From positions 1-62,661 of the forward strand of contig JAUQQQ010000010.1 of the NCBI GenBank assembly GCA_030549815.1: 62,661 bases of DNA, in the 5' to 3' direction. Position numbers and translations under genes: made by a program. This DNA comes from a bacterium (lineage in GTDB: Bacteria > DRYD01). The notes under the pieces are model-generated. The model did no database searches. It was not told the origin of the DNA and saw nothing but the letters and a program-made list of their open reading frames with translations. Below, in pieces: positions 1-62,661 of this stretch; the first letter of the stretch is position 1, and every line of letters begins with the position of its first letter.

Positions 1-239
1 ATATATGACAGGAAGGAATGATATTGGAGGGTTAGCATTAAGGATGGACAATTTGCAGTAGTTGGTTGTAGAGTGTTAAGGCTGATATAGGTAGGGACGT
101 TGAAATACCATTCAACGGAAATTTCTACTTATGTATTGAAAAAAGAGGAAGAGCCTTAACAATAAACGGCAAACAATGGGACCAATTAAATCAACAAGAA
201 ATTCAAAGTGAAAGAGATTTAAATATTTTTAGTTTTTAA
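1..239 (+). pseudogene. 3' remnant of a broken, unidentified gene at the window edge
   Basis: No single open frame covers this stretch, but protein-like sequence continues across three frames. Bases 5-61 read MTGRNDIGGLALRMDNLQ and stop. Bases 40-90 in the next frame read IKDGQFAVVGCRVLR before a stop. Bases 72-239 in the third frame read KADIGRDVEIPFNGNFYLC and continue to a clean TAA after ...DLNIFSF. The pieces join naturally if two single-base shifts are assumed. The family is not recognised; the extended polar sequence would fit the end of an exported or pilus-type protein. It may be genuine gene decay or low sequence quality at a contig edge. Confidence 0.5.
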
Positions 240-345
240 AAATTTGATATCAAGATGGGGCTGTGAGTGCGGCTTTGAATAGTAGAGTAGGTTCAGCAAG
301 TAAGAAGGAAAACGAGAATAAAAAATTAAACATAAAATAGAGAGC

Positions 346-714
346 ATGAAAAAAGGTATATTTAACATAGCTACGATAACCTTTATAAGTATATTTACAA
401 TCTTTACCCTCCTTTCATTTGCAACTTTAATAACACATTTCTCCAATTTTGATAGATTTTTTATTTTTTACCAAGGATACTACTTATGCGATTCATTTAT
501 CGTTAAATTCGATACCAATAAAACAACTGGAGAATTAATATTAACGAATGTTCCTTATAATTCAAGCCAAAGCCCACAAGAAGTGGGTAAATCCTTTTTA
601 GATACAGGAAACGTAAAATCATCAACTTATCCCTACAAATACACAACTGAAGTAGAAATTCAATACTCGAATGGAATACAAAAATATAGGATAGTTAAAA
701 AATACACAGAATAA
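346..714 (+). CDS. Small membrane-anchored exported protein, unknown function
   Basis: The 122-residue product has a basic start (MKKG) followed by one long hydrophobic segment at about residues 5-30, then a polar domain of about 90 residues predicted to face outside the cytoplasm. The start resembles class III signal or pilin-like anchors (K-K-G before the hydrophobic stretch) but lacks the Glu at +5, so calling it a pilin would be guesswork. Only a weak purine stretch (AGAGAG) precedes the ATG. It lies between the broken gene at the window edge and gatB, 44 bases ahead of the latter, on the same strand. The tail is rich in Tyr, Lys and Thr. No catalytic motif is visible. Confidence 0.6.
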   Translation: MKKGIFNIATITFISIFTIFTLLSFATLITHFSNFDRFFIFYQGYYLCDSFIVKFDTNKTTGELILTNVPYNSSQSPQEVGKSFLDTGNVKSSTYPYKYTTEVEIQYSNGIQKYRIVKKYTE

Positions 715-758
715 TTTTAGAAAATAATTTAAAAATAAAAAACGGAGAGTGATAAAAA

Positions 759-2210
759 ATGAAATACGACATAGTTATAGGATTAGAAGTCCATATAGAA
801 CTATCAACAGAAAAGAAATTATTTTGTGGTTGTAAGAATGAATTCACACATGAACCCAATAAAAATGTATGTCCTGTATGTTTGGGATTACCGGGATCCT
901 TACCAGTAATTAATGAACAAGCCATAGAATACTTTGTAAAATTAGCAAAAGCATTGGAATGTGAAATCAGTAATTTTAGTAAATTTGACAGAAAGCATTA
1001 TTTTTACCCAGACATGCCAAAAAATTACCAAATATCACAATACGACCTACCCTTAGCAAAAGGAGGTAAATTACTCCTACCAAATTTCAATAAATACGTA
1101 TTTTTGAAAAGAATACACTTAGAGGAGGATACAGGTAAATCGATACACATAGGTGGTGACAATCTAAAAGAAGCCAAATATACATTACTTAACTACAATA
1201 GAGCAGGTGTACCATTAGTTGAAATCGTCACCGAGCCAGTTATCTATTCCGTAGAAGAAGCCATTGAATTTTTAGAATTACTAAGACTAACAGCACTATA
1301 TTTAGGTATAAGCGATGTGAAGATGGAAGAAGGGAGCTTGAGATGCGACGCAAACATCTCCCTTAAACCCAAAAACTCAAACCAATTGGGAACAAAAGTA
1401 GAAATAAAAAACATAAACTCTTTCAAATTCTTGGCAAAAGCTCTAAACTACGAAATAGAAAGGCAATCACAACTTTTAGATAAAGGTATAGAAATAATTC
1501 AAGAGACCCGGGGATGGGACGAAAAAACCCAATCCACATACTCAATGAGAACCAAAGAAGAAGCACACGACTACAGATATTTTCCCGAACCCGATTTATT
1601 ACCTTTAAAAATAAGCCAACAGTATATACAAGCAATACAAATACCACTTACTCCTTCACAGTACTACCAAAAATACATATCTCTCAACCTTAACGAAGAA
1701 GAAATAATGTTCCTTTTAGAAAATCAACAAATAAACAACCTATTTAACAATCTACTGGAATACACAAAAGGAAATACGAATGTCAATGCAAAATCGATAG
1801 TGAAATTCCTAAAAACCGACTTCGCTTACCTCTATAACAACAACCAAATAAAATGGGAAGAAATAAAAATCAATAACATTATAAATTACATCAGTTTGGT
1901 TGAAAATAAATCCATAGATGTGCTAAACACAAAGAAATACTTACCAGAAATCCTACATAAAGAAATGAATTTAACTGAATTTTTAAAATCAAAAAATCTA
2001 ATTATTGAAGAGGATCACAATCTAATAGAAAAATTAATAGATGAGGTAATATCAAGAAATCCGCAAGCTGTTGAAGATTATTTAAACGGCAAAGAAAAAG
2101 CTCTCGGATTCTTAGTAGGACAAGCAATGAAAGAATTAAAAGGAAAAGCAAAACCAAACACAGTCTCCGAATTGATAGTAAATAAACTACAAGCATTTAT
2201 TAAAAACTAA
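759..2210 (+). CDS. gatB: Asp-tRNA(Asn)/Glu-tRNA(Gln) amidotransferase subunit B
   Basis: GatB binds the misacylated tRNA, phosphorylates the side-chain carboxylate and lets GatCAB amidate it to Gln-tRNA or Asn-tRNA. The product begins with the family signature MKYDIVIGLEVHIEL and contains the early zinc-type cysteines (FCGCKNEF, NVCPVCLGLPG). It also has the HYFYPDMPKNYQISQYD block, the VPLVEIVTEP block and the DYRYFPEPDL motif, and ends in the helical/YqeY-like tail (QAMKELKGKANP-type motif). At 483 residues it is normal length. A good Shine-Dalgarno (ACGGAGAG) lies before the ATG. gatA and gatC are not in the window, so the genes of the complex are dispersed. It is followed after 16 bases by the DJ-1-family gene, probably in one transcript. 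Confidence 0.97.
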   Translation: MKYDIVIGLEVHIELSTEKKLFCGCKNEFTHEPNKNVCPVCLGLPGSLPVINEQAIEYFVKLAKALECEISNFSKFDRKHYFYPDMPKNYQISQYDLPLAKGGKLLLPNFNKYVFLKRIHLEEDTGKSIHIGGDNLKEAKYTLLNYNRAGVPLVEIVTEPVIYSVEEAIEFLELLRLTALYLGISDVKMEEGSLRCDANISLKPKNSNQLGTKVEIKNINSFKFLAKALNYEIERQSQLLDKGIEIIQETRGWDEKTQSTYSMRTKEEAHDYRYFPEPDLLPLKISQQYIQAIQIPLTPSQYYQKYISLNLNEEEIMFLLENQQINNLFNNLLEYTKGNTNVNAKSIVKFLKTDFAYLYNNNQIKWEEIKINNIINYISLVENKSIDVLNTKKYLPEILHKEMNLTEFLKSKNLIIEEDHNLIEKLIDEVISRNPQAVEDYLNGKEKALGFLVGQAMKELKGKAKPNTVSELIVNKLQAFIKN

Positions 2211-2226
2211 AAAGGGGGTAAGTGGA

Positions 2227-2808
2227 ATGAAAAAACCAAAAGTTTTAGCTTTGGTAAGTAATGGGGTAGAAGAAATGGAACTCGTCATTACCGTAGATCT
2301 ATTAAGACGAGCCGGAATAGATGTAGATATAGTATCAATTCAAGACCAAATAGTAGAATGCTCGAGAAATGTAAAAATAGTTGCAGACAAAACATTAGAT
2401 TTAGAAAACTTAGATGAATTCATAAAAGAATACGACGCTTTATTTATCCCTGGTGGGTCAAACAATGCACAAAATTTGAAAAATCACGAACCAACCAAAA
2501 TAATAATAGAACATTTTATGAATTCGAATAAAATAGTTTCAGCAATATGTGCAGGCCCAACCGTTATTAATAAACATTACAAATTAGACAATTACAAAGC
2601 AACATGCTATCCGACACTGAAAGAAGAAATACCCAATTTCGAAGAAAGGTCAGTTGTTGAAGATAGAAATCTAATAACGTCGCAGGGGCCAGCAACAACA
2701 TTCGAATTCGCACTCAAATTAATAGAAAAACTGAAAAATAAAGAAACCAGAGAAACCGTCTCCAAAGCCACACTATTTGAAGAATATTTTAAAATATCCA
2801 AAGTTTAA
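2227..2808 (+). CDS. DJ-1/PfpI family protein (ThiJ-like)
   Basis: The 193-residue protein has the class I glutamine-amidotransferase-like fold of the DJ-1 branch. The nucleophile elbow is SAICAGP with Cys108, and an early Glu in the EEMELVITVDLLRRAG stretch is in the position of the conserved acid that tunes the cysteine. A His (NKHYKL) follows the elbow. Family members act as deglycases/glyoxalases, chaperones or redox sensors; nothing in the sequence selects among these. A strong Shine-Dalgarno (AAAGGGGGT) precedes the ATG, 16 bases behind gatB. The gene converges on leuA across a 156-base gap that holds no clear hairpin terminator. Confidence 0.9.
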   Translation: MKKPKVLALVSNGVEEMELVITVDLLRRAGIDVDIVSIQDQIVECSRNVKIVADKTLDLENLDEFIKEYDALFIPGGSNNAQNLKNHEPTKIIIEHFMNSNKIVSAICAGPTVINKHYKLDNYKATCYPTLKEEIPNFEERSVVEDRNLITSQGPATTFEFALKLIEKLKNKETRETVSKATLFEEYFKISKV

Positions 2809-2964
2809 AAAATACTGATCTATATCGTAGAGAATTAACTCACCATACTTTGCCCAATACTCACTTCCAGTAAATACATTTTTATTCAAATTGCAACAAA
2901 TTATAATTACAAAACAAAATTTCAATCCTAATTTTCTTTAATATTTTTTCAATCGTAAATAGGA

Positions 2965-4125
2965 TTATGTTTTTTTAGTTTGCAAAGTTCTCTCCACGAT
3001 CTTAACTAATTCATCGTCTCTTATTTCTCCTTTAACATCTGCTTCTTTTTTAAATTCGCTAAACACTTCATTCATTTGTTCTTCAGTAAGGTTGTATCCG
3101 AGTTCTACTAATTTAGCTTTAAGGCCATGTCTTCCCGAGTTTTTATTTAAAACTATAATTCCACCCTTAGGAAGACCTATATCCTGAGGATCTATTATTT
3201 CGTAATTCATTCTGTTAGATACAACTCCATGCTGATGGACACCAGATTGATGTCTAAAAGCATTTAATCCAACGATTGCTTTATTTGGCTGTATAGGTAT
3301 TCCAGAGTATTTAGAAACCAACTGGCTAACGTGATAAATCCTTGTGGTATCGATATTAGTATAAAGGTTAAAGAAATCTTTTCTTACTTTGATAGCCATT
3401 ATAACTTCTTCAAGTGCAGTATTACCAGCTCTTTCACCTATTCCATTAATACATCCCTCAACTTGCCTTGCTCCAGCTTTAACAGCAGCCAAACTATTAG
3501 CAACTGCTAAACCTAAATCATCATGACAATGAGTAGAAACAATGTATTTGCCATCTACTTTTTGGAGAATCGTTTTTATAAGTAAAGCGTATTCTTCAGG
3601 TATAATATAACCCACAGTGTCAGGTATATTAATCGTGGTAGCACCACTTTTTACAGCAACTTGCAGGACTTTTATTAAGAAATCCCAATCGGATCTTGTT
3701 GCATCTTGAGCAGAAAACTCAACATCGGAGCAATACCTTTTTGCATATTTTACCATACTTTCTGTTATTTCGATTACCTCATCTCTTGTTTTTTTCATCA
3801 TAGTTTGCAAATGTATGTCAGAAGTAGAAATAAACACATGTATTCGTGGGTTTTGTGCTACTCTTACAGCTTCCCAACCTATGTCTATGTCTTTTTGCAC
3901 AGTTCTACACAAAGTAGCAACGATAGAATCTTTAATGATAGAGGCAATAGTTCTAACGCTTTCAAATTCTCCTTGAGAAGATGCAGCAAACCCCGCTTCG
4001 ATTATATCAACTCTCATCCTCTCTAATTCCTTTGCTATCTCTATTTTTTCATTCAATTTTAGATTAACACCAGGAGTTTGATCACCGTCTCTGAGAGTAG
4101 TATCAAAAATGTAAACTCTATCCAT
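2965..4125 (-). CDS. leuA: 2-isopropylmalate synthase-type enzyme, short form without regulatory domain
   Basis: This is an acetyl-CoA-dependent acyltransferase of the DRE-TIM family. It shows the LRDGDQTPG active-site motif just after the start, the metal-binding HCHDDLG motif, GARQVEGCINGIGERAGN and the SGVHQHGV region. The family condenses acetyl-CoA with a 2-oxo acid; the closest visual match is 2-isopropylmalate synthase (leucine pathway). Homocitrate or citramalate synthase activity is possible because the C-terminal leucine-sensing domain (about 120 residues in ordinary LeuA) is absent, giving only 386 residues. An ATG 42 bases further upstream is in frame, but the start at 4125 has a clear AAGGGGGGAT ribosome site. 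No other leucine genes adjoin it. Confidence 0.85.
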   Translation of the reverse strand: MDRVYIFDTTLRDGDQTPGVNLKLNEKIEIAKELERMRVDIIEAGFAASSQGEFESVRTIASIIKDSIVATLCRTVQKDIDIGWEAVRVAQNPRIHVFISTSDIHLQTMMKKTRDEVIEITESMVKYAKRYCSDVEFSAQDATRSDWDFLIKVLQVAVKSGATTINIPDTVGYIIPEEYALLIKTILQKVDGKYIVSTHCHDDLGLAVANSLAAVKAGARQVEGCINGIGERAGNTALEEVIMAIKVRKDFFNLYTNIDTTRIYHVSQLVSKYSGIPIQPNKAIVGLNAFRHQSGVHQHGVVSNRMNYEIIDPQDIGLPKGGIIVLNKNSGRHGLKAKLVELGYNLTEEQMNEVFSEFKKEADVKGEIRDDELVKIVERTLQTKKT

Positions 4126-4141
4126 ATTATAATCCCCCCTT

Positions 4142-5911
4142 CTATAGATTATTAGTAGAAATCTCAAATTCTATGGGATAAGAAAAACCTGGAGTTATCA
4201 AAAAACCTATAGGTATTTCAACACTTTCAAATGGCTCCAAATTAACTTCATATATTTTTCTATAACTACCACTATCAGTTCTAAAGATCTTATTGTTCAT
4301 TAGGAATATAAATGGAGTATAACCTGAAACAGAGGAGTAATATAGATTAACTTTTTGACTACTTTTTTTATCGTTATTTATCTTGAAAATAATTTTATAA
4401 TAAACTCCATAATTTGAATAATTTTGTTTATCCTGGTAACTTATTAATTCATCGGGGATCCTAAAACTAAAGAAATTTTTTGAAGTATTGAATTCAACTT
4501 GTTTTGTTATGATAGGTTTATAGAATTTACCTGTGGTCCTTGGCGTTCCATCACTTTCCAAAAAGCTAAGGTTTTCCAAATTAGGCAAATTGGAAGAAGA
4601 TGCAAAAATTCTTAATTTTAAACGTCTATTGGATTTGATATATAAAAAGCCAGATATAACTTCTTTTTCAAATCCTTTAATATTTATTATTCTTACTTTC
4701 TGTCCATTAAATATGTTTATTTTTGCAACTCCTTTTTCTTTCAAAAATTGCAGAAAACTAATGGAAGATTTAATTCCTGTTTCTACTTCACTAATACTTT
4801 TGGAATAATCGAAGAAAAATTCAACATTAGCTACATTTTTTTTAGTAGAAGAAAACGTTAGTTTACTGTCATCATCAATTTCCCCAGGATTTTCAATTTC
4901 TATGAAGTAGTTTGTATTAAAAGAAAACAAATGATGGAACCATATCCAATATCCATTATTTTCAAGGACATTACCCTCAAAGATCATCCCGTCCTTACTA
5001 ATTTTTTCAGGATTGTTAGAAACAACTAAATAATCAAAACTCAATTCTGAAACACTATCGTCCTTTTTAAAAACTAACTTAACATTTTTACGAATGTCCT
5101 TGTAGGGAAAAACAGAATTTTGGGTAAAAAGAATGTAATTATAGGTATTACGATACCTTTCTAAATAGTACCTCAGATCACTTTCTATGTTAAGTTTTAC
5201 ATTTGGAAGAATAAAAGATTTAAAAAAATCAATCCTACTAAACAAATCCCAATTCGTGAAATAGATTGTATTACCAATCGTTTTTATTTCGAAAGAAGGG
5301 ATTTTAGCAACGATATAGGAAGAATCTTGTCCATTATCATAAGTAAGCAAGATCGTTTGAGAAGATATCGGTTCAACAGGAGATATATAAAGTTTTCCAT
5401 TTTTATAATAACAGTAATCAGGAATGTTCAAATTAAAATCTTTTTTTGATTTATTGAATATCCTTACGACAGCAGTTTCCCCTGTCAATACTTCAATATA
5501 ATTCTTTTCAAAAAAAACATCAGGTAAGTATTTTAAATTATACAAATTTTTCTTGTAAGACTCAATTAATCCAGAAACATCAGAATATCCCAGATCATAA
5601 CTCCAAGTTTTATCAAACGAAAGAATTACATCGCTATTAATACGAACTTTATACTTGCCTTCATAATCGTCGTAAACTATACTATAATTTACAGGATAAT
5701 CCGAAAAAATGTTTTTCTTAAGAACACTCATTATCCGAGGATTATCATATCTTTTAGGTAGGTAAATTATCCGATAATCAGAATTGTTAGATTTAAAATA
5801 ATAAGAAACCACATTCCCACTTTGCTTCTTAAACAATTCAACTCCAGCAAAAGAAAAACAGATTAAAAAATAAATAAATATAAACAAAATTCTAACCATT
5901 ATTCTAACCAT
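4142..5911 (-). CDS. Large exported protein of unknown function
   Basis: The 589-residue product starts with a duplicated MVRIMVRI stretch leading into a hydrophobic signal peptide (about residues 5-22, ending near SFAG). The remainder is rich in Asn, Ser, Tyr, Phe and Lys, with alternating hydrophobic residues suggesting all-beta domains. No cysteine motif, catalytic signature or recognisable domain was found. Either of the two near-identical starts could be used; neither has a convincing Shine-Dalgarno. It ends 16 bases ahead of the leuA-type start and is preceded by the G-rich island at 5933-6172, which could be its leader. A surface or periplasmic structural role is the most that can be inferred. 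Confidence 0.75.
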   Translation of the reverse strand: MVRIMVRILFIFIYFLICFSFAGVELFKKQSGNVVSYYFKSNNSDYRIIYLPKRYDNPRIMSVLKKNIFSDYPVNYSIVYDDYEGKYKVRINSDVILSFDKTWSYDLGYSDVSGLIESYKKNLYNLKYLPDVFFEKNYIEVLTGETAVVRIFNKSKKDFNLNIPDYCYYKNGKLYISPVEPISSQTILLTYDNGQDSSYIVAKIPSFEIKTIGNTIYFTNWDLFSRIDFFKSFILPNVKLNIESDLRYYLERYRNTYNYILFTQNSVFPYKDIRKNVKLVFKKDDSVSELSFDYLVVSNNPEKISKDGMIFEGNVLENNGYWIWFHHLFSFNTNYFIEIENPGEIDDDSKLTFSSTKKNVANVEFFFDYSKSISEVETGIKSSISFLQFLKEKGVAKINIFNGQKVRIINIKGFEKEVISGFLYIKSNRRLKLRIFASSSNLPNLENLSFLESDGTPRTTGKFYKPIITKQVEFNTSKNFFSFRIPDELISYQDKQNYSNYGVYYKIIFKINNDKKSSQKVNLYYSSVSGYTPFIFLMNNKIFRTDSGSYRKIYEVNLEPFESVEIPIGFLITPGFSYPIEFEISTNNL

Positions 5912-5932
5912 TTCATTATTTATATTAAATAA

Positions 5933-6172
5933 TCAAGTAAGAAAATCCTTGCTAGATTTTTGTTGTAGTAAACTTCTCCTAACACTTACCTCAATTACAT
6001 CTACTTTGACATTCCACGAGCCTTTTATGGGAAAAGGGTCTTTCCACCACATTTTCAGCCTGTTCCATGCACTTGCACTTTCCCCGAGCACTTACATTTT
6101 CTCTGAAGATCATCATTCATTACCACTTCCTTACCCAACCAACAATCTACACAAAAAAGCCAAGCATTTTTT
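5933..6172 (-). other. G-rich intergenic island; candidate structured RNA or mobile-element remnant
   Basis: About 240 bases between two minus-strand genes stand out by composition: on the minus strand they are G/A-rich with GC well above the neighbours. Features include a perfect hairpin (CCTTTT...AAAAGG, near 6023-6039), three AAGTGC/AAGTGT-type repeats, and a short AAAATC...GATTTT inverted repeat near the downstream end. A GTG-initiated minus frame of 52 codons (6091 to 5933) contains KMWWKDPFPIKG and looks somewhat protein-like. A second minus frame also stays open for a while, which is typical of GC-richer non-coding DNA. It does not show the conserved cores of SRP RNA, tmRNA, RNase P RNA or 6S RNA as far as can be judged by eye. 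Confidence 0.4.
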
Positions 6173-8104
6173 CTAATGAGAATTTTCTATCAACTTGATT
6201 CTAACGTTTGAGTAGTAGTGTTTAAGAATTTGGATATAGTTGAATTTTTTTGCCAACTCATTTGCTCCGAATTGACATAACCCAACGCCATGCCCAAATC
6301 CTCTACCTTCAAAAATAACATCATTACCATTAACCTCAACCTTCTGTATAAAATTAGAAGGTAATAAACTGTAGTAAAGGTCTTCTGAAATTAGATAAAT
6401 TGAATCGTCTTTATAAGCTACGTATTTGCTTATATCAGTAATAATGATCATTTTTTCTATTCTTTGGCTTTGATTTTTTTCTATTTTTATTTCCTTTAAT
6501 TTTCCTTTCCATTCCTGTCCTATTATCCTTGGTATCGTTTTGCTCAATATTTTTTCTAACTTTTGTTTTGGTATTCTTACTTTCCATTTAAAAAGTGGGG
6601 AATGTTTACAATATGCATCATCAATGTTTTTCTCGTAATCTTTAACCATTCTCAAGTATGGTATTTTTTTATTCCACACATCTTCGGAATTTGCGGTGAT
6701 TCCACCACAAGTTGAGTGATAAACAGCATCTATGGGAAAGTCTTTATAAACGATAATCTGTCCCATAGTTGAATAGGTAGCGATAAAACTTTTAAAGGTT
6801 TCATAATTTTCTCCTTCGAAATTTTGGCAGTGTGGCATATCACAAAGGTCAAAATTCTTGTGTCTCCTTTTATTTTTAATAGCATATGTTCTTGCAGCGA
6901 CCGCTTGAGCTTTTAGTGCTTCTAACTCAAAAATATCAGGCATCTCACTTACAACAACCGAACAAATATAATCCTCTAAACGGATTTTCAAGATCAATGG
7001 TTTTTCAGAAATAATACTGTCAAACCTATAGCTATGATAACTTTCTATTCCGTTTTGTTTATTTTTTTCGATTATCACATAGAAATTTTGGTTGTCAAAA
7101 TCCATTATAACTCCCTTTTTGTTTATCCTACTTATTTCAACATTAACAAAAAAACCGGAATTATTTTTATTAACTAAATCCCTTTTATGAAAATTTCTAC
7201 TAACAACAGCATTATAAACTTGTTCATAAATTATTTTCATTCTTGGCGAAAAATAAAAATACTTTCTGGTTTTCGGATTTTGGATGATAAATTCAATTGG
7301 CATTAGTAATTCTATAAAAGAAAAATCAAATGATTGCTTTTTTACTCCAATTAAACCAGGTACAATCATTTCTAAAAGATAAGAATTAAAAGAAAAAATG
7401 TAAGGGTTTGAAAGGTTCTCTACTGTGAAAGTATTTTCTGCTAAGAAGTAATAATTACCATAATTAACCAAAAACGGCGTATTATTAGAAGTCCAGGCCA
7501 AAACGTTATTTTTATCAGTATAGTATTCAACACAATACTTTCGGGAAAGCAGTATTTTAGTAAAATGTTTGAAAGAAAAGTATTGGTATTGTCGATTAAC
7601 AAAATTTATATCATAAATCCCAAAATTTTTATACAACTCTGTGTAGTATTTTTTCCCCGTTGCACTAAACATCAAACTTTGATAAGTAAAGATAATTTTT
7701 CCTGTTTTAGAATAATCTTGGAAACTTATTATTGTGCTTATTGGTATAAACCTGCAATCATTAACAATAAGTAAATCAATATCTTCATCCAATAGATTAA
7801 TGTTTTTATCAGTTATTATTAAATATTTTACATGAAGGGAGGAGAGAAATTTTTCTAAAAAATAGAATTCTTTTATGTATCGTCTTGGCATTCTTTCAAA
7901 AGTTAGGACTGAGAAATATATTCCAACTATCTTCCCTTCCTTTTTAAACTCTTTCTTGAAATTGCTATAAAAATAATCATAAACTTGCTGATTTATAAGA
8001 TCATAGAAAAAAATAAGAAAAAATAAAAAAAAGATTTCAAGCGCTAATAAAGCCAGCCCTAAGAAATTTCCAAAGAAATTTCGAAATAAATTTACAATGT
8101 CCAT
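6173..8104 (-). CDS. Membrane-anchored SpoIID/LytB-domain protein
   Basis: This is a 643-residue protein with one N-terminal transmembrane helix (about residues 10-40). It has an extracytoplasmic region of about 300 residues without a recognised family and a C-terminal SpoIID/LytB domain. The SpoIID part shows EALKAQAVAARTYAI, a CGGITANSEDVW block and the terminal GRGFGHGVGLCQFGANELAK signature. SpoIID proteins are lytic transglycosylases or amidase enhancers acting on peptidoglycan stripped of stem peptides, so a cell-wall remodelling role outside the inner membrane is likely. The catalytic Glu usual for active SpoIID lies in the SEMPDIFELEALKAQ segment. No Shine-Dalgarno precedes the ATG. 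It is transcribed away from the pilus-type gene at 8259. Confidence 0.88.
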   Translation of the reverse strand: MDIVNLFRNFFGNFLGLALLALEIFFLFFLIFFYDLINQQVYDYFYSNFKKEFKKEGKIVGIYFSVLTFERMPRRYIKEFYFLEKFLSSLHVKYLIITDKNINLLDEDIDLLIVNDCRFIPISTIISFQDYSKTGKIIFTYQSLMFSATGKKYYTELYKNFGIYDINFVNRQYQYFSFKHFTKILLSRKYCVEYYTDKNNVLAWTSNNTPFLVNYGNYYFLAENTFTVENLSNPYIFSFNSYLLEMIVPGLIGVKKQSFDFSFIELLMPIEFIIQNPKTRKYFYFSPRMKIIYEQVYNAVVSRNFHKRDLVNKNNSGFFVNVEISRINKKGVIMDFDNQNFYVIIEKNKQNGIESYHSYRFDSIISEKPLILKIRLEDYICSVVVSEMPDIFELEALKAQAVAARTYAIKNKRRHKNFDLCDMPHCQNFEGENYETFKSFIATYSTMGQIIVYKDFPIDAVYHSTCGGITANSEDVWNKKIPYLRMVKDYEKNIDDAYCKHSPLFKWKVRIPKQKLEKILSKTIPRIIGQEWKGKLKEIKIEKNQSQRIEKMIIITDISKYVAYKDDSIYLISEDLYYSLLPSNFIQKVEVNGNDVIFEGRGFGHGVGLCQFGANELAKKFNYIQILKHYYSNVRIKLIENSH

Positions 8105-8151
8105 AAGTATTTAATTTTACAAAAAAATTTTAAAACCTATTGAAAATTTTA

Positions 8152-8201
8152 TAACATTTTTTTAACAATTTTAAGGCAATTTTAACATTTTTTTAACAAT
8201 T
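8152..8201. repeat. Pair of identical 19-bp direct repeats 31 bp apart
   Basis: TAACATTTTTTTAACAATT occurs at 8152-8170 and again at 8183-8201, a centre-to-centre distance of 31 bp (about three helical turns). The pair lies directly upstream of the promoter-like element at 8209-8236. It may be an operator pair or an AT-rich UP-type element. Similar TTAACAATT strings also occur in the origin region, so chance in AT-rich DNA is not excluded. Confidence 0.45.
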
Positions 8202-8208
8202 ACCCCAC

Positions 8209-8236
8209 TTGACTTTTTGAAAAAATGTGTTATATA
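8209..8236 (+). promoter_or_regulatory. Sigma70-type promoter of the PilX-like gene
   Basis: TTGACT (8209-8214) and TATATA (8231-8236) are separated by 16 bases. A strong Shine-Dalgarno (GGAGGTGAT, 8245-8253) follows and the gene starts at 8259, so the predicted transcript would have a very short leader starting at or just before the ribosome site. The TATATATATA run makes the exact -10 register uncertain. Confidence 0.5.
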
Positions 8237-8258
8237 TATAAATTGGAGGTGATAATGA

Positions 8259-8924
8259 ATGAATAAAAAGGGTGTCCTATTACTAAGCACATTATTCTTT
8301 ATAGTAGTCCTCATAATGATGTCAGTCGCTTTGTTTGGATTAACACAAAATAATTACAAAGTCAATAAAGATTACTTTGCAGATCAAAATTCTCTAAATA
8401 ACGCTGAAAACACTATTCAAATCCTGATTTTCCTAATTCAACACGACCCCAATATTTTTAAGCTAAATAATAATAGCGTTAATTTTCCTACTCCAAAAAT
8501 AGATAAAATATTAAGCAATAATGATTTCAATCAAAACCTTCCTTACTTTTATATTGTTTACAACATGAATTCTGGAATAGTTAAAACAAACTGCACCTCA
8601 GCTCCGACTATTAGTATAGATGAAGTTTCCTCCAATGAAATTTATGCGTTAATTTTTTACCCTAAAAACAAGCCAATTTCGGAAGAGGGAGTTGTCTTTT
8701 TCTTTGGCAATAAAATAGATCCTAATAATGTATTAAATAAAGATAATGGTAATATTGCTTACTATGAAATAATTAATCCAACAAGTGTTAAATTTTACAT
8801 AAATACATTGCCTCCTAACAACTCTGTTTCTTTCCCAATCTATAGTTCTCTAAACAATGGTGGAACTGATGTTGAAATGAATAGATTAAGTCCAAACAGC
8901 AGTAGAAAAATTAATACAGTGTAA
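8259..8924 (+). CDS. PilX-like pilus assembly protein, N-terminal part (frame interrupted)
   Basis: The 221-residue frame begins MNKKGVLLLSTLFF, a Lys-Lys-Gly start with a long hydrophobic helix. This is followed by QNNYKVNKDYFADQNSLNNAEN, which resembles the PilX/minor pilin start in which a hydrophobic helix leads into an AAE-type motif. It would place the product in the inner membrane or pilus tip. The frame ends at a TAA (8922-8924), but the -1 frame is open from 8915 and continues with matching sequence (NLFALSYSRVPGQNRYK) into the long frame that follows. The two were probably one gene of about 1,000 codons. Strong ribosome site and promoter precede the start. Confidence 0.75.
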   Translation: MNKKGVLLLSTLFFIVVLIMMSVALFGLTQNNYKVNKDYFADQNSLNNAENTIQILIFLIQHDPNIFKLNNNSVNFPTPKIDKILSNNDFNQNLPYFYIVYNMNSGIVKTNCTSAPTISIDEVSSNEIYALIFYPKNKPISEEGVVFFFGNKIDPNNVLNKDNGNIAYYEIINPTSVKFYINTLPPNNSVSFPIYSSLNNGGTDVEMNRLSPNSSRKINTV

Positions 8925-11287
8925 ATTTATTTGCACTAAGTTATTCAAGAGTCCCCGGACAAAACAGATACAAAGTAAATTACTTAGAGCAAGAGTTTCT
9001 AAGAACCTCAATGATCCAAGCTAACGTCCTAAACAATGGAACAACTAACGTAGAAGCAAAAAACCTTAATTTAATCGCTGACAACTACAAACTAAACTCC
9101 TTCATTTCAAATAAATACCAAACAATGTATCTAAATGACACTCAAGGGCAAACAAGATTCAACCTTACTAATAGTCAGTCAACAATAAAAGGTAGGTTAG
9201 TAGTCAAAGACACAAGTAGTGGAAACCTTTATTTTAACGGTAACACTTACAATTTTCAACAAATACTAAATGATACAACACTAACACAAAACGTTCAAAA
9301 TACAATAGGTGGTAAAATAGAGAAAACTGAAAAGAATTACGATACCCAAAAAATTAGAGATGCAATAGTTAATAAAATTCAACAACAAGCAGCTAACTAT
9401 GTATCATTACCTGCAGGTTGGTACGTATTTACCGATGAAGAAACCATCGTTTATTTTCCTCCATCCTATAAGTACGACCAAATAAAAAATAATATAAATA
9501 GTGTAAACCAAACAGTTACAAATCTTTCAGGTTTATTAAACACAACAAATCCAGTAAAAATTGAAAATAAAATTATAGATAATGGGGAGCAAATTCTAAA
9601 AATCGATGATTATACTCTTAATGTAAATACAAACATCAAAGTGGAAAATAATTTTATACATATAACAAGCTACGGGGATTATCAAGGGGTAAATAAATTT
9701 GGTAATAAAGATGTAAAAATAAATCTAAATAATGCTAATTTCTTTGGTAACAATGCGGCACTAATCGTTGATGGACCAATAAAAGGCCAAGGGGCTCTAA
9801 TCGTAACAGGTAATGGAACATTATCAAACACACACGAAGCTGTTGATTATTACAATAATCCAACTTATTGGACACCTTACGATACTACTAACCTAAATTA
9901 TACTGTTAATTCAGGGGATATCGTAGCAAGGTTTGACCAATTAAGAAGCGGAGACTCACAAGTGGCAATCTTAGCAGACAATAACTTTATCATCAATCCA
10001 CTTTCCATACAAGATGACACAAGCTTCTTCGATAGACTAATCACTTACCAAATGATCGATTATGCAAACAGTATTGGAAGCGAGTCGTGGGCAATAGTAA
10101 ATTCACAAATAGATAAATCTAAGCTTTTCCAAGTAATTTTGGATAAACCTGATTCCATAGACCCCTTAATAGGGGAAAGCAACGAATTTAAATCAAAATT
10201 TGATAATTGGCAAAATTATACTATTACAATATACACAAACGGATACAGCAATAGTAGTGTCTATAATAATGTAATGAGTTCAAGAAGTTTTAGACTTATT
10301 CCATACACTAATAAAATTACTTCAATTCCTGGAGACCCAGATCTAAGTAAAACAATAACAATAGATCCAGAAAGTAAGACAATCAATGTAAATAGTCAAG
10401 TTATCCAAAGTCCCCTTTTTAATGCATTTTCTTCACGAATTACTTTCAACAATGCTGATTTTGTAGCATACACAGTAGGTAATGTTGGAATATTAGTAGT
10501 GGGGACAAAGAGTGACAGTCCAACACTTTACTTTTATGCATTTGAAAAAAATGGTTCCACTTGGACAAAAACTTTCGAAAAAACAGTAACCAAAAATATA
10601 GACGTAAATAAAATACTAGGATATTTAGATAATATAGATGGAACAGTAGCGAAAGACTATTTAACCTTAGAAAAGCTTGCACTTGGATTAGCGGCAGCAG
10701 AAAAAAATGATGGAAACTTTTTAGAGCCGTGGAAAAATGGTAATAATTCTGTTGATACAAATTTACTTCACTCAGAAGCACAAGATATCCTTAAAGATCG
10801 AATACAAGGTTTATACACTGAATACAATAAAATTTTAAAGCAACAGAGTTTAACATCAAAAGCCGGAAATCCAAATGACGTCGCGAAGGGCCATATAAAT
10901 GATAATTATTTCCCATTCCTTAAATTATCAATAAATGCTGGGAAAGATGTTGTAGGTTCACCGCTAAGTGATGGATTTAGTAAACTTTTAAGAGACAATC
11001 CAACAGAGATTTCTTCTTTGCTATCAACACCAAATGATGCAAAATTGGAAGGGTTCATATGGGTAGGTAATCAACTAAAAGCAGTCACAGGAAGCAATAA
11101 TAATCTATTGTTCAAAGGTTCAACAGTTGTAGGAAAAAATGAAGGAGCGCTACTGGGAATAAAAGGAGTTAGAAACACGACATTCGTTTTTGATATGGAT
11201 ATCGTTAATTTACTTGAAAATATGGAAGCACCTTCCCCTACATTACCAACAGTCTATAGGATTTATAATAAGATATACACAAGATAA
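8924..11287 (+). CDS. PilX-like pilus assembly protein, C-terminal part (continuation after frameshift)
   Basis: This frame is open from 8915 and its first ATG is at 9011, but no Shine-Dalgarno precedes that ATG. The preceding codons (LEQEFLRTSM) read as normal protein, so it is best seen as the continuation of the gene starting at 8259. The product is Asn/Thr-rich, with beta-helix-like segments (ALIVDGPIKGQGALIVTGNG and NSGDIVARFDQLRSGDSQVA) typical of PilX-associated or polymer-forming exported proteins. It ends with a hydrophobic-polar segment and VYRIYNKIYTR. No enzyme motif is visible. A role in an extracellular pilus or surface assembly is inferred from the N-terminal half. Confidence 0.7.
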   Translation, partial: NLFALSYSRVPGQNRYKVNYLEQEFLRTSMIQANVLNNGTTNVEAKNLNLIADNYKLNSFISNKYQTMYLNDTQGQTRFNLTNSQSTIKGRLVVKDTSSGNLYFNGNTYNFQQILNDTTLTQNVQNTIGGKIEKTEKNYDTQKIRDAIVNKIQQQAANYVSLPAGWYVFTDEETIVYFPPSYKYDQIKNNINSVNQTVTNLSGLLNTTNPVKIENKIIDNGEQILKIDDYTLNVNTNIKVENNFIHITSYGDYQGVNKFGNKDVKINLNNANFFGNNAALIVDGPIKGQGALIVTGNGTLSNTHEAVDYYNNPTYWTPYDTTNLNYTVNSGDIVARFDQLRSGDSQVAILADNNFIINPLSIQDDTSFFDRLITYQMIDYANSIGSESWAIVNSQIDKSKLFQVILDKPDSIDPLIGESNEFKSKFDNWQNYTITIYTNGYSNSSVYNNVMSSRSFRLIPYTNKITSIPGDPDLSKTITIDPESKTINVNSQVIQSPLFNAFSSRITFNNADFVAYTVGNVGILVVGTKSDSPTLYFYAFEKNGSTWTKTFEKTVTKNIDVNKILGYLDNIDGTVAKDYLTLEKLALGLAAAEKNDGNFLEPWKNGNNSVDTNLLHSEAQDILKDRIQGLYTEYNKILKQQSLTSKAGNPNDVAKGHINDNYFPFLKLSINAGKDVVGSPLSDGFSKLLRDNPTEISSLLSTPNDAKLEGFIWVGNQLKAVTGSNNNLLFKGSTVVGKNEGALLGIKGVRNTTFVFDMDIVNLLENMEAPSPTLPTVYRIYNKIYTR

Positions 11288-11357
11288 AAAATCATAACTA
11301 AAGGATTTTCATTACAGTAAGAGGATTTGTAGCAAAAGATATAGAATAATAAAATGA

Positions 11358-12560
11358 ATGGAGAAGATAAAGGCTTCAAAATTCGAGATCCTATTAGATA
11401 ATTTTATTAATCGTTATTATGTAAGTGGATCTTTTAGTAAAAACGATTTTGAAGAACTGCTTTCAAGAGCCATACTTTCAGAAGATAGAGAATTAAGAAG
11501 AGTAGCGTGTAAAATCATACGAAGACTTAAACTAAAAAACTTGCTAGATTATGTAAGGGTTCTCCTAAATGATGAGGACTCAATAATAAAATCTCTCGCT
11601 TTATTAGCAATAGCACAGTTTAAAGATGACCAAAGTTTTAATAAAGTTGTTGAACTTTTCAATAGCGACACAAAAATAGTGAAATCCTCGTCCTTGTTAG
11701 CATTGGGAAGTATAGACAAACCAGAAGGCTACAAACTAATATTTGAAGCATTGGAAGATGAGTACGAAGAAGTAAGAGAAAATGCAATAATAGCATCGTC
11801 GTGGATAAACTCGCCTAAAACTATACCTCTACTTATCGACGCTTATTCAAAAGAAAAAAATAAAAACCTAAAAATAAGAATAATAAAATCTTTTGCACTC
11901 CTTAATTCCGAAATTATTAACAAAAAGTTAGAAGAAATAGTATTAACAGAAAGCGATGATATAATAGTTATAAACGCCATAAATTCACTACTAAAAAAAG
12001 GAATATCAAAATACTCACTTTTAGCAAATACAATTTTATTCAAAGCAATAAACGATAATTACAAAATCACAAAATTAGTAGAATACTCCAGGAAAAACTT
12101 ATACAACATAGTTTCACAACCAATATGGGAAACAAAACAAATAAAAGAAGAAGATCAAAGGTTAATCTTCAGGTTTATCGAAGAAGATCTTACTCACAAA
12201 TACCACATCCGTTCTGAAGAATTGAAAAAATTAGCAATAAACTGCCTTAAGAATTTAAATAAACAATACCATCAAATAGTCGTAAAATTATTTGAAAACG
12301 ACCTTTCAAACAGTTTAAAAATAGAAATAATTAATTTCCTTTCAAATCCCAAAGTTGACAGGAATTTCAAAATCTTGCTATTAGAGTTCATCTCTGATGA
12401 AGACAGGCTTATAAGAGAGCAATCTCTTTTTGCAATAATGGACAATCAACCGTTAAATGCTTTAACAAGCCATATAAACGAAAAAATATTCTCGATGGAA
12501 TACAGTTATCTTAAATTAGTCGCTTTAGGAATAATATACAGCAATATGGTAGGTATTTAA
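11358..12560 (+). CDS. HEAT-repeat protein
   Basis: The 400-residue soluble protein is built of about 8-10 HEAT-like helical repeats, e.g. RRVACKIIRRLKLKNLLDYV, IIKSLALLAIAQFKDDQ, VKSSSLLALGSIDKP, VRENAIIASSWINSPK and IREQSLFAIMDNQP. Such solenoids are protein-interaction scaffolds; no enzymatic motif is present. The start lacks a clear Shine-Dalgarno and overlaps another ATG four bases upstream in a different frame. It opens a co-directional run (FtsE-like ATPase, HD-GYP, VWA, Fpg, SpoIIE phosphatase), so it may scaffold the signalling or envelope proteins encoded there. That link is inference from position only. Confidence 0.8.
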   Translation: MEKIKASKFEILLDNFINRYYVSGSFSKNDFEELLSRAILSEDRELRRVACKIIRRLKLKNLLDYVRVLLNDEDSIIKSLALLAIAQFKDDQSFNKVVELFNSDTKIVKSSSLLALGSIDKPEGYKLIFEALEDEYEEVRENAIIASSWINSPKTIPLLIDAYSKEKNKNLKIRIIKSFALLNSEIINKKLEEIVLTESDDIIVINAINSLLKKGISKYSLLANTILFKAINDNYKITKLVEYSRKNLYNIVSQPIWETKQIKEEDQRLIFRFIEEDLTHKYHIRSEELKKLAINCLKNLNKQYHQIVVKLFENDLSNSLKIEIINFLSNPKVDRNFKILLLEFISDEDRLIREQSLFAIMDNQPLNALTSHINEKIFSMEYSYLKLVALGIIYSNMVGI

Positions 12561-12589
12561 TAATATTTTTTTGAAATAATAAAAAGGGT

Positions 12590-13312
12590 ATGCTTGAATT
12601 CAAAAATGTTAGTTACATATATCCAAAAGGTTACAGAGCACTAACCAATATTAATTTATACATAGAAAAAGGGGAATTCGTATTTTTAGTAGGGCCTGTT
12701 GGAGCAGGAAAAACAACAATACTTAAACTAATATACCGTGAAATAACTCCAACAGTAGGTAAAATATTCTTTGAAAACCAAGATTTAGCAATGCTAAGTC
12801 ACCATCAAGTCCCTTATTATAGAAGAAGATTAGGAATTGTGTTCCAAGATTTTAAATTACTAAACTATAAAACTGTATGGCACAACGTTTCCTACCCATT
12901 GGAAGTAACTTTAGTACCAATGAAAGATATAGTAAAAAGAGTTTTTAAAGTTTTAAAATTAGTGGGATTAGTAGATAAAAGGGATTTTTACCCTGATGAG
13001 TTATCAGGAGGAGAACAACAACAAGTAGCAATAGCAAGAGCTATAGTAAATAATCCATCCCTTTTCATAGCTGATGAACCAACCGGAAACTTAGATGTTA
13101 AATCCACCGATAAAATTATGGAAATAATTACTGAAATAAACAAAATGGGAACAACAGTAATCATGTCCACCCACAACTTAGAGATTGTAAAAAAATTTAA
13201 TAAAAGAACAATATATATTCAAAACGGTATGATAGTAGAGGATACTAAGAATGAAATAATAGATACCCTTATAGAAAGGAATTCGTATGATACAAATCTT
13301 ATACAACCTTAA
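12590..13312 (+). CDS. ABC transporter ATP-binding protein, FtsE/LolD-like
   Basis: A complete 240-residue ABC ATPase. It has Walker A GPVGAGKTT at about residues 35-43, Q-loop VFQDFKLL, signature LSGGEQQQ at about 138, Walker B LFIADEPTGNLD at about 158-169 and switch histidine STHNLE. The start MLEFKNVSYIYPKG and the DEPTGNLD string match the FtsE/LolD/MacB group. FtsE works with FtsX to control septal peptidoglycan hydrolases, but no FtsX-like permease is adjacent; its partner must be encoded elsewhere or replaced. The ribosome site is unusual because the only G-rich string (AAAAAGGG) touches the start codon. The 3' end overlaps the next gene by 26 bases. Confidence 0.85.
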   Translation: MLEFKNVSYIYPKGYRALTNINLYIEKGEFVFLVGPVGAGKTTILKLIYREITPTVGKIFFENQDLAMLSHHQVPYYRRRLGIVFQDFKLLNYKTVWHNVSYPLEVTLVPMKDIVKRVFKVLKLVGLVDKRDFYPDELSGGEQQQVAIARAIVNNPSLFIADEPTGNLDVKSTDKIMEIITEINKMGTTVIMSTHNLEIVKKFNKRTIYIQNGMIVEDTKNEIIDTLIERNSYDTNLIQP

Positions 13313-15203
13313 ATATTCAAAAAATTTAATAGAAAAGTTAGTGAAAATTGGAAAAATAATACATATTAAAGATGTAAACAAAAATATTGTAAAAAATGCA
13401 GCTATTTTTATAAATGACAACCTAAACATAAAAGACCTTGAGAAAATAATTAAGAAAGGCGTAAAATTTTTATACGTCATAATAATATTACATAAAAAAA
13501 CTGACCCTAAATTACTTCCCTCTTATTTTAACCAACTCAGTTTAATGATGAAAAATAAAGGTATTGATTTATTCTATGAAGTTACTAATCTTGAAAATCT
13601 CGATTTAAATTTATCTGCTGAAAAATTTTTTTCATTAATCATTGATAATATATATTTAAAAATCCAGGATATTGAATTCATACAAATACCTTCGTTATTC
13701 GTTCAAAGTTTAAAAGAGTATTTATATTTAGAAGAAGTATGTTTTCTTTCACTTAACCCATTTAATGAAATAATAAAATCTTTCCCTATAAACTGCAACA
13801 GACAAATAAAAGATATTTTCAAGAAGAATATATTATTATACAAAGCAGGTAAAGAAATAGAAAATAGAGTCATTATTGAAGGGAAAGACAACGACCAAAT
13901 CTTTCTTTTCTCAATATATAACAACCCAATGACTACTTCATTCTGTATGATATATTTTAAAATAAATAAAGGATATGTAGATATTTTAAAAGCATCAATA
14001 TCTAACAAAATCATAAGAATACTTGATTACATAAACAATAAATTGATAACTTATTACAGATTGCAAAGAAATATTCAAGAAATAAATGTATTACATAATG
14101 TTAGTGTAGCTTTTGGAGCGACATCAAGTTTAGACGAATTAATAGATATAATCGTAAAGAAAGCAAAAAATGTTTTCAAAGCAGATGTATGCACATTAAT
14201 GCTAATAGAAAACGATGAACTATATATAAAACACTCAATAGGATTACCAGAAGAAGTAAAAGGAGTAAGGCAAAAAATAGGTGAAGGTATAGCAGGTAAA
14301 GTAGCACAAACAGGTAAACCATTAATCATTAATGATATAGATAAAGTGGAAGATAAATTTGAATTAGAAAAAAATTACAAAAGTTCAATGGTTGTCCCTC
14401 TAAAGGCAAAAGAAGGTAAAACAATAGGAGTTTTAAGCGTATCCAAAAATAGTTTTTATCCTTTTTCTGAGAACGATATGCAAACGCTGTATAATTTAGC
14501 AACTGTTGCAGCAACCGCAATAGAAAAAGCACAACTGTACCAAAATCTAAATCTATATTCTGAAAAATTAGAAGAAAGCTATATTAACACAATAAAATCA
14601 TTAGCCAAAGCTTTTGAAGCAAGAGATAAATACAACAAAGGTCATATGGAGAGAGTCTTAAAATATGGATTAGCAATAGCATCAGAAATAGATAATTCAC
14701 TTCTTAACGATGATGTTCTTAAATTGTCTTTACTTTTTCATGACATAGGAAAAATTGAGATACCTGATAGTATTCTCAATAAACCTTCAAAATTAACTCC
14801 AGAGGAATACGAAGTTATAAAAAGGCACCCAGAAGCAGGTGAAGAAATTTTAAGAAATGTCAAATTTTTACAAGAAGTAGCAGAAATAGTTAAGCAACAT
14901 CAAGAAAGATGGGATGGGAAAGGATACCCACAAGGATTAAAAGGTGAAGAAATCCATTTATATGCAAGGATAGTTGCCTTAGCAGATGCCTTTGATGCCA
15001 TGACAAGCGATAGAGTATATAGAAAAGCAATGTCAATAGAAGAAGCTGTTGAAGAAATTAAAAGAAATAGAGGGACTCAGTTTGATCCTATGGTAGTAGA
15101 CGCTTTCTTAAGAGCCTATGAAGCAGGATTGATTAAAGTAGATGAAGAAATTAACGAAGAAATTATAGAAATGATTAGTATTAAAAATTTGAGGGAAAAA
15201 TAA
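13287..15203 (+). CDS. GAF and HD-GYP domain protein (putative c-di-GMP phosphodiesterase)
   Basis: The 638-residue cytoplasmic protein has three parts. An unrecognised N-terminal region covers about residues 1-260. A GAF sensor domain covers about 265-415 (VKGVRQKIGEGIAGKVAQTGK and SMVVPLKAKEGKTIGVLSV). An HD-GYP phosphodiesterase domain covers about 430-620. The HD-GYP metal site is intact: HxxHVxR-type GHMERVLKYG, HDIGK at 485-489, RHPEAG, HQERWDGKGYPQGL (the GYP motif) and LADAFDAMTSDR. HD-GYP enzymes hydrolyse c-di-GMP to GMP. The start overlaps the ABC gene by 26 bases and has its own AAAGGA ribosome site. It could degrade c-di-GMP made by the GGDEF-EAL protein at 57.7 kb. Confidence 0.92.
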   Translation: MIQILYNLKYSKNLIEKLVKIGKIIHIKDVNKNIVKNAAIFINDNLNIKDLEKIIKKGVKFLYVIIILHKKTDPKLLPSYFNQLSLMMKNKGIDLFYEVTNLENLDLNLSAEKFFSLIIDNIYLKIQDIEFIQIPSLFVQSLKEYLYLEEVCFLSLNPFNEIIKSFPINCNRQIKDIFKKNILLYKAGKEIENRVIIEGKDNDQIFLFSIYNNPMTTSFCMIYFKINKGYVDILKASISNKIIRILDYINNKLITYYRLQRNIQEINVLHNVSVAFGATSSLDELIDIIVKKAKNVFKADVCTLMLIENDELYIKHSIGLPEEVKGVRQKIGEGIAGKVAQTGKPLIINDIDKVEDKFELEKNYKSSMVVPLKAKEGKTIGVLSVSKNSFYPFSENDMQTLYNLATVAATAIEKAQLYQNLNLYSEKLEESYINTIKSLAKAFEARDKYNKGHMERVLKYGLAIASEIDNSLLNDDVLKLSLLFHDIGKIEIPDSILNKPSKLTPEEYEVIKRHPEAGEEILRNVKFLQEVAEIVKQHQERWDGKGYPQGLKGEEIHLYARIVALADAFDAMTSDRVYRKAMSIEEAVEEIKRNRGTQFDPMVVDAFLRAYEAGLIKVDEEINEEIIEMISIKNLREK

Positions 15204-15204
15204 G

Positions 15205-16146
15205 ATGGAAATAAGTTTTGCTTTTCCCCAAATTTTCCTAATAGGTTTTATCCTCTTTCCAGCCATAATCATCCTCTTTTTTGTCCACTACTTTTCACAA
15301 AAGAAGAACATATTCATTTTTACTGAGGCTCAACTAATAGATAAGATAACATTAAGCAAAATAGGTTTTAAGAAGTTTTTTCTTTATTCTTTAGATTTCT
15401 TGATCATAATTGTTTTATTCTTAGCGTTAGGTAGGCCTCAATATCCGATAAGCTTACCTGTAAGTGGTTATGCAGTGGGTATAATCATCGACATATCGGG
15501 TAGTATGATGGCAACAGATTTCTTTCCATCACGTATAGCGGTTGCGAAAGATGCCGCAAAAGTCTTTATCAATAAATTAAAAGGAAATTTCGAAGCTTGC
15601 TTAGTAACCTTTAATAACAACGTCTTTGTCAATCAAAGTTTAACATCATCCAGAGAGGATCTACTATTAGCTTTGGCACAGGTTGACGCAAATTATGGAG
15701 GAACAGCAATAGGGGATGCTATAATGACAACATTGGCAGTGCTTGAAGGCTCAAATATGCCTCATAAAGTTATCGTCCTTTTAACCGACGGAGAAAATAA
15801 CTATGGAATAGACCCAATAATAGCAGCCCAAAGAGCAAAAGATAAAAAAATACCGATCTACTGTATAGGAATGGGAACATCCACAGGAACATATATCCCT
15901 GGAATACCTTATCCGGTAAGAATCGATGAAGGAACACTTAGAGAAATCGCAAGATTAACAGGCGGGGAATATTATTGGGGTAACTCATCCGCAAACTTAG
16001 AAAAAATATACCAAAAATTAGCAGAAAAAGTAGGTAAAGTCAAAAAAAACCAAGATATATCATCGTTATTCGCAGGATTTGCTTTACTTCTTATCATCAT
16101 TAAAATAATGATTAATACACTCTTTGTAAGGAGCATAGAAATTTAA
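15205..16146 (+). CDS. VWA-domain membrane protein, BatA-like
   Basis: A 313-residue protein with two N-terminal transmembrane helices (about residues 10-28 and 55-75), a von Willebrand factor A domain and a C-terminal helix (about 283-305). The metal-ion-dependent adhesion site is intact: DISGSM at residues 96-101, a Thr in GGTAIGD, and LLTDGENN. This layout matches BatA/BatB proteins of the aerotolerance operon, which sit in the inner membrane with MoxR ATPases. No MoxR gene or DUF58 gene is adjacent here, so only the architecture supports the name. The gene starts one base after the HD-GYP stop and shares its last base with the next start, so it is in the same operon. Confidence 0.88.
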   Translation: MEISFAFPQIFLIGFILFPAIIILFFVHYFSQKKNIFIFTEAQLIDKITLSKIGFKKFFLYSLDFLIIIVLFLALGRPQYPISLPVSGYAVGIIIDISGSMMATDFFPSRIAVAKDAAKVFINKLKGNFEACLVTFNNNVFVNQSLTSSREDLLLALAQVDANYGGTAIGDAIMTTLAVLEGSNMPHKVIVLLTDGENNYGIDPIIAAQRAKDKKIPIYCIGMGTSTGTYIPGIPYPVRIDEGTLREIARLTGGEYYWGNSSANLEKIYQKLAEKVGKVKKNQDISSLFAGFALLLIIIKIMINTLFVRSIEI

Positions 16147-16922
16147 TGCCAGAACTTCCAGAAGCAACAACAATATCATCTCAACTATCAAAATTTATCA
16201 CCAATTCCAAACTCATTGAAATAATAATAAAAAAAGATAGCATAATTAAAAATAAGGAATTACTAAAAAACATAATCAATCAAAAATGCGAAGAAGTAAA
16301 CAATTACGGAAAGATGGTTTATTTTAAATTTCAAAATCATTGGATAGTATTCCATTTAGCACTTACCGGTTATTTAGTTATAAACCCCAAAGAAGAATTA
16401 TTAAACAATACAATAGTTGAGTTCAATTTTGATAAAAACAAAGTAATCTTTGGAGCTAAAAGAATGTTTGAAAAAATGATCGTATATGAAAGTTATCCCT
16501 TCTCTAAATACGGGCCTGATTTTAGATCATTAAAACCCTTGGATTTTATAAAAATTTTAACCAAAACCAATAAACCTATAAAAGTTGCTCTAATGGATCA
16601 AAATTTAATCGCAGGTATTGGAAATATCTATGCTTGTGAATCCCTATTTGATGCCAAAATACTACCAACAAGAAATACAAGAAATATAACCGTCCAAGAA
16701 TATCATAAACTATTCAATTCATTACATAACATAATCAAATTAGCAATAGAAAAGAGGGGATCAACAATAAGCGATTACATAGACGCCTTTGGAAACAAAG
16801 GAGAATTTCAAAATTACCACAAAATATATGGTAAAAAATTCTGTCCAGAATGCTCCAAAAAAGTATCAACCATAAAAATCCAAGATAGAATAACTTATTT
16901 TTGTTCAAATTGCCAAAAATAA
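16146..16922 (+). CDS. mutM: Formamidopyrimidine-DNA glycosylase
   Basis: Fpg excises oxidised purines (8-oxoguanine, FapyG) and nicks the abasic site by beta,delta-elimination. The N-terminal catalytic MPELPEA (Pro2, Glu3) is present, along with the Lys57-region lysine (NYGKMVYF), the IAGIGNIYACE helix-two-turn-helix motif and QNYHKIYGK. The C-terminal zinc finger has cysteines at about 233, 236, 252 and 255. At 258 residues it is slightly shorter than the usual 270. MPELPEA instead of MPELPEVE is a mild variation. The start codon overlaps the VWA gene stop by one base. Its place between signalling genes looks like simple operon packing rather than functional coupling. Confidence 0.93.
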   Translation: MPELPEATTISSQLSKFITNSKLIEIIIKKDSIIKNKELLKNIINQKCEEVNNYGKMVYFKFQNHWIVFHLALTGYLVINPKEELLNNTIVEFNFDKNKVIFGAKRMFEKMIVYESYPFSKYGPDFRSLKPLDFIKILTKTNKPIKVALMDQNLIAGIGNIYACESLFDAKILPTRNTRNITVQEYHKLFNSLHNIIKLAIEKRGSTISDYIDAFGNKGEFQNYHKIYGKKFCPECSKKVSTIKIQDRITYFCSNCQK

Positions 16923-16924
16923 AC

Positions 16925-19900
16925 ATGGAATTAGAATGTCTCCAAAAAATAATTAAAAATTTAGACGATCTACTTGAACAAGTAATAGAAGAACAAGTTA
17001 TTGAAAACCTCACTTTTGAAGAATTCTTAGAAAAATGTTTTGATGTATTAAAAAATTGTGATATAGTCGAAAGTATAAAATTTTTGAACCTACAGGAACA
17101 TTCGAGCACTTTCTTCAAAGAAGATTCATCTATAAATATTTTTCCTATAAAGTTGAAAGACGAAACCATAGGATATGTAGAGATAAAACTAAGGGATCAA
17201 AAAACAGAACAAAAAGAAAAAATAGCAGAAATAATTTTCCAGAATTTAAAATACATCACTTTTATCTTTCTTTCATTTAAGGAACTCTTCAATTCTCTAT
17301 CGGAATTAAAATATACAAGTATTAAATTCGAAACCTATAGGAAAGCTTTTTATGATATTTCAAAGGCAATGCTTTCATCCTTATCGGAAGAAGTTTTACT
17401 CAAGATAATTTGTCAAATAACTCAAGAACTTATCCTTTGTAGCGCTTGTCTCATATTCTTCAGAAATAAAGTAATATACACAACATCAAACAAATTAATA
17501 GAACAAGAGCTAAATTTTATAATTCCTGAACTAAAAAATCTTTTAGAAAAAAAGTTTGAGCTTTTTTACATGGAAGGAGAAATGATAAAAATTGAAAACG
17601 TATATTTAAGGCATCTTAAGAGTGCACTCGTTAAAAGGTTTTCAGTCCCAGTAATTGGTAATGGAATCTTCATCCTTCTCTTTACCAAAGAAATAGAATT
17701 ATCATCAATAGATTTAGATTTTATATCAACAGTTACAAGCAACATTGCTACATCTTTAGAAACACGTTATCTTTTTGAACAATTGTCGATAAAAAATACG
17801 TTTCTTGAAAAATTGTTTATTGTTTCTGCTAAGCTGTCAGAAGTTAATTCTTCCGAAGAATTATATCAATTACTTTTTCATATAATCAACGACATTTTTT
17901 CAGGCTGTGACTTCGTGATATTCAAATTAACTAAAAAGGAAGTATTTAAACCATCATACATCAAAATAACCAATAGCAAACTAATCAATTTCATCGAAGC
18001 TTCAGAACTTTCGGTAACTAACATTTCAGAAGATCAACTAAAACTTTTCTCATCCTACAAATCCCTTCTAATTTTCAAAGATGATGAAGTAAAAGATGAT
18101 TTGGTTAGATTCCTTGATCTAATCTTTCAACGCCCCTACATCATCATTCCGATCATAGAAAAAAACACTATAACTTCATTAATCGTTTTCAACATAAAAT
18201 ATCAGTTTATCTCTAATTACCACAATATTTTGGATATCTTGGCAAGTCATCTATCTGTGTTATTTTCATACGTTTTTTCGCGAGTAAGTGCTTATGAAAA
18301 ATTGGTTGCAAAATCAAATGAAACAAAAATCATCAATCGAGTCATCTTCGATTATTCCTCAATAAGAGACATCAATATATTAATAGGTAATTTTGTAAAA
18401 GAGATAAAAAGTCTGGTAGAATATTCATTACCAGTATTTACATACTACAAAAATGGACAAATAACAGTTGTTAAAACTCTTGAATACTACAAAAGTTTAG
18501 TCGCAACAGTAATTAATAATCTACCAAAATTGATAATATCAAAAATCAAAGAAAGCATTGAGTTAACAAATGCAGGTATATTCAAACCAATACTAATAAA
18601 TAACCTTGAGCTTTTTTTTGACAATATAAACGTTTATGATTTCGTAAAAAAATCTAACTTGAAAAGTTTATTAATATTACCCATAAAGAGCGAGGTTAGC
18701 GATCTTAACCCACTGTTTCTCATATTCAGCTTAGAAAATAGGTTTGAAGAAGAATACATCGATTTACTTAACAGCTTAGCAAATCACTTCAGCATCTTTT
18801 TTGAAAACGCCTTTATTTACTCATTCCTGGGTGAAAGATTGAAATCCACAGATATACTGTATAATTTTTTGAGGATAGTAACATCGGTCTTAGACCCTAA
18901 CAACGTAATAATGAGAGCTAAAGAATTCTTAGAGGAACTTCTTAAACCTGAATTACTATGTTTCATTACAAAAAAATACAATAATTTTGAAGTAGAATAC
19001 ATTAAACCAAATAATCTAAATCTCGAAATTAGCTCGATAATAAAATCATTAAGCTTACTAAGTACCAACATTTCCTTCATAAACAATAAAAATATTCTCA
19101 TTGAAAAAAACTATAAAACAATATGGAACGAATTTACAAAAAATATTAACCTAAAACAAATTATCATTATTCCTCTTGTATATTTAAGAGAAATTTTGGG
19201 ATATATAATATTAGGGCTAAACAAAGAAAATATTAACGATACAATGGTCTGGATACTAAACAATATACCATACGCTTTATCAACACCCCTAAAAAACTCA
19301 ATGATAATGCAAGAACAAGTAGAAGTTTCAAACATAATAAGGCAATCTTTAATTACAAAAACAGAAGATAAAAATCTCAAAAGAAAAGGAATAGAATTTA
19401 ATTACAAACACGTTTCTTCCCGAGAAATTACAGCAGACTGGATAGAAATCGTAGAAAAAGATAATAACTTCATAATGGTAGTTGCCGATGTTTCTGGTAA
19501 AGGAGCAAAATCTGCAATATATACAGCACAAGCAAAATTCGCAGCTAAATCCCTTTTTTACTCCTTAGAAAACTTTTCTCAAGCAGTAAATCAACTTAAT
19601 AAAATTTTATCTTCCACAGTATCAGACAACATCTTTATAACAATGTTTGGTATAAATATCTACAAAAAAGAAGATAAAATATTTTGCGAGTACGTAAGTG
19701 CAGGACACGAACCAATGATCATCATCCGAAAATCAGAAATTAAACAACTATCAACAAAAGATATACCCCTCTGCATCCTTGATTCTTACCAATATAAAAC
19801 ATCATTAATCGAGTTAGAAAAAAACGATATACTTTTCCTTTATACTGACGGAGTAATCGATATAAAAAATGAAAAAGGAGAAAATTTCGGAAGAGAAAGA

Positions 19901-20062
19901 TTATTAAACCTTTTAGAAAATATCAAAGAAGAAGCACAAAAAAGAAAAATGGGAATTAAAGAAATAATCGATAAAGTTTATGTAGAGGTTATGAAATTCA
20001 GTTCCTCTCCTCTTTCAAATCCACCCGATGATATAACTATAGCATGCATCAAAATAATATAA
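16925..20062 (+). CDS. Multi-GAF sensor protein with C-terminal SpoIIE-type Ser/Thr phosphatase
   Basis: About 1,045 residues, cytoplasmic with no clear membrane helix. The first 800 residues are a string of roughly four GAF-like segments, degenerate in sequence but showing the alpha/beta rhythm. The last 200 residues form a PP2C-type phosphatase of the SpoIIE/RsbU class: ITADWIEI, VVADVSGKGAKSA at about 852-864, SAGHEPMIII and LYTDGVIDIKNEKGENFG, plus DDITIACIKI at the end. Such enzymes dephosphorylate anti-sigma factor antagonists. No STAS or kinase partner gene is adjacent. An in-frame ATG at 16901 lies within mutM; 16925 is preferred because it follows the mutM stop, although neither has a Shine-Dalgarno. 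Confidence 0.88.
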   Translation: MELECLQKIIKNLDDLLEQVIEEQVIENLTFEEFLEKCFDVLKNCDIVESIKFLNLQEHSSTFFKEDSSINIFPIKLKDETIGYVEIKLRDQKTEQKEKIAEIIFQNLKYITFIFLSFKELFNSLSELKYTSIKFETYRKAFYDISKAMLSSLSEEVLLKIICQITQELILCSACLIFFRNKVIYTTSNKLIEQELNFIIPELKNLLEKKFELFYMEGEMIKIENVYLRHLKSALVKRFSVPVIGNGIFILLFTKEIELSSIDLDFISTVTSNIATSLETRYLFEQLSIKNTFLEKLFIVSAKLSEVNSSEELYQLLFHIINDIFSGCDFVIFKLTKKEVFKPSYIKITNSKLINFIEASELSVTNISEDQLKLFSSYKSLLIFKDDEVKDDLVRFLDLIFQRPYIIIPIIEKNTITSLIVFNIKYQFISNYHNILDILASHLSVLFSYVFSRVSAYEKLVAKSNETKIINRVIFDYSSIRDINILIGNFVKEIKSLVEYSLPVFTYYKNGQITVVKTLEYYKSLVATVINNLPKLIISKIKESIELTNAGIFKPILINNLELFFDNINVYDFVKKSNLKSLLILPIKSEVSDLNPLFLIFSLENRFEEEYIDLLNSLANHFSIFFENAFIYSFLGERLKSTDILYNFLRIVTSVLDPNNVIMRAKEFLEELLKPELLCFITKKYNNFEVEYIKPNNLNLEISSIIKSLSLLSTNISFINNKNILIEKNYKTIWNEFTKNINLKQIIIIPLVYLREILGYIILGLNKENINDTMVWILNNIPYALSTPLKNSMIMQEQVEVSNIIRQSLITKTEDKNLKRKGIEFNYKHVSSREITADWIEIVEKDNNFIMVVADVSGKGAKSAIYTAQAKFAAKSLFYSLENFSQAVNQLNKILSSTVSDNIFITMFGINIYKKEDKIFCEYVSAGHEPMIIIRKSEIKQLSTKDIPLCILDSYQYKTSLIELEKNDILFLYTDGVIDIKNEKGENFGRERLLNLLENIKEEAQKRKMGIKEIIDKVYVEVMKFSSSPLSNPPDDITIACIKII

Positions 20063-20080
20063 AGGAAAGGAGTGAATAAG

Positions 20081-21025
20081 ATGTTTGAATGTGCAATAGT
20101 TGGTGCAGGAGCAGCAGGACTAACAGCAGCTATGTATGCATCAAGATTAGGACTTAAAACTATCGTGTTCGAAAAACAATTGCCAGGAGGACAATTATTG
20201 TTAACCAATGAAATCGAAAACTACCCAGGATATATAAAAATAAGTGGCCCCGAAATAGCAGAAAAAATGCATAAACAAGCACTATTAGCAGGCGCAAAAA
20301 TCAATACATTAGAAGAAGTAGAAAAAATAGAAAAAAATGGACACATTATAAAAATAAAAACATCAAACGGAGAATATGAAACCTTGAGTTTAATCATAAC
20401 AGCGGGAATGACACACAGAAAACTAAATGTTAAAGGAGAAGATGAATTTGCAGGTAAAGGAGTCTCATACTGTGCACTCTGTGATGGCCCGTTCTTCAAA
20501 GGTAAAGTCTTAGCAGTCGTCGGCGGAGGAAATAGCGCACTACAAGAAACACCTTACTTAGCCAATATAGCACAAAAAGTATTCCTCATACACAGACGAA
20601 ACCAATTCAGAGCTTTTAAATACCTACAAGACAAAGTTTTTAACTTATCAAACGTTGAAATAATATGGGATACAGTCGTCGAAGAAATAAAAGGAACCAA
20701 TAAAGTTGAATCCATTATCATTAAAAACTTAAAAACAAATCAAATGTCAGAACTTAAAGTAGATGGTATATTTATATTCATAGGATTCGAAACAAAAACA
20801 GAGCTATTTAAAGAATTTGTTGAACTCGATGAATATGGTTTTATAAAAACCGATGAAAATATGAGAACAAAAACAGAGGGAATATTTGCAGCAGGAGATG
20901 TAAGATCAGGAAGCGAAAAACAATTGGTAACATCCGCAGCCGACGGAGCAATAGCTGCAATCAGAGCATTCGAATACGTATCGAAAGTGAAATCCACCCT
21001 CAATTTGGACGAAATTCATACTTAA
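20081..21025 (+). CDS. trxB: Thioredoxin reductase
   Basis: TrxB is an FAD/NADPH flavoenzyme that reduces thioredoxin. The N-terminal FAD-binding Rossmann motif GAGAAGLTAAMYASRLG, GGQLLLTNEIENYPG and the redox pair CALCDG (Cys 131 and 134) are visible. The NADPH-binding GGGNSALQE and the closing GIFAAGDVR...QLVTSAADGAIAA motif complete the enzyme, which at about 314 residues is normal length. CALC in place of the commoner CATC is a minor variation. The ATG at 20081 lies about 9 bases after AAAGGAAAGGAG; a GTG at 20072 overlaps that ribosome site and is less likely. It is the last gene of the plus-strand run and converges on dnaE with a 9-base gap. Confidence 0.95.
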   Translation: MFECAIVGAGAAGLTAAMYASRLGLKTIVFEKQLPGGQLLLTNEIENYPGYIKISGPEIAEKMHKQALLAGAKINTLEEVEKIEKNGHIIKIKTSNGEYETLSLIITAGMTHRKLNVKGEDEFAGKGVSYCALCDGPFFKGKVLAVVGGGNSALQETPYLANIAQKVFLIHRRNQFRAFKYLQDKVFNLSNVEIIWDTVVEEIKGTNKVESIIIKNLKTNQMSELKVDGIFIFIGFETKTELFKEFVELDEYGFIKTDENMRTKTEGIFAAGDVRSGSEKQLVTSAADGAIAAIRAFEYVSKVKSTLNLDEIHT

Positions 21026-21034
21026 TACAATTGT

Positions 21035-24000
21035 CTAAAATGAAATCAATTCAGGAATAATCCTTACGCTCTCTTTTAAAGTTGGGAAATTATTTTCTAA
21101 TATCTTAGAAATCGTAAAATAAGAATCCCAATCAAGGAACTTATTTTCATGATACACAACCTCGTATCTATCATTTTGGTATATTTCAAAATTTACTATC
21201 ATTTCTCCTTGATCCTTGAAAAAACCAGATAAATAATTAATAAACTTATAGTATTCCTCTTCGATAAAATCGGGTGCTATTTGAACAAAAAAATTAATTT
21301 TGTAAGTAGCAGATTTTTGCACTTTAGGATTATTCTCTTCACTTCTTTCATTTATTTCATTTATATCATATATTCGTTGGCATATTATTTTCAAGTTTTT
21401 TTCTTCATCCTCATTTTCATCATTACCTTCGACCACAACTTCTCCTTCGACAACCACAATCTTACCTTCCTTTATTTTTTCAGAATTTTCTTGAAAAACA
21501 TAAGGATAGACAACTACTTCAATACTGTCAGATGGATCATCCAATTCAAATATAGCCATCTTCCCTTTTTTTGTTATCTTTTCTTGCAAGTTAGTTATAA
21601 CACCTATAACTTTTACTTCCTTATTATCAAGATTTTCTTCTTGGATAGAATCTTTCAAAGCAGAGATTGTTTTATCAATTTTTATGTTTAACTTATTAAG
21701 TGGGTGGTCGGATAGATAAACCCCTAAAAATTCCTTCTCCCACTGCAAAATTTCAAGCTCATCATTACTTTTAATCCTTTCCTCTTTTTGCATCTTATTA
21801 GAAAAAAGTGAAGCTACTTTATTTTTAGATTTATTAATTATCTGATCCAAGGAATCGAGAAGTTCTTTTCTATTAGGATACAAAGAATCAAAGCACCCTG
21901 ATAAAATCAATATTTCAAATGCCTTTTTATTAACTATTTGATGGTTTACTCTACTTGCAAAATCATCAACAGATGTAAACGGGGTAGTTCTCTTTTTAAT
22001 TATTTCATTAACCACTGCTTCTCCTAATCCCTTTATTCCCAAAAATCCATACCTAATAACTTTTTGATTATCAATTATTTCTATATCAAAACTTTCATTA
22101 CTTTTATTAATGTCAGGTGGCAAGACTTTGATTTCCTTTTCGAAGCATTCCCTAAGAAAAACCTTCAGTTTCTTCGGATTTCCCTCCACACTTTTCAACA
22201 AACAAGCAAGGTATTCATGAAGATAATTGGCCTTTAGGTAAGCAGTTATATAAGTAAGGATACCATATGCAGCAGAGTGAGACTTATTAAATCCATACCC
22301 TGCAAACTTTTCAATAATATCAAATAATTCCTTAGCAAGTTCCTCAGGATAACCATTATTTATACATCCTTCGATAAAAGTTTGCCTGTATTTCTCCATA
22401 ATCTCTGGCTTCTTCTTCCCCATCGCTTTTCTTAAATCATCAGCTTGAGAAAGAGTAAAATTAGCGAATTTATTTGCTATCATCATTATCTGTTCTTGAT
22501 AAACTATCACACCATAAGTTTCTTTAAGAATTTCCTCCAAGTCAGGGTGTAGATATTTTATTTTGGAAGGATCATGCTTAGCTTCAATAAAATTCTTAAC
22601 TAATCCACTTTCTAAAGGTCCCGGCCTATATAAAGCTAACGCACTTATAATATCATTAATATCAGTAGGCTTAAGCTCCTTCAATAACCTTTTGAATCCC
22701 GGACTTTCAACCTGAAATACCCCCACAGTATCTCCATTACAAAATAACTCAAAAGTTTTCCTATCATCCAAAGGAAGATTATAAACATCTATTTCTTTCC
22801 CTTGAACTTTCTTTATCATTTTTACAGTATCATCTATCAATGTAAGAGTCCTTAAACCCAAGAAATCCATCTTAACAAATCCCAATCTTTCAACAGATGA
22901 CATATCATAAGCTGTAGCTATTACATCATTAGTTTTTACCAAAGGAATCAGTTCATCTATATCTATGGAGGATATTATAACACCGGCAGCATGGACAGAC
23001 TGATTTCTTATCAATCCTTCTAATTCCATCGCAACATCTATTATTTTCTTTACATTTTTATCATTGTGATACTCTTTCTTTAGTTCCATGTTTTCTTCAA
23101 GAGCTTCCTGAATAGAATAATTGAAAGGTATCATCTTAGCAATATGATCAGCAAAAGAAGGAGGAAAGCCAAGAACCCTTGCTACATCTCTTACAGCGGC
23201 TCTTGCCTTCATCGTCCCAAAAGTCCCTATATTACAAACCTTGCTCCTACCATACTTTTCTACGCAATAATCAATAACCTCGTCTCTTCTTATTTGACAG
23301 AAATCGGTATCTATATCAGGCATTGATTTCCTACCAGGATTTAAAAATCTCTCAAATATTAGGCCGTATTTTAAAGGGTCTATCTGTGTTATACCAATTA
23401 AGTAAGCAACAATGCTTCCACCAACTGATCCCCGCCCAGGCCCAACAGGAATACCTCTACTCCTTGCCCACCCTATAAAATCACTGACGATTAAAAAATA
23501 ATCCGAAAACCCCATATCCCTTATAACCGACAACTCATACTCTAACCTTTCCAAAACCTTATTATCATAATCAGGATACCTTTTAGGCAAATTCCTATAA
23601 CACAACTCCTTTAGATTTTCAAAACTATTCTCAGTTTGAGGAAGATAGTAAATATTTTCAGGAAATTGAATATCAACCATCTCTGCAATTAACTTGGTAT
23701 TTAAGAAAGCATCCTTAAAATCATCCCCCCATATCTTATATAATTCCTCAAAACTCTTCAGATAAAATTCATTTTGTTTGAATTTCAATCTTTTGGGATC
23801 ATCTATTTTTTTCTTTGTCTGAACACATAATAAAATATCATGTGCTTCATAGTTTTCCTTATTTAAATAATGAGAGTCATTTGTTATAACCCTTTTCAAT
23901 CCGTAACTTTTGGCTATTTTTATAAGTTCCGTATTAACCTTAACTTGCTCATCTATACCATGATATTGAAACTCTACAAACACATTTTCTTTACCAAATA

Positions 24001-24505
24001 TAGAGATATAATCATCAAGATTCTTCTTTAATTTTTGCTTATCTTCGTAGAGGATTGCTTGAGGTATCTCCCCCGCTAAACATGATGTAAGCATTATTAA
24101 TCCTTCTGAATATTTAGATAAAACTTCTTTATCTATTCTTGGTTTATAATAAAAACCTTCTAAATTACCAATAGTTACTAATTTAACCAAATTTTTATAT
24201 CCTTGGAAATTCTTGGCCAATAAAACTAAGTGATACCCAGAAACTTTTACATCTTCCTGTTCCTGTTGTTTACCTTTGAATTTTCTATCATGAGTAATAT
24301 ATAATTCTGCACCGATGATAGGTTTAATTCCATTTTCCCTTGCTTTATCGTAAAAAGTTATAGCCCCGCTAATAGATCCATGATCCGTTATAGCAACAGC
24401 ACCCATTCCCATTTCTTTAACTTTCTTAATCAAATCATCAATCCTTATCATTCCATCCAAAATACTATAAGTAGTATGTAGGTGAAGATGAACAAAATCA
24501 ACCAT
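21035..24505 (-). CDS. dnaE: DNA polymerase III subunit alpha
   Basis: The replicative polymerase catalytic subunit, 1,156 residues. It begins with the PHP domain (VHLHLHTTYSILDGMI, ITDHGSISGA) and holds the C-family palm motifs GPGRGSVGGSIVAYLIGIT and PDIDTDF at about 396-402. It also shows GYGFNKSHSAAYG, the KLKVFLRECFEKEIKVLPPDIN segment, a helix-hairpin-helix segment (GLGEAVVNEIIKKR) and a C-terminal OB fold (VKVIGVITNLQEKITKKGK). This is DnaE1-like rather than PolC because there is no inserted exonuclease. A strong ribosome site GGGGGAT precedes the ATG. It is the last gene of the minus-strand group beginning at sucD. No intein was seen. Confidence 0.97.
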   Translation of the reverse strand: MVDFVHLHLHTTYSILDGMIRIDDLIKKVKEMGMGAVAITDHGSISGAITFYDKARENGIKPIIGAELYITHDRKFKGKQQEQEDVKVSGYHLVLLAKNFQGYKNLVKLVTIGNLEGFYYKPRIDKEVLSKYSEGLIMLTSCLAGEIPQAILYEDKQKLKKNLDDYISIFGKENVFVEFQYHGIDEQVKVNTELIKIAKSYGLKRVITNDSHYLNKENYEAHDILLCVQTKKKIDDPKRLKFKQNEFYLKSFEELYKIWGDDFKDAFLNTKLIAEMVDIQFPENIYYLPQTENSFENLKELCYRNLPKRYPDYDNKVLERLEYELSVIRDMGFSDYFLIVSDFIGWARSRGIPVGPGRGSVGGSIVAYLIGITQIDPLKYGLIFERFLNPGRKSMPDIDTDFCQIRRDEVIDYCVEKYGRSKVCNIGTFGTMKARAAVRDVARVLGFPPSFADHIAKMIPFNYSIQEALEENMELKKEYHNDKNVKKIIDVAMELEGLIRNQSVHAAGVIISSIDIDELIPLVKTNDVIATAYDMSSVERLGFVKMDFLGLRTLTLIDDTVKMIKKVQGKEIDVYNLPLDDRKTFELFCNGDTVGVFQVESPGFKRLLKELKPTDINDIISALALYRPGPLESGLVKNFIEAKHDPSKIKYLHPDLEEILKETYGVIVYQEQIMMIANKFANFTLSQADDLRKAMGKKKPEIMEKYRQTFIEGCINNGYPEELAKELFDIIEKFAGYGFNKSHSAAYGILTYITAYLKANYLHEYLACLLKSVEGNPKKLKVFLRECFEKEIKVLPPDINKSNESFDIEIIDNQKVIRYGFLGIKGLGEAVVNEIIKKRTTPFTSVDDFASRVNHQIVNKKAFEILILSGCFDSLYPNRKELLDSLDQIINKSKNKVASLFSNKMQKEERIKSNDELEILQWEKEFLGVYLSDHPLNKLNIKIDKTISALKDSIQEENLDNKEVKVIGVITNLQEKITKKGKMAIFELDDPSDSIEVVVYPYVFQENSEKIKEGKIVVVEGEVVVEGNDENEDEEKNLKIICQRIYDINEINERSEENNPKVQKSATYKINFFVQIAPDFIEEEYYKFINYLSGFFKDQGEMIVNFEIYQNDRYEVVYHENKFLDWDSYFTISKILENNFPTLKESVRIIPELISF

Positions 24506-24641
24506 TCTTATTTATCCCCCATTTACGTTAAATACTTAAGTCTTTCTATCTTAACAACAAAACACTAAGGTAATACTCCTACCCCGGAAAAGCCCCAAAC
24601 AGAAAGAACCCAAACTCAGAATAATTCTTCCACAACATTAT

Positions 24642-26078
24642 TTAATTAACTGTTTGTTTTTTCCTAAAGAACAAGAAGTAGACAACTATTGCTGCCACGA
24701 TTAAGAACAATCCTCCACAGAAAATAACCGCAACTATTAATAAAATTATAGCAGTATTCCCTTGAAAACTAAAACCACTTTTATCTTTCCCCTGGTCTAT
24801 ATTTGTTTGACAATTTATGATGTATTCTTTTACGTATGGATGGTCTGGATACAATTCCTGAACCTTTTTAAAATACCTCATAGCATTTCTATACCTTTGC
24901 TCAAAATATTCATCAATTCCCTTACTGTAGTTTTTATCTACATCACTTTGTACATTTTGAATATTTGCTTCTTTTATAAAGTTCTGTATTTCTGCACAAG
25001 AAACAAGAATGTTATAATTTTGTGTAGCTACTCCGATTTCAGGATTATTAATCCCCCAACTAACTGTACCTATTATTTTTCCTTCACTATTATAAGCAGG
25101 TCCTCCACTGTTTCCACCACTTATCGTAGCATCAGTTTGAATAACTCTAACACCTTTATTCGACGTCCTTAAAGCTGATACTATCCCTTTTGTTACAGTT
25201 GGTTTGAGAATACTAAAGTTATCAAACAATGAACCTGCAAAGAAGTGAACTTGTGCCGGATAACCTATAACTGTTATCTCAGATCCTTCTGTAGGCTCAT
25301 GCTCCGAAATTAAAGATGTAGGTAAATTATTTTGATCGATTTTGATTATAGCTATATCTCTTCCCATATCGACTATATCAGAAACCTTTTCAGCAGAACC
25401 TATTTTTATAACGTTAGCTGGCTTAAAAAAAGCACTTACATTAGAAGTTCCCTTTTCCGCTACCCCCAATCCAACATAAACCCTCTTTTGATAATTAAAA
25501 TCTGTGATATTAGTCATAACGTACCCCATGAATGCCCTTGCCAACAACTTTTCCTCTTCAGGAGTTAAAGATACACCAGCTTCTTGCTCAAAAGATGAAT
25601 AAAAATCGTCAGTAATAAATTGAGACAAGAATTTATTAACAACGATTTGCTTCAATTCATCTTCTTCAAAAGCAACAACATGCGTAGCAGTTAGTATATA
25701 TCCGTTTGGATTGATAATCACTCCACTTCCTACTGCTCCGGTATTGACTTGGACTCTCTTTTGCCTCCTTGAAGGTATTAAAAATTTATTCGGATTTTCT
25801 GCCATCTTTTTTAAAATGTATGTAATAGCATTTCTTTTTACTTCTTCCTCAGTTGTTCCCCAAGCACCAGAATAAACCTTTTCCAACATTTCTTGTTGTA
25901 AGGCTTGGAATGCTTGTTGATTAAATGTAGGTTGACTAAAAGCAACCTCTCCCGAAATATCTACATAAATTAGAACAACCGAAGGTTTGTTATATTCAAC
26001 TATCTTTTGCTGATCCAAAGAAAAAGATATGCATAAAATAAAAAGCACAAAAACAATCAAATTTATAAATTTCCTCAT
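24642..26078 (-). CDS. Membrane-anchored trypsin-like serine protease (DegP-like) with TPR-like tail
   Basis: The 478-residue protein starts with a signal peptide (about residues 3-20). It contains a chymotrypsin-fold protease domain with the triad His132 (ILTATHVV), Asp241 (GRDIAIIKID) and Ser324 (GGNSGGPAYN). A predicted tetratricopeptide-like segment follows (YSKGIDEYFEQRYRNAMRYF) and then one transmembrane helix near the C-terminus (about 445-470) before a short basic tail. No PDZ domain is seen, unlike DegP or HtrA, and the helix is at the opposite end from DegS. It probably acts in the periplasm anchored to the inner membrane. The ribosome site GGGGGGGAT is strong. The gap of 136 bases to dnaE holds no clear terminator. 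Confidence 0.88.
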   Translation of the reverse strand: MRKFINLIVFVLFILCISFSLDQQKIVEYNKPSVVLIYVDISGEVAFSQPTFNQQAFQALQQEMLEKVYSGAWGTTEEEVKRNAITYILKKMAENPNKFLIPSRRQKRVQVNTGAVGSGVIINPNGYILTATHVVAFEEDELKQIVVNKFLSQFITDDFYSSFEQEAGVSLTPEEEKLLARAFMGYVMTNITDFNYQKRVYVGLGVAEKGTSNVSAFFKPANVIKIGSAEKVSDIVDMGRDIAIIKIDQNNLPTSLISEHEPTEGSEITVIGYPAQVHFFAGSLFDNFSILKPTVTKGIVSALRTSNKGVRVIQTDATISGGNSGGPAYNSEGKIIGTVSWGINNPEIGVATQNYNILVSCAEIQNFIKEANIQNVQSDVDKNYSKGIDEYFEQRYRNAMRYFKKVQELYPDHPYVKEYIINCQTNIDQGKDKSGFSFQGNTAIILLIVAVIFCGGLFLIVAAIVVYFLFFRKKQTVN

Positions 26079-26089
26079 GACATCCCCCC

Positions 26090-27796
26090 CTATATTTTAA
26101 TTCCCTCTACGTAATAATATGGTTCTACTTTTTTTATTTCTGCTCTTACCTCTTTTATTCCTTCAAAAGGACTTTCAAATTCAATATTTATTACTAACGG
26201 AAATCCTTTATATAGAGAATACATTCTATTTGAGCTCAGTTCTTGAATCATCCACGCCTCAACATCAACAATTTGCCCAACTTTAGGAAAATTATTTACC
26301 GTTTCATCATCAATTCTGTGCAAAGGCTTAACCTTATATTTATTGTGCCTATGTATGTAGTAATAAGGTTTGTAGGATTTTACAATTAACTTAAAACCGT
26401 AATCTTGCAAAAACTTGTAAAACTCATTAGACATAAAATCTTCGATAAAATAAGGTATTATTTCAGAGGACATTTCAGCTAATATAAATCTTTCTTTTGA
26501 GCCTAAAAGCTTTAAAACATAAGAGTTAATCGCATTTGTTATTTGCATAACTTGGTATTTAGGAGAAATCATGTATCCCGAACCTTGACAATATCTACAA
26601 GTAGTTGTTATTTTATTATAGTTTCCTTCTTCAACTCTTTGCCTCGTTACCTCAAGTATTCCCAAATTAGTAAACCCCCATATTTTAATCCTCTTCTTCT
26701 CATCTTTAAGTAACTTTTCCAATTCTTCAATTATTTTTTTATTCAATTCTTGCTTACGCTGCTCATCTTGGACTTTAAGAAAATCGATAAATATCATTCC
26801 TGACACATCCCTAATCCTTATTTGCTTAACTATTTCTTTTAACGAGTTTAAATTAACATTTTTTACGGTCTCAAACTGATCTTCTCCTATGTAGCTACCA
26901 GAATTTATATCTATAGTTGTCCCTACCTCAGGATGCTGAATCACCAAATAACCACCCGTAGGTATATTAACCTTGTGTTTTATAAAATCATTAAAATCAA
27001 TATTAATCGAATAATATTCCAGAATATTTTTCTTTGCTTTAAGCGGATCAAAATAAGAGACAGAATTAGCATACTGAGGCACAAAAAGCGAAAGATACCG
27101 CTTTATCTCATGATAATCTTCCTTATTATCTACGATAACTTCAGTCTTCGCTTCAAAATACTCCCTCACTATCTTTATTGGGAAATATTGATCCTTATAA
27201 ATCATTTTTTCGTAGTTTATTTTTTCGTATTCATTCTTTATACTTTCCCATGTTTTATAAAGCATCTCTGCATCCTTTAATATCTCTATAGCATCCGAAT
27301 ACTGAGAATTTGTCCTTGCAATAAATCCTACATTCCTTATCTCAGGATATTTTTCAGCTAATCTTTCCCTTATATGCTCAAGTTTATATCTAAGAACTTC
27401 TTCAACATTCTTGTCCTCTATCTTATGGGATACTTTTATAGAATTCTCAAAAGGAAGTAAAACCAAGTACTTTCCAGCTATCGTTACATAAGCAGTCAAT
27501 TGAGGAGATTTGTATTTCATGTTGGTTTTCTTTACTTTGACCATTATGAATGAATTAGGCTTGATTTGGATAAAATCAGGTATATCATTCAAATTCAGAA
27601 AACCAGATTTACCATTGCCCAAGCTAACAAAACATGCATTTATACCTTTTTGAACAACAGTTATCCTTCCCTTATATATACTCCCTACATCACCACTGTC
27701 AACATCTAAAAATACGTTTAAGATCTCATCATCCTCAAGAATAACGGCAATCGAAGGCTTCAAAAAAGATTGTATAAGTATTAACCTTCTCTTCAT
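26090..27796 (-). CDS. rng: Ribonuclease E/G family endoribonuclease
   Basis: RNase G/E cuts single-stranded AU-rich RNA during mRNA decay and rRNA/tRNA maturation. Visible features are the S1 domain (GSIYKGRITVVQKGINACFVSLG and KSGFLNLNDI), the catalytic metal-binding Asp296 (TTIDINSG) and Asp338 (FIDFLKV), and the zinc-link motif CRYC at 400-403. At 568 residues it resembles RNase G or the catalytic half of RNase E and lacks the long degradosome scaffold. The zinc link normally reads CPxC; here it is CRYC. The start has no Shine-Dalgarno. It lies behind rpmA, an arrangement common in bacteria, although rplU is missing. Confidence 0.92.
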   Translation of the reverse strand: MKRRLILIQSFLKPSIAVILEDDEILNVFLDVDSGDVGSIYKGRITVVQKGINACFVSLGNGKSGFLNLNDIPDFIQIKPNSFIMVKVKKTNMKYKSPQLTAYVTIAGKYLVLLPFENSIKVSHKIEDKNVEEVLRYKLEHIRERLAEKYPEIRNVGFIARTNSQYSDAIEILKDAEMLYKTWESIKNEYEKINYEKMIYKDQYFPIKIVREYFEAKTEVIVDNKEDYHEIKRYLSLFVPQYANSVSYFDPLKAKKNILEYYSINIDFNDFIKHKVNIPTGGYLVIQHPEVGTTIDINSGSYIGEDQFETVKNVNLNSLKEIVKQIRIRDVSGMIFIDFLKVQDEQRKQELNKKIIEELEKLLKDEKKRIKIWGFTNLGILEVTRQRVEEGNYNKITTTCRYCQGSGYMISPKYQVMQITNAINSYVLKLLGSKERFILAEMSSEIIPYFIEDFMSNEFYKFLQDYGFKLIVKSYKPYYYIHRHNKYKVKPLHRIDDETVNNFPKVGQIVDVEAWMIQELSSNRMYSLYKGFPLVINIEFESPFEGIKEVRAEIKKVEPYYYVEGIKI

Positions 27797-27850
27797 TTAA
27801 AATACAAGTTAACCTAAAATAACTACTTTTGATAAACTTTACAAATAATA

Positions 27851-28102
27851 TTACGGGTTAATTACATCGACAAAAGTTTTGTGCTTAGTTTTCCTGAATT
27901 TAACAATCCCGTCATTCAGTGCAAATATAGTATAATCTGATCCCAAGGATGTATTAAGACCTGGGTATACTTTAGTTCCTCTTTGTCGAACGATGATATT
28001 TCCAGCCCTGACGAATTGTCCGTCAAAAGCTTTCACTCCTAACCTTTTGCTATTGCTATCTCTTCCGTTTTTACTTGCGCTACCCGATTTTTTCTGTGCC
28101 AT
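27851..28102 (-). CDS. rpmA: Large ribosomal subunit protein bL27
   Basis: The 83-residue protein matches bL27 throughout: [40 protein letters not shown] and [20 protein letters not shown]. The flexible N-terminal tail reaches the peptidyl-transferase centre. It starts directly with MAQKK, so no N-terminal cleavage extension of the Firmicutes type is present; Gln replaces the usual His at position 3. A strong ribosome site (GGGGGAGA) precedes the ATG. It follows sucD by 21 bases. The usual partner rplU (bL21) is absent from this window, an uncommon break of the rplU-rpmA pair. Confidence 0.97.
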
Positions 28103-28123
28103 AACATCTCCCCCTTAACTTTT

Positions 28124-29020
28124 TTATTTTCCTACATTAATTTTTGATAATTCTTGCAAGATCGTTTTAGGAATTACATTAATAGTATCAACGACAATAG
28201 CACCTGCCTCCTGTAATTTTTGTATTTTGTATTCTGGTTTTCCAGATTTACCCATTATTATAGCGCCAGCATGTCCCATTCTCTTGCCTTCTGGAGCATT
28301 TCTTCCTGCTATGAAAGCTATAACAGGTTTATTTTTCTTAATTAACTTGCTAACGACTGGTGCCGCATCTTCCTCGTCACTACCACCTATTTCTCCAACC
28401 ATAACAACAGCCTGAGTTTGTTCATCTTCCAAAAACATCTCCAAAACATCCTTGAATCTAAGGCCAATAAGAGGATCTCCTCCAAGCCCAACAACACTAC
28501 TTTGCCCTAAACCACTGTCCTTTAGCAATTTAAGGATTTCATACGATATGGTTCCACTTCTTGAAACCAAGCCAACTATTCCAGGTTCCAAAACAGAGTT
28601 AGGTATTATACCAATCTTTGACTGCCCTGCAGTTGCTAAGCCAGGACAATTTGGCCCCACCATCTTACAACCATACTTCCTTAAATAATAATGAACTTTC
28701 AACATATCATGCTGAGGTATTCCCTCGGTTATAACAACGATCAATTTTATACCGTTTAAACAAGCCTCGATTATAGACTGTGCAGCTAAGGTTGGGGGAA
28801 CAAAAATTACAGAAGCATCAATTGGACCAATCTTTTTTACAGCTTCAGAAACAGTGTTAAAAACAGGGATATTCTGAAAATTTTGCCCACCCTTGTAAGG
28901 TGTAACCCCAGCAACAATATTAGTCCCATACTCTAACATCCTTTGGGTATGAAAGCTACCTTCTTTACCTGTTATACCTTGCACCAAAACTTTTGTAGTT
29001 TTATCAACTAATATCCCCAT
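28124..29020 (-). CDS. sucD: Succinyl-CoA synthetase alpha subunit (or related acyl-CoA synthetase alpha)
   Basis: The alpha subunit binds CoA and carries the phosphohistidine in the reversible nucleotide-forming cleavage of succinyl-CoA in the TCA cycle. Evidence: the CoA-binding Rossmann start VQGITGKEGSFHTQRMLEYG, GPNCPGLATAG, SRSGTISYEI and GLGGDPLIG. The catalytic His250 lies in GKRMGHAGAIIMGKSG. At 298 residues it is normal length. The beta subunit gene sucC is not adjacent. Together with the aconitase at 55 kb this supports at least a partial TCA cycle. The ribosome site is GGGAG. It heads the minus-strand group sucD-rpmA-rng-protease-dnaE. Confidence 0.94.
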   Translation of the reverse strand: MGILVDKTTKVLVQGITGKEGSFHTQRMLEYGTNIVAGVTPYKGGQNFQNIPVFNTVSEAVKKIGPIDASVIFVPPTLAAQSIIEACLNGIKLIVVITEGIPQHDMLKVHYYLRKYGCKMVGPNCPGLATAGQSKIGIIPNSVLEPGIVGLVSRSGTISYEILKLLKDSGLGQSSVVGLGGDPLIGLRFKDVLEMFLEDEQTQAVVMVGEIGGSDEEDAAPVVSKLIKKNKPVIAFIAGRNAPEGKRMGHAGAIIMGKSGKPEYKIQKLQEAGAIVVDTINVIPKTILQELSKINVGK

Positions 29021-29227
29021 ACTTTACACTCCCAATATTTCGTTTCATTATATAATTCTGAAAATAACTTTGTTTCCCTTTTTACACACAAATGGCATAA
29101 CTTGTTAATTTTTTTATACATCCTTTTCAATTTTGTAAAATTCCCTTCAAGATAGATGTAAAAAAAATGTTAAAATTGAAACCAAAAGAAAGAAAAAAAG
29201 CAAAAAATTGTTAATAATATTAATAGT

Positions 29228-29917
29228 ATGAGAAAAGGTTTAACTTTAATAGAAATATTGGTAACAATCGGAATACTTTCACTAATAATACTTACCCTCA
29301 TCTCTTCCTCCATCTTTATCGTAAAATCCAATGAATCAGTTTCAAAATCTAATATAATTAAATCCAAATTAAAACATTATTACTACGAAATCGTATTCAT
29401 TCCTTACATCACAAGTGATAAAATTTATACCCCCAATACTTTATTCGACTACACAGATATAAAAAACAGAAAAATTTTAGAAATAAACGAAAAAAATAAA
29501 GGAAGAATATATGGGGAAACCAACGATTCCATAATAAGCAATCTATCAATAAACAGTGAACAAACCTCTTTCAAAGCAATAGAAATATTTCAACAATTAA
29601 AACAAAAACTTAAACAAGATGTTGACATAAAAAACTGGGGAATAGAGATAGAAGAAGTAACTTTAAAACTCTCGGATAAACCCGTTCAATATGTTATCGT
29701 TCCAATAAAAAATGCTGACGGAAACATCATAGGACACAAATTAATCGCAACCTTAATTTGGTTCGACGTTAGTATAAAATACAAAACTAAAGATGGAAGA
29801 ATATTAGAAATAAAAGAAGAATTACCCTTGATTAACAACATAGATAGTGGCAATATCTTACCACCAGGATACACAAGCACAAGTATAAGTACAAGCACAA
29901 GTTCAGGTATAAGTTAA
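29228..29917 (+). CDS. Type IV prepilin-like protein
   Basis: The N-terminus MRKGLTLIEILVTIGILSLI is a textbook prepilin signal. It has a short basic leader, Gly4 before the peptidase cleavage site, Glu at mature position +5 and a hydrophobic helix to about residue 30. The 229-residue product then has a charged alpha/beta region and ends in a low-complexity TSTSISTSTSSGIS tail. It would be processed by a PilD-type peptidase and inserted into a type IV pilus or type II secretion pseudopilus. The stop is followed in frame by PPSCFEK and then, after a frame change, by a Hint-like domain, so the tail may be a truncated linker. No Shine-Dalgarno is visible. Confidence 0.85.
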   Translation: MRKGLTLIEILVTIGILSLIILTLISSSIFIVKSNESVSKSNIIKSKLKHYYYEIVFIPYITSDKIYTPNTLFDYTDIKNRKILEINEKNKGRIYGETNDSIISNLSINSEQTSFKAIEIFQQLKQKLKQDVDIKNWGIEIEEVTLKLSDKPVQYVIVPIKNADGNIIGHKLIATLIWFDVSIKYKTKDGRILEIKEELPLINNIDSGNILPPGYTSTSISTSTSSGIS

Positions 29918-29925
29918 CCTCCTAG

Positions 29926-30297
29926 CTGTTTCGAAAAGGATTAACCTTTGTCCCCGTTGAAAAACTCAACGAACACGAAGGAGAGTTTGAAATAATACAA
30001 ATTAAAACAGAAAATAACAAAGTTTTTCGAGCTACCCCCAACCATCCAGCAATAATTAACGGAAAACTCAAAAAATTTGAAAAACTACAAATCGGAGATA
30101 AAATAAATATCTTAAACAACAATAATCTGACCGAAGAAAAAATCATTGAAATAAAAAAAGAAAAAATAAAAGGGAAAGTTTATTCAATAGAGTTGAAAAT
30201 GAATAAAAATCAATGCTTCAGTCATTTTGGAGGATTATTAATAACATTACAAGCAGTGCTTGCTCATTATCCTCCACCAAGTGCTACAAAAAACTAG
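29926..30297 (+). pseudogene. Intein-like (Hint) domain remnant behind the prepilin gene
   Basis: A frame without a start codon runs from 29926 to the TAG at 30295-30297. It contains FEIIQIKTENNKVFRATPNHP, matching Hint block B (TxxHP), then FEKLQIGDKI, and a C-terminal KVYSIELK...GGLLITLQAVLAH that resembles the last Hint strands before the usual HN. Just upstream, in the prepilin frame but beyond its TAA, lies SCFEK, which looks like the Hint N-terminal Cys. One extra A in the AAAAGG string would join it to this frame. Block A between them seems partly lost. Hint domains autoprocess proteins (inteins, bacterial intein-like domains). With a stop, a frameshift and no terminal Asn, this copy is probably inactive. 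Confidence 0.65.
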
Positions 30298-30382
30298 ATA
30301 ATAGCCAATTATTTTAGAATACTTAAGAGGTTATAGGTTTGGAAAGAGGTTTTTATTTTTTTTTGTTGAATAAGTAGAGTAG

Positions 30383-30474
30383 GGAGAGGTGGCCGAGTGG
30401 TCGAAGGCGCTCGCCTGCTAAGCGAGAGTGTCGCTTAATAGGCGACACCACGGGTTCGAATCCCGTCCTCTCCG
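30383..30474 (+). tRNA. tRNA-Ser (anticodon GCU)
   Basis: Acceptor arms GGAGAGG (30383-30389) and CCTCTCC (30467-30473) pair perfectly with a G discriminator. The D arm is GGCCGAGTGG, the anticodon stem-loop is TCGCCTGCTAAGCGA with anticodon GCT, the long variable arm is of class II type and the T loop is GGGTTCGAATCCC. CCA is not encoded. It is followed 21 bases later by ybaB, so the two are likely co-transcribed. Confidence 0.97.
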
Positions 30475-30495
30475 CTTGAATTCAAGGAGGTTACT

Positions 30496-30795
30496 ATGCA
30501 GTTCAATAAAGGTCTTTTAAATCAAGTCCAAAACATGATGAATAAAATGCAACAAGAAATGCAGCAAATGAAATTCGAAGGAACTGCAGGAAACGGAAAG
30601 GTAAAAGTAGTTTGCAACGGCTTACAAGAAATCTTATCCGTTAAAATCGACCCAGAATTACTAAAAGAAGAAGCAACACTTTTAGAAGATCTAATCGTCG
30701 TTGCTACAAATGATGCACTAAATAAGTCAAAAGAAGCAGGTAACAACGCAGTCGCCCAAATGATGGCCAACATGAACCTACCAAATATCTTCTAA
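30496..30795 (+). CDS. ybaB: YbaB/EbfC family nucleoid-associated protein
   Basis: The 99-residue product has the family layout: a Met/Gln-rich helix (LLNQVQNMMNKMQQEMQQM), a beta core beginning EGTAGNGKVKVVCNGLQEI with the conserved G-G-V/K-V pattern, SVKIDPELL, and a C-terminal helix with ALNKSKE. YbaB proteins form dimers that coat DNA. It is often found beside dnaX and recR; here it follows tRNA-Ser instead. The ribosome site AAGGAGG is strong. It lies 15 bases ahead of the lpxC start, suggesting one transcript. Confidence 0.92.
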   Translation: MQFNKGLLNQVQNMMNKMQQEMQQMKFEGTAGNGKVKVVCNGLQEILSVKIDPELLKEEATLLEDLIVVATNDALNKSKEAGNNAVAQMMANMNLPNIF

Positions 30796-30810
30796 GTTTA
30801 ATTTTTTAAA

Positions 30811-31568
30811 ATGAATAAATCAAGAACAATAAAAGAAAAGATAAAGATCAAAGGCAAAGGAATACATACATCAACAGTTTCAACCATTACCTTACACCCC
30901 CATGATAATTCAATAGAATTTTACAATAAAAAAAAATCGTAAAACTCTCCCCCTCTAACATAGTAAATACCGTAGGTAGCACAGATTTGGAAATAGTAAA
31001 AACTATCGAGCATCTACTTTGCTCATTGTTCATCAATAAAATCGACAACCTATTGATAGAAATTGATGGGTCTGAAATACCAATACTCGACGGTAGCATA
31101 CAAGAATTCAACGAAAAATTAACCAATAACATAATGGAAATAAACAAAATAGCAACATCCTTCTCTATACAAAACTATATAAAAATAGAAGATTATGAAG
31201 TATTTCCAGCACAAAGTTTAGAAATATATTGTCTTGTAGGAAACAATATTTTATATTGGAAAGAAGGTAATCCCCTTTTTCCTGCAAAAACATATGGCTA
31301 CATCCAAGATTACCCCATCCTACAACAACTGAATTTAGGCAACGGAAGCGACCCATTTAATACCCTCATCTTAAGCAAAAACAAACCAATCAACAATCCT
31401 TTTTTGCTCAACTATCATAAAATCATTGATTTTCTTGGAGACATTTATACAACAAATATACCTTATATAAGCGGCATATTTTTTCTTAATAATCCCAATC
31501 ACACCAAAAATAACAAAATAGCGATAAAAATAATGGAAATATATGAAAGGAGAGAAAAAGTATGCTAA
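30811..31568 (+). CDS. lpxC: UDP-3-O-acyl-N-acetylglucosamine deacetylase, split by a -1 frameshift at an A9 run
   Basis: LpxC catalyses the committed step of lipid A synthesis in the cytoplasm. The first 42 codons (RTIKEKIKIKGKGIHTSTVS, the LpxC start) end at TAA just after nine consecutive A's at 30928-30936. The next frame takes over with VKLSPSNIVNTVGSTDLEIV. The zinc ligand sequence TIEHLLCSLF, IDGSEIPILDGS, YGYIQDYPILQQLNLG and the HKIIDFLGD motif follow, with GIFFLNNPNHTKNN at the end. The complete product would be about 252 residues, shorter than the usual 300. Ten A's would restore the frame, so this is a sequencing error, a mutation, or slippage-dependent expression. The 3' end overlaps the next gene by 7 bases. 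Confidence 0.85.
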
Positions 31569-33667
31569 CTGTTTTCAATTTGGAAACTTTACTAAGCCCT
31601 CAAAGCATAGCAGTAGTCGGTGTATCAAGTAATCCCGAGCACATAAGTTATTCCTTATTAGAAAACATCGTTGATAATGGCTATGGTGGTGTTGTCTATC
31701 CCGTTAATCCTAAAATAAAAGCAATAAAGGGATTAAAAAGTTATCAAAAGATAACAGATATACCAGAACCTGTTGATATTGCTATAATTATCTTGAAACC
31801 AGATATTGCGATGAGTGTTTTGGAAGATGGAGCAAGAATGGGAATAAAAAATTTTATAATAATAGCAAGTGGATTCTCCGAAGCAGGTTTTATCGAACAA
31901 GAACATAAAATAAAAGAATTATCAGAAAAATACGGATTAACAATCCTTGGTCCCAACTGCGTAGGTATAATCAATACTTATCAAAATCTAAATGCATCCT
32001 TTGCAACAAAAGGAATACCTAAAAAAGGAACGATATCAATAATCTCACAGAGTGGTGGGTTTTCTATAGGAATTGTTAAACATTTGCAAAAAATGAAACA
32101 AGGAATAAGTAAGTTAATAAGTGTTGGAAATAAAGCAATACTACAAGAAAGCCATTTCCTCGAATATTTGGCTAACGATGAAACGACAAGAGTCATTGCA
32201 CTGTATGTCGAAGATATAAAGAATTTCAATGAATTTGAAAAAGCGGCATATCAATGTCTTGCCCAAAATAAACCCATCGTTGTATTTAAAGGTGGTGTAA
32301 CCAAAGAAGGAGGTTTAGCATCATCATCACACACCGCAGCAATGACAGAAGCCAATGACTACTACAAAGCACTTTTCAGAAAAACAGGCTGCATATTCGT
32401 TGAAACTATTGAAGAACTGTATTATACAATTTCTACGTTTGAAAAAAATGAAAAATTTTTGGAAAACAGAGGCAAAAAAGTAGTTATCATTTCAAATTGT
32501 GGAGGCTGTGGAGTAATAAACACCGATTTCGCAATAAAACATAACTTAGAGATCGCTAAAATTTCAGAAGAAATGAAAAATGAATTAAGAAAAATTCTAC
32601 CTGCTGCTGCAGCAATCAATAACCCAATAGACATCGTAGGTGATGCAGACCACGAACGACTAAAACAAACTATAAATACAATCATAAAATTTAAAAATGA
32701 ATACGATTACCTGATTATCAACATGGGACAACAATCAACAATAAATATGCAAGAAGTTAGTAGAGTTTTGTATGAATCCTCAGAAGAACTTAATAACCAA
32801 AACATAATAGCTTTATCCTGTATGTTTGCATTAGATATAACGCAAAAAGATTACGATCTTCTACATCAGTCAAAAATCCCCGTATTTGTTTATCCAGAAC
32901 AATTAACTTCCACTTTAAGCAAAATAATCGAATACAATCAAAACAGAATTCAAATAATAAACAAAAAAAACAATCTTATGTTAGAAGAGTTGGATATTGA
33001 TTGGGACGAGATAAAAAATATAGTTAAAAATTCAGAAAAAGAAAAGGGTTTCCTAAATATCTTATCCGTATTCAAAATTCTTCAATCATTGAAAGTAAAC
33101 ATACCACAAACAATAGAAATTAACAAAATGGATGATATCAATTCTGTTTCTTTAGAATTTCCGGTAGTTTTAAAAACAGGGTCAACAAAAGTAATTCACA
33201 AAACAGAGCAAAAAGGCATATTTTTAAATATCAAAAATTTACAAGAATTGCAAGAAAAATACAAAGAATTGCAAAAAATCGATAATAAAGCATTAGTCCA
33301 AAAAATGATAGATAAAGATTTAGAGCTAATATTAGGAATAAGAAAAAGCCAAAAACTAAATAAAGCACTATTTATATTAGGTATTGGTGGAATAATGGTT
33401 GAATTATTGAAAATTTTTGATGTTGGTTTAATACCGATAGACGATTTTCAACTTGATAAAATCCTCGAAAACTTGAGAATAAAACCACTCTTTGACGCCA
33501 ATTTTAGAAATAAAAAATACAACAAAAACATGTTGATTGATACTATAAATAAAATCTCCGAATTGGCATTAAAAATTGAAGAAATAGAAGAAATAGAAAT
33601 TAACCCATTGATAATAAATGAGGAAGGAGTTTTTGTCGTAGACTGTAGAATAAAATGTTACCGATAA
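31562..33667 (+). CDS. ADP-forming acetate-CoA ligase (acyl-CoA synthetase), alpha-beta fusion
   Basis: The 701-residue protein fuses both subunits of the NDP-forming acyl-CoA synthetase. A CoA-binding Rossmann domain starts it (LLSPQSIAVVGVSSNPEHIS, GPNCVGIINTY). A flavodoxin-like domain with the phosphohistidine follows (ASSSHTAAM, His257), and a C-terminal ATP-grasp domain covers about residues 480-700 (FPVVLKTGSTKVIHKTEQKGI, EEIEINPLIINEEGVFVVDCR). It converts acetyl-CoA or a similar acyl-CoA plus ADP and phosphate to acid, CoA and ATP, giving substrate-level ATP. Substrate cannot be read from the sequence. The ribosome site is AAAGGAGAG, and the gene overlaps lpxC upstream and rsmA downstream. 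Confidence 0.92.
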   Translation: MLTVFNLETLLSPQSIAVVGVSSNPEHISYSLLENIVDNGYGGVVYPVNPKIKAIKGLKSYQKITDIPEPVDIAIIILKPDIAMSVLEDGARMGIKNFIIIASGFSEAGFIEQEHKIKELSEKYGLTILGPNCVGIINTYQNLNASFATKGIPKKGTISIISQSGGFSIGIVKHLQKMKQGISKLISVGNKAILQESHFLEYLANDETTRVIALYVEDIKNFNEFEKAAYQCLAQNKPIVVFKGGVTKEGGLASSSHTAAMTEANDYYKALFRKTGCIFVETIEELYYTISTFEKNEKFLENRGKKVVIISNCGGCGVINTDFAIKHNLEIAKISEEMKNELRKILPAAAAINNPIDIVGDADHERLKQTINTIIKFKNEYDYLIINMGQQSTINMQEVSRVLYESSEELNNQNIIALSCMFALDITQKDYDLLHQSKIPVFVYPEQLTSTLSKIIEYNQNRIQIINKKNNLMLEELDIDWDEIKNIVKNSEKEKGFLNILSVFKILQSLKVNIPQTIEINKMDDINSVSLEFPVVLKTGSTKVIHKTEQKGIFLNIKNLQELQEKYKELQKIDNKALVQKMIDKDLELILGIRKSQKLNKALFILGIGGIMVELLKIFDVGLIPIDDFQLDKILENLRIKPLFDANFRNKKYNKNMLIDTINKISELALKIEEIEEIEINPLIINEEGVFVVDCRIKCYR

Positions 33668-34437
33668 GAAAAAGAAAAAGTATAGGACAACATTTAATAA
33701 AAGATAAGGAATTAATTGAAAGGATTTGTGATCTGATAGTATATAATTTGCCGCATGAAGAGTTCTCATTTTTCGAAATTGGCCCTGGAGAAGGAAATAT
33801 AACTATCCCACTATTGAAAAAACTTAGAAATTCCGAAAATAAACCTTCAAAAATCATCCTTAATGAAATAGATTATCGATATCTGAAAAAATTAAAAGAG
33901 AAAATAGAAGAAGAAAAAATAAACCAATACTTTAATATCGAATTTATAACCCAAGAGTTTCAAAAAGTAAAGTTTAAAGAAAAAAGAATATTCCTCTTCG
34001 GAAATATACCTTTTTATATAACAGGAACAGTATTTAAAAAGTTAATCCAAGATTATGATAAAGTAGTTAAAGTTGTCATAAACCTTCAAAAAGAAGTTGT
34101 TGATAAAATACTGAATTTGGATAACCCGTTAGGTGTATCTTTCAACATTGGTTGGAACATTGTTGAAGGCATGATAATACATCCTTCTTTTTATGACCCA
34201 CCACCGAAAGTTTTTTCTCAGATAATACTCCTTGAAAATAAACATAATCCTTTATTCTGTCTAAAATTCGTTAATTTTCTACATAAAATATATAGAAACA
34301 AGAAAAAAATGTTGAAGAATGTTTTAACAGAGGAAGAAATAAGTAAAATTAAAGATGAATCATTACTGTCTGAACGTCCCTTTAATCTAAAAGTTAATCA
34401 AATCGTACAACTTTATGAAAACATAACAAAATGCTAA
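33655..34437 (+). CDS. rsmA: 16S rRNA dimethyladenosine transferase
   Basis: RsmA (KsgA) dimethylates two adjacent adenines in the 3'-terminal helix of 16S rRNA. Visible motifs are KSIGQHLIKD near the start, the SAM-binding FEIGPGEGNIT, an acidic NEIDYR, and the catalytic NIPFYIT (NLPY-type). INLQKEVVDKI and the C-terminal helical KKMLKNVLTEEE follow. At 260 residues it is of normal length. It overlaps the acyl-CoA synthetase gene by 13 bases and recF by 7, so translation is probably coupled. The gap between NIPF and the rest resembles other divergent bacterial RsmA proteins. Confidence 0.92.
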   Translation: MLPIRKRKSIGQHLIKDKELIERICDLIVYNLPHEEFSFFEIGPGEGNITIPLLKKLRNSENKPSKIILNEIDYRYLKKLKEKIEEEKINQYFNIEFITQEFQKVKFKEKRIFLFGNIPFYITGTVFKKLIQDYDKVVKVVINLQKEVVDKILNLDNPLGVSFNIGWNIVEGMIIHPSFYDPPPKVFSQIILLENKHNPLFCLKFVNFLHKIYRNKKKMLKNVLTEEEISKIKDESLLSERPFNLKVNQIVQLYENITKC

Positions 34438-35519
34438 TAGAAAAACTCATTTTAGAAAACTATAGGATATTTACAAAAAGAGAATTTAATTTTAGGAAAG
34501 GGCTAAATTTGGTCTTAGGGAACAACTCCACAGGAAAAACAACAATTTTAGAATCAATATTTTTTTTATTTTCAGGAGAATTGGTTAATAACTTCAGTCC
34601 CATAAACCACAATCAAGATTTTGCAAGAATTTTCCTAAAACTTATCTTCAATGATATTTTTTTTGAAATATCTGCCATATTAAAAAGAAAAAATTCAAGA
34701 TTTGATAAAACCCTAATGCTTAATGAAAAAAAAATTGAATCTTATAAGATATTAAAGAATAAATTTCTTTCCCCTTTTTTATTAAATGCATTTGATATTT
34801 CTTTCCAAGATCCAGAAAACAAAAGAAACATTATAGATAGATTCCTAAAAATCATCAACCCGGAATTCTCTAATATTGAATACAATTTAAAAAAAGTAAT
34901 AAAACAAAAAACATCAATTTTAAAAAGTGGAAATTATAGCGATATCATAGAGTCATTAAACTCAAAAATAGCCGAATTATCAAGCTTAATAACTCTGAAA
35001 AGAATAGAAGGAATAAAATCAATAGGTGACGATCTAAATAATGCTTGTAGGAAATTTTGGCACAACATCGAGAATATAAAAATCATTTACACTCCAGGCT
35101 TTAATTTACCAATAAATTTGACAAATGAAAAAAATATACAACAAAATGATTTAAAAGAACAGTATTTAAATGCAATAAAAATAAATACAAAAAAAGAAGT
35201 AGAAAATCAAAAAGTGTTGGTTAGTTCAAACAGAGATAACTTTGAATTTATATTAATTACAAAGCAAAAAGAGTATTTCATTAAAAACATATTTTCACAA
35301 AGTCAAATAAACATTTTCATCCTCCTCTTTTTTTTAAACTTAGTAAGACAAATAAAAAAAGTCTATAATTACTATCCAATACTCTTACTTGATGAGCCTT
35401 TTGTATTTTTAGATTCATTAAATACTGAAAAAATACTAAAAATACTATATACTTACCCACAAGTTATTATTAGTTCAAACAAAGATTTGGAATTAATAAA
35501 TCACAAAATATTTCTATAG
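34431..35519 (+). CDS. recF: RecF-like recombination mediator ATPase
   Basis: This SMC-like ATPase loads RecA at gapped DNA. The start MLIEKLILENYRIFTKREFNF and Walker A GNNSTGKTT at about residues 30-38 are typical. SQSQINIFILLFF corresponds to the RecF signature (SxGQ type), here with Ser in place of Gly. Walker B LLLDEPFVFLD and the D-loop follow, and the product ends with VIISSNKDL. At 362 residues it matches RecF. It is usually beside dnaN or gyrB; here it follows rsmA with a 7-base overlap. The protein is divergent, but a RecF assignment is clearly better than RecN or Rad50. Confidence 0.85.
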   Translation: MLIEKLILENYRIFTKREFNFRKGLNLVLGNNSTGKTTILESIFFLFSGELVNNFSPINHNQDFARIFLKLIFNDIFFEISAILKRKNSRFDKTLMLNEKKIESYKILKNKFLSPFLLNAFDISFQDPENKRNIIDRFLKIINPEFSNIEYNLKKVIKQKTSILKSGNYSDIIESLNSKIAELSSLITLKRIEGIKSIGDDLNNACRKFWHNIENIKIIYTPGFNLPINLTNEKNIQQNDLKEQYLNAIKINTKKEVENQKVLVSSNRDNFEFILITKQKEYFIKNIFSQSQINIFILLFFLNLVRQIKKVYNYYPILLLDEPFVFLDSLNTEKILKILYTYPQVIISSNKDLELINHKIFL

Positions 35520-35598
35520 TTCATTAAAATACTTCGCAAAAGGGAAAAATTTTGGTCTTATTGAAAATAAATAGTAGGGATATAGAGGGAGGTAAATT

Positions 35599-35937
35599 AT
35601 GGCTTGGAGAAACTTAAGAGAGTTAGATGACCCTATAGTTAAAGAAATCTTGGAATTATTAGCTCCTATCCAAGATCCTGAATTGGGATTAAGCATTGTA
35701 GACTTGGGACTAATTTACGACATAAGGTACGACTTAGAAAAAAAATCGTTAGATCTCGATGTGACATTAACTACACCCGCATGCCCATGGGGAGAAATAA
35801 TGCTTAATCAAATAGAAGATGCTCTAAGAAATTATAAAGACTTTAAAAACATTTCAGTTAATTTGGTTTGGACACCAGAATACGACCCAAGAATAATGGC
35901 TGAAGATTACATAAAAGAAATGATAGGACTATACTAA
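35599..35937 (+). CDS. DUF59/MIP18-family (SufT/PaaD-like) iron-sulfur assembly factor
   Basis: The 112-residue protein carries the MIP18 core: LAPIQDPELGLSIVDLGLIY, then the conserved cysteine segment TLTTPACPWGEIML, followed by a helix and VWTPEYDPRIM. Such proteins (SufT, PaaD, yeast Cia2) assist maturation of Fe-S proteins. Fe-S enzymes such as aconitase are encoded elsewhere in this window. A strong ribosome site (GAGGGAGG) precedes the ATG, 79 bases after recF. The stop overlaps the next start (TAATGA), implying coupled translation with the exported protein that follows. Confidence 0.88.
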   Translation: MAWRNLRELDDPIVKEILELLAPIQDPELGLSIVDLGLIYDIRYDLEKKSLDLDVTLTTPACPWGEIMLNQIEDALRNYKDFKNISVNLVWTPEYDPRIMAEDYIKEMIGLY

Positions 35938-36560
35938 TGAAATTAAAAAGTAAAGTAACAGCTATCATTTTATTCTTAATTTTTGTTTTCCTTGTTTCTG
36001 TAAAAGCTGCATTTAATGTCATTCCTCCAGGAACCCCAGATTTCATAATACCAAAATTGAAAAATTACAACTACTACCTCTCCTCCATACCCGCAGGAAA
36101 ATACACGCTTATAGTCATTTCTTCTAATCAAGAATTATACAAAACCTCAGAAAACTTAAAAAATAAAAAAATAGAAATAGGAATTTTTCCCGACTTAAGA
36201 TATATTTCCTCAAATTCAGTAAACATGTATAAACTTTTTTCAACTATTCCAGAGAAGGGAAAAACTAAGATCTTTGAAAGCCAATTCATAACAGATACAA
36301 ATCCATTAACATTTTCTCCTTTACCCTTCAGTTTCTATTTTTCTCTTTCAACTAACGAAGATAGCGTTATATACAACTCAAACATAGATCACAAATATAT
36401 TTCAATCTTCAAGCACAAAGAAAAAGACGAATATTTGGTATTTTTTGATATTAATTTTGACGGTAATTTCAGTGATTTAATAATACTTATAAACTATATT
36501 TCTCCGTGTTCTAGTTCTGGTGGAGGCAGAGGTAGCGGAAAAGGAAATACCCCCTTCTAA
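35937..36560 (+). CDS. Exported protein of unknown function
   Basis: The 207-residue product has a signal peptide (basic MKLKSK, hydrophobic about residues 8-24, ending near KAA). A predicted beta-rich body contains FIFDINFDGNFSDLIILINY-like strands. The tail is flexible and Gly/Ser-rich with CSSSGGGRGSGKG. No known domain was recognised. The 3' tail composition (Gly, Ser, Arg) differs from the Asn/Lys-rich body. It shares its start region with the stop of the DUF59 gene, so the two are expressed together; a functional link is not obvious. Confidence 0.7.
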   Translation: MKLKSKVTAIILFLIFVFLVSVKAAFNVIPPGTPDFIIPKLKNYNYYLSSIPAGKYTLIVISSNQELYKTSENLKNKKIEIGIFPDLRYISSNSVNMYKLFSTIPEKGKTKIFESQFITDTNPLTFSPLPFSFYFSLSTNEDSVIYNSNIDHKYISIFKHKEKDEYLVFFDINFDGNFSDLIILINYISPCSSSGGGRGSGKGNTPF

Positions 36561-36694
36561 AAATTTTCCTCTTATATTTAATCATTAAAATTCAAATAAA
36601 AAGAATTTATTTACAAAAATTTAACCAAAATTGCTAATTATTTATTAATATATCTTTAAAAACTAAATAAACATTGTATAGGGAGGTATTAAAT

Positions 36695-37042
36695 ATGGTA
36701 ATAAAAAATAATCTATATTTGGGTAATAACAAAGAAATAAAAAATCTTCAATTCTCTAATAAAGAAGAAAATAAAAGAGAAGACAAATTTTATTATACTA
36801 AATCATTTGCTAAAGAGGGGGCAGCGGTTTTTGGAAGCGCAGGAGCAGCAATAGGTTTAGCAGCTGGAACCGGAATAACCCTTGTAAAACTTAATGAAAC
36901 TTCAATTAATCCTATTATAAAATCATTATGTGTCCCTGTAGGAGCAATAACAGGGGCAACATTAGGATTTATAAATGGGGCAGTCATAGGAGGAACAATA
37001 GGAGCTACTATCGGATTATTAACTGATGCAGAATATTGGTGA
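36695..37042 (+). CDS. Small glycine-zipper membrane protein; 3' end altered by an IS insertion
   Basis: The start at 36695 has a good ribosome site (GGGAGG at 36681-36686); an in-frame ATG at 36674 lies upstream of it. The 115-residue product has a charged N-terminal 45 residues. Three Gly/Ala-rich hydrophobic segments follow (GAAVFGSAGAAIGLAAGTG, VPVGAITGATLGFI, GAVIGGTIGATIGLL), typical of glycine-zipper proteins that pack into membranes. It ends DAEYW, TGA. That TGA (37040-37042) belongs to the IS end beginning at 37039. Removing the IS would give TAT followed by TGA using the flank at about 37770, so the original protein probably ended DAEY. Function unknown. Confidence 0.7.
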   Translation: MVIKNNLYLGNNKEIKNLQFSNKEENKREDKFYYTKSFAKEGAAVFGSAGAAIGLAAGTGITLVKLNETSINPIIKSLCVPVGAITGATLGFINGAVIGGTIGATIGLLTDAEYW

Positions 37043-37087
37043 CCTCCTCTCCTCATTGAAAAGAGGAGCTTCCTGCTTCATTGAAAA
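37039..37087 (-). ncRNA. Possible TnpB guide (reRNA/omega RNA) scaffold at the IS right end
   Basis: In IS605-type elements the TnpB guide RNA comes from the 3' end of tnpB and the right end, with the guide being host DNA just beyond the terminal TCAC. Here the hairpin CTCCTCT...AGAGGAG followed by GGTCAC occupies that place. The putative guide would be the reverse complement of the bases just before 37039, in the glycine-zipper gene. Family knowledge and position support this; no transcript evidence exists. Confidence 0.4.
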
Positions 37088-37760
37088 AGCTTACACGGAT
37101 ATAGGGGTTAGAACCCAATATTCGTGCAGATGCTTCCCTCTCCGCAGGCATAAGCTTGGGTCGGTCCAACCCTACCACCCTTAAGGCGGGTGAAACCTTT
37201 TTAAGCATCACCAAACACGCATTCAAATCCCTGTCTATCTGGTTGCCACACTCAGAGCAGAAAACTATCCTGTCAGATAGCTTAAGTTCTTCAAAATATG
37301 CTCCACATTTATAACATGCTTTTGAGGTTGGTTCAAAGCGGTTAATCTCAAGGACAGGCAGGAGGCTGGAACTCAGCATCTCTCTCAACTTTCCTATCCC
37401 GGAGTATTGAACCGCTTTTGAAAACCAGCCTCTATGCCATGAACTAATACTGTCCTGCTGAAATACTATCATGTTATAAAGCTTTAGAAAAGCAATAATC
37501 TTGTTTATAGCATCCTTTCTTCTGTTTTTAATCCTCTCATGCTCCCTTCTCAGTTTTTGTCCTGCTTTCTCTCTATTTCTTGAGCCTTTTCTTTTTCTTG
37601 CAAGCTCTTTCTGTAGTCTTTTAAGTCTTTTGCTCTCAGGAATCTCAAAGTCAATCTTCATGCCATTGGAAAGCGTTAGCTTGTCCTTTACTCCAAAATC
37701 TATAGCAATAGGCTTTCCTACCCGAAGGGAGGCTTCGCCGAAAAAGGGGAGCCTTCTGGC
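37053..37760 (-). pseudogene. tnpB: TnpB (IS605 OrfB) lacking its N-terminal half
   Basis: The open frame covers about 235 codons against roughly 370-400 in a full TnpB, and has no plausible start before the ATG at 37661. Upstream of that ATG the RuvC-I block PIAIDFGVKDKLTL is still present, with its Asp at about 37698-37700. The middle shows VFQQDSISSWHRGWFSKAVQ, where relatives have FQDE at the RuvC-II acidic site, so the acid may be shifted or changed. The zinc finger (ACYKCGAYFEE, VFCSECGNQ) and the RuvC-III DRDLNA are intact. The recognition half is missing, so the protein is unlikely to be an active nuclease. Confidence 0.85.
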
Positions 37761-37806
37761 TTAATTATCATAAAATTAATAAAAAAAATAATTAAATAAA
37801 ATATAA

Positions 37807-38442
37807 TTACAAAAAAAACTTTCTAACTTCCCTATATATCTCCTCGATATTTTTTGTAGCGTCTATGTTTTCAATCCTTATTCCTTGTTTTCTTATTTCT
37901 TCAATAACAGGCAAAGTCTCTTTTGTATAAACATCATACCTTTTTCTTACTATTTCTTCATTGTCATCATTCCTTTGAATTAATTTGCTACCACAATAAT
38001 CACATTTTTCGTCATTTTGTGGTTTTTGGTAAATAAGGTGAAAAATAGAATTACAATTGGGACATACTCTTCTAAAACAAATCCGCTCTATCAAAACATT
38101 TAAAGGAACATCAAAAAAAATAGTTAAAAAAGGTATAACTTTATTTTCAATTAAAAAATATAGTTGGTCAACAGTTCTGGGATACCCGTCAAGTATAAAA
38201 TCCCTATCTTTTCCATTATTTAATTCATTTATAACAATTTGGTTTATAAGAGCAGAAGGCACAAGCAACCCTTGCCTAATGTATTCATTTGCTTTCTTTC
38301 CTATGTCAGTTTGTTCTTTTATGTGTTTTCGTAAAATATCGCCTGTAGAAAGGTAAAAAACATTTTCAAATTCTTGGGTTATTAATTTAGCTTGTGTTCC
38401 TTTACCACTACCTGGTGGTCCAAAAAATAGATAAAGGCGCAT
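37807..38442 (-). CDS. adk: Adenylate kinase
   Basis: Adk interconverts ATP, AMP and ADP in the cytoplasm. The P-loop GPPGSGKGTQ is at residues 8-17, followed by the AMP-binding LSTGDILRKHI and the FILDGYPRT motif. The LID domain (RICFRRVCPNCNSIFH...CDYCGSKL) carries the four zinc-binding cysteines. At 211 residues it is of normal length. The zinc-type LID is common in Gram-positives and thermophiles and adds stability. The ribosome site GGGGGGAT is strong. It lies apart from the usual secY-adk-map ribosomal cluster. Confidence 0.96.
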   Translation of the reverse strand: MRLYLFFGPPGSGKGTQAKLITQEFENVFYLSTGDILRKHIKEQTDIGKKANEYIRQGLLVPSALINQIVINELNNGKDRDFILDGYPRTVDQLYFLIENKVIPFLTIFFDVPLNVLIERICFRRVCPNCNSIFHLIYQKPQNDEKCDYCGSKLIQRNDDNEEIVRKRYDVYTKETLPVIEEIRKQGIRIENIDATKNIEEIYREVRKFFL

Positions 38443-38517
38443 TAAAAATCCCCCCTACAATCAAACCTTCCACACATTATTTTTTTTATAACAATTTTAA
38501 TTTCCTTTTCTGAAAAA

Positions 38518-39489
38518 TCAATTTCCCAAAATTTTATTAAATATTTCCACCTTTTTAGTATAATCAAGAGAATTATAAATTTCAGAAGATAAAAGTATTT
38601 TTTTTATTTCCACATCAGAAAAATTTCTCTTCAGTAGTTCAACAAGTTTTTCTTCTTCATTTTTGTCTTTCTCATCTACGTTAACAAAAAAATGATCGAT
38701 AAAATTTTGAGAGCATTTGTCTTTTTGAAACGAAAGCTTTCTATTTTTTTTAATGATAAAATCTGCTTGATAAAAGTTTTTGCTAATCATACAAGCCATT
38801 AAACAGTTAATTCCTTCATCATCTTTATAATCTATTGACAAAGGATAAAGATTGTAAAGGTATTCCAAGGTTTCTTTACTTGTATTATAAACAAAACAAG
38901 CTTCCAATAACAAACCCTCAACATCTTTTTCTCTATATCCAATATCTTGGAGAAAAAATTTCAACATATCCAAATCTCTTTTTCTAACTAACCAATAGGG
39001 TATGGACATATTGAATTTCAAGTCTCTATCCTTGATATTTGCTCCTTTCGAGTATAAAAATAAAACAATCTCTTTTTTAGAGTTAAAAGATGCAGTCATT
39101 ATAGGAGTAAATCCCAAAAAATTGTCTCTTAAATGAATATCTGCACCATTTTCAATAAGAATTTTAACAATATTTAAATATCCTTTCAAAATAGCCAACT
39201 TCAAAGGAGAATTGCCATATCTATCTTTTTCGTTTATAATTTTCCTAAAATCTGTTTGGGACAACAAAAAATTCAGAGTCTTATAAGAATTATTAATTGC
39301 ACAGTAATGAATAATATTTCTACCCTTTTCATCTTTAAAATCTAACAAAATATCTTTACCAACTTTACTTAATTCCCTATAGTTATCATTTTCTACATTT
39401 TCTACCAGATAACTATAATCAAACTTTACTTCTTTACAAGAAAATATGAAAAAAGTAAAAAAAAGTATAAAAACCAGAAATTTTTTCAC
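38518..39489 (-). CDS. Ankyrin-repeat lipoprotein
   Basis: The 323-residue product has a lipoprotein signal peptide ending FIFSC with the lipobox Cys at position 18, so it is predicted to be lipid-anchored in the envelope. Ankyrin repeats follow: DEKGRNIIHYCAINNSYKTL, DRYGNSPLKLAILKGYLNIV, and LGFTPIMTASFNSKKEIVLF, plus more degenerate copies towards the C-terminus (EGINCLMACMI). The repeats serve protein binding. Its start overlaps the alaS stop by 4 bases (ATGA-type junction), so translation is probably coupled to alaS. The biological partner is unknown. Confidence 0.88.
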   Translation of the reverse strand: MKKFLVFILFFTFFIFSCKEVKFDYSYLVENVENDNYRELSKVGKDILLDFKDEKGRNIIHYCAINNSYKTLNFLLSQTDFRKIINEKDRYGNSPLKLAILKGYLNIVKILIENGADIHLRDNFLGFTPIMTASFNSKKEIVLFLYSKGANIKDRDLKFNMSIPYWLVRKRDLDMLKFFLQDIGYREKDVEGLLLEACFVYNTSKETLEYLYNLYPLSIDYKDDEGINCLMACMISKNFYQADFIIKKNRKLSFQKDKCSQNFIDHFFVNVDEKDKNEEEKLVELLKRNFSDVEIKKILLSSEIYNSLDYTKKVEIFNKILGN

Positions 39490-42020
39490 AGTATTATCTT
39501 AAAATAATCCCCGAAAGGGATTAATTTTTTTCCAGGATAAAGATTGGCAAATTTTTCTGAAAAATCTTTGTGAAAAACAATTATTTTTTTTCCATTAACA
39601 TCAAACACCGCAGAATATTTCATTTTATTCTTAAGGTTATCATGGATAAAAAATAAATCCTGTTCGTTTTCAATTTTAAAACTAAGATCACTTTTTCCAG
39701 CCTTCAATTCTTCTTCAACCAACTTTGAGTATAATTTATTTTTAAGTTCTTTATTTTTTGCACTTAATTCTTTATTTTCATTCAATAATTTCTGAATAAA
39801 GATAAACAACTGTGATTCTTCCGTTTTTGTAATACTTTTAATTTCATCGATTATTTTTTGAATTTTTCTAATTTGTTCTAAGGTTTTTACAGAGGTAACA
39901 GCTTCTATTCGTTTGACTCCCATTTGAACAGACCCCACATAATATATCCTAAAAACCCCAATAGAAGATGTATTCTTTACATGAGTACCTCCACAAAGCT
40001 CATAAGAAAAATCTGAAATTTTTACTGTTCTTACAACATCAGGATATTTTTCGGCAAAAAGTGCAATAGCCCCCTCCTCTATGGCTTTACTATAAGGTTT
40101 GTATTCAACTTCCACATCAATACCCTCTACTATTTTTTCATTAACCAAATTTTCAATATTTTCTAAATCTGAATTAGTTAAGTTATCAAAGTGAGTAAAA
40201 TCAAACCTTAGCTTTTCAAAATGGACTAATGAGCCAGCCTGATAGACATGGTGTCCTAAAACCTTTCTTAAAGCGGCATGAAGTAAATGAGTGGCGGTAT
40301 GATTAGCAGCAGTTAAAAATCTCTTATTTTTATCAACCTTTAACAAAGCGTTAGTTCCTTTTTTTACAACTCCCCATTCAAGTCTACCAATATGGAAAAT
40401 AAAGCCTTCTATATGTTTTTGAGTGTCATTGACAACAAAAGAAAATTCTGAATTCTCAATTTTTCCTCTATCTCCGACTTGTCCTCCACTTTCAGCATAA
40501 AAAGGTGTCTGATCCGTAATTATTATAAAATCTTCATTACCATCATAATAATCCAGTGAAATATATTTATCATTTTCCTTTTTTATTATTCCGATTATCT
40601 TAGCCTCTGTTTCCAATTTTTCATACCCTACAAAATCAGTAGAAAAGTTTTCTTTTACTGAAAAAACTTTTATATCTGTTTCCTTTTGTCTTGATTTTTC
40701 TCTTTGAATTTCCAATTCTTTATAGAATTCTTCCATATTAATAGTGAAATTCTGAGATTTGGCTATTTCTAAGGTTAATTCAACAGGGAACCCCAAGGTA
40801 TCATAGAGGAAAAAGGCATCTTTACCTGTTAATTTTTTAATATTGAATTTAGAGAGGTACTCCAAGCCACGAAGCAAATTTTTATAAAATCCATTTTCTT
40901 CGTTTTCCAATACTTTCTTCACAAAATCTTTCCGTTTTGAAACTTCAGGATATACTTCTTTAAATATTTTTTCAACAACATCAGGGATTGTTTTTAGGAA
41001 GTTATTTTTTATTCCAAGTAATTTAGAATACAGTAAAGATCTTCTAATAAGTTTTCTTAGGACATATCCTCTTCCGTCGTTGGAAGGAACAACACCATCG
41101 GAAATAAGAAAAACTGCTCCTCTGCAATGATCCGCAACTATTCTTTTGTAAATCTCTTCGTATTCCCTGTATTTTTTTTCATCAAATTTAATCTTCATTT
41201 CATTATATACTTCTTCAATGTCTTTATGAATTAATTGTTGGATATGTTCGATAAGAGGCAAGAATAAATCCGTTAAGTATTGGTTTTCTTTATTTTGTAG
41301 TATTTTAGTAAGTCTTTCAAGTCCCATTCCAGTGTCTATGTTTTTTTGAGGCAAAGGAGAGAAAGTCCCGTCAGATTCCTTGAAATATTCGGTAAATACG
41401 ATATTCCATATTTCGATAAATCTTTCTTTTTTTTCACACTCTACGCATTCAAACCCAGGCTTACAATTAGGATCTGGACAATAAAAATTTTCGTAGAATA
41501 TTTCAGAGGATGGTCCACAAGGTCCAGTGGGTCCTGCAGGTCCCCAAAAATTATCTTCCAACCTAACTATTCTTTCCTTGTCTATACCTAAACTCAACCA
41601 TATTTGTTCTGCTTCATCGTCATTGGTATGACAACTAAAGTATAGTTTAGAAGGGTCGATTTTATATACATCTGTTAATAATTCGTAAGCCCAGTAGATA
41701 GATTCTTTTTTAAAATAATCACCGAAAGAAAAATTTCCGAGCATTTCAAAGAAAGTATGGTGTCTTAGGGTAAAACCGATGTTTTCTATATCATCCATTC
41801 TGAAACATTTTTGACATGTAGATACTCGTCTATATTTAGGAGTGATTTTTCCAGCGAATTCTGCTTTGAAAGGAACCATTCCTGCTGCAACAAAAAGAAG
41901 AGAAGGGTCGTTTTCAGGAATTAGACTAAAAGATGGTAAGATTTTGTGTCCTTTTTTTTCAAAAAACTCCAGGAATGTCGATCTAATTTGGTAGTGTGTT
42001 AGTTGTTTGTTTTCGATCAT
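39486..42020 (-). CDS. alaS: Alanyl-tRNA synthetase
   Basis: AlaRS charges tRNA-Ala and edits mischarged Ser and Gly. The class II catalytic domain begins YQIRSTFLEFFEKKGHKILPS and includes FVAAGMVPFK, RHHTFFEMLGNFSFGDYFK and GMGLERL. The editing domain holds the zinc ligands HTATH at 574-578 and the CGGTHV Cys at 676. A short coiled C-terminal domain follows. The start at 42020 gives 844 residues and a normal N-terminus. An in-frame ATG at 42083 would add 21 residues encoded partly by the GC-rich palindrome and is rejected. No Shine-Dalgarno is seen; a TATATA lies just upstream. alaS borders the origin region. Confidence 0.96.
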   Translation of the reverse strand: MIENKQLTHYQIRSTFLEFFEKKGHKILPSFSLIPENDPSLLFVAAGMVPFKAEFAGKITPKYRRVSTCQKCFRMDDIENIGFTLRHHTFFEMLGNFSFGDYFKKESIYWAYELLTDVYKIDPSKLYFSCHTNDDEAEQIWLSLGIDKERIVRLEDNFWGPAGPTGPCGPSSEIFYENFYCPDPNCKPGFECVECEKKERFIEIWNIVFTEYFKESDGTFSPLPQKNIDTGMGLERLTKILQNKENQYLTDLFLPLIEHIQQLIHKDIEEVYNEMKIKFDEKKYREYEEIYKRIVADHCRGAVFLISDGVVPSNDGRGYVLRKLIRRSLLYSKLLGIKNNFLKTIPDVVEKIFKEVYPEVSKRKDFVKKVLENEENGFYKNLLRGLEYLSKFNIKKLTGKDAFFLYDTLGFPVELTLEIAKSQNFTINMEEFYKELEIQREKSRQKETDIKVFSVKENFSTDFVGYEKLETEAKIIGIIKKENDKYISLDYYDGNEDFIIITDQTPFYAESGGQVGDRGKIENSEFSFVVNDTQKHIEGFIFHIGRLEWGVVKKGTNALLKVDKNKRFLTAANHTATHLLHAALRKVLGHHVYQAGSLVHFEKLRFDFTHFDNLTNSDLENIENLVNEKIVEGIDVEVEYKPYSKAIEEGAIALFAEKYPDVVRTVKISDFSYELCGGTHVKNTSSIGVFRIYYVGSVQMGVKRIEAVTSVKTLEQIRKIQKIIDEIKSITKTEESQLFIFIQKLLNENKELSAKNKELKNKLYSKLVEEELKAGKSDLSFKIENEQDLFFIHDNLKNKMKYSAVFDVNGKKIIVFHKDFSEKFANLYPGKKLIPFGDYFKIIL

Positions 42021-42046
42021 ATTGTTTTGGTGTGGGGGTTTATATA

Positions 42047-42062
42047 CCGCCGGGCCCCGCGG
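42047..42062. other. 16-bp all-G/C imperfect palindrome upstream of alaS
   Basis: CCGCCGGGCCCCGCGG is sixteen consecutive G/C bases in a genome where such runs are otherwise absent outside tRNA genes. It equals its own reverse complement at 14 of 16 positions. It sits immediately upstream of a TATATA that could be the alaS -10 box, 27 bases before the start codon. It could be a protein-binding site or a DNA/RNA structure; its function is unknown. Confidence 0.5.
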
Positions 42063-42277
42063 TTTTTCTTTCCCTATTTTCAAAATTTTTCCTTTTTTTA
42101 TCTTTTCCTCTTATTTCTTCGTGGTTTTAAATCCTTTCCTATACTAATTTTGATTTGAAAAAAAAATGATTCATACTGGTGAATAATTTTTCCCTATTTG
42201 GTTCGCTGTTTTCCCAAAAATTTTATAAAAATTTTTATAAAAAATTTTATAAAAAAAATTAATTCTGTTAGTAGTGC

Positions 42278-42330
42278 TTACTACTACTATATATATACAT
42301 ATAAAGATAGTAGTAGTATAATTATCCACA
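42278..42330 (+). promoter_or_regulatory. DnaA-trio repeats next to a consensus DnaA box, with a mirrored copy
   Basis: TAGTAGTAG (42308-42316) ends five bases before TTATCCACA (42322-42330). This is the arrangement described for DnaA-trios that guide DnaA onto single strands in the basal unwinding system. A mirror copy, TTACTACTACTA (42278-42289), stands on the other side of an AT-only segment (TATATATACATATAAAGA), making a perfect CTACTACTA/TAGTAGTAG inverted repeat. No DnaA box flanks the left copy. Confidence 0.7.
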
Positions 42331-42332
42331 TT

Positions 42333-42658
42333 TGTGGAAAACTTTTTAGAAATAAGTATTTTCAATGGATTGTGGTTTTTGGGGGATGTGGAAAAAGTGT
42401 GGAAAAACTCCAAAAGTATGTGGAAAAAATTTTTTATTTTCTGAAGTTTTCCACATTTTTTCCACATACATACTCCTGTTTTTCCACAAAAAATTAAAAG
42501 TTTTCCACAAAAACGTCAAAAGTTTTCCACATGTGGAAAAAATTGTTAAAAATGTGGAAAAGTTGGGGGGGGGATGTGGAAAAAATTTTTGGGGTGTGGA
42601 AAACTATGTGGAAAAAATGTGGAAAAGTCGGTGGAAAAGTCAGGGAGGATGTGGAAAA
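42333..42658. repeat. Cluster of sixteen TGTGGAAAA (TTTTCCACA) DnaA-box variants
   Basis: Exact forward copies start at 42333, 42387, 42398, 42419, 42532, 42553, 42575, 42595, 42607, 42618 and 42650. Exact reverse copies start at 42447, 42458, 42480, 42501 and 42523. The copies at 42523 and 42532 form a head-to-head palindrome (TTTTCCACATGTGGAAAA). They differ from the consensus DnaA box by one base. Orientation is in blocks: four forward, five reverse, seven forward. Confidence 0.9.
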
Positions 42659-42659
42659 C

Positions 42660-43340
42660 TCTATTTGTGAAATTTTTACAAAATTGTTAACTTTGTTAAA
42701 AATTTCTTGCTTAATGTTACACAATTATTGAAAATATTACATAATTGTTAAATTTCTAAAAAAATTGTTAACCAATTGTTACAACTTTATAAAGCATTGA
42801 TAGAAAAGAAATTATAAAGACAAAAAAATGCAAAAAAAATTGATTTTTATCGTTTTTTTGAACTTTTTTAAAAAAAATGTTAAAAAATTATTGAAAAAAT
42901 GTTAAATTTGTAAATGAAAACTTAAAATTGTAACAAAAAAGTTAATCTGTTGTAAAAAATTTGTTAACAGAAAAATTTTTTTACAAAATTAAAAGATTTT
43001 TTACAAATTTTACTTTGTTTTTACAAATTTTACAATTCAAATGTTAAAAATTTTTTAAAAATTTTTTAAAAAAGTATTACAAAATTTTTGCCAAAATGTA
43101 AAAATTGTAAAAAATTTATGAAAATTATTGCCAAATTATTAATAAATTGTTAAAATTTATAAACCAAATAAAATCAATGTATAAAAGTAGTTTACAAAAT
43201 TGTTAAATTTATTAAAAAATTATGAAATTTTTTACCAAATTATTGACAAATTGTTACAAAATTATTGAATTTTTGTAAAAATATCGATAAAAATGTTAAA
43301 ATTGTAAAAAAAATGTGAACAAATTTAAAAACAAAGAAAA
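42660..43340. other. Very AT-rich tract of the origin (probable unwinding region)
   Basis: The segment is almost entirely A and T with recurring AATTGTTAA, TTTGTTAA and TTACAAAATT strings (for example 42681-42700, 42745-42753, 42767-42780, 43199-43206). No open frame of coding character and no hairpin with GC stem was found. Its place beside the DnaA box field suggests a DNA unwinding element or helicase-loading region, longer than in most origins. Confidence 0.6.
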
Positions 43341-43584
43341 ATAAAGCAAAGATAAAAACTTTGAAATACAGTAAAAACACACTTCTTTGTCGTGTTAATA
43401 AACCCACGAAATCCTACAACAAGAATACACTACAATCTCTACCACTTGTATTGCACTTATATAGTTAAATACAAGAAAGACAGAAAATTGAATTTATACA
43501 GTATCTTAGTGAACTGTTTTGATATCTTTTAATTTCCCACGATGTTATACAGCAAACTTTAACAAAAGGTATCAAGTAAATGTA

Positions 43585-44409
43585 TTATACTATCTTTGCA
43601 CTTTCTAACTGCTTCTTAAAAATAAATAAACTTACTAAAATAACAATAAATGATAAAATAAAAGATGCTGCTATTGAAGTTGGTAAATCGAAACTGTAAA
43701 ACGCCCTCGAATATATATACATCATTAGAGTGTAAGTTGAAGTGCCTGGCCCACCTTCAGTAACAATAAAAATCTCAGCGAAAACTTTTAAAGCAGACAA
43801 AACCGAAAGAAATGAAGCAAAGTAAAATGTCCCCTTTACCAATGGTAAATAAATATACCACATCTTTTGGAAAAAATTCATCCCATCCAAAACACCATTC
43901 TCTATTATCTCTTTCGAAATAGAATATAATGAAGAAAGATAAATCAAAACATAATACCCTAAACCCTTCCAAAAAGTCAATAAAAAAGCTACCAACATAG
44001 AATAATAATAATTCGACAAAAAAGGAATCTTTAGCCCAAAAAATTTAAACAACCAATCATTAACCACTCCCTCATCATTAAACATTACTTTAAAAACAAA
44101 ACCAATACTTGCAATCGGTATAACAACTGGTAAATAAAATATCATCCTGAAGAACGAAGCTTGCTTGTCCGATAATTTATAAATAACAAAAGCAATAAAA
44201 AACGAAATTAACTGCAACGGTATTACTATTATACAATAAAAAAACGAATTCTTTAACGAAACCCAAAAAAGATTATCACTTAATACAAATCTGAAACTCT
44301 CTATTATTGAACTTTCTCTATAAACATAAAAAATACCAATTATTATTGATAAAACATTAAATATTAACCAAAAAATAATAAAAGGAAGTATTAGATAAAA
44401 TAAACGCAT
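43585..44409 (-). CDS. Sugar-type ABC transporter permease (MalF/UgpA-like)
   Basis: The 274-residue inner-membrane protein has about six transmembrane helices and the permease EAA loop ENGVLDGMNFFQKMWYIYLPLVK, which docks the ATPase. YLPVVIPIASIGFVFKVMF and GGPGTSTYTLMMYIYSRAF are characteristic of carbohydrate-uptake CUT1 permeases. It lacks the extra periplasmic loop of MalF, resembling UgpA or LacF. Its partner permease lies 4.5 kb away at 48951-49760, separated by mfd, an LptC-like gene and prfB. No binding protein or ATPase gene is in the window. Its coding strand is G/T-rich, unlike that of the partner. Confidence 0.88.
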   Translation of the reverse strand: MRLFYLILPFIIFWLIFNVLSIIIGIFYVYRESSIIESFRFVLSDNLFWVSLKNSFFYCIIVIPLQLISFFIAFVIYKLSDKQASFFRMIFYLPVVIPIASIGFVFKVMFNDEGVVNDWLFKFFGLKIPFLSNYYYSMLVAFLLTFWKGLGYYVLIYLSSLYSISKEIIENGVLDGMNFFQKMWYIYLPLVKGTFYFASFLSVLSALKVFAEIFIVTEGGPGTSTYTLMMYIYSRAFYSFDLPTSIAASFILSFIVILVSLFIFKKQLESAKIV

Positions 44410-44412
44410 TTT

Positions 44413-44775
44413 CTATTTATTTGCTTTTATTAACATTAAATTTCCCTTTACTACTGAAAGTATTATTTGCTGGATTATAATTATATCCACTTTTAATGAT
44501 TTGGAAATTTTTATTTTTGTTGTTAAAATTAAAACGATGAGATTGGTTTGTATGCTAATAATGGGAATGTAATTTAATATCTCTTTGGTGGATTTGTATT
44601 TTTGGTAAATAAGAGTGTCAAGTATTGAAAGGATGTCAAAAATTTTGGCTAAACTTTCAAAAATTTGTGCCATAATCTCATCAATTTCTGACTTTTTTTT
44701 CTTAAACTTTATTATTTTTGATAAGGTAGAACAACAGTTTTTACTTATTTTATTTAGTATTCTACCTCCAAACAT
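44413..44775 (-). CDS. Hypothetical protein between prfB and the permease gene
   Basis: The frame fits exactly between the prfB stop (2-base gap) and the permease start (3-base gap), which argues for a real gene. The 120-residue product has a basic Lys-rich stretch (IIKFKKKKSEIDEI), a predicted amphipathic helix (MAQIFESLAKIFDILSILDTL) and a hydrophobic segment IPIISIQTNLIVLILTTKIK that could be membrane-associated. There is no known domain. The ATG has no Shine-Dalgarno ahead of it. The visible strand-composition switch of the window lies at its 3' end. Confidence 0.5.
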   Translation of the reverse strand: MFGGRILNKISKNCCSTLSKIIKFKKKKSEIDEIMAQIFESLAKIFDILSILDTLIYQKYKSTKEILNYIPIISIQTNLIVLILTTKIKISKSLKVDIIIIQQIILSVVKGNLMLIKANK

Positions 44776-44777
44776 TG

Positions 44778-45851
44778 TTATTGTTGGACTTTTTGTTTAT
44801 TGTAGAAAAGAAGGTAATCAAGGATTAATTTATCTATATTCCCATCCAAAACTTCTTCCACTTTGTAGATTTCTGTGTTTGTTCTTAAATCTTTTATCAT
44901 TTTGTAAGGGTGTAAAACGTAGCTTCTTATTTGATTTCCCCAAGCAGCTTGTTGTTTAGTTTTAAAACTATCCACTTTTTGGCTAATTTTTTGTTTTTCC
45001 AAGTCGTATATTTTACTTTTAAGTATTTTTAGAGCTGTTTCTTTATTTTGATGTTGGCTTCGTTCATTTGAGCATGTTACTGTTATACCAGTAGGAATAT
45101 GTGTTATCCTAACAGCGGATTCGTTTTTATTTACATGTTGTCCTCCAGCCCCTCCTGCTTTAAATGTTTCTATTTTCAAATCTTCAGGTTTTATTTCAAT
45201 ATTTATGTTATCTTCTATTTTAGGGATAACTTCCACGAGAGCAAAAGAAGTGTGCCTTTTGTTTTGTGCATTAAATGCAGAAGTCCTTACTAATCTATGA
45301 ACTCCTTTTTCCGATTTTAAGTATCCGTATGCTGATTTAATAATTATTTCGCATCCTTTTATACCTGCTTCTTGTCCGTATGTTATGTCTGTTATTGTGT
45401 AGGGTAGTTTATTTTTTTCAGCCCATAAACAGTACATTCTCATTAGCATTTGAGCCCAGTCTTGAGCATCTGTCCCACCTGCTCCTGCAGTTATCGTTAA
45501 TATCGCATCATAATCATCGTATTCCTCACTTAATAACAAATCTATCGATAGTTTTTCAAAATTTATAATTATATCGTTGTAAATTTTTTCTATATCTTTT
45601 ATATCTTCGCTTTGTTCCCCGTATAATTTATAAATTTCTTCAAAATCTTGGACATCTTTATATAATTTTTCATACTTCAGAACTAATTCTTCAAGCCTTT
45701 TCCTTTCTTTTATCTTCTTGAAATCTGGGTTAATTTGGTTTTCTAAGTCTTTTAATAAAACCTCTAATTTATTTTTTAAATCTTGTATAAGTGGATAGTA
45801 TTCTGCGAGTTTAGATTTTATATTTTTTATTTCTTTAAGGTCTATTACCAT
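44778..45851 (-). CDS. prfB: Peptide chain release factor 2
   Basis: RF2 releases peptides at UGA and UAA. The 357-residue protein has the helical N-domain, the GTDAQDWAQMLMRMY segment typical of RF2, the GGQ motif in AGGAGGQHVNKNESAVR (about 234-240) and KILKSKIYDLEKQK. The tripeptide that reads the stop codon is SPF in ordinary RF2 but SAF here (191-193, TSAFNAQNKRHTSFA). There is no in-frame UGA, so the autoregulatory frameshift common in prfB is absent. It overlaps the upstream lipoprotein gene by 7 bases. RF2 rather than RF1 is supported by the overall sequence and the S-x-F form. Confidence 0.9.
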   Translation of the reverse strand: MVIDLKEIKNIKSKLAEYYPLIQDLKNKLEVLLKDLENQINPDFKKIKERKRLEELVLKYEKLYKDVQDFEEIYKLYGEQSEDIKDIEKIYNDIIINFEKLSIDLLLSEEYDDYDAILTITAGAGGTDAQDWAQMLMRMYCLWAEKNKLPYTITDITYGQEAGIKGCEIIIKSAYGYLKSEKGVHRLVRTSAFNAQNKRHTSFALVEVIPKIEDNINIEIKPEDLKIETFKAGGAGGQHVNKNESAVRITHIPTGITVTCSNERSQHQNKETALKILKSKIYDLEKQKISQKVDSFKTKQQAAWGNQIRSYVLHPYKMIKDLRTNTEIYKVEEVLDGNIDKLILDYLLFYNKQKVQQ

Positions 45852-46315
45852 ACTCCTCTGTTTTGTAAAGTATAAATCTTGTTTTCTTTTAGGTCAATGT
45901 TAATTTTATATGCTTTTACTACTTTTTCCTCTTTTTTATTCTTATTAATGATTTCCACATCATATCCTTCTATCATCATTTTTTTTAAGTTAATAATCGG
46001 ATCTTTTTTTATATCGATTAATAAATTTTTTATTTCTACTTGTAGAGGAGGTTTTGGAATTATAGTTAATTCTCTCAGATTCATTTTTCCTTCAACTATT
46101 CTCGTTCTACCCCCTTTGAAATATATCATCATTTCTTCAAAATAAACTTGACTGTTTTGGTATATTCCATTTTTCACAGAAAAATATGTTTCGTTATTAA
46201 CGTAGTAGGTCAAATTTTTGAATTTAAGGTTTTCATTTTTTATTTGCTTCTGACATGAGCTAAAGGTAACCAGTATTATAGCCAAAACTAAACTAAACTT
46301 CAACAACTTCTCCAT
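45845..46315 (-). CDS. Small lipoprotein, possibly LptC-like
   Basis: The 156-residue product has a lipoprotein signal ending VTFSSC (Cys21). A beta-strand-rich body follows with repeating short strands (LKFKNLTYYVNNETYFSVKNG, GRTRIVEGKMNLRELTI). This layout resembles LptC or LptA, periplasmic proteins that carry lipopolysaccharide between membranes, and would fit the lpxC and lpxB-like genes here. Similarity is only at the level of fold pattern. It overlaps mfd by 23 bases upstream and prfB by 7 downstream, so it is embedded in a housekeeping operon. Confidence 0.6.
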   Translation of the reverse strand: MEKLLKFSLVLAIILVTFSSCQKQIKNENLKFKNLTYYVNNETYFSVKNGIYQNSQVYFEEMMIYFKGGRTRIVEGKMNLRELTIIPKPPLQVEIKNLLIDIKKDPIINLKKMMIEGYDVEIINKNKKEEKVVKAYKINIDLKENKIYTLQNRGVW

Positions 46316-48938
46316 TTATTATTTTTATTCTAATTTTTTCTTTTTTCCCTTTGTTTCTTATCCTGTATTCTATGGCTTTAAGGAGGTTAATGGTTGGTTG
46401 TGGAAGATTTTTCCCATATACGTCTATTATTTGTTTTTTTATCAATTCCAGTTCTTCGAGTGTTCTTGCTGTTAATAATTGTCTGTATAGTTTATTTTTT
46501 ATTGGGCTTTCTGGTAGGTAAGTAGGTAGATTGCATTCTATCTCTGGTAGATCTTCTTCTCTTTGTAAATATTGATTAACCATTTTAATGAATTGTATCA
46601 ACCCTATTTGTTCTATGTGTCCAGATTGTTTTTTAGACAGTAAAGATCCCGGTCCTCTGATATCAAGATCCCTATTTACCACGTCCAAATTTGTTAAATC
46701 TTCCTTCTCAAAAATCGATATCCTATCAAATGTTGGAGTATTCAAAAATTTTTCATCTATCATTATGTAACAATGAGGATTTTTACTACCTCTTCCTACT
46801 CTACCTCGCAATTGATAGATTTGGGATATACCTAAATTGTGGCTGTTATCTATTATCATTACGTCAAATTCAGGTGTATCTATCCCCGATTGTATTATCG
46901 TCGTTGATAAAATTATATCTAAGGTACCCTTAATGAATTCAATGAATATTTTTTGTATTTCTTTGGATGGTAATTGGGCATGGATTACTGAACATTTACC
47001 GTAATTTTTAAAATTGAACCACATTTCATATAACTCATCTATGTTGTTGTTAACATATATTATTTTGTTTTTTAGTTTTGTGTGCTTAGAGATTATTTTT
47101 TCTAATAGTAGGAGTTTATGTTTGTAGTTTTCAAAAGTTAGGATTATTGTCTGGGGTTGTTTATGTGTTGGAGGAGGGGTGTTTATTATTGATACATCTA
47201 TTATTCCTGTTTGAGCCATAAAATATGTCCTTGGTATTGGTGTAGCCGATGAGTATAAAAAATGAGCATTTGCAAACTTTTCTTTTAACGATTCTTTGAA
47301 AATTACTCCCATTAAATGTTCTTCATCTAATACCACTAAACCAACATTTTCTATTTTGTGTTTCGTTATATCAAAAGGTGTTGATATTAAAAGATTTGTT
47401 GAATCAAAATTCTTTGTTGTTTTTAGTATAGAAGTATTTAGGTCTATTCTGAAATCTTTCAGTCTTTTTTTGATGTTCAAAAAATGCTGGTATGCTAAGA
47501 TTGTTGTTGGTACGAAAAGAATGGCTTTGTAGGAATTTGATATTGTTCTTGTGATTGCTCTTATTATTACTTCAGTTTTTCCATATCCTGTGTCTGCTAA
47601 TATTAAGCGATTTGTAGGAAATGGATTTTCCAAATCTTTAAGAACATCATTTATTGCCTTTTTTTGATCTTCGGTTAATTCATACTCAAAGCTCTCTTCT
47701 ATTTTTTGATCATATTGATTAGGTAATAGTTGAGGTGCTTTTGTAAGGTATCTTTTTGCATTTATTTCAAGTATTTTTTGACCTAATTCCCTAACTTCAA
47801 GGTATACCTTTTCTAATTTCTTTTGCCACGACTTGAAAGATGGAATTGATAAAATTTTTTCCTTTATTCTTTCACTTATTTTTTCAGAGGATAAATATTT
47901 GTGTATGTTTACACTTTCAACAGAGAAATAGAGTTTTCTGTTTTTTTTAAATAACACAGACACGAATTCTTTTTCCTCAAAGTGAGCTATCTTGATTTTT
48001 TGAATCCCCAAATATATACCTATTCCATATCCTTCTACTACAACTAAATCCCCTTCCTTAAATTCTTTTATCGAATTTAATATGTTTGTATTTATTATTA
48101 TTTCTTCAGTTTTTATTTCTTTTTCCGTAATGAATATTGTTTTTTCTTTTTCGTCTATAAACCCAAAAATGTAGTTAGTTTCCAATATTTCATAATTTTC
48201 AATTTTAAATTCATTTATACTGATTTTTTTGATTTTGCAATAGTTTATTATTTTTTCTAAGAATTTTTCATATGTTTTGTAGTTACTAAAAACGATTTTA
48301 TACTCCTTTTGGTTTTTCAATATGTTTATTAATTCATTGTAATTTATGCGTTTTCGAAAGGCGGGAGGATTAGCTTTCCTAATTTCCCATTTAAACGTTT
48401 CCGAATTTTTCAATGTTTTTGTGATAATGTTTTCTGTTATTTCTAATTCGTCAAGTGTTAAAAAAAGAATCTTAACTTCATCATTTAAAAATTTTATATC
48501 TTCATTTAGATAATAAATTTTACAGGAATCGATTTTTTTTATACTTAGTAGTGTGTTTTTATCGAATATTCTTATAGATTCTATTTCATCGTTGTCAACT
48601 TCAATCCTAATTCCTTTGTCTGTTATGATATCGATAATATTTCCTCTTGTTGAGAATGTACCTTCTTGTAAGCTGTCTTTAGAGTATTTGTACCCTATAT
48701 TTTGTAGTATCATTGAAAGGTTTTCTATGGTTTGCGGTTGTTCTTTTCTTAGGACTATAAAATTTTTCTTTAAGTTTTTAAGAATATTATGTAAATTTTT
48801 ATAATCAGTAATTAAGTTGGTTTCAGAGTTTTCATTGATTTTTTGTAATTCATCTTGATCTAAATTTTCATTTATTATTAGGATTGTGAAGTCAAAATTT
48901 GGGTCTTGGTGTGTTTGCAGGATTTTGTTATAGAACAT
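46293..48938 (-). CDS. mfd: Transcription-repair coupling factor, N-terminally short
   Basis: Mfd displaces stalled RNA polymerase and recruits UvrA. At 881 residues it is about 270 shorter than E. coli Mfd. The RNA-polymerase interaction domain is recognisable (GDLVVVEGYGIGIYLGIQKI). The translocase follows with Walker A ADTGYGKTE at about 450, LDEEH, SATPIPRTYF, IVHAQLPS-type and QLRGRVGRG motifs. The C-terminal TRCF domain is present (TYLPESPIKNKLYRQL). The UvrB-homology region is only partly represented. The adjoining lipoprotein and prfB genes overlap its 3' end. The name is secure; UvrA recruitment may be reduced or altered, which is inference. Confidence 0.9.
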   Translation of the reverse strand: MFYNKILQTHQDPNFDFTILIINENLDQDELQKINENSETNLITDYKNLHNILKNLKKNFIVLRKEQPQTIENLSMILQNIGYKYSKDSLQEGTFSTRGNIIDIITDKGIRIEVDNDEIESIRIFDKNTLLSIKKIDSCKIYYLNEDIKFLNDEVKILFLTLDELEITENIITKTLKNSETFKWEIRKANPPAFRKRINYNELINILKNQKEYKIVFSNYKTYEKFLEKIINYCKIKKISINEFKIENYEILETNYIFGFIDEKEKTIFITEKEIKTEEIIINTNILNSIKEFKEGDLVVVEGYGIGIYLGIQKIKIAHFEEKEFVSVLFKKNRKLYFSVESVNIHKYLSSEKISERIKEKILSIPSFKSWQKKLEKVYLEVRELGQKILEINAKRYLTKAPQLLPNQYDQKIEESFEYELTEDQKKAINDVLKDLENPFPTNRLILADTGYGKTEVIIRAITRTISNSYKAILFVPTTILAYQHFLNIKKRLKDFRIDLNTSILKTTKNFDSTNLLISTPFDITKHKIENVGLVVLDEEHLMGVIFKESLKEKFANAHFLYSSATPIPRTYFMAQTGIIDVSIINTPPPTHKQPQTIILTFENYKHKLLLLEKIISKHTKLKNKIIYVNNNIDELYEMWFNFKNYGKCSVIHAQLPSKEIQKIFIEFIKGTLDIILSTTIIQSGIDTPEFDVMIIDNSHNLGISQIYQLRGRVGRGSKNPHCYIMIDEKFLNTPTFDRISIFEKEDLTNLDVVNRDLDIRGPGSLLSKKQSGHIEQIGLIQFIKMVNQYLQREEDLPEIECNLPTYLPESPIKNKLYRQLLTARTLEELELIKKQIIDVYGKNLPQPTINLLKAIEYRIRNKGKKEKIRIKIINGEVVEV

Positions 48939-48950
48939 AGGGAAAATTAT

Positions 48951-49760
48951 TTATTTACCTGCTATTCCCTTTACTAAGTATTCTTCTAAGAATGATACGA
49001 TGAGAATTAGAGGGAAGATAGATATGAAAACTCCTGCCATAATCATTCCCCATGGAATTTCAAATATGTCTGAGCCGCTTATTAAGGTTATTCCTACTGT
49101 CAATGTTCTTTTTATGCTTTCATTAGTCAAAGTCAATGCGAATATAAATTCATTCCAAAAGCCTATAAATTGGAGGATCCATACACTTATGAATGCGGGT
49201 TTTATTAGTGGCAAAACAACAAAAAACATTATCTGTATTTCATTCATTCCTTCTATTAGTGCTGCTTCTTCATAATCTTTGGTTAAATTATTAATAAACC
49301 TACTTAATATTATGAAAGAGAAAACTAATCCTAAGGAAGTATATATTAGAATTAATCCTATTAAAGTGTTGTATAAACCAATTTTAACTATTATTTCGAA
49401 TATTGGGACAATGATTAGAACCCCAAGGACTAAAAAAGTGTTAAAGATTAATATGAGGTTTTCTATCAAATTAGAGAAAGGTAGTTTTTTTCTTACTACT
49501 TGATAAGCCAGTATAAAGCCAAGGAATGTTGTTATAGTGGCAGAAATGGATGAAACAGTTATACTGTTGTATATGTAATGCAATATGTTTGGGGCGCTTA
49601 GTATAAATAAGTAATTGTTCAAGGTCCAATCTGAAAATTTTCCCTGAGATATTGATTTGTTGGGTAATAATGAAAAAAGAAAGGTAATGATTATTGGAAA
49701 CAAACTGTAAACGATGATTATAAAGATGAGGAGTTTGTTAAAAAAATCCTTCATTCCCAT
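48951..49760 (-). CDS. Sugar-type ABC transporter permease (MalG-like)
   Basis: The 269-residue inner-membrane protein has six predicted helices and the EAA loop EAALIEGMNEIQIMFFVVLPLIKP. It also has TLNNYLFILSAPNILHYIYNS and the NEFIFALTLTNES segment typical of MalG/UgpE permeases. It would pair with the permease at 43585-44409. Two starts are possible (49760 or 49754); neither has a Shine-Dalgarno. It is first in the minus-strand run ahead of mfd, 12 bases away. No ATPase or binding-protein gene lies nearby. Confidence 0.88.
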   Translation of the reverse strand: MGMKDFFNKLLIFIIIVYSLFPIIITFLFSLLPNKSISQGKFSDWTLNNYLFILSAPNILHYIYNSITVSSISATITTFLGFILAYQVVRKKLPFSNLIENLILIFNTFLVLGVLIIVPIFEIIVKIGLYNTLIGLILIYTSLGLVFSFIILSRFINNLTKDYEEAALIEGMNEIQIMFFVVLPLIKPAFISVWILQFIGFWNEFIFALTLTNESIKRTLTVGITLISGSDIFEIPWGMIMAGVFISIFPLILIVSFLEEYLVKGIAGK

Positions 49761-49846
49761 AAATATTATTTTGCTTTTATTTTTATGTTCCTTGTTTGGA
49801 AGTAGCAGGTTTTTGGGAGTTTTTGTAGAATAGGAATAATTGATGG

Positions 49847-49937
<91 letters not shown>

Positions 49938-49949
49938 TTTCCCATTCCC

Positions 49950-50118
49950 CCTTAACCTCATACCACTGGTCTATCATGTAATTAACTCTGATAACCAAAA
50001 ATTTATCATCTTTTCTAACAGTAAAATCCTTAAAAAATACAAAAAAAATATAGAAAAAGCTTTCTCAGAAATATTGGATAAAAAAATAAAGATAAGTATA
50101 AAGGAAGTTTTTGATTAG
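49950..50118 (+). pseudogene. C-terminal protein remnant behind tRNA-Ser
   Basis: A frame with no start codon of its own runs from the tRNA to TAG at 50116-50118 and reads protein-like: NSDNQKFIIFSNSKILKKYK, then a helix ending ILDKKIKISIKEVF. The layout (strand, amphipathic helix, Glu/Lys-rich strand) resembles the last part of DnaX or related replication proteins, but the match is by eye only. It could be the 3' remainder of a gene whose body was lost when the tRNA locus was rearranged. Confidence 0.3.
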
Positions 50119-50166
50119 TTGTCAAAATAAAAATATAGAGATAGTTTTCAGAATGGGAGGTTTATT

Positions 50167-51903
50167 ATGCTTGAACAAAAAATAAAAGAAGAATTAGGAG
50201 AATTACTTGTTAAAAAAGAATATATTACCAGAAAACAACTCGAAAAAGCTTTGAAAAAAGCAGAAGAAGAAAATAAAGAACTCGATAAGGCTATACTCGA
50301 ACTTGGTTATATAACTGAAAAGGAAATATACCAAATTTTGGCTGAAGATTTAGGGTTTGAATTTGTTGATCTTTCTGAAATAGAACTTAAGCCTGACTTG
50401 GCTCAGTTCTTACCTGATAATATAGCAAAAAGATATAATGCTGTACCTATAAAATTTAATGGTGAAAAGTTGGTAGTAGCTATGGTTGACCCGCTGGATA
50501 CCAATGCTGTTGACGATATAATGCTTATGACAGGACTTGATGTGGAAACTGTTATGGCTACTGAATCAGATATAAGAAGAGCTATTAACAGGATCTATGG
50601 TAGTGCCGAAATTGCAGAAGCCGATGACATTAGTGCATCGATTGCTGAGATAAATATAGGAGAGTTATCCAATCTCGAACTTGGTGAATTAGACGAAGAA
50701 GAAATATCTGTTGATAAGCTGAAAGAAATGGTTGATGAAGCACCAATAGTTAAACTCGTTAATCAAATAATTTTTCATGCTATTTCTGATAAAGCTTCAG
50801 ATATCCACATAGAACCATGGCCTAAAGAGGTTGTTGTAAGATATAGAATGGACGGAATTTTGCACGAAATAATGAGAATTCCAAAACACTTGCTCGCACC
50901 TATGGTATCAAGAATAAAAATTATGTCAGCTCTTGATATTGCAGAAAGAAGGAAACCACAAGACGGAAAAATACACCTTAAATATGAAGGAAGAGACTTT
51001 GACTTACGGGTATCTACTATCCCCACTGTTAATGGAGAAAAAGTTGTAATGCGGATATTGGACAAAAGCTCAGTTATGCTTGGGCTTGACAGATTAGGTT
51101 TTATGCCTGATATAAGAGAAAAATTAGAATGGCTTATAGCAAAGCCTTATGGAATGATATTGGTTACAGGACCTACGGGTTCAGGAAAATCTACTACACT
51201 ATATGCATGCTTAAACAAATTGAATCAAGGAACTGTTAATATAAGTACGGTGGAAGATCCTGTAGAGTATCAAATCCAGGGTATAAATCAGGTGCAGGTT
51301 AATCCTAAGGCTGGTGTAACTTTTGCTTCTGCATTAAGGGCATTCTTACGACAAGACCCTGATATAATAATGGTCGGAGAGATCCGGGACCATGAAACTG
51401 CTCAGATAGCAGTTGAAGCTGCACTTACGGGGCACTTGGTATTGTCAACTTTACACACAAACGACGCACCTTCAGCAGCAACCCGATTGATAGAAATGGG
51501 CATAGAGCCATTCCTTGTATCATCAGCTGTTGTTGGAGTTTTGGCTCAAAGATTGGCAAGAACTATATGTTCTGCATGTAAGGAACCGTATGTGCCACCC
51601 AAAGAAGCCTTGAAAGATATTGGTTTAGCATATACGGAAGAAGAAATCGTTTTCTACAAAGGTAGAGGATGTGAAGTATGTAAAGGAAGTGGATACAAAG
51701 GAAGAACCGGAATACATGAATTGCTTATTATTTCAGACAGAGCAAGGGAAGTAATCCTCAGAAGAGGTAGTGCTAACGAAATTAAAAGAGCTGTCCTTGA
51801 AGAAGGATTTAAAACTCTCCAAGACGACGCTATTAGAAAAGTCCTGGAAGGAATTATTACTGTCGAAGAAGCACTCAGAGTAGTATTCATGGGTAATGCT
51901 TAA
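50167..51903 (+). CDS. pilB: Type IV pilus assembly ATPase
   Basis: PilB powers pilus extension at the inner membrane. The 578-residue protein has two N-terminal GspE/MshEN repeats (ELGELLVKKEYITRKQLEKA, LDKAILELGYITEKEIYQIL). It contains Walker A GPTGSGKST at about 335-343, the Asp box (EDPVEYQ), Walker B RQDPDIIMVGEIRD, and the His box TGHLVLSTLHTNDA. The zinc tetracysteine motif has CSAC at about 468-471 and CEVC at 502-505. No pilT or pilC follows. Its partners may include the prepilin at 29.2 kb and the PilX-like protein at 8.3 kb. Ribosome site GGGAGG. Confidence 0.95.
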   Translation: MLEQKIKEELGELLVKKEYITRKQLEKALKKAEEENKELDKAILELGYITEKEIYQILAEDLGFEFVDLSEIELKPDLAQFLPDNIAKRYNAVPIKFNGEKLVVAMVDPLDTNAVDDIMLMTGLDVETVMATESDIRRAINRIYGSAEIAEADDISASIAEINIGELSNLELGELDEEEISVDKLKEMVDEAPIVKLVNQIIFHAISDKASDIHIEPWPKEVVVRYRMDGILHEIMRIPKHLLAPMVSRIKIMSALDIAERRKPQDGKIHLKYEGRDFDLRVSTIPTVNGEKVVMRILDKSSVMLGLDRLGFMPDIREKLEWLIAKPYGMILVTGPTGSGKSTTLYACLNKLNQGTVNISTVEDPVEYQIQGINQVQVNPKAGVTFASALRAFLRQDPDIIMVGEIRDHETAQIAVEAALTGHLVLSTLHTNDAPSAATRLIEMGIEPFLVSSAVVGVLAQRLARTICSACKEPYVPPKEALKDIGLAYTEEEIVFYKGRGCEVCKGSGYKGRTGIHELLIISDRAREVILRRGSANEIKRAVLEEGFKTLQDDAIRKVLEGIITVEEALRVVFMGNA

Positions 51904-51905
51904 TC

Positions 51906-52715
51906 ATGTTTGATCAATGGGTTAAATGTGAAAAGTGTGGATCAATAGTAAATAAGATAGATTTGGAAGAAAATTTGTTTGTCTGTCCTAAATGTAACCA
52001 TCATTTTTATATTAATTCGAAAAAAAGAATAGAATTAACATTTTGTAGTTTCCAAGAAAAATTTAATTCTATAAAACCTGTTGATTTTCTAAATTTTGAT
52101 GATTACTCTGAAAAATTGTTGAAAGATTCACAAAAACTTGGGATAGATGACGCTGTTATCGTGGGATTAGGGTATTTGTTGGATGATGTGGAAAAAAAAT
52201 ATTTAGTTGGTGTAGGGGTTATGGAGTTTGGTTTCAGGGGAGGGTCAATGGGAAGTGTTGTCGGAGAAAAGATTAGTCTTATTGCAGAGGAATGCTATAA
52301 TCAGGAATTACCATTAATTTTATTTTCTTCTTCTGGTGGTGCAAGAATGCAAGAAGGAATAATATCTCTAATGCAAATGGCTAAAACTGTTGGCTCTATT
52401 GATAAACTTAAGAAAAATAGAATTCCTTTTATAAACGTTGTTGTTAATCCAACTACGGGAGGGGTTGCAGCAAGTTTCGTCGGTATAGCAGACATAATAA
52501 TAGCAGAACCCGGGGCTATAATAGGATTCGCAGGACAAAGAGTTATCGAACAAACAATAAAGAAAAAATTGCCACCTAACTTCCAAACATCAGAATTCAA
52601 CCTTAATAACGGATTAATAGATTGTGTTATCGAAAGAAAACGAATCCCCTCATTCCTTTATCAATTGGTAAGCTCTTTCTATTACTGGAAAAATAAAATC
52701 ACTGTTGTTAATTAA
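51906..52715 (+). CDS. accD: Acetyl-CoA carboxylase carboxyltransferase subunit beta
   Basis: AccD joins AccA to transfer CO2 from biotin to acetyl-CoA, the first step of fatty-acid synthesis. The N-terminal zinc ribbon has cysteines at 8, 11, 27 and 30. The crotonase-fold core shows FRGGSMGSVVGEKI, SSSGGARMQEG, NPTTGGVAASF and GPGAIIGFAGQRVIEQT-type motifs. At 269 residues it is of normal length. accA, accB and accC are not in the window. It starts 2 bases after pilB and shares its last base with the next gene, so these are co-transcribed. Confidence 0.95.
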   Translation: MFDQWVKCEKCGSIVNKIDLEENLFVCPKCNHHFYINSKKRIELTFCSFQEKFNSIKPVDFLNFDDYSEKLLKDSQKLGIDDAVIVGLGYLLDDVEKKYLVGVGVMEFGFRGGSMGSVVGEKISLIAEECYNQELPLILFSSSGGARMQEGIISLMQMAKTVGSIDKLKKNRIPFINVVVNPTTGGVAASFVGIADIIIAEPGAIIGFAGQRVIEQTIKKKLPPNFQTSEFNLNNGLIDCVIERKRIPSFLYQLVSSFYYWKNKITVVN

Positions 52716-54091
52716 TGAAATATTTCCCGTTAAATCAATTTCAAATAATAATCGAGGAAGCAATAAAATCTAAATTAATAGATAAATCTAAAATTGATAA
52801 AATAAAAAAATTTTTCAAAGAAATTTCTAAGCTGGATTCTAAAAAAATAGAAAAAATTGAGAGAGAAGATTACATTAAAGATATCTTTTCTAAAGAGGAA
52901 TTCCTTGGACTTTATTGTTTTTATCTAAATAAATTTGATAAAACCATAAGAGAATTGTTTACTTCTATTTCTTATGTAAATCTTGATGAAATAAAAATTG
53001 ATATTGACGATTTAATTGAGAAAAATCAGAGAATAATAAAAATTGTAGAAAAGAATTCTTTGTTCTTTTTGAAATCAAATAAAAATTACTTGGTTATATC
53101 TTTTCCTCTTGATGAAGTCTTGTATTCGCAATTGAGAGAAGAGATAGGTTCTTACAAGCCTGTTATTGGTTATCCATATGATGTTTTTAAAATATGTCAA
53201 GAGATAATTGCAAGAATTGGGGAAAAATTTTATGAAAGTTTAAATTTTTTTACAAGTAAAGAAATTATTGATTTACTTAGTATTTCCAAGCCGAAAATTG
53301 TAGAAGATGTTAGTAAAGAGGAAAGAAAAAATGATCAATTAGTTATAGAAATTCATGTAGATAAAATTGATAGGAAGGTAAATGTAACAACAAAAAAAGA
53401 TAAAGTATCACAGGTTATAAAGAAGAAAAAATTTTTGATTATAGGTTCTCCTGCAACTAACGATTATTCAACTGTTAAAGCTTTTTTAGACGGAGGAGTC
53501 AAAATCATAAAATTACATCTTAATATGACACATCCTGTTAGTAAAGAAAAGATTTATTCTTACGAAAAAGAAAAAGAAAAGATATTGAAATTGGTAATTG
53601 ATTACACGGATGTTTTATGGGGGCTGGTCCCAGGAAATTTATTAGCAAATAGGCAGGAATTTGAAGAAATCGAATATTCAGAATTAGAAGCGTTCTTCGA
53701 TTTTATTGATTTATTCTATCATTCTTTTACTCCTCATTACCTTAATTGCAATCTGGATAAGATGGTTGCCATAGATAAGGTATTAGAAAAGGAGCAATTA
53801 GAAATTTTTAACAAGTTTAAAATTTTTGGTATAGAGGCATCTATTGTAAGTAAAGAGAATTATGGTTTACCATTGACCCTTGAAGACTTAATTAACTACA
53901 AGAGTTTAATTGAAAAAACTGACATACCAGTTTTTATTCCAACTCAAAAGAAAATACTACCTTCTGATATTCCAACTATATATAGTATTGGTGCTAAAGG
54001 TTTAGTTTTGGGACAAATATCAACTTCATTTGATGTAGAGCAAATAAAAAAAACAGTTGATAAATTTATGGAGTATTCTTTAAAATTGTGA
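52715..54091 (+). CDS. Unknown protein with probable C-terminal TIM-barrel domain
   Basis: The 458-residue product is not recognised with confidence. The first 210 residues are Lys/Glu/Ile-rich and helical. The second half has the rhythm of a TIM barrel: KKKFLIIGSPATNDYSTVKA, FLDGGVKIIKLHLNMTHPVS, YTDVLWGLVPGNLLANRQEF, LEAFFDFIDLFYHSFTPHYL, NKFKIFGIEASIVSKENYG, TDIPVFIPTQKKILPSDI and YSIGAKGLVLGQI. This pattern (an early acid, Lys in KLHLN, a late Gly-rich strand) suggests a class I aldolase- or phosphate-binding-barrel-like enzyme. Context gives no substrate: accD upstream and a GT2 enzyme downstream, both overlapping. The two-part layout deserves structure prediction. Confidence 0.6.
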   Translation: MKYFPLNQFQIIIEEAIKSKLIDKSKIDKIKKFFKEISKLDSKKIEKIEREDYIKDIFSKEEFLGLYCFYLNKFDKTIRELFTSISYVNLDEIKIDIDDLIEKNQRIIKIVEKNSLFFLKSNKNYLVISFPLDEVLYSQLREEIGSYKPVIGYPYDVFKICQEIIARIGEKFYESLNFFTSKEIIDLLSISKPKIVEDVSKEERKNDQLVIEIHVDKIDRKVNVTTKKDKVSQVIKKKKFLIIGSPATNDYSTVKAFLDGGVKIIKLHLNMTHPVSKEKIYSYEKEKEKILKLVIDYTDVLWGLVPGNLLANRQEFEEIEYSELEAFFDFIDLFYHSFTPHYLNCNLDKMVAIDKVLEKEQLEIFNKFKIFGIEASIVSKENYGLPLTLEDLINYKSLIEKTDIPVFIPTQKKILPSDIPTIYSIGAKGLVLGQISTSFDVEQIKKTVDKFMEYSLKL

Positions 54092-55044
54092 TGGATATAT
54101 CGGTTGTTATACCTGCATTTAACGAGGAAAAATATATTCAGAATTCTTTGAAATCTTTAATTAATCAATATTTAGCAACCAAGATAAATTATGAAATAAT
54201 CGTTGTTGATAATAACAGTCAAGATAAAACTAAGGAAAAAGTGTTAGAATTTATTGATTATTTTAATAACAAGAAGAAGTTGGATGAAAGGTTGATGAAT
54301 ATAGATATTTTTTTGATGGAGGAAGAAAGGCAGGGAGTTGCTTTCGCAAGGCAGACAGGATTTCAGAATGCTCGTGGATGGATTGTTGCAACCACCGATG
54401 CTGACTGTATTGTTTCTCCTCTCTGGATTAGAACCATATACAATATTTTTAAGTATAATTATGATCCATTGTATTATAATTTTTTAAATAATTTACCGAG
54501 AAAAATAAAGAAAAGTATAATAAACACTGTTAATAAACCTATAGTTGCTTGCACAGGATTAATAAGATTCTATGATGATGATACTTATGAGTTACAGGTT
54601 ATTAATAAATTAATCCCTGTATTTTTGGGTGTTGGAAATTTTTTCTGGTTATCTCCTGCTTTACATGGGTCTAATTGTGCTGTTATGAAAGAATTTTTTG
54701 ATAAAGTTGGAGGATTTAATACCTCTTTAAAAACGGGTGAAGATTTAGATTTGGGAGTTAAACTATCTAAATACGGTAGGATAGTTTTCCTACCTTCTAT
54801 CGTCTATTCCTCATCTCGACGTTTCAGAAAAAATTTATTAAAAGCTATTGCTATTTATACTTTTGCTAATTTTTTATCACATAGGCTTTTTGGAAAACCA
54901 ATGATAAATGAACTCGATGTGGCAAGAGGAGAGAAGGATATAATTTTATTGAACGGAGAATGGGAAAAAATAAAAAGTAAAATCAAAGAAATAATTAATG
55001 AAATAAAAGAAAAAATAAATATTGAAAAAATTAAAAAACAATGA
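54091..55044 (+). CDS. Family 2 glycosyltransferase
   Basis: The 317-residue protein begins with the GT-A fold motif ISVVIPAFNEEKYIQNSLKS. It continues with YEIIVVDNNSQDKTK and the metal-binding TTDADCIVSP, and contains a GFNTSLKTGEDLDLG acceptor-site segment typical of GT2 inverting enzymes. A hydrophobic patch before SCR-type residues suggests membrane association. The tail is Lys/Glu-rich and coiled. It would transfer an activated sugar to a lipid or surface glycan; the acceptor is unknown. ATG at 54091 overlaps the preceding TGA; GTG at 54088 is an alternative. Followed by aconitase after 15 bases. Confidence 0.9.
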   Translation: MDISVVIPAFNEEKYIQNSLKSLINQYLATKINYEIIVVDNNSQDKTKEKVLEFIDYFNNKKKLDERLMNIDIFLMEEERQGVAFARQTGFQNARGWIVATTDADCIVSPLWIRTIYNIFKYNYDPLYYNFLNNLPRKIKKSIINTVNKPIVACTGLIRFYDDDTYELQVINKLIPVFLGVGNFFWLSPALHGSNCAVMKEFFDKVGGFNTSLKTGEDLDLGVKLSKYGRIVFLPSIVYSSSRRFRKNLLKAIAIYTFANFLSHRLFGKPMINELDVARGEKDIILLNGEWEKIKSKIKEIINEIKEKINIEKIKKQ

Positions 55045-55059
55045 ATGGAGGGATAATTT

Positions 55060-57690
55060 ATGAACGATTTTATCAACAAACTTGGTAATTATAATTATAT
55101 AGACCTAAAGAAGGTTAAAAATATTGAAAGGATGCCCTTCTCAATTAGAATACTCTTGGAAAACGCTTTGAGAAATTTTGACGATTTTAAAGTGACTAAG
55201 GAACATGTTGATTTACTCCTGAATTACGATGCAAAGAATGTTGTTTTCAGGGAAATACCGTTTTGTCCCAATAGGATACTTGCTCAGGATTTTACAGGTG
55301 TTCCCCTTATCGTTGACCTCGCCTCTATGAGGACTGCTGTTAATAATCTTGGTAAGGATCCTGATAAAGTTAATCCCATTATACCTATAGATCTGGTTAT
55401 CGATCATTCTGTCATTGTTGAAAGTTACGGGAATTATTTGGCTTTATATAAGAATGTAGAGTTGGAATATGAGCAAAACAAGGAGAGGTATACTTTCTTG
55501 AAGTGGGCGCAGAAAAGTTTTAAGAATTTGCGCCTTATTCCTCCTTCTACAGGTATATGCCATCAAATAAATTTAGAGTACTTGTCAAAAGTTGTTTGGG
55601 TAAATGACGGCTTTGTATTCCCTGACACCTTAATAGGAACGGATTCTCATACTCCTATGGTCAATGGAATAGGAGTTGTTGGGTGGGGAGTTGGAGGGAT
55701 TGAAGCTGAAGCAGTCGCTTTGGGACAACCATTGTATTTTACTATTCCTCAAGTTATTGGACTAAAGCTTATTAATCAATTAAATGATGGAGTTACCGCA
55801 ACTGATTTGGTGCTAACTATTACCGAGTTATTAAGAAAATATGGGGTTGTTGGTAAATTTGTTGAAGTGTTTGGACCAGGATTGGATAGTTTAACTGTTC
55901 CCGATAGAGCAACTATCTCCAATATGTCTCCAGAGTTTGGATCTACTATCACTTACTTTCCTATAGATCAAAAGACTTTGGACTACCTTAAATTAACTAA
56001 CAGACCTAAAGAATTAATTGATTTAATAGAGAGATATGCTAAGGAGAATATGTTGTGGAGGGAAGGTGAAGATAAAGTAGTTTATACAGATTGTTTGGAA
56101 TTGGACTTAAGTAAAGTTGAACCTTCTGTTGCAGGCCCAAGAAGACCACAAGATAGAATAAAATTATCCAATCTAAAAAACACTTTTATTGATTTGATTG
56201 GAAACTATAAAAAGGGTGATGGTAATGTTTTAACTAAGGTAAAGGTTAAGATAGGTGAAGAGGAAGTTGAAGTAAAGGATGGGGATGTTGTTATCGCTGC
56301 TATCACAAGTTGCACTAATACTTCTAATCCTTTCGTTATGTTGGGAGCAGGTTTATTAGCTAAAAAAGCAGTTCAGAGGGGATTAAGTGTAAAGAAATAT
56401 GTTAAAACAACTTTAGCTCCAGGTTCGAAGGTAGTTACATCTTATCTTGAAAAATCTGGACTTATACCATATTTGGAGGCATTAAAATTTTTCGTCTCTG
56501 GCTATGGCTGCACTACTTGTATAGGTAACAGTGGATCATTACATCCTGAGGTATCTAAGGCTATAACAGAGAATAATCTTGTTGTTTCAGCAGTATTATC
56601 AGGGAATAGAAATTTTGAGGCTCGTGTCCATCCTTTGGTTAAGATGAATTTTCTTGCTTCTCCTATGTTGGTTGTTGCTTTTGCTATCGCTGGATCCGTT
56701 GATATTGACATATTTAACGATCCGATTGGATACGATCCATTAGGAAATCCAGTTTTTCTAAGAGAAATTTGGCCTTCTAATAAGGAAATCTATGAGCTTA
56801 TAGAAAATTATGTCAAATCTGATTTCTTTAAAGAAGTTTATGAAAAAATTATGGAAGGAGATGAAAATTGGAAAAAATTACCAGAATACTCAAGTAAAAT
56901 TTATCCTTTTGATGATTCTTCTACTTACATAAGGTTGGCTCCATTTTTTGATAAGGAGTTTCTCAATTTTGAACCTAAAAACATAATGGGTGCTAAGGTT
57001 TTACTTTTATTAGGGGATAGTGTAACAACTGACCATATTTCTCCTGCTGGAAGTATAAAGGTTGATTCTCCTGCAGGTAAATATCTCATTTCTAAAGGTG
57101 TGCAACCGAAAGATTTCAATTCCTATGGATCAAGGCGGGGAAATCATGAGGTTATGATCAGAGGAACTTTTGCTAACGTTAGATTGAAGAATATGTTAGT
57201 TGATGTTGAGGGTGGATATACTGTAAAGGATGGACAGATAAAGACAGTTTTTGAAGCTGCAATGGAATATAAGCAAGAAAATGTGCCTTTGATTGTGATT
57301 GCTGGAAAAGAGTATGGGTCTGGTTCTTCGAGAGATTGGGCTGCAAAGGGAACGCACTTACTTGGAATAAAAGCCGTCTTGGCCATTAGTTTTGAAAGAA
57401 TACATAGAAGTAATCTCGTTGGAATGGGAGTTTTACCTTTACAATTCGAAAATGAAGAAGATTATTTTAAACTGCTCGATAAGAAAATCGCTAACTACAC
57501 ATTTAATATTGTAGGAATTGATGAAATTTACCCTAATAAAAAATTGGAAGTTCAGGTATTCGATGGAAATAATATGATTAATAAATTCAATGCTATCATG
57601 AGGTTAGATTCTTTTGTTGAAATCGAATACTATAAAAATGGTGGAATACTTCAGTATGTATTCAAAGAAAAGTTTATGAAAGATGATTAG
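55060..57690 (+). CDS. acnA: Aconitate hydratase (AcnA type)
   Basis: Aconitase isomerises citrate and isocitrate through a [4Fe-4S] cluster. The 876-residue protein matches AcnA/IRP: [26 protein letters not shown]-type (split here as [12 protein letters not shown] and [13 protein letters not shown]). The three cluster cysteines are Cys418 ([12 protein letters not shown]), Cys484 and Cys487 ([12 protein letters not shown]). The swivel domain shows [18 protein letters not shown] and [16 protein letters not shown]. The ribosome site GGAGGGA is good. Together with sucD it argues for a TCA-cycle segment. Its 3' end overlaps the GGDEF-EAL gene by 8 bases. Confidence 0.96.
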   Translation: [876 protein letters not shown]

Positions 57691-59746
57691 TAATCCAAAG
57701 ATAACCAAAAAAATAAAGTTTTTAGAAGAAAGGATTAAATTTTATAATCTTATCTTAAAAAGTATTGATAAAGTTATTTTTAGAGTTGATCCTAAAAATG
57801 GTGAGATACTTGAGGTTTTGGGGAATACTATAAAGTTGTTTGGTGTTAAGAAAGTAGAAATATTAAAGAATAAAAAATGGCTTATTGATAAATTTTGTTG
57901 TTTCTTTGTTAGAGCTTTGATCCAAAAAGAAAAAGAGGTAATTTCTGATTATACTGATATCAATGGTAATGTCAAAAAAATAAGAATGGGTTTTTATAGT
58001 ATAGATGGTCACTTTTTTATTGTTTGTGATGATTTTACTAATCTTTGGCGAATACAAGAGGAAATAGAGAGGGAAAAAGATTTTCTGAATTCTATTATTA
58101 ATTCTATTCCACAGGGAATAGTTTTGCTTGACCCTAAAAATTTGAAGGTTTTAAAGTATAAAACAAGTATCCATACTAAAGCTTTTTGTGAGGCTTTAGG
58201 GGTAGCTGAAGGAGTTTCTCTCTACGATACTTTGCCTCAAAATATGTTGAATTTTATTAAACATTATGTCGATGAAGTTTGGATGGCTGGGGGATATAAA
58301 GTAATTCCTTTTGAAATTAATTTTGAAAATCTTAATGCTCATTTACAACTTACTTTTGTTAAGACAGGAAAATGGGGAGTTATTATTGTTGTTAATGATT
58401 TAACTGAGTTAACCGAATTGAAGAAAAAATATGAGTATTTATCTTTGCATGATCCTCTTACTAATTTACCAAACAGGAGATATATAATTGAACAATTAAA
58501 ACAATTGATTATCCAGGCTAAGAGGCATAACAGAAAAGTAGCAGTGCTCTTTGTTGATGTTGATAACTTTAAGTATATTAACGACACTTATGGTCATGAT
58601 GTAGGGGATGAATTCCTTAAAAATATTTCCCGGTGTTTAATACATTCTTTGAGGCCCGGAGATTTAGTTGGTAGAATGGGAGGAGATGAATTTATCATTG
58701 TTTTGGACGATGTCGCTAAAGTCGAAGATATTCAAATGGTTTGTAGAAGAATACTTGAAAATTGTAAAAATTTTAAGTATAATGATATAAAGATTGTAGT
58801 AACAATGAGTATAGGTATTTCAGTCTATCCCGATGATTCCGAAAATTATGAAGAATTAATAAAGTTTGCAGATATAGCAATGTACAATTCTAAACAAAAA
58901 GGAAAAAACACTTTTGAGTTTTATTCAAAAGAATTGGCTGAAAAGCTAAAACAAAGAATAGAAATGATAAATAAGATAGTAGATGCAATAGAAAAGGAAA
59001 AATTTGTGGTATTTTATCAACCTATCTTGGATATTAGTCGTATTGAAAATTTTAATCAAATAAAAGAAGAAATTATAAATAAAGATCTCGTTATAGGTTT
59101 TGAGGCTTTAGTTAGGTGGTTTGAGGATGGTAAATTAATACCCCCACTTTCCTTTATCCCTTTAGCTGAAGAAAATAATTTGATATTCGATATTGGTAAG
59201 ATAGTCCTAAGAAAATCGATGAATGAAATGAAAAACATTAATAAGATGTTATTTGTTAATACTTCTGCTAAAGAGTTTGAACATCCGTTATATTTTGATA
59301 CTTTATTGAAAATAGTGGAGGAAACTAATTTTAACCCTTCTAAATTGAATATAGAAATAACCGAGAGTTTGATAATTAGAAATATTGACTACTTTGTGAA
59401 AATGTCGAGTAGTTTAATAAATAGAGGAATAAGGATATGTATAGATGATTTTGGTAGTGGTTATTCTTCTTTTTCTTCACTTGTCCAATTACCAGCTAAT
59501 ATGATAAAGATAGATAGGAGCTTTGTTGCAAAGATAGAAGAAGATGAAAAAGTAAGGAAAATAGTTAAAACAATGGTTGATATTGCTTATATTTTAGGTT
59601 TTGATGTTGTTGCCGAAGGCGTGGAAACGATTGAACAACTTAAAATATTGCAAGAATTGAATTGTAAGTATGCTCAAGGTTTTCTATTTTTTAAACCTAT
59701 GCCCTTGGAAGAGTTATTAATTCAATTAGCACCTGCCAGGAATTAA
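57683..59746 (+). CDS. PAS/GGDEF/EAL protein (c-di-GMP cyclase/phosphodiesterase)
   Basis: The 687-residue cytoplasmic protein has one or two PAS-like segments (about residues 15-110 and 115-240), a GGDEF domain and an EAL domain. The GGDEF domain (about 245-410) shows LPNRRYIIEQL, the metal-binding VDVDNFK and an intact GGDEF at about 333-337. The EAL domain (about 430-685) shows FEALVRW at about 472, ITESLI, DDFGSGYSS, IKIDRSFV and AEGVET. Both catalytic sites appear intact, so it could make or degrade c-di-GMP depending on its sensor input. No Shine-Dalgarno; the start overlaps acnA by 8 bases. The last codons take part in the folded structure at 59727-59774. Confidence 0.94.
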   Translation: MISNPKITKKIKFLEERIKFYNLILKSIDKVIFRVDPKNGEILEVLGNTIKLFGVKKVEILKNKKWLIDKFCCFFVRALIQKEKEVISDYTDINGNVKKIRMGFYSIDGHFFIVCDDFTNLWRIQEEIEREKDFLNSIINSIPQGIVLLDPKNLKVLKYKTSIHTKAFCEALGVAEGVSLYDTLPQNMLNFIKHYVDEVWMAGGYKVIPFEINFENLNAHLQLTFVKTGKWGVIIVVNDLTELTELKKKYEYLSLHDPLTNLPNRRYIIEQLKQLIIQAKRHNRKVAVLFVDVDNFKYINDTYGHDVGDEFLKNISRCLIHSLRPGDLVGRMGGDEFIIVLDDVAKVEDIQMVCRRILENCKNFKYNDIKIVVTMSIGISVYPDDSENYEELIKFADIAMYNSKQKGKNTFEFYSKELAEKLKQRIEMINKIVDAIEKEKFVVFYQPILDISRIENFNQIKEEIINKDLVIGFEALVRWFEDGKLIPPLSFIPLAEENNLIFDIGKIVLRKSMNEMKNINKMLFVNTSAKEFEHPLYFDTLLKIVEETNFNPSKLNIEITESLIIRNIDYFVKMSSSLINRGIRICIDDFGSGYSSFSSLVQLPANMIKIDRSFVAKIEEDEKVRKIVKTMVDIAYILGFDVVAEGVETIEQLKILQELNCKYAQGFLFFKPMPLEELLIQLAPARN

Positions 59747-59774
59747 TGGGGTGCTATAAAAATACCTCCTGGCA
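59727..59774 (+). promoter_or_regulatory. Interleaved inverted repeats at a gene junction (possible H-type pseudoknot)
   Basis: TAGCACC (59727-59733) pairs with GGTGCTA (59750-59756). TGCCAGGA (59734-59741) pairs with TCCTGGCA (59767-59774). The order a-b-a'-b' is that of an H-type pseudoknot or of two competing hairpins. It spans the stop codon of the GGDEF-EAL gene (59744-59746) and ends 12 bases before the next start at 59787, which has no Shine-Dalgarno. A post-transcriptional control element is a reasonable guess. Confidence 0.5.
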
Positions 59775-59786
59775 CAAAAAAATATT

Positions 59787-60047
59787 ATGAATGACAAGAT
59801 AGACAAGGATTTACTGGATGAAATGGAGAAAACAGATGAACCTTTGATAAGGGTAATTGTGCAAACTTATGATGGATGCAAAGAGGAAGAGGATAAAAAA
59901 TTGGCTAAATCAGTTGGTGGAGAGTATATGTTTGATTTACCAATAATAAGTGCTTTTGTAGCAAAATTACCAAAGACGGGAATAAAGTTGTTGGCAATGA
60001 ATAAAAGGGTTAAAAAGATATTTTATGATAAGCCTGTTAGTTTGTAA
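59787..60047 (+). CDS. Small protein resembling a free-standing peptidase-inhibitor (I9-like) domain
   Basis: The 86-residue protein has the pattern of the subtilisin propeptide/inhibitor I9 fold: LIRVIVQTYDG as first strand, a helix (KEEEDKKLAKSV), GGEYMFDLPIISAFVAKLPKT, then GIKLLAMNKRVKKIFYDKPV as the last helix and strand. In secreted subtilases this domain precedes the protease; here it stands alone, has no signal peptide and is encoded ahead of an LpxB-like gene. It could act as a cytoplasmic inhibitor or an assembly factor. No Shine-Dalgarno is visible, and the folded element upstream may control it. The stop overlaps the next start. Confidence 0.65.
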   Translation: MNDKIDKDLLDEMEKTDEPLIRVIVQTYDGCKEEEDKKLAKSVGGEYMFDLPIISAFVAKLPKTGIKLLAMNKRVKKIFYDKPVSL

Positions 60048-61219
60048 TGAATGTTGGGATAGTTTCGAATAGTCCTGGGGAGGTAGCCGGATGGGCTATC
60101 CCTGCCTCTAAAATACTTAAGAAATTGGGTTTTAAAATAGACCTCTATTTAACTCCCTGTATGTTTGCTTCTAAAAGGGAGTTCGATGTCGCACTAAAAT
60201 TTGGACAATTTTCCCAAATTTTTAACTCCTATGAAACTCTAAAGAAAATATTTTTCCAAAATAAAAACAAGTATGACCTTTTTATTCATATGGGCGGAGA
60301 TATTTGGTATTCAACTAAATTTAAATCGGATAAATTGTTTTCTTATGGATGGGGAACTAAAAGATTGGATAAATTCTTCCAATATTACCTTGTGCCAAAT
60401 CAGTATTACTTGAGAAAACTAATTGAAAGAAAAATAGATAATTCTAAGATTGTTAAGGTCAGAGACTTGGTTTTTGAGAAATTTTTTGAAAAATTTGAGG
60501 AATCCAATTATTACAACCCGGATTCTAATTTGCTGGGTTTCATGTTAGGAAGCAGAAAAAATGAATTTTATGGATTACTTGACTTATATCTTAGAACTAT
60601 TAAATTAATTGACAGGAAATTTGAATTTGTTTTCTTTGTTTCGCCATTTATTTATGATTTATTCGAAAATAAGGAGAGTTTCGAAAGGGAGGTTCTGGAC
60701 TTTATAAAAAACTATGGATTTAATGGATTTAAAAATTTAAGGTTTATAGTTGATGAAGAAGAGAAAATAGAATTACTTTCTAATTTAAGGTTGTTAATTA
60801 CAATACCTGGGACAAAAACGAACGAGGCTGGATACTTAGGAATACCGCAGTTGGTTATTTTACCACTTCAAAAACCTGAGGAGATACCGATATGGGGTGC
60901 AATTGGCTGGCTTGATTTCCTTGGTAAAATGGGGAAAAAAATTAAAGGATATTTCGTTCTGAAATATGCACAAAAAAATATTTTATCGAATAAGAGATTT
61001 ATCGCAATGCCTAATATAATCGCACAAAAAAAAATAGTCGAAGAATTTGTCGAGATCATAAATGAACATAATTTATCTGAAAAAATTAATCAATTATTGG
61101 AAAATAAACAAAGATTAATCTCAATTTCAAATGAATTAAAGCAAATTTATAGAGCGTGGGAAGATGATGCCATCACTTTCCAAGACGCTATTAAAAAATT
61201 GGTTTTTAATCAAATATGA
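60047..61219 (+). CDS. Lipid-A-disaccharide synthase-related protein (LpxB-like)
   Basis: The 390-residue protein starts with SNSPGEVAGWAIPASKILKK, the LpxB-type first Rossmann strand and loop (GEVSGD-like but altered). A late donor-site segment, ITIPGTKTNEAGYLGIPQLV, resembles the TKTLE...GVPMVV region of GT-B transferases of family 19. LpxB condenses UDP-diacylglucosamine with lipid X. Divergent LpxB-related proteins occur in several phyla with unclear substrate, and the changed first motif advises caution. With lpxC at 31 kb it supports an outer membrane. It overlaps the small I9-like gene by 1 base and the zinc protease gene by 4. Confidence 0.75.
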   Translation: MNVGIVSNSPGEVAGWAIPASKILKKLGFKIDLYLTPCMFASKREFDVALKFGQFSQIFNSYETLKKIFFQNKNKYDLFIHMGGDIWYSTKFKSDKLFSYGWGTKRLDKFFQYYLVPNQYYLRKLIERKIDNSKIVKVRDLVFEKFFEKFEESNYYNPDSNLLGFMLGSRKNEFYGLLDLYLRTIKLIDRKFEFVFFVSPFIYDLFENKESFEREVLDFIKNYGFNGFKNLRFIVDEEEKIELLSNLRLLITIPGTKTNEAGYLGIPQLVILPLQKPEEIPIWGAIGWLDFLGKMGKKIKGYFVLKYAQKNILSNKRFIAMPNIIAQKKIVEEFVEIINEHNLSEKINQLLENKQRLISISNELKQIYRAWEDDAITFQDAIKKLVFNQI

Positions 61220-61713
61220 AATTTAAATACATAAAATTTAGGGATTTAAATGATTTACTGGAAAAGGCAAGGGAATTAATGGGAGATGAGCTTTTTCATA
61301 TTTTTCTGTCCGATGTAAAGATAAGAATTGTAAAAGATGACAACATAAAAAGATTGGGAGGATTATACAAAAGAGATTTTAAAGAGATTTTGGTTTATAA
61401 TGATTATTTGGAAACATTTTTTCATGAGTTGGGGCATCATGTTTTCCAACATCCCAAATTTGCACGATTTTTTCATTTCCCTTATCTATGGCAAGCTTTT
61501 GAAAGCTATAAAAAAACTAACTATGATTTCTTAGGGCATCAAGCAAAATGTCATTTAGAAGAATTCTTTGCGGAAATTTTTTCGATGTTTTTCTGTAATT
61601 ACGATTATTTAAAATCTTACGATTTTAGATTGGCCCAAGAGTTGGAAGAAGCTATTCAAAAAATTATTGACCAAGGTCAAGAATACATTGAAGTTAACAT
61701 AATCTGGGATTAA
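61216..61713 (+). CDS. Putative zinc-dependent metalloprotease-like protein
   Basis: The 165-residue soluble protein has the zincin motif HELGHH at residues 70-75. A downstream helix with EEFFAEIFSMFF could supply the third ligand Glu. The short length and lack of signal peptide suggest a cytoplasmic minimal zincin, similar to ImmA-like or anti-restriction-type metallopeptidases, but no closer family is recognised. An HPKF and a second His-rich segment (FHFPYLW, GHQAKCHLEE) are also present. It overlaps the LpxB-like gene by 4 bases. The association with the I9-like protein two genes upstream (inhibitor plus protease) is noteworthy but unproven. Confidence 0.7.
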   Translation: MKFKYIKFRDLNDLLEKARELMGDELFHIFLSDVKIRIVKDDNIKRLGGLYKRDFKEILVYNDYLETFFHELGHHVFQHPKFARFFHFPYLWQAFESYKKTNYDFLGHQAKCHLEEFFAEIFSMFFCNYDYLKSYDFRLAQELEEAIQKIIDQGQEYIEVNIIWD

Positions 61714-61719
61714 GAAAAC

Positions 61720-62391
61720 CTATTCAAGTAAGGTAGAGGGATTAATTTTAAGGATTTCGTGGTTATAGAAAGGCTCTGCATATTCTGTCCTGGCTAATAA
61801 CCCCCAATATCTTGCGAAAGTTTTTATGTAATCTTCTACCTGAAATGACCCAAATTGGCTTTCATAGGCTTTACAGGCTTCTATCTTTTTTTCTAAAAAA
61901 TCGGAAATATCTACAACAAATGAAGGAGTTAAATTTATTCTCAAGTGATTGGAAAAAAACCTGATTATCTTTTTTGGATACCAACTTTCTCCTTCTAATG
62001 GTATTTTAGTTAGTTTTGCATAGAATCTGGAAGCATAGGATATTTGATGTGCTTGCACATGATCGGGATGAGCATCTATTTCTAAATGGCAAAAAATAAC
62101 TTCTGGCTTATATTTTCTAATTATTTGTGAGACTTTAAATCTTGCTTCTATACTATCAAACAGGAATCTGTTTTTAAGGTCTAATGTTATGCGGTCTACT
62201 CCCAGTATTTCTGCTGCTTTTTTTGCTTCTTTCATTCTCTTTTCAACGCTTCCTTTTGGTGTTGGTTCTCCATTTGTTAGGTCTAGTATTAAAACTTTGT
62301 ATCCTTGGTTGCTGAGTTTAGCTATGGTGCCACCCATAGCTATTTCACAATCGTCTGGGTGTGCTCCGATGCAGAGGAAGTCGATTTTCAT
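61720..62391 (-). CDS. PIG-L (LmbE-like) deacetylase, possibly BshB
   Basis: The 223-residue zinc-dependent N-acetylsugar deacetylase shows GAHPDDCEIAMGGTIAKLS (His11, Asp13, Asp14), LTNGEPTP, and the second metal and catalytic motif DAHPDHVQAH (108-111). BshB enzymes in bacillithiol synthesis deacetylate GlcNAc-malate and look like this, including the ESQFG segment. Without bshA or bshC nearby the substrate stays open. The start codon is only 12 bases from the 3' end of tRNA-Arg and has no Shine-Dalgarno, so the mRNA probably arises by processing of a tRNA-mRNA transcript. Confidence 0.88.
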   Translation of the reverse strand: MKIDFLCIGAHPDDCEIAMGGTIAKLSNQGYKVLILDLTNGEPTPKGSVEKRMKEAKKAAEILGVDRITLDLKNRFLFDSIEARFKVSQIIRKYKPEVIFCHLEIDAHPDHVQAHQISYASRFYAKLTKIPLEGESWYPKKIIRFFSNHLRINLTPSFVVDISDFLEKKIEACKAYESQFGSFQVEDYIKTFARYWGLLARTEYAEPFYNHEILKINPSTLLE

Positions 62392-62402
62392 AGGTAAGAA
62401 TG

Positions 62403-62477
62403 CGCGCCCGGCAGGACTCGAACCTGCGACCCTGGGATTAGAAATCCCATGCTCTGATCCTACTGAGCTACGGGCGC
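62403..62477 (-). tRNA. tRNA-Arg (anticodon UCU)
   Basis: On the minus strand the acceptor arms GCGCCCG and CGGGCGC pair perfectly with a G discriminator. The D arm is GTAGCTCAGTAGGATC, the anticodon stem-loop is GGGATTTCTAATCCC with anticodon TCT, and the T loop reads GGTTCGAGTCC. CCA is not encoded. It reads AGA, the dominant Arg codon here, and is followed 11 bases later by the deacetylase gene. Confidence 0.97.
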
Positions 62478-62524
62478 TCTCTTATCTATAATATTCTATA
62501 AATACTTACTTACCTCCTGCCTTG

Positions 62525-62661
62525 GTGAACTTACCAATAAATTGAGAGGCTTCCTGCTTCATTGGTAGATGACTCGTAGACTGGTATCTCTACCATTCCG
62601 CCGTCAGAGCTATCTCCACAGGCTTGAGTTCGGACAGTTCCTGTCCTACCACTCTTAAGGT
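62525..62661 (-). mobile_element. Right end of a second IS200/IS605-family element, cut by the window edge
   Basis: The minus strand runs from the end of a tnpB gene through AATGAAGCAGGAAGC to a terminal TTCACC at about 62525-62530. It shares the GAAGCAGGAAGC string, the terminal TCACC and the tnpB C-terminal codons with the element at 37.0-37.8 kb. The short hairpin near the terminus is weaker here. The rest of the element lies beyond the window. Confidence 0.7.
62590..62661 (-). CDS. tnpB: TnpB, C-terminal 23 codons (partial)
   Basis: The minus frame entering from the window edge reads TLRVVGQELSELKPVEIALT and ends AEW, TAG. It matches the ALRVVGLDRPKLMPAE segment of the copy at 37 kb at the start (LRVVG) and then diverges, as TnpB tails do. 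The RuvC and zinc-finger parts are outside the window, so integrity cannot be judged. Confidence 0.75.
   Translation of the reverse strand, partial: TLRVVGQELSELKPVEIALTAEW

Follow-up and report, generated by a model that had tools for sequence, protein, structure and literature searches.

Where does chromosome replication begin in an uncultured bacterium whose densest field of DnaA boxes lies in a gene-free region on a different contig from dnaA? The question arises in a 62,661-nucleotide stretch (the window) of a 1.59-Mb draft genome, in which an earlier note had read such a region, at 42170-43380, as origin-like. The region is real, although its bounds are better drawn at about 42268-43345, and the origin reading is supported by a switch in strand composition, a box cluster unique in the genome, and the presence of the array in relatives. 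We consider it very likely from the sequence that the gene-free array region is the organism's chromosomal replication origin (oriC), on the basis of the sole box cluster, the skew switch, the conserved geometry and triplet element, the varied gene surroundings, and a complete dnaA gene. Judged by these features, the origin is of the ordinary DnaA kind, with an unusual but well conserved layout away from dnaA and dnaN. The locus touches on how two helicases are loaded in bacteria and on what in oriC is under selection, questions that are still open because the origins of different groups look unalike.

Table 1. Features of the proposed origin, in window coordinates
Feature	Position	Strand	Description
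Proposed oriC, entire	42268-43345		Triplet element, box array, and A/T tract; at the skew switch, sole box cluster of the genome
Triplet element	42268-42321	+	TACTACTACTAT (42279-42290), TA-rich core, and TAGTAGTAGTAT (42308-42319) as candidate DnaA-trios; 2-bp spacer to box 1
Block I	42322-42341		Divergent pair TTATCCACA-TT-TGTGGAAAA; box 1 faces the triplets
Long gap, boxes 2-3	42342-42386		45 bp, invariant AGTATT at 42355-42360; possible bending-protein site
Block II	42387-42427	+	Three forward TGTGGAAAA boxes, spacings 11 and 21 bp
Block III	42447-42531	-	Five reverse boxes, spacings 11, 22, 21, and 22 bp
Central palindrome TTTTCCACATGTGGAAAA	42523-42540		Head-to-head abutment of blocks III and IV; 9-bp offset in six of six genomes
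Block IV	42532-42658	+	Seven exact boxes and one near-copy, GGTGGAAAA (42630); spacings 11-12 or 20-22 bp
A/T tract	42659-43345		TTGTTAAA/TTACAAAA words recur; may assist unwinding or widen the bubble

A single box cluster at a strand composition switch

The array is as first described, with one consensus box and sixteen exact copies of another within about 340 bp (42322-42658): TTATCCACA occurs once, at 42322-42330, and TGTGGAAAA/TTTTCCACA follows at 42333-42658, first as four forward copies, then as five reverse, and finally as seven forward ones. In dinucleotide shuffles, TTTTCCACA is expected by chance 1.4 times per 62.7-kb window on average and at most 5 times, and 17 copies were never reached. 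The repeats do not cluster in other parts of the genome, which was one of the checks proposed in the earlier note. The 1.59-Mb draft holds 51 exact copies of TTTTCCACA, 16 of them in the array, and the density of TGTGGAWAA is 17 per 400 bp in the array versus 2 at the runner-up site; a scan of the whole 1.59 Mb for a second box cluster found no other 400-bp stretch with more than two. The divergent pattern of block I, TTWTCCACANNTGTGGAWAA, occurs exactly once per genome in six of the seven genomes available for the phylum.

A second proposed check, GC skew, places a minus-to-plus switch at the array. Third-codon-position skew, scored on open reading frames from a simple caller, has its minus-to-plus change no more than about 2 kb from the array, both in the window and in three relatives (G002, G003, and G004). 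Most genes on both sides of the array in G004 lie on one strand and the switch is still present; therefore, gene direction alone does not produce it. The draft consists of 23 contigs, and in a contig-by-contig comparison of those longer than 20 kb the best minus-to-plus change is on the window's contig; contig C14 has a weaker second one near 18 kb, without boxes, and contig C5 has a strong change in the opposite direction at 78 kb, as expected for a terminus. The by-gene change point is 1.5-2 kb off the array in three of the four genomes; in the window, the raw skew also reaches its minimum away from the array, near 46-48 kb.

Dense box clusters away from dnaA also look like datA- or DARS-like loci, which titrate or reactivate DnaA and so control initiation at another origin, and the density of this cluster and its remoteness from dnaA would suit such a role. 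We consider this very improbable, given that the array sits at the skew switch in four genomes and not away from the origin, that the genome has no other box cluster, and that features of the unwinding type are present at the array. DnaA boxes occur in plasmid origins too, and there is a short TnpB-like gene some 5 kb from the array, so an origin belonging to an integrated plasmid, phage, or other mobile element might be considered. This is less probable still: the array is bordered by the core genes alaS, prfA, and mfd, whose order G002 and G003 share, it is found in every one of the four genomes of the genus, and it sits at the chromosomal skew switch. A chromosomal oriC is the reading that we follow below.

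A frame conserved between genera while its boxes, spacers, and neighbors change

Comparison of the same locus in relatives had also been suggested. A search of the phylum yielded seven draft genomes, of which six, from two genera, carry full arrays (G000-G005): alongside the window's genome, the array was found in all three same-genus relatives (G001-G003) and in two genomes of a second genus (G004 and G005), and in G006, from another family, it is present but cut off by a contig end. Each of the six has as block I a divergent pair with 11-bp spacing, followed after 53-54 bp by the three forward boxes of block II (11 and 20-21 bp apart), after a further 28-29 bp by the five reverse boxes of block III, and then by a head-to-head pair at 9 bp and a block IV of 4-8 forward boxes. 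The first eleven boxes have the same order and orientation in the six genomes, and nine of the ten spacings among them agree within 1 bp between genera, although these arrays share descent and the agreements are not independent events. When spacings were permuted, the mean agreement was 2.5-2.7, and nine was reached in fewer than 3 of 10,000 trials. The tenth spacing, within block III, is 21-22 bp in one genus versus 12 bp in the other, a difference of roughly one helical turn. Boxes of the same orientation are always spaced by 11-12, 20-22, or 53-54 bp, corresponding to one, two, or five turns. The absolute box positions shared between genera reach only moderate significance because of a 10-11-bp displacement in the left half, an effect that the ordered spacings remove.

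The long gap between boxes 2 and 3 (44-45 bp) is also conserved, with 62-80% identity among the six genomes versus 47-51% in shuffles and an invariant AGTATT. The genome encodes one HU/IHF-family protein. We do not claim an IHF consensus within the 45-bp gap, where the fit by eye is good in G004 and weak in G002 and G003.

Within this frame the spelling of the boxes differs: nearly all are TTTTCCACA in the window's genus, whereas in the second genus most of the corresponding boxes are TTATCCACA, so that most boxes differ between genera at one shared base. Block I departs from this pattern, box 1 being TTATCCACA in five of six genomes and box 2 being TTTTCCACA in all six. Apart from the long gap, most spacers match between genera at about the level of shuffles, except for G000 versus G005 (64% against 43% shuffled). 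The DnaA of the window's genus is one residue short in the GG turn that precedes the recognition helix; the second genus has this residue. We rejected this loss as the cause of the box change, since G006 keeps the GG and yet has TTTTCCACA boxes; in addition, no gap is needed to align the solved DnaA domain 3pvp, which has a single G there.

The gene neighbors change as well. As originally reported, the array is flanked by alaS and an ABC permease gene and not by dnaA or dnaN; the one complete dnaA gene is on contig C14 and dnaN is on contig C7. The window, G002, and G003 have alaS, the permease gene, prfA, and mfd around the array in the same order, and on the short G001 contig the first two of these genes flank it as well. 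Other genes flank the array in G004, and the alaS/permease surroundings are not conserved between genera. The surroundings of dnaA (C14, about 79.9-83.4 kb) include macro-domain, phosphorylase, bifunctional-nuclease, and M50-protease genes and no dnaN. No exact parS site was found in this genome, only scattered sites with three mismatches. In a genome of another phylum (G076), a smaller mixed cluster of the same boxes lies directly downstream of dnaA (C21:24374-24516).

A probable site of unwinding and a proposed order of events

One conserved part was missed in the earlier note, the triplet element to the left of box 1. In all six array genomes it consists of CTACTA-type triplets and a TA-rich core, with TAG repeats that stop a few bases short of box 1; in the window there are three TAG repeats (TAGTAGTAG, 42308-42316). 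Reading outward from box 1, the six genomes have 4-5 trios, including 2-4 GAT, after a spacer of 1-2 bases. All six thus show the pattern of the BUS rule, a DnaA box followed by at least three DnaA-trios within 16 bp, although this trio minimum is permissive in A/T-rich DNA and the GAT count is the stronger point: among 82 TTWTCCACA sites scored genome-wide, box 1 alone has three GAT trios. Five of 386 genomes, every one of the window's family, have TAGTAGTAGT no more than 8 bases from TTWTCCACA. The triplet element is also hairpin-forming (z -3.6). The TAG-triplet element is probably a DnaA-trio signature, and unwinding probably begins there, to the left of box 1, rather than in the right-hand A/T tract, because this is where the conserved element sits.

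The nearly pure A/T stretch reported after the boxes is also present, and no other 600 bp of the genome reaches its A/T content of 86.2% (81.7% for the runner-up); elevated A/T to the right of the array is likewise seen in G001-G003 and G005. As an unwinding site, however, it is probably not the only one, nor the first. A less favored reading, which nevertheless carries some weight, is that the locus is oriC but first unwinds in the right-hand tract beside block IV, the left element having another role, such as a hairpin or regulatory site. The extreme A/T content of the tract fits this reading, as do the boxes of block IV, which point at the tract with the same polarity as box 1 toward the triplets. 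Against it, a search for conserved DnaA-trios at the edge of the tract found them absent or weak, with none in three of the six genomes, and both block IV and the repeat words of the tract are variable, whereas the left triplet element is conserved. In the second genus (G004 and G005), a palindrome, TTGAYAAAARTCAA, recurs 9-11 times in the A/T tract at steps of roughly 30-240 bp; it is not in the tract of the window's genus and is possibly a site for some unknown protein.

With unwinding placed at the left element, we infer a sequence of DnaA binding, bending, and helicase loading, with a role for the right-hand tract. DnaA would bind box 1 (TTATCCACA) and its divergent partner, and the 45-bp gap would be bent toward the clustered boxes of blocks II-IV, perhaps by an HU/IHF-family protein. 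The boxes of blocks II-IV would share one helical face and serve to assemble DnaA oligomers, which could capture the single-stranded TAG triplets to the left of box 1 and open the TA-rich core, where helicase would be loaded. The long right-hand A/T tract may then widen the bubble or provide a second opening. A further, rather unlikely possibility is a two-ended origin, in which back-to-back DnaA oligomers, divided at the central palindromic pair, would open the left triplets and the right-hand tract and each helicase would be loaded at its own site; the phased frame of boxes would then be the conserved code, with box sequence and spacers free to drift.

Relation to described origins

Several parts of this layout resemble known systems. 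In the Thermotoga maritima oriC, unwinding requires three TAG repeats, tandem boxes work best with a 2-bp interspace, helical phase matters, and the gap separating boxes 1 and 2 is bound by HU (PMC10316083). The locus here likewise has three TAG repeats beside box 1 and a gap between box 1 and other boxes, but the Thermotoga boxes are the 12-mer AAACCTACCACC, with five in the minimal origin, whereas here 14-18 boxes of 9 bp, without the 12-mer, form four blocks with a central head-to-head pair. TTTTCCACA dominates the array, and had been called an unusual main repeat, but it is not a new sequence, being an established DnaA box in cyanobacteria (PMC4674748). The cyanobacterial oriC shares TTTTCCACA as its main box and the presence of several boxes, but it usually adjoins dnaN, and a phased four-block frame is not described for it in that paper (PMC4674748). 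As in the Bacillus subtilis BUS, a DnaA box adjoins 3'-GAT-5' triplets on the strand running 5' from the box; unlike the commonest predicted BUS arrangement, a tandem pair, the trio-side box here is in a divergent pair (PMC6669920, PMC8287927). The Escherichia coli oriC also places a TTATCCACA box (R1) beside its unwinding element and has a gap, to which the bending protein IHF binds, and opposed sets of further boxes (as described in PMC10316083), but the order and orientation of the blocks differ, and the boxes here are almost all identical copies of a single 9-mer.

Taken singly, then, TTTTCCACA boxes (PMC4674748), TAG triplets (PMC10316083), dnaA-distant origins, and the tolerance of whole-turn spacing changes in E. 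coli (PMC4285127, which cites Woelker and Messer) are already known. The new part is the combination, with a rigid frame and a near-wholesale change of boxes between genera. In keeping the frame while most spacers, the neighbors, and a base of the boxes change, the six genomes provide a natural experiment on DnaA-oligomer geometry, which includes a spacing difference of roughly one turn; E. coli is reported to tolerate changes of this kind (Woelker and Messer, cited in PMC4285127). For a phylum represented by seven draft genomes, they also supply an origin and a search pattern in two parts.

Other observations concern the surroundings. The sole G/C run of at least 13 bases in the 1.59-Mb genome, CCGCCGGGCCCCGCGG (42047-42062), is just upstream of alaS and about 220 bp from the triplet element; it folds no better than shuffles and is not at the same place in G002-G004. 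The TnpB/IS605 OrfB-like gene (37053-37661) is short, at 202 aa, and apparently truncated. AAA-ATPase-like/PD-(D/E)XK genes form a large expanded family, with at least eight related genes scattered over contigs C3, C5, C10, C11, C12, C14, C15, and C19, and these are relatives of a gene in G005 (L201:3761-5290).
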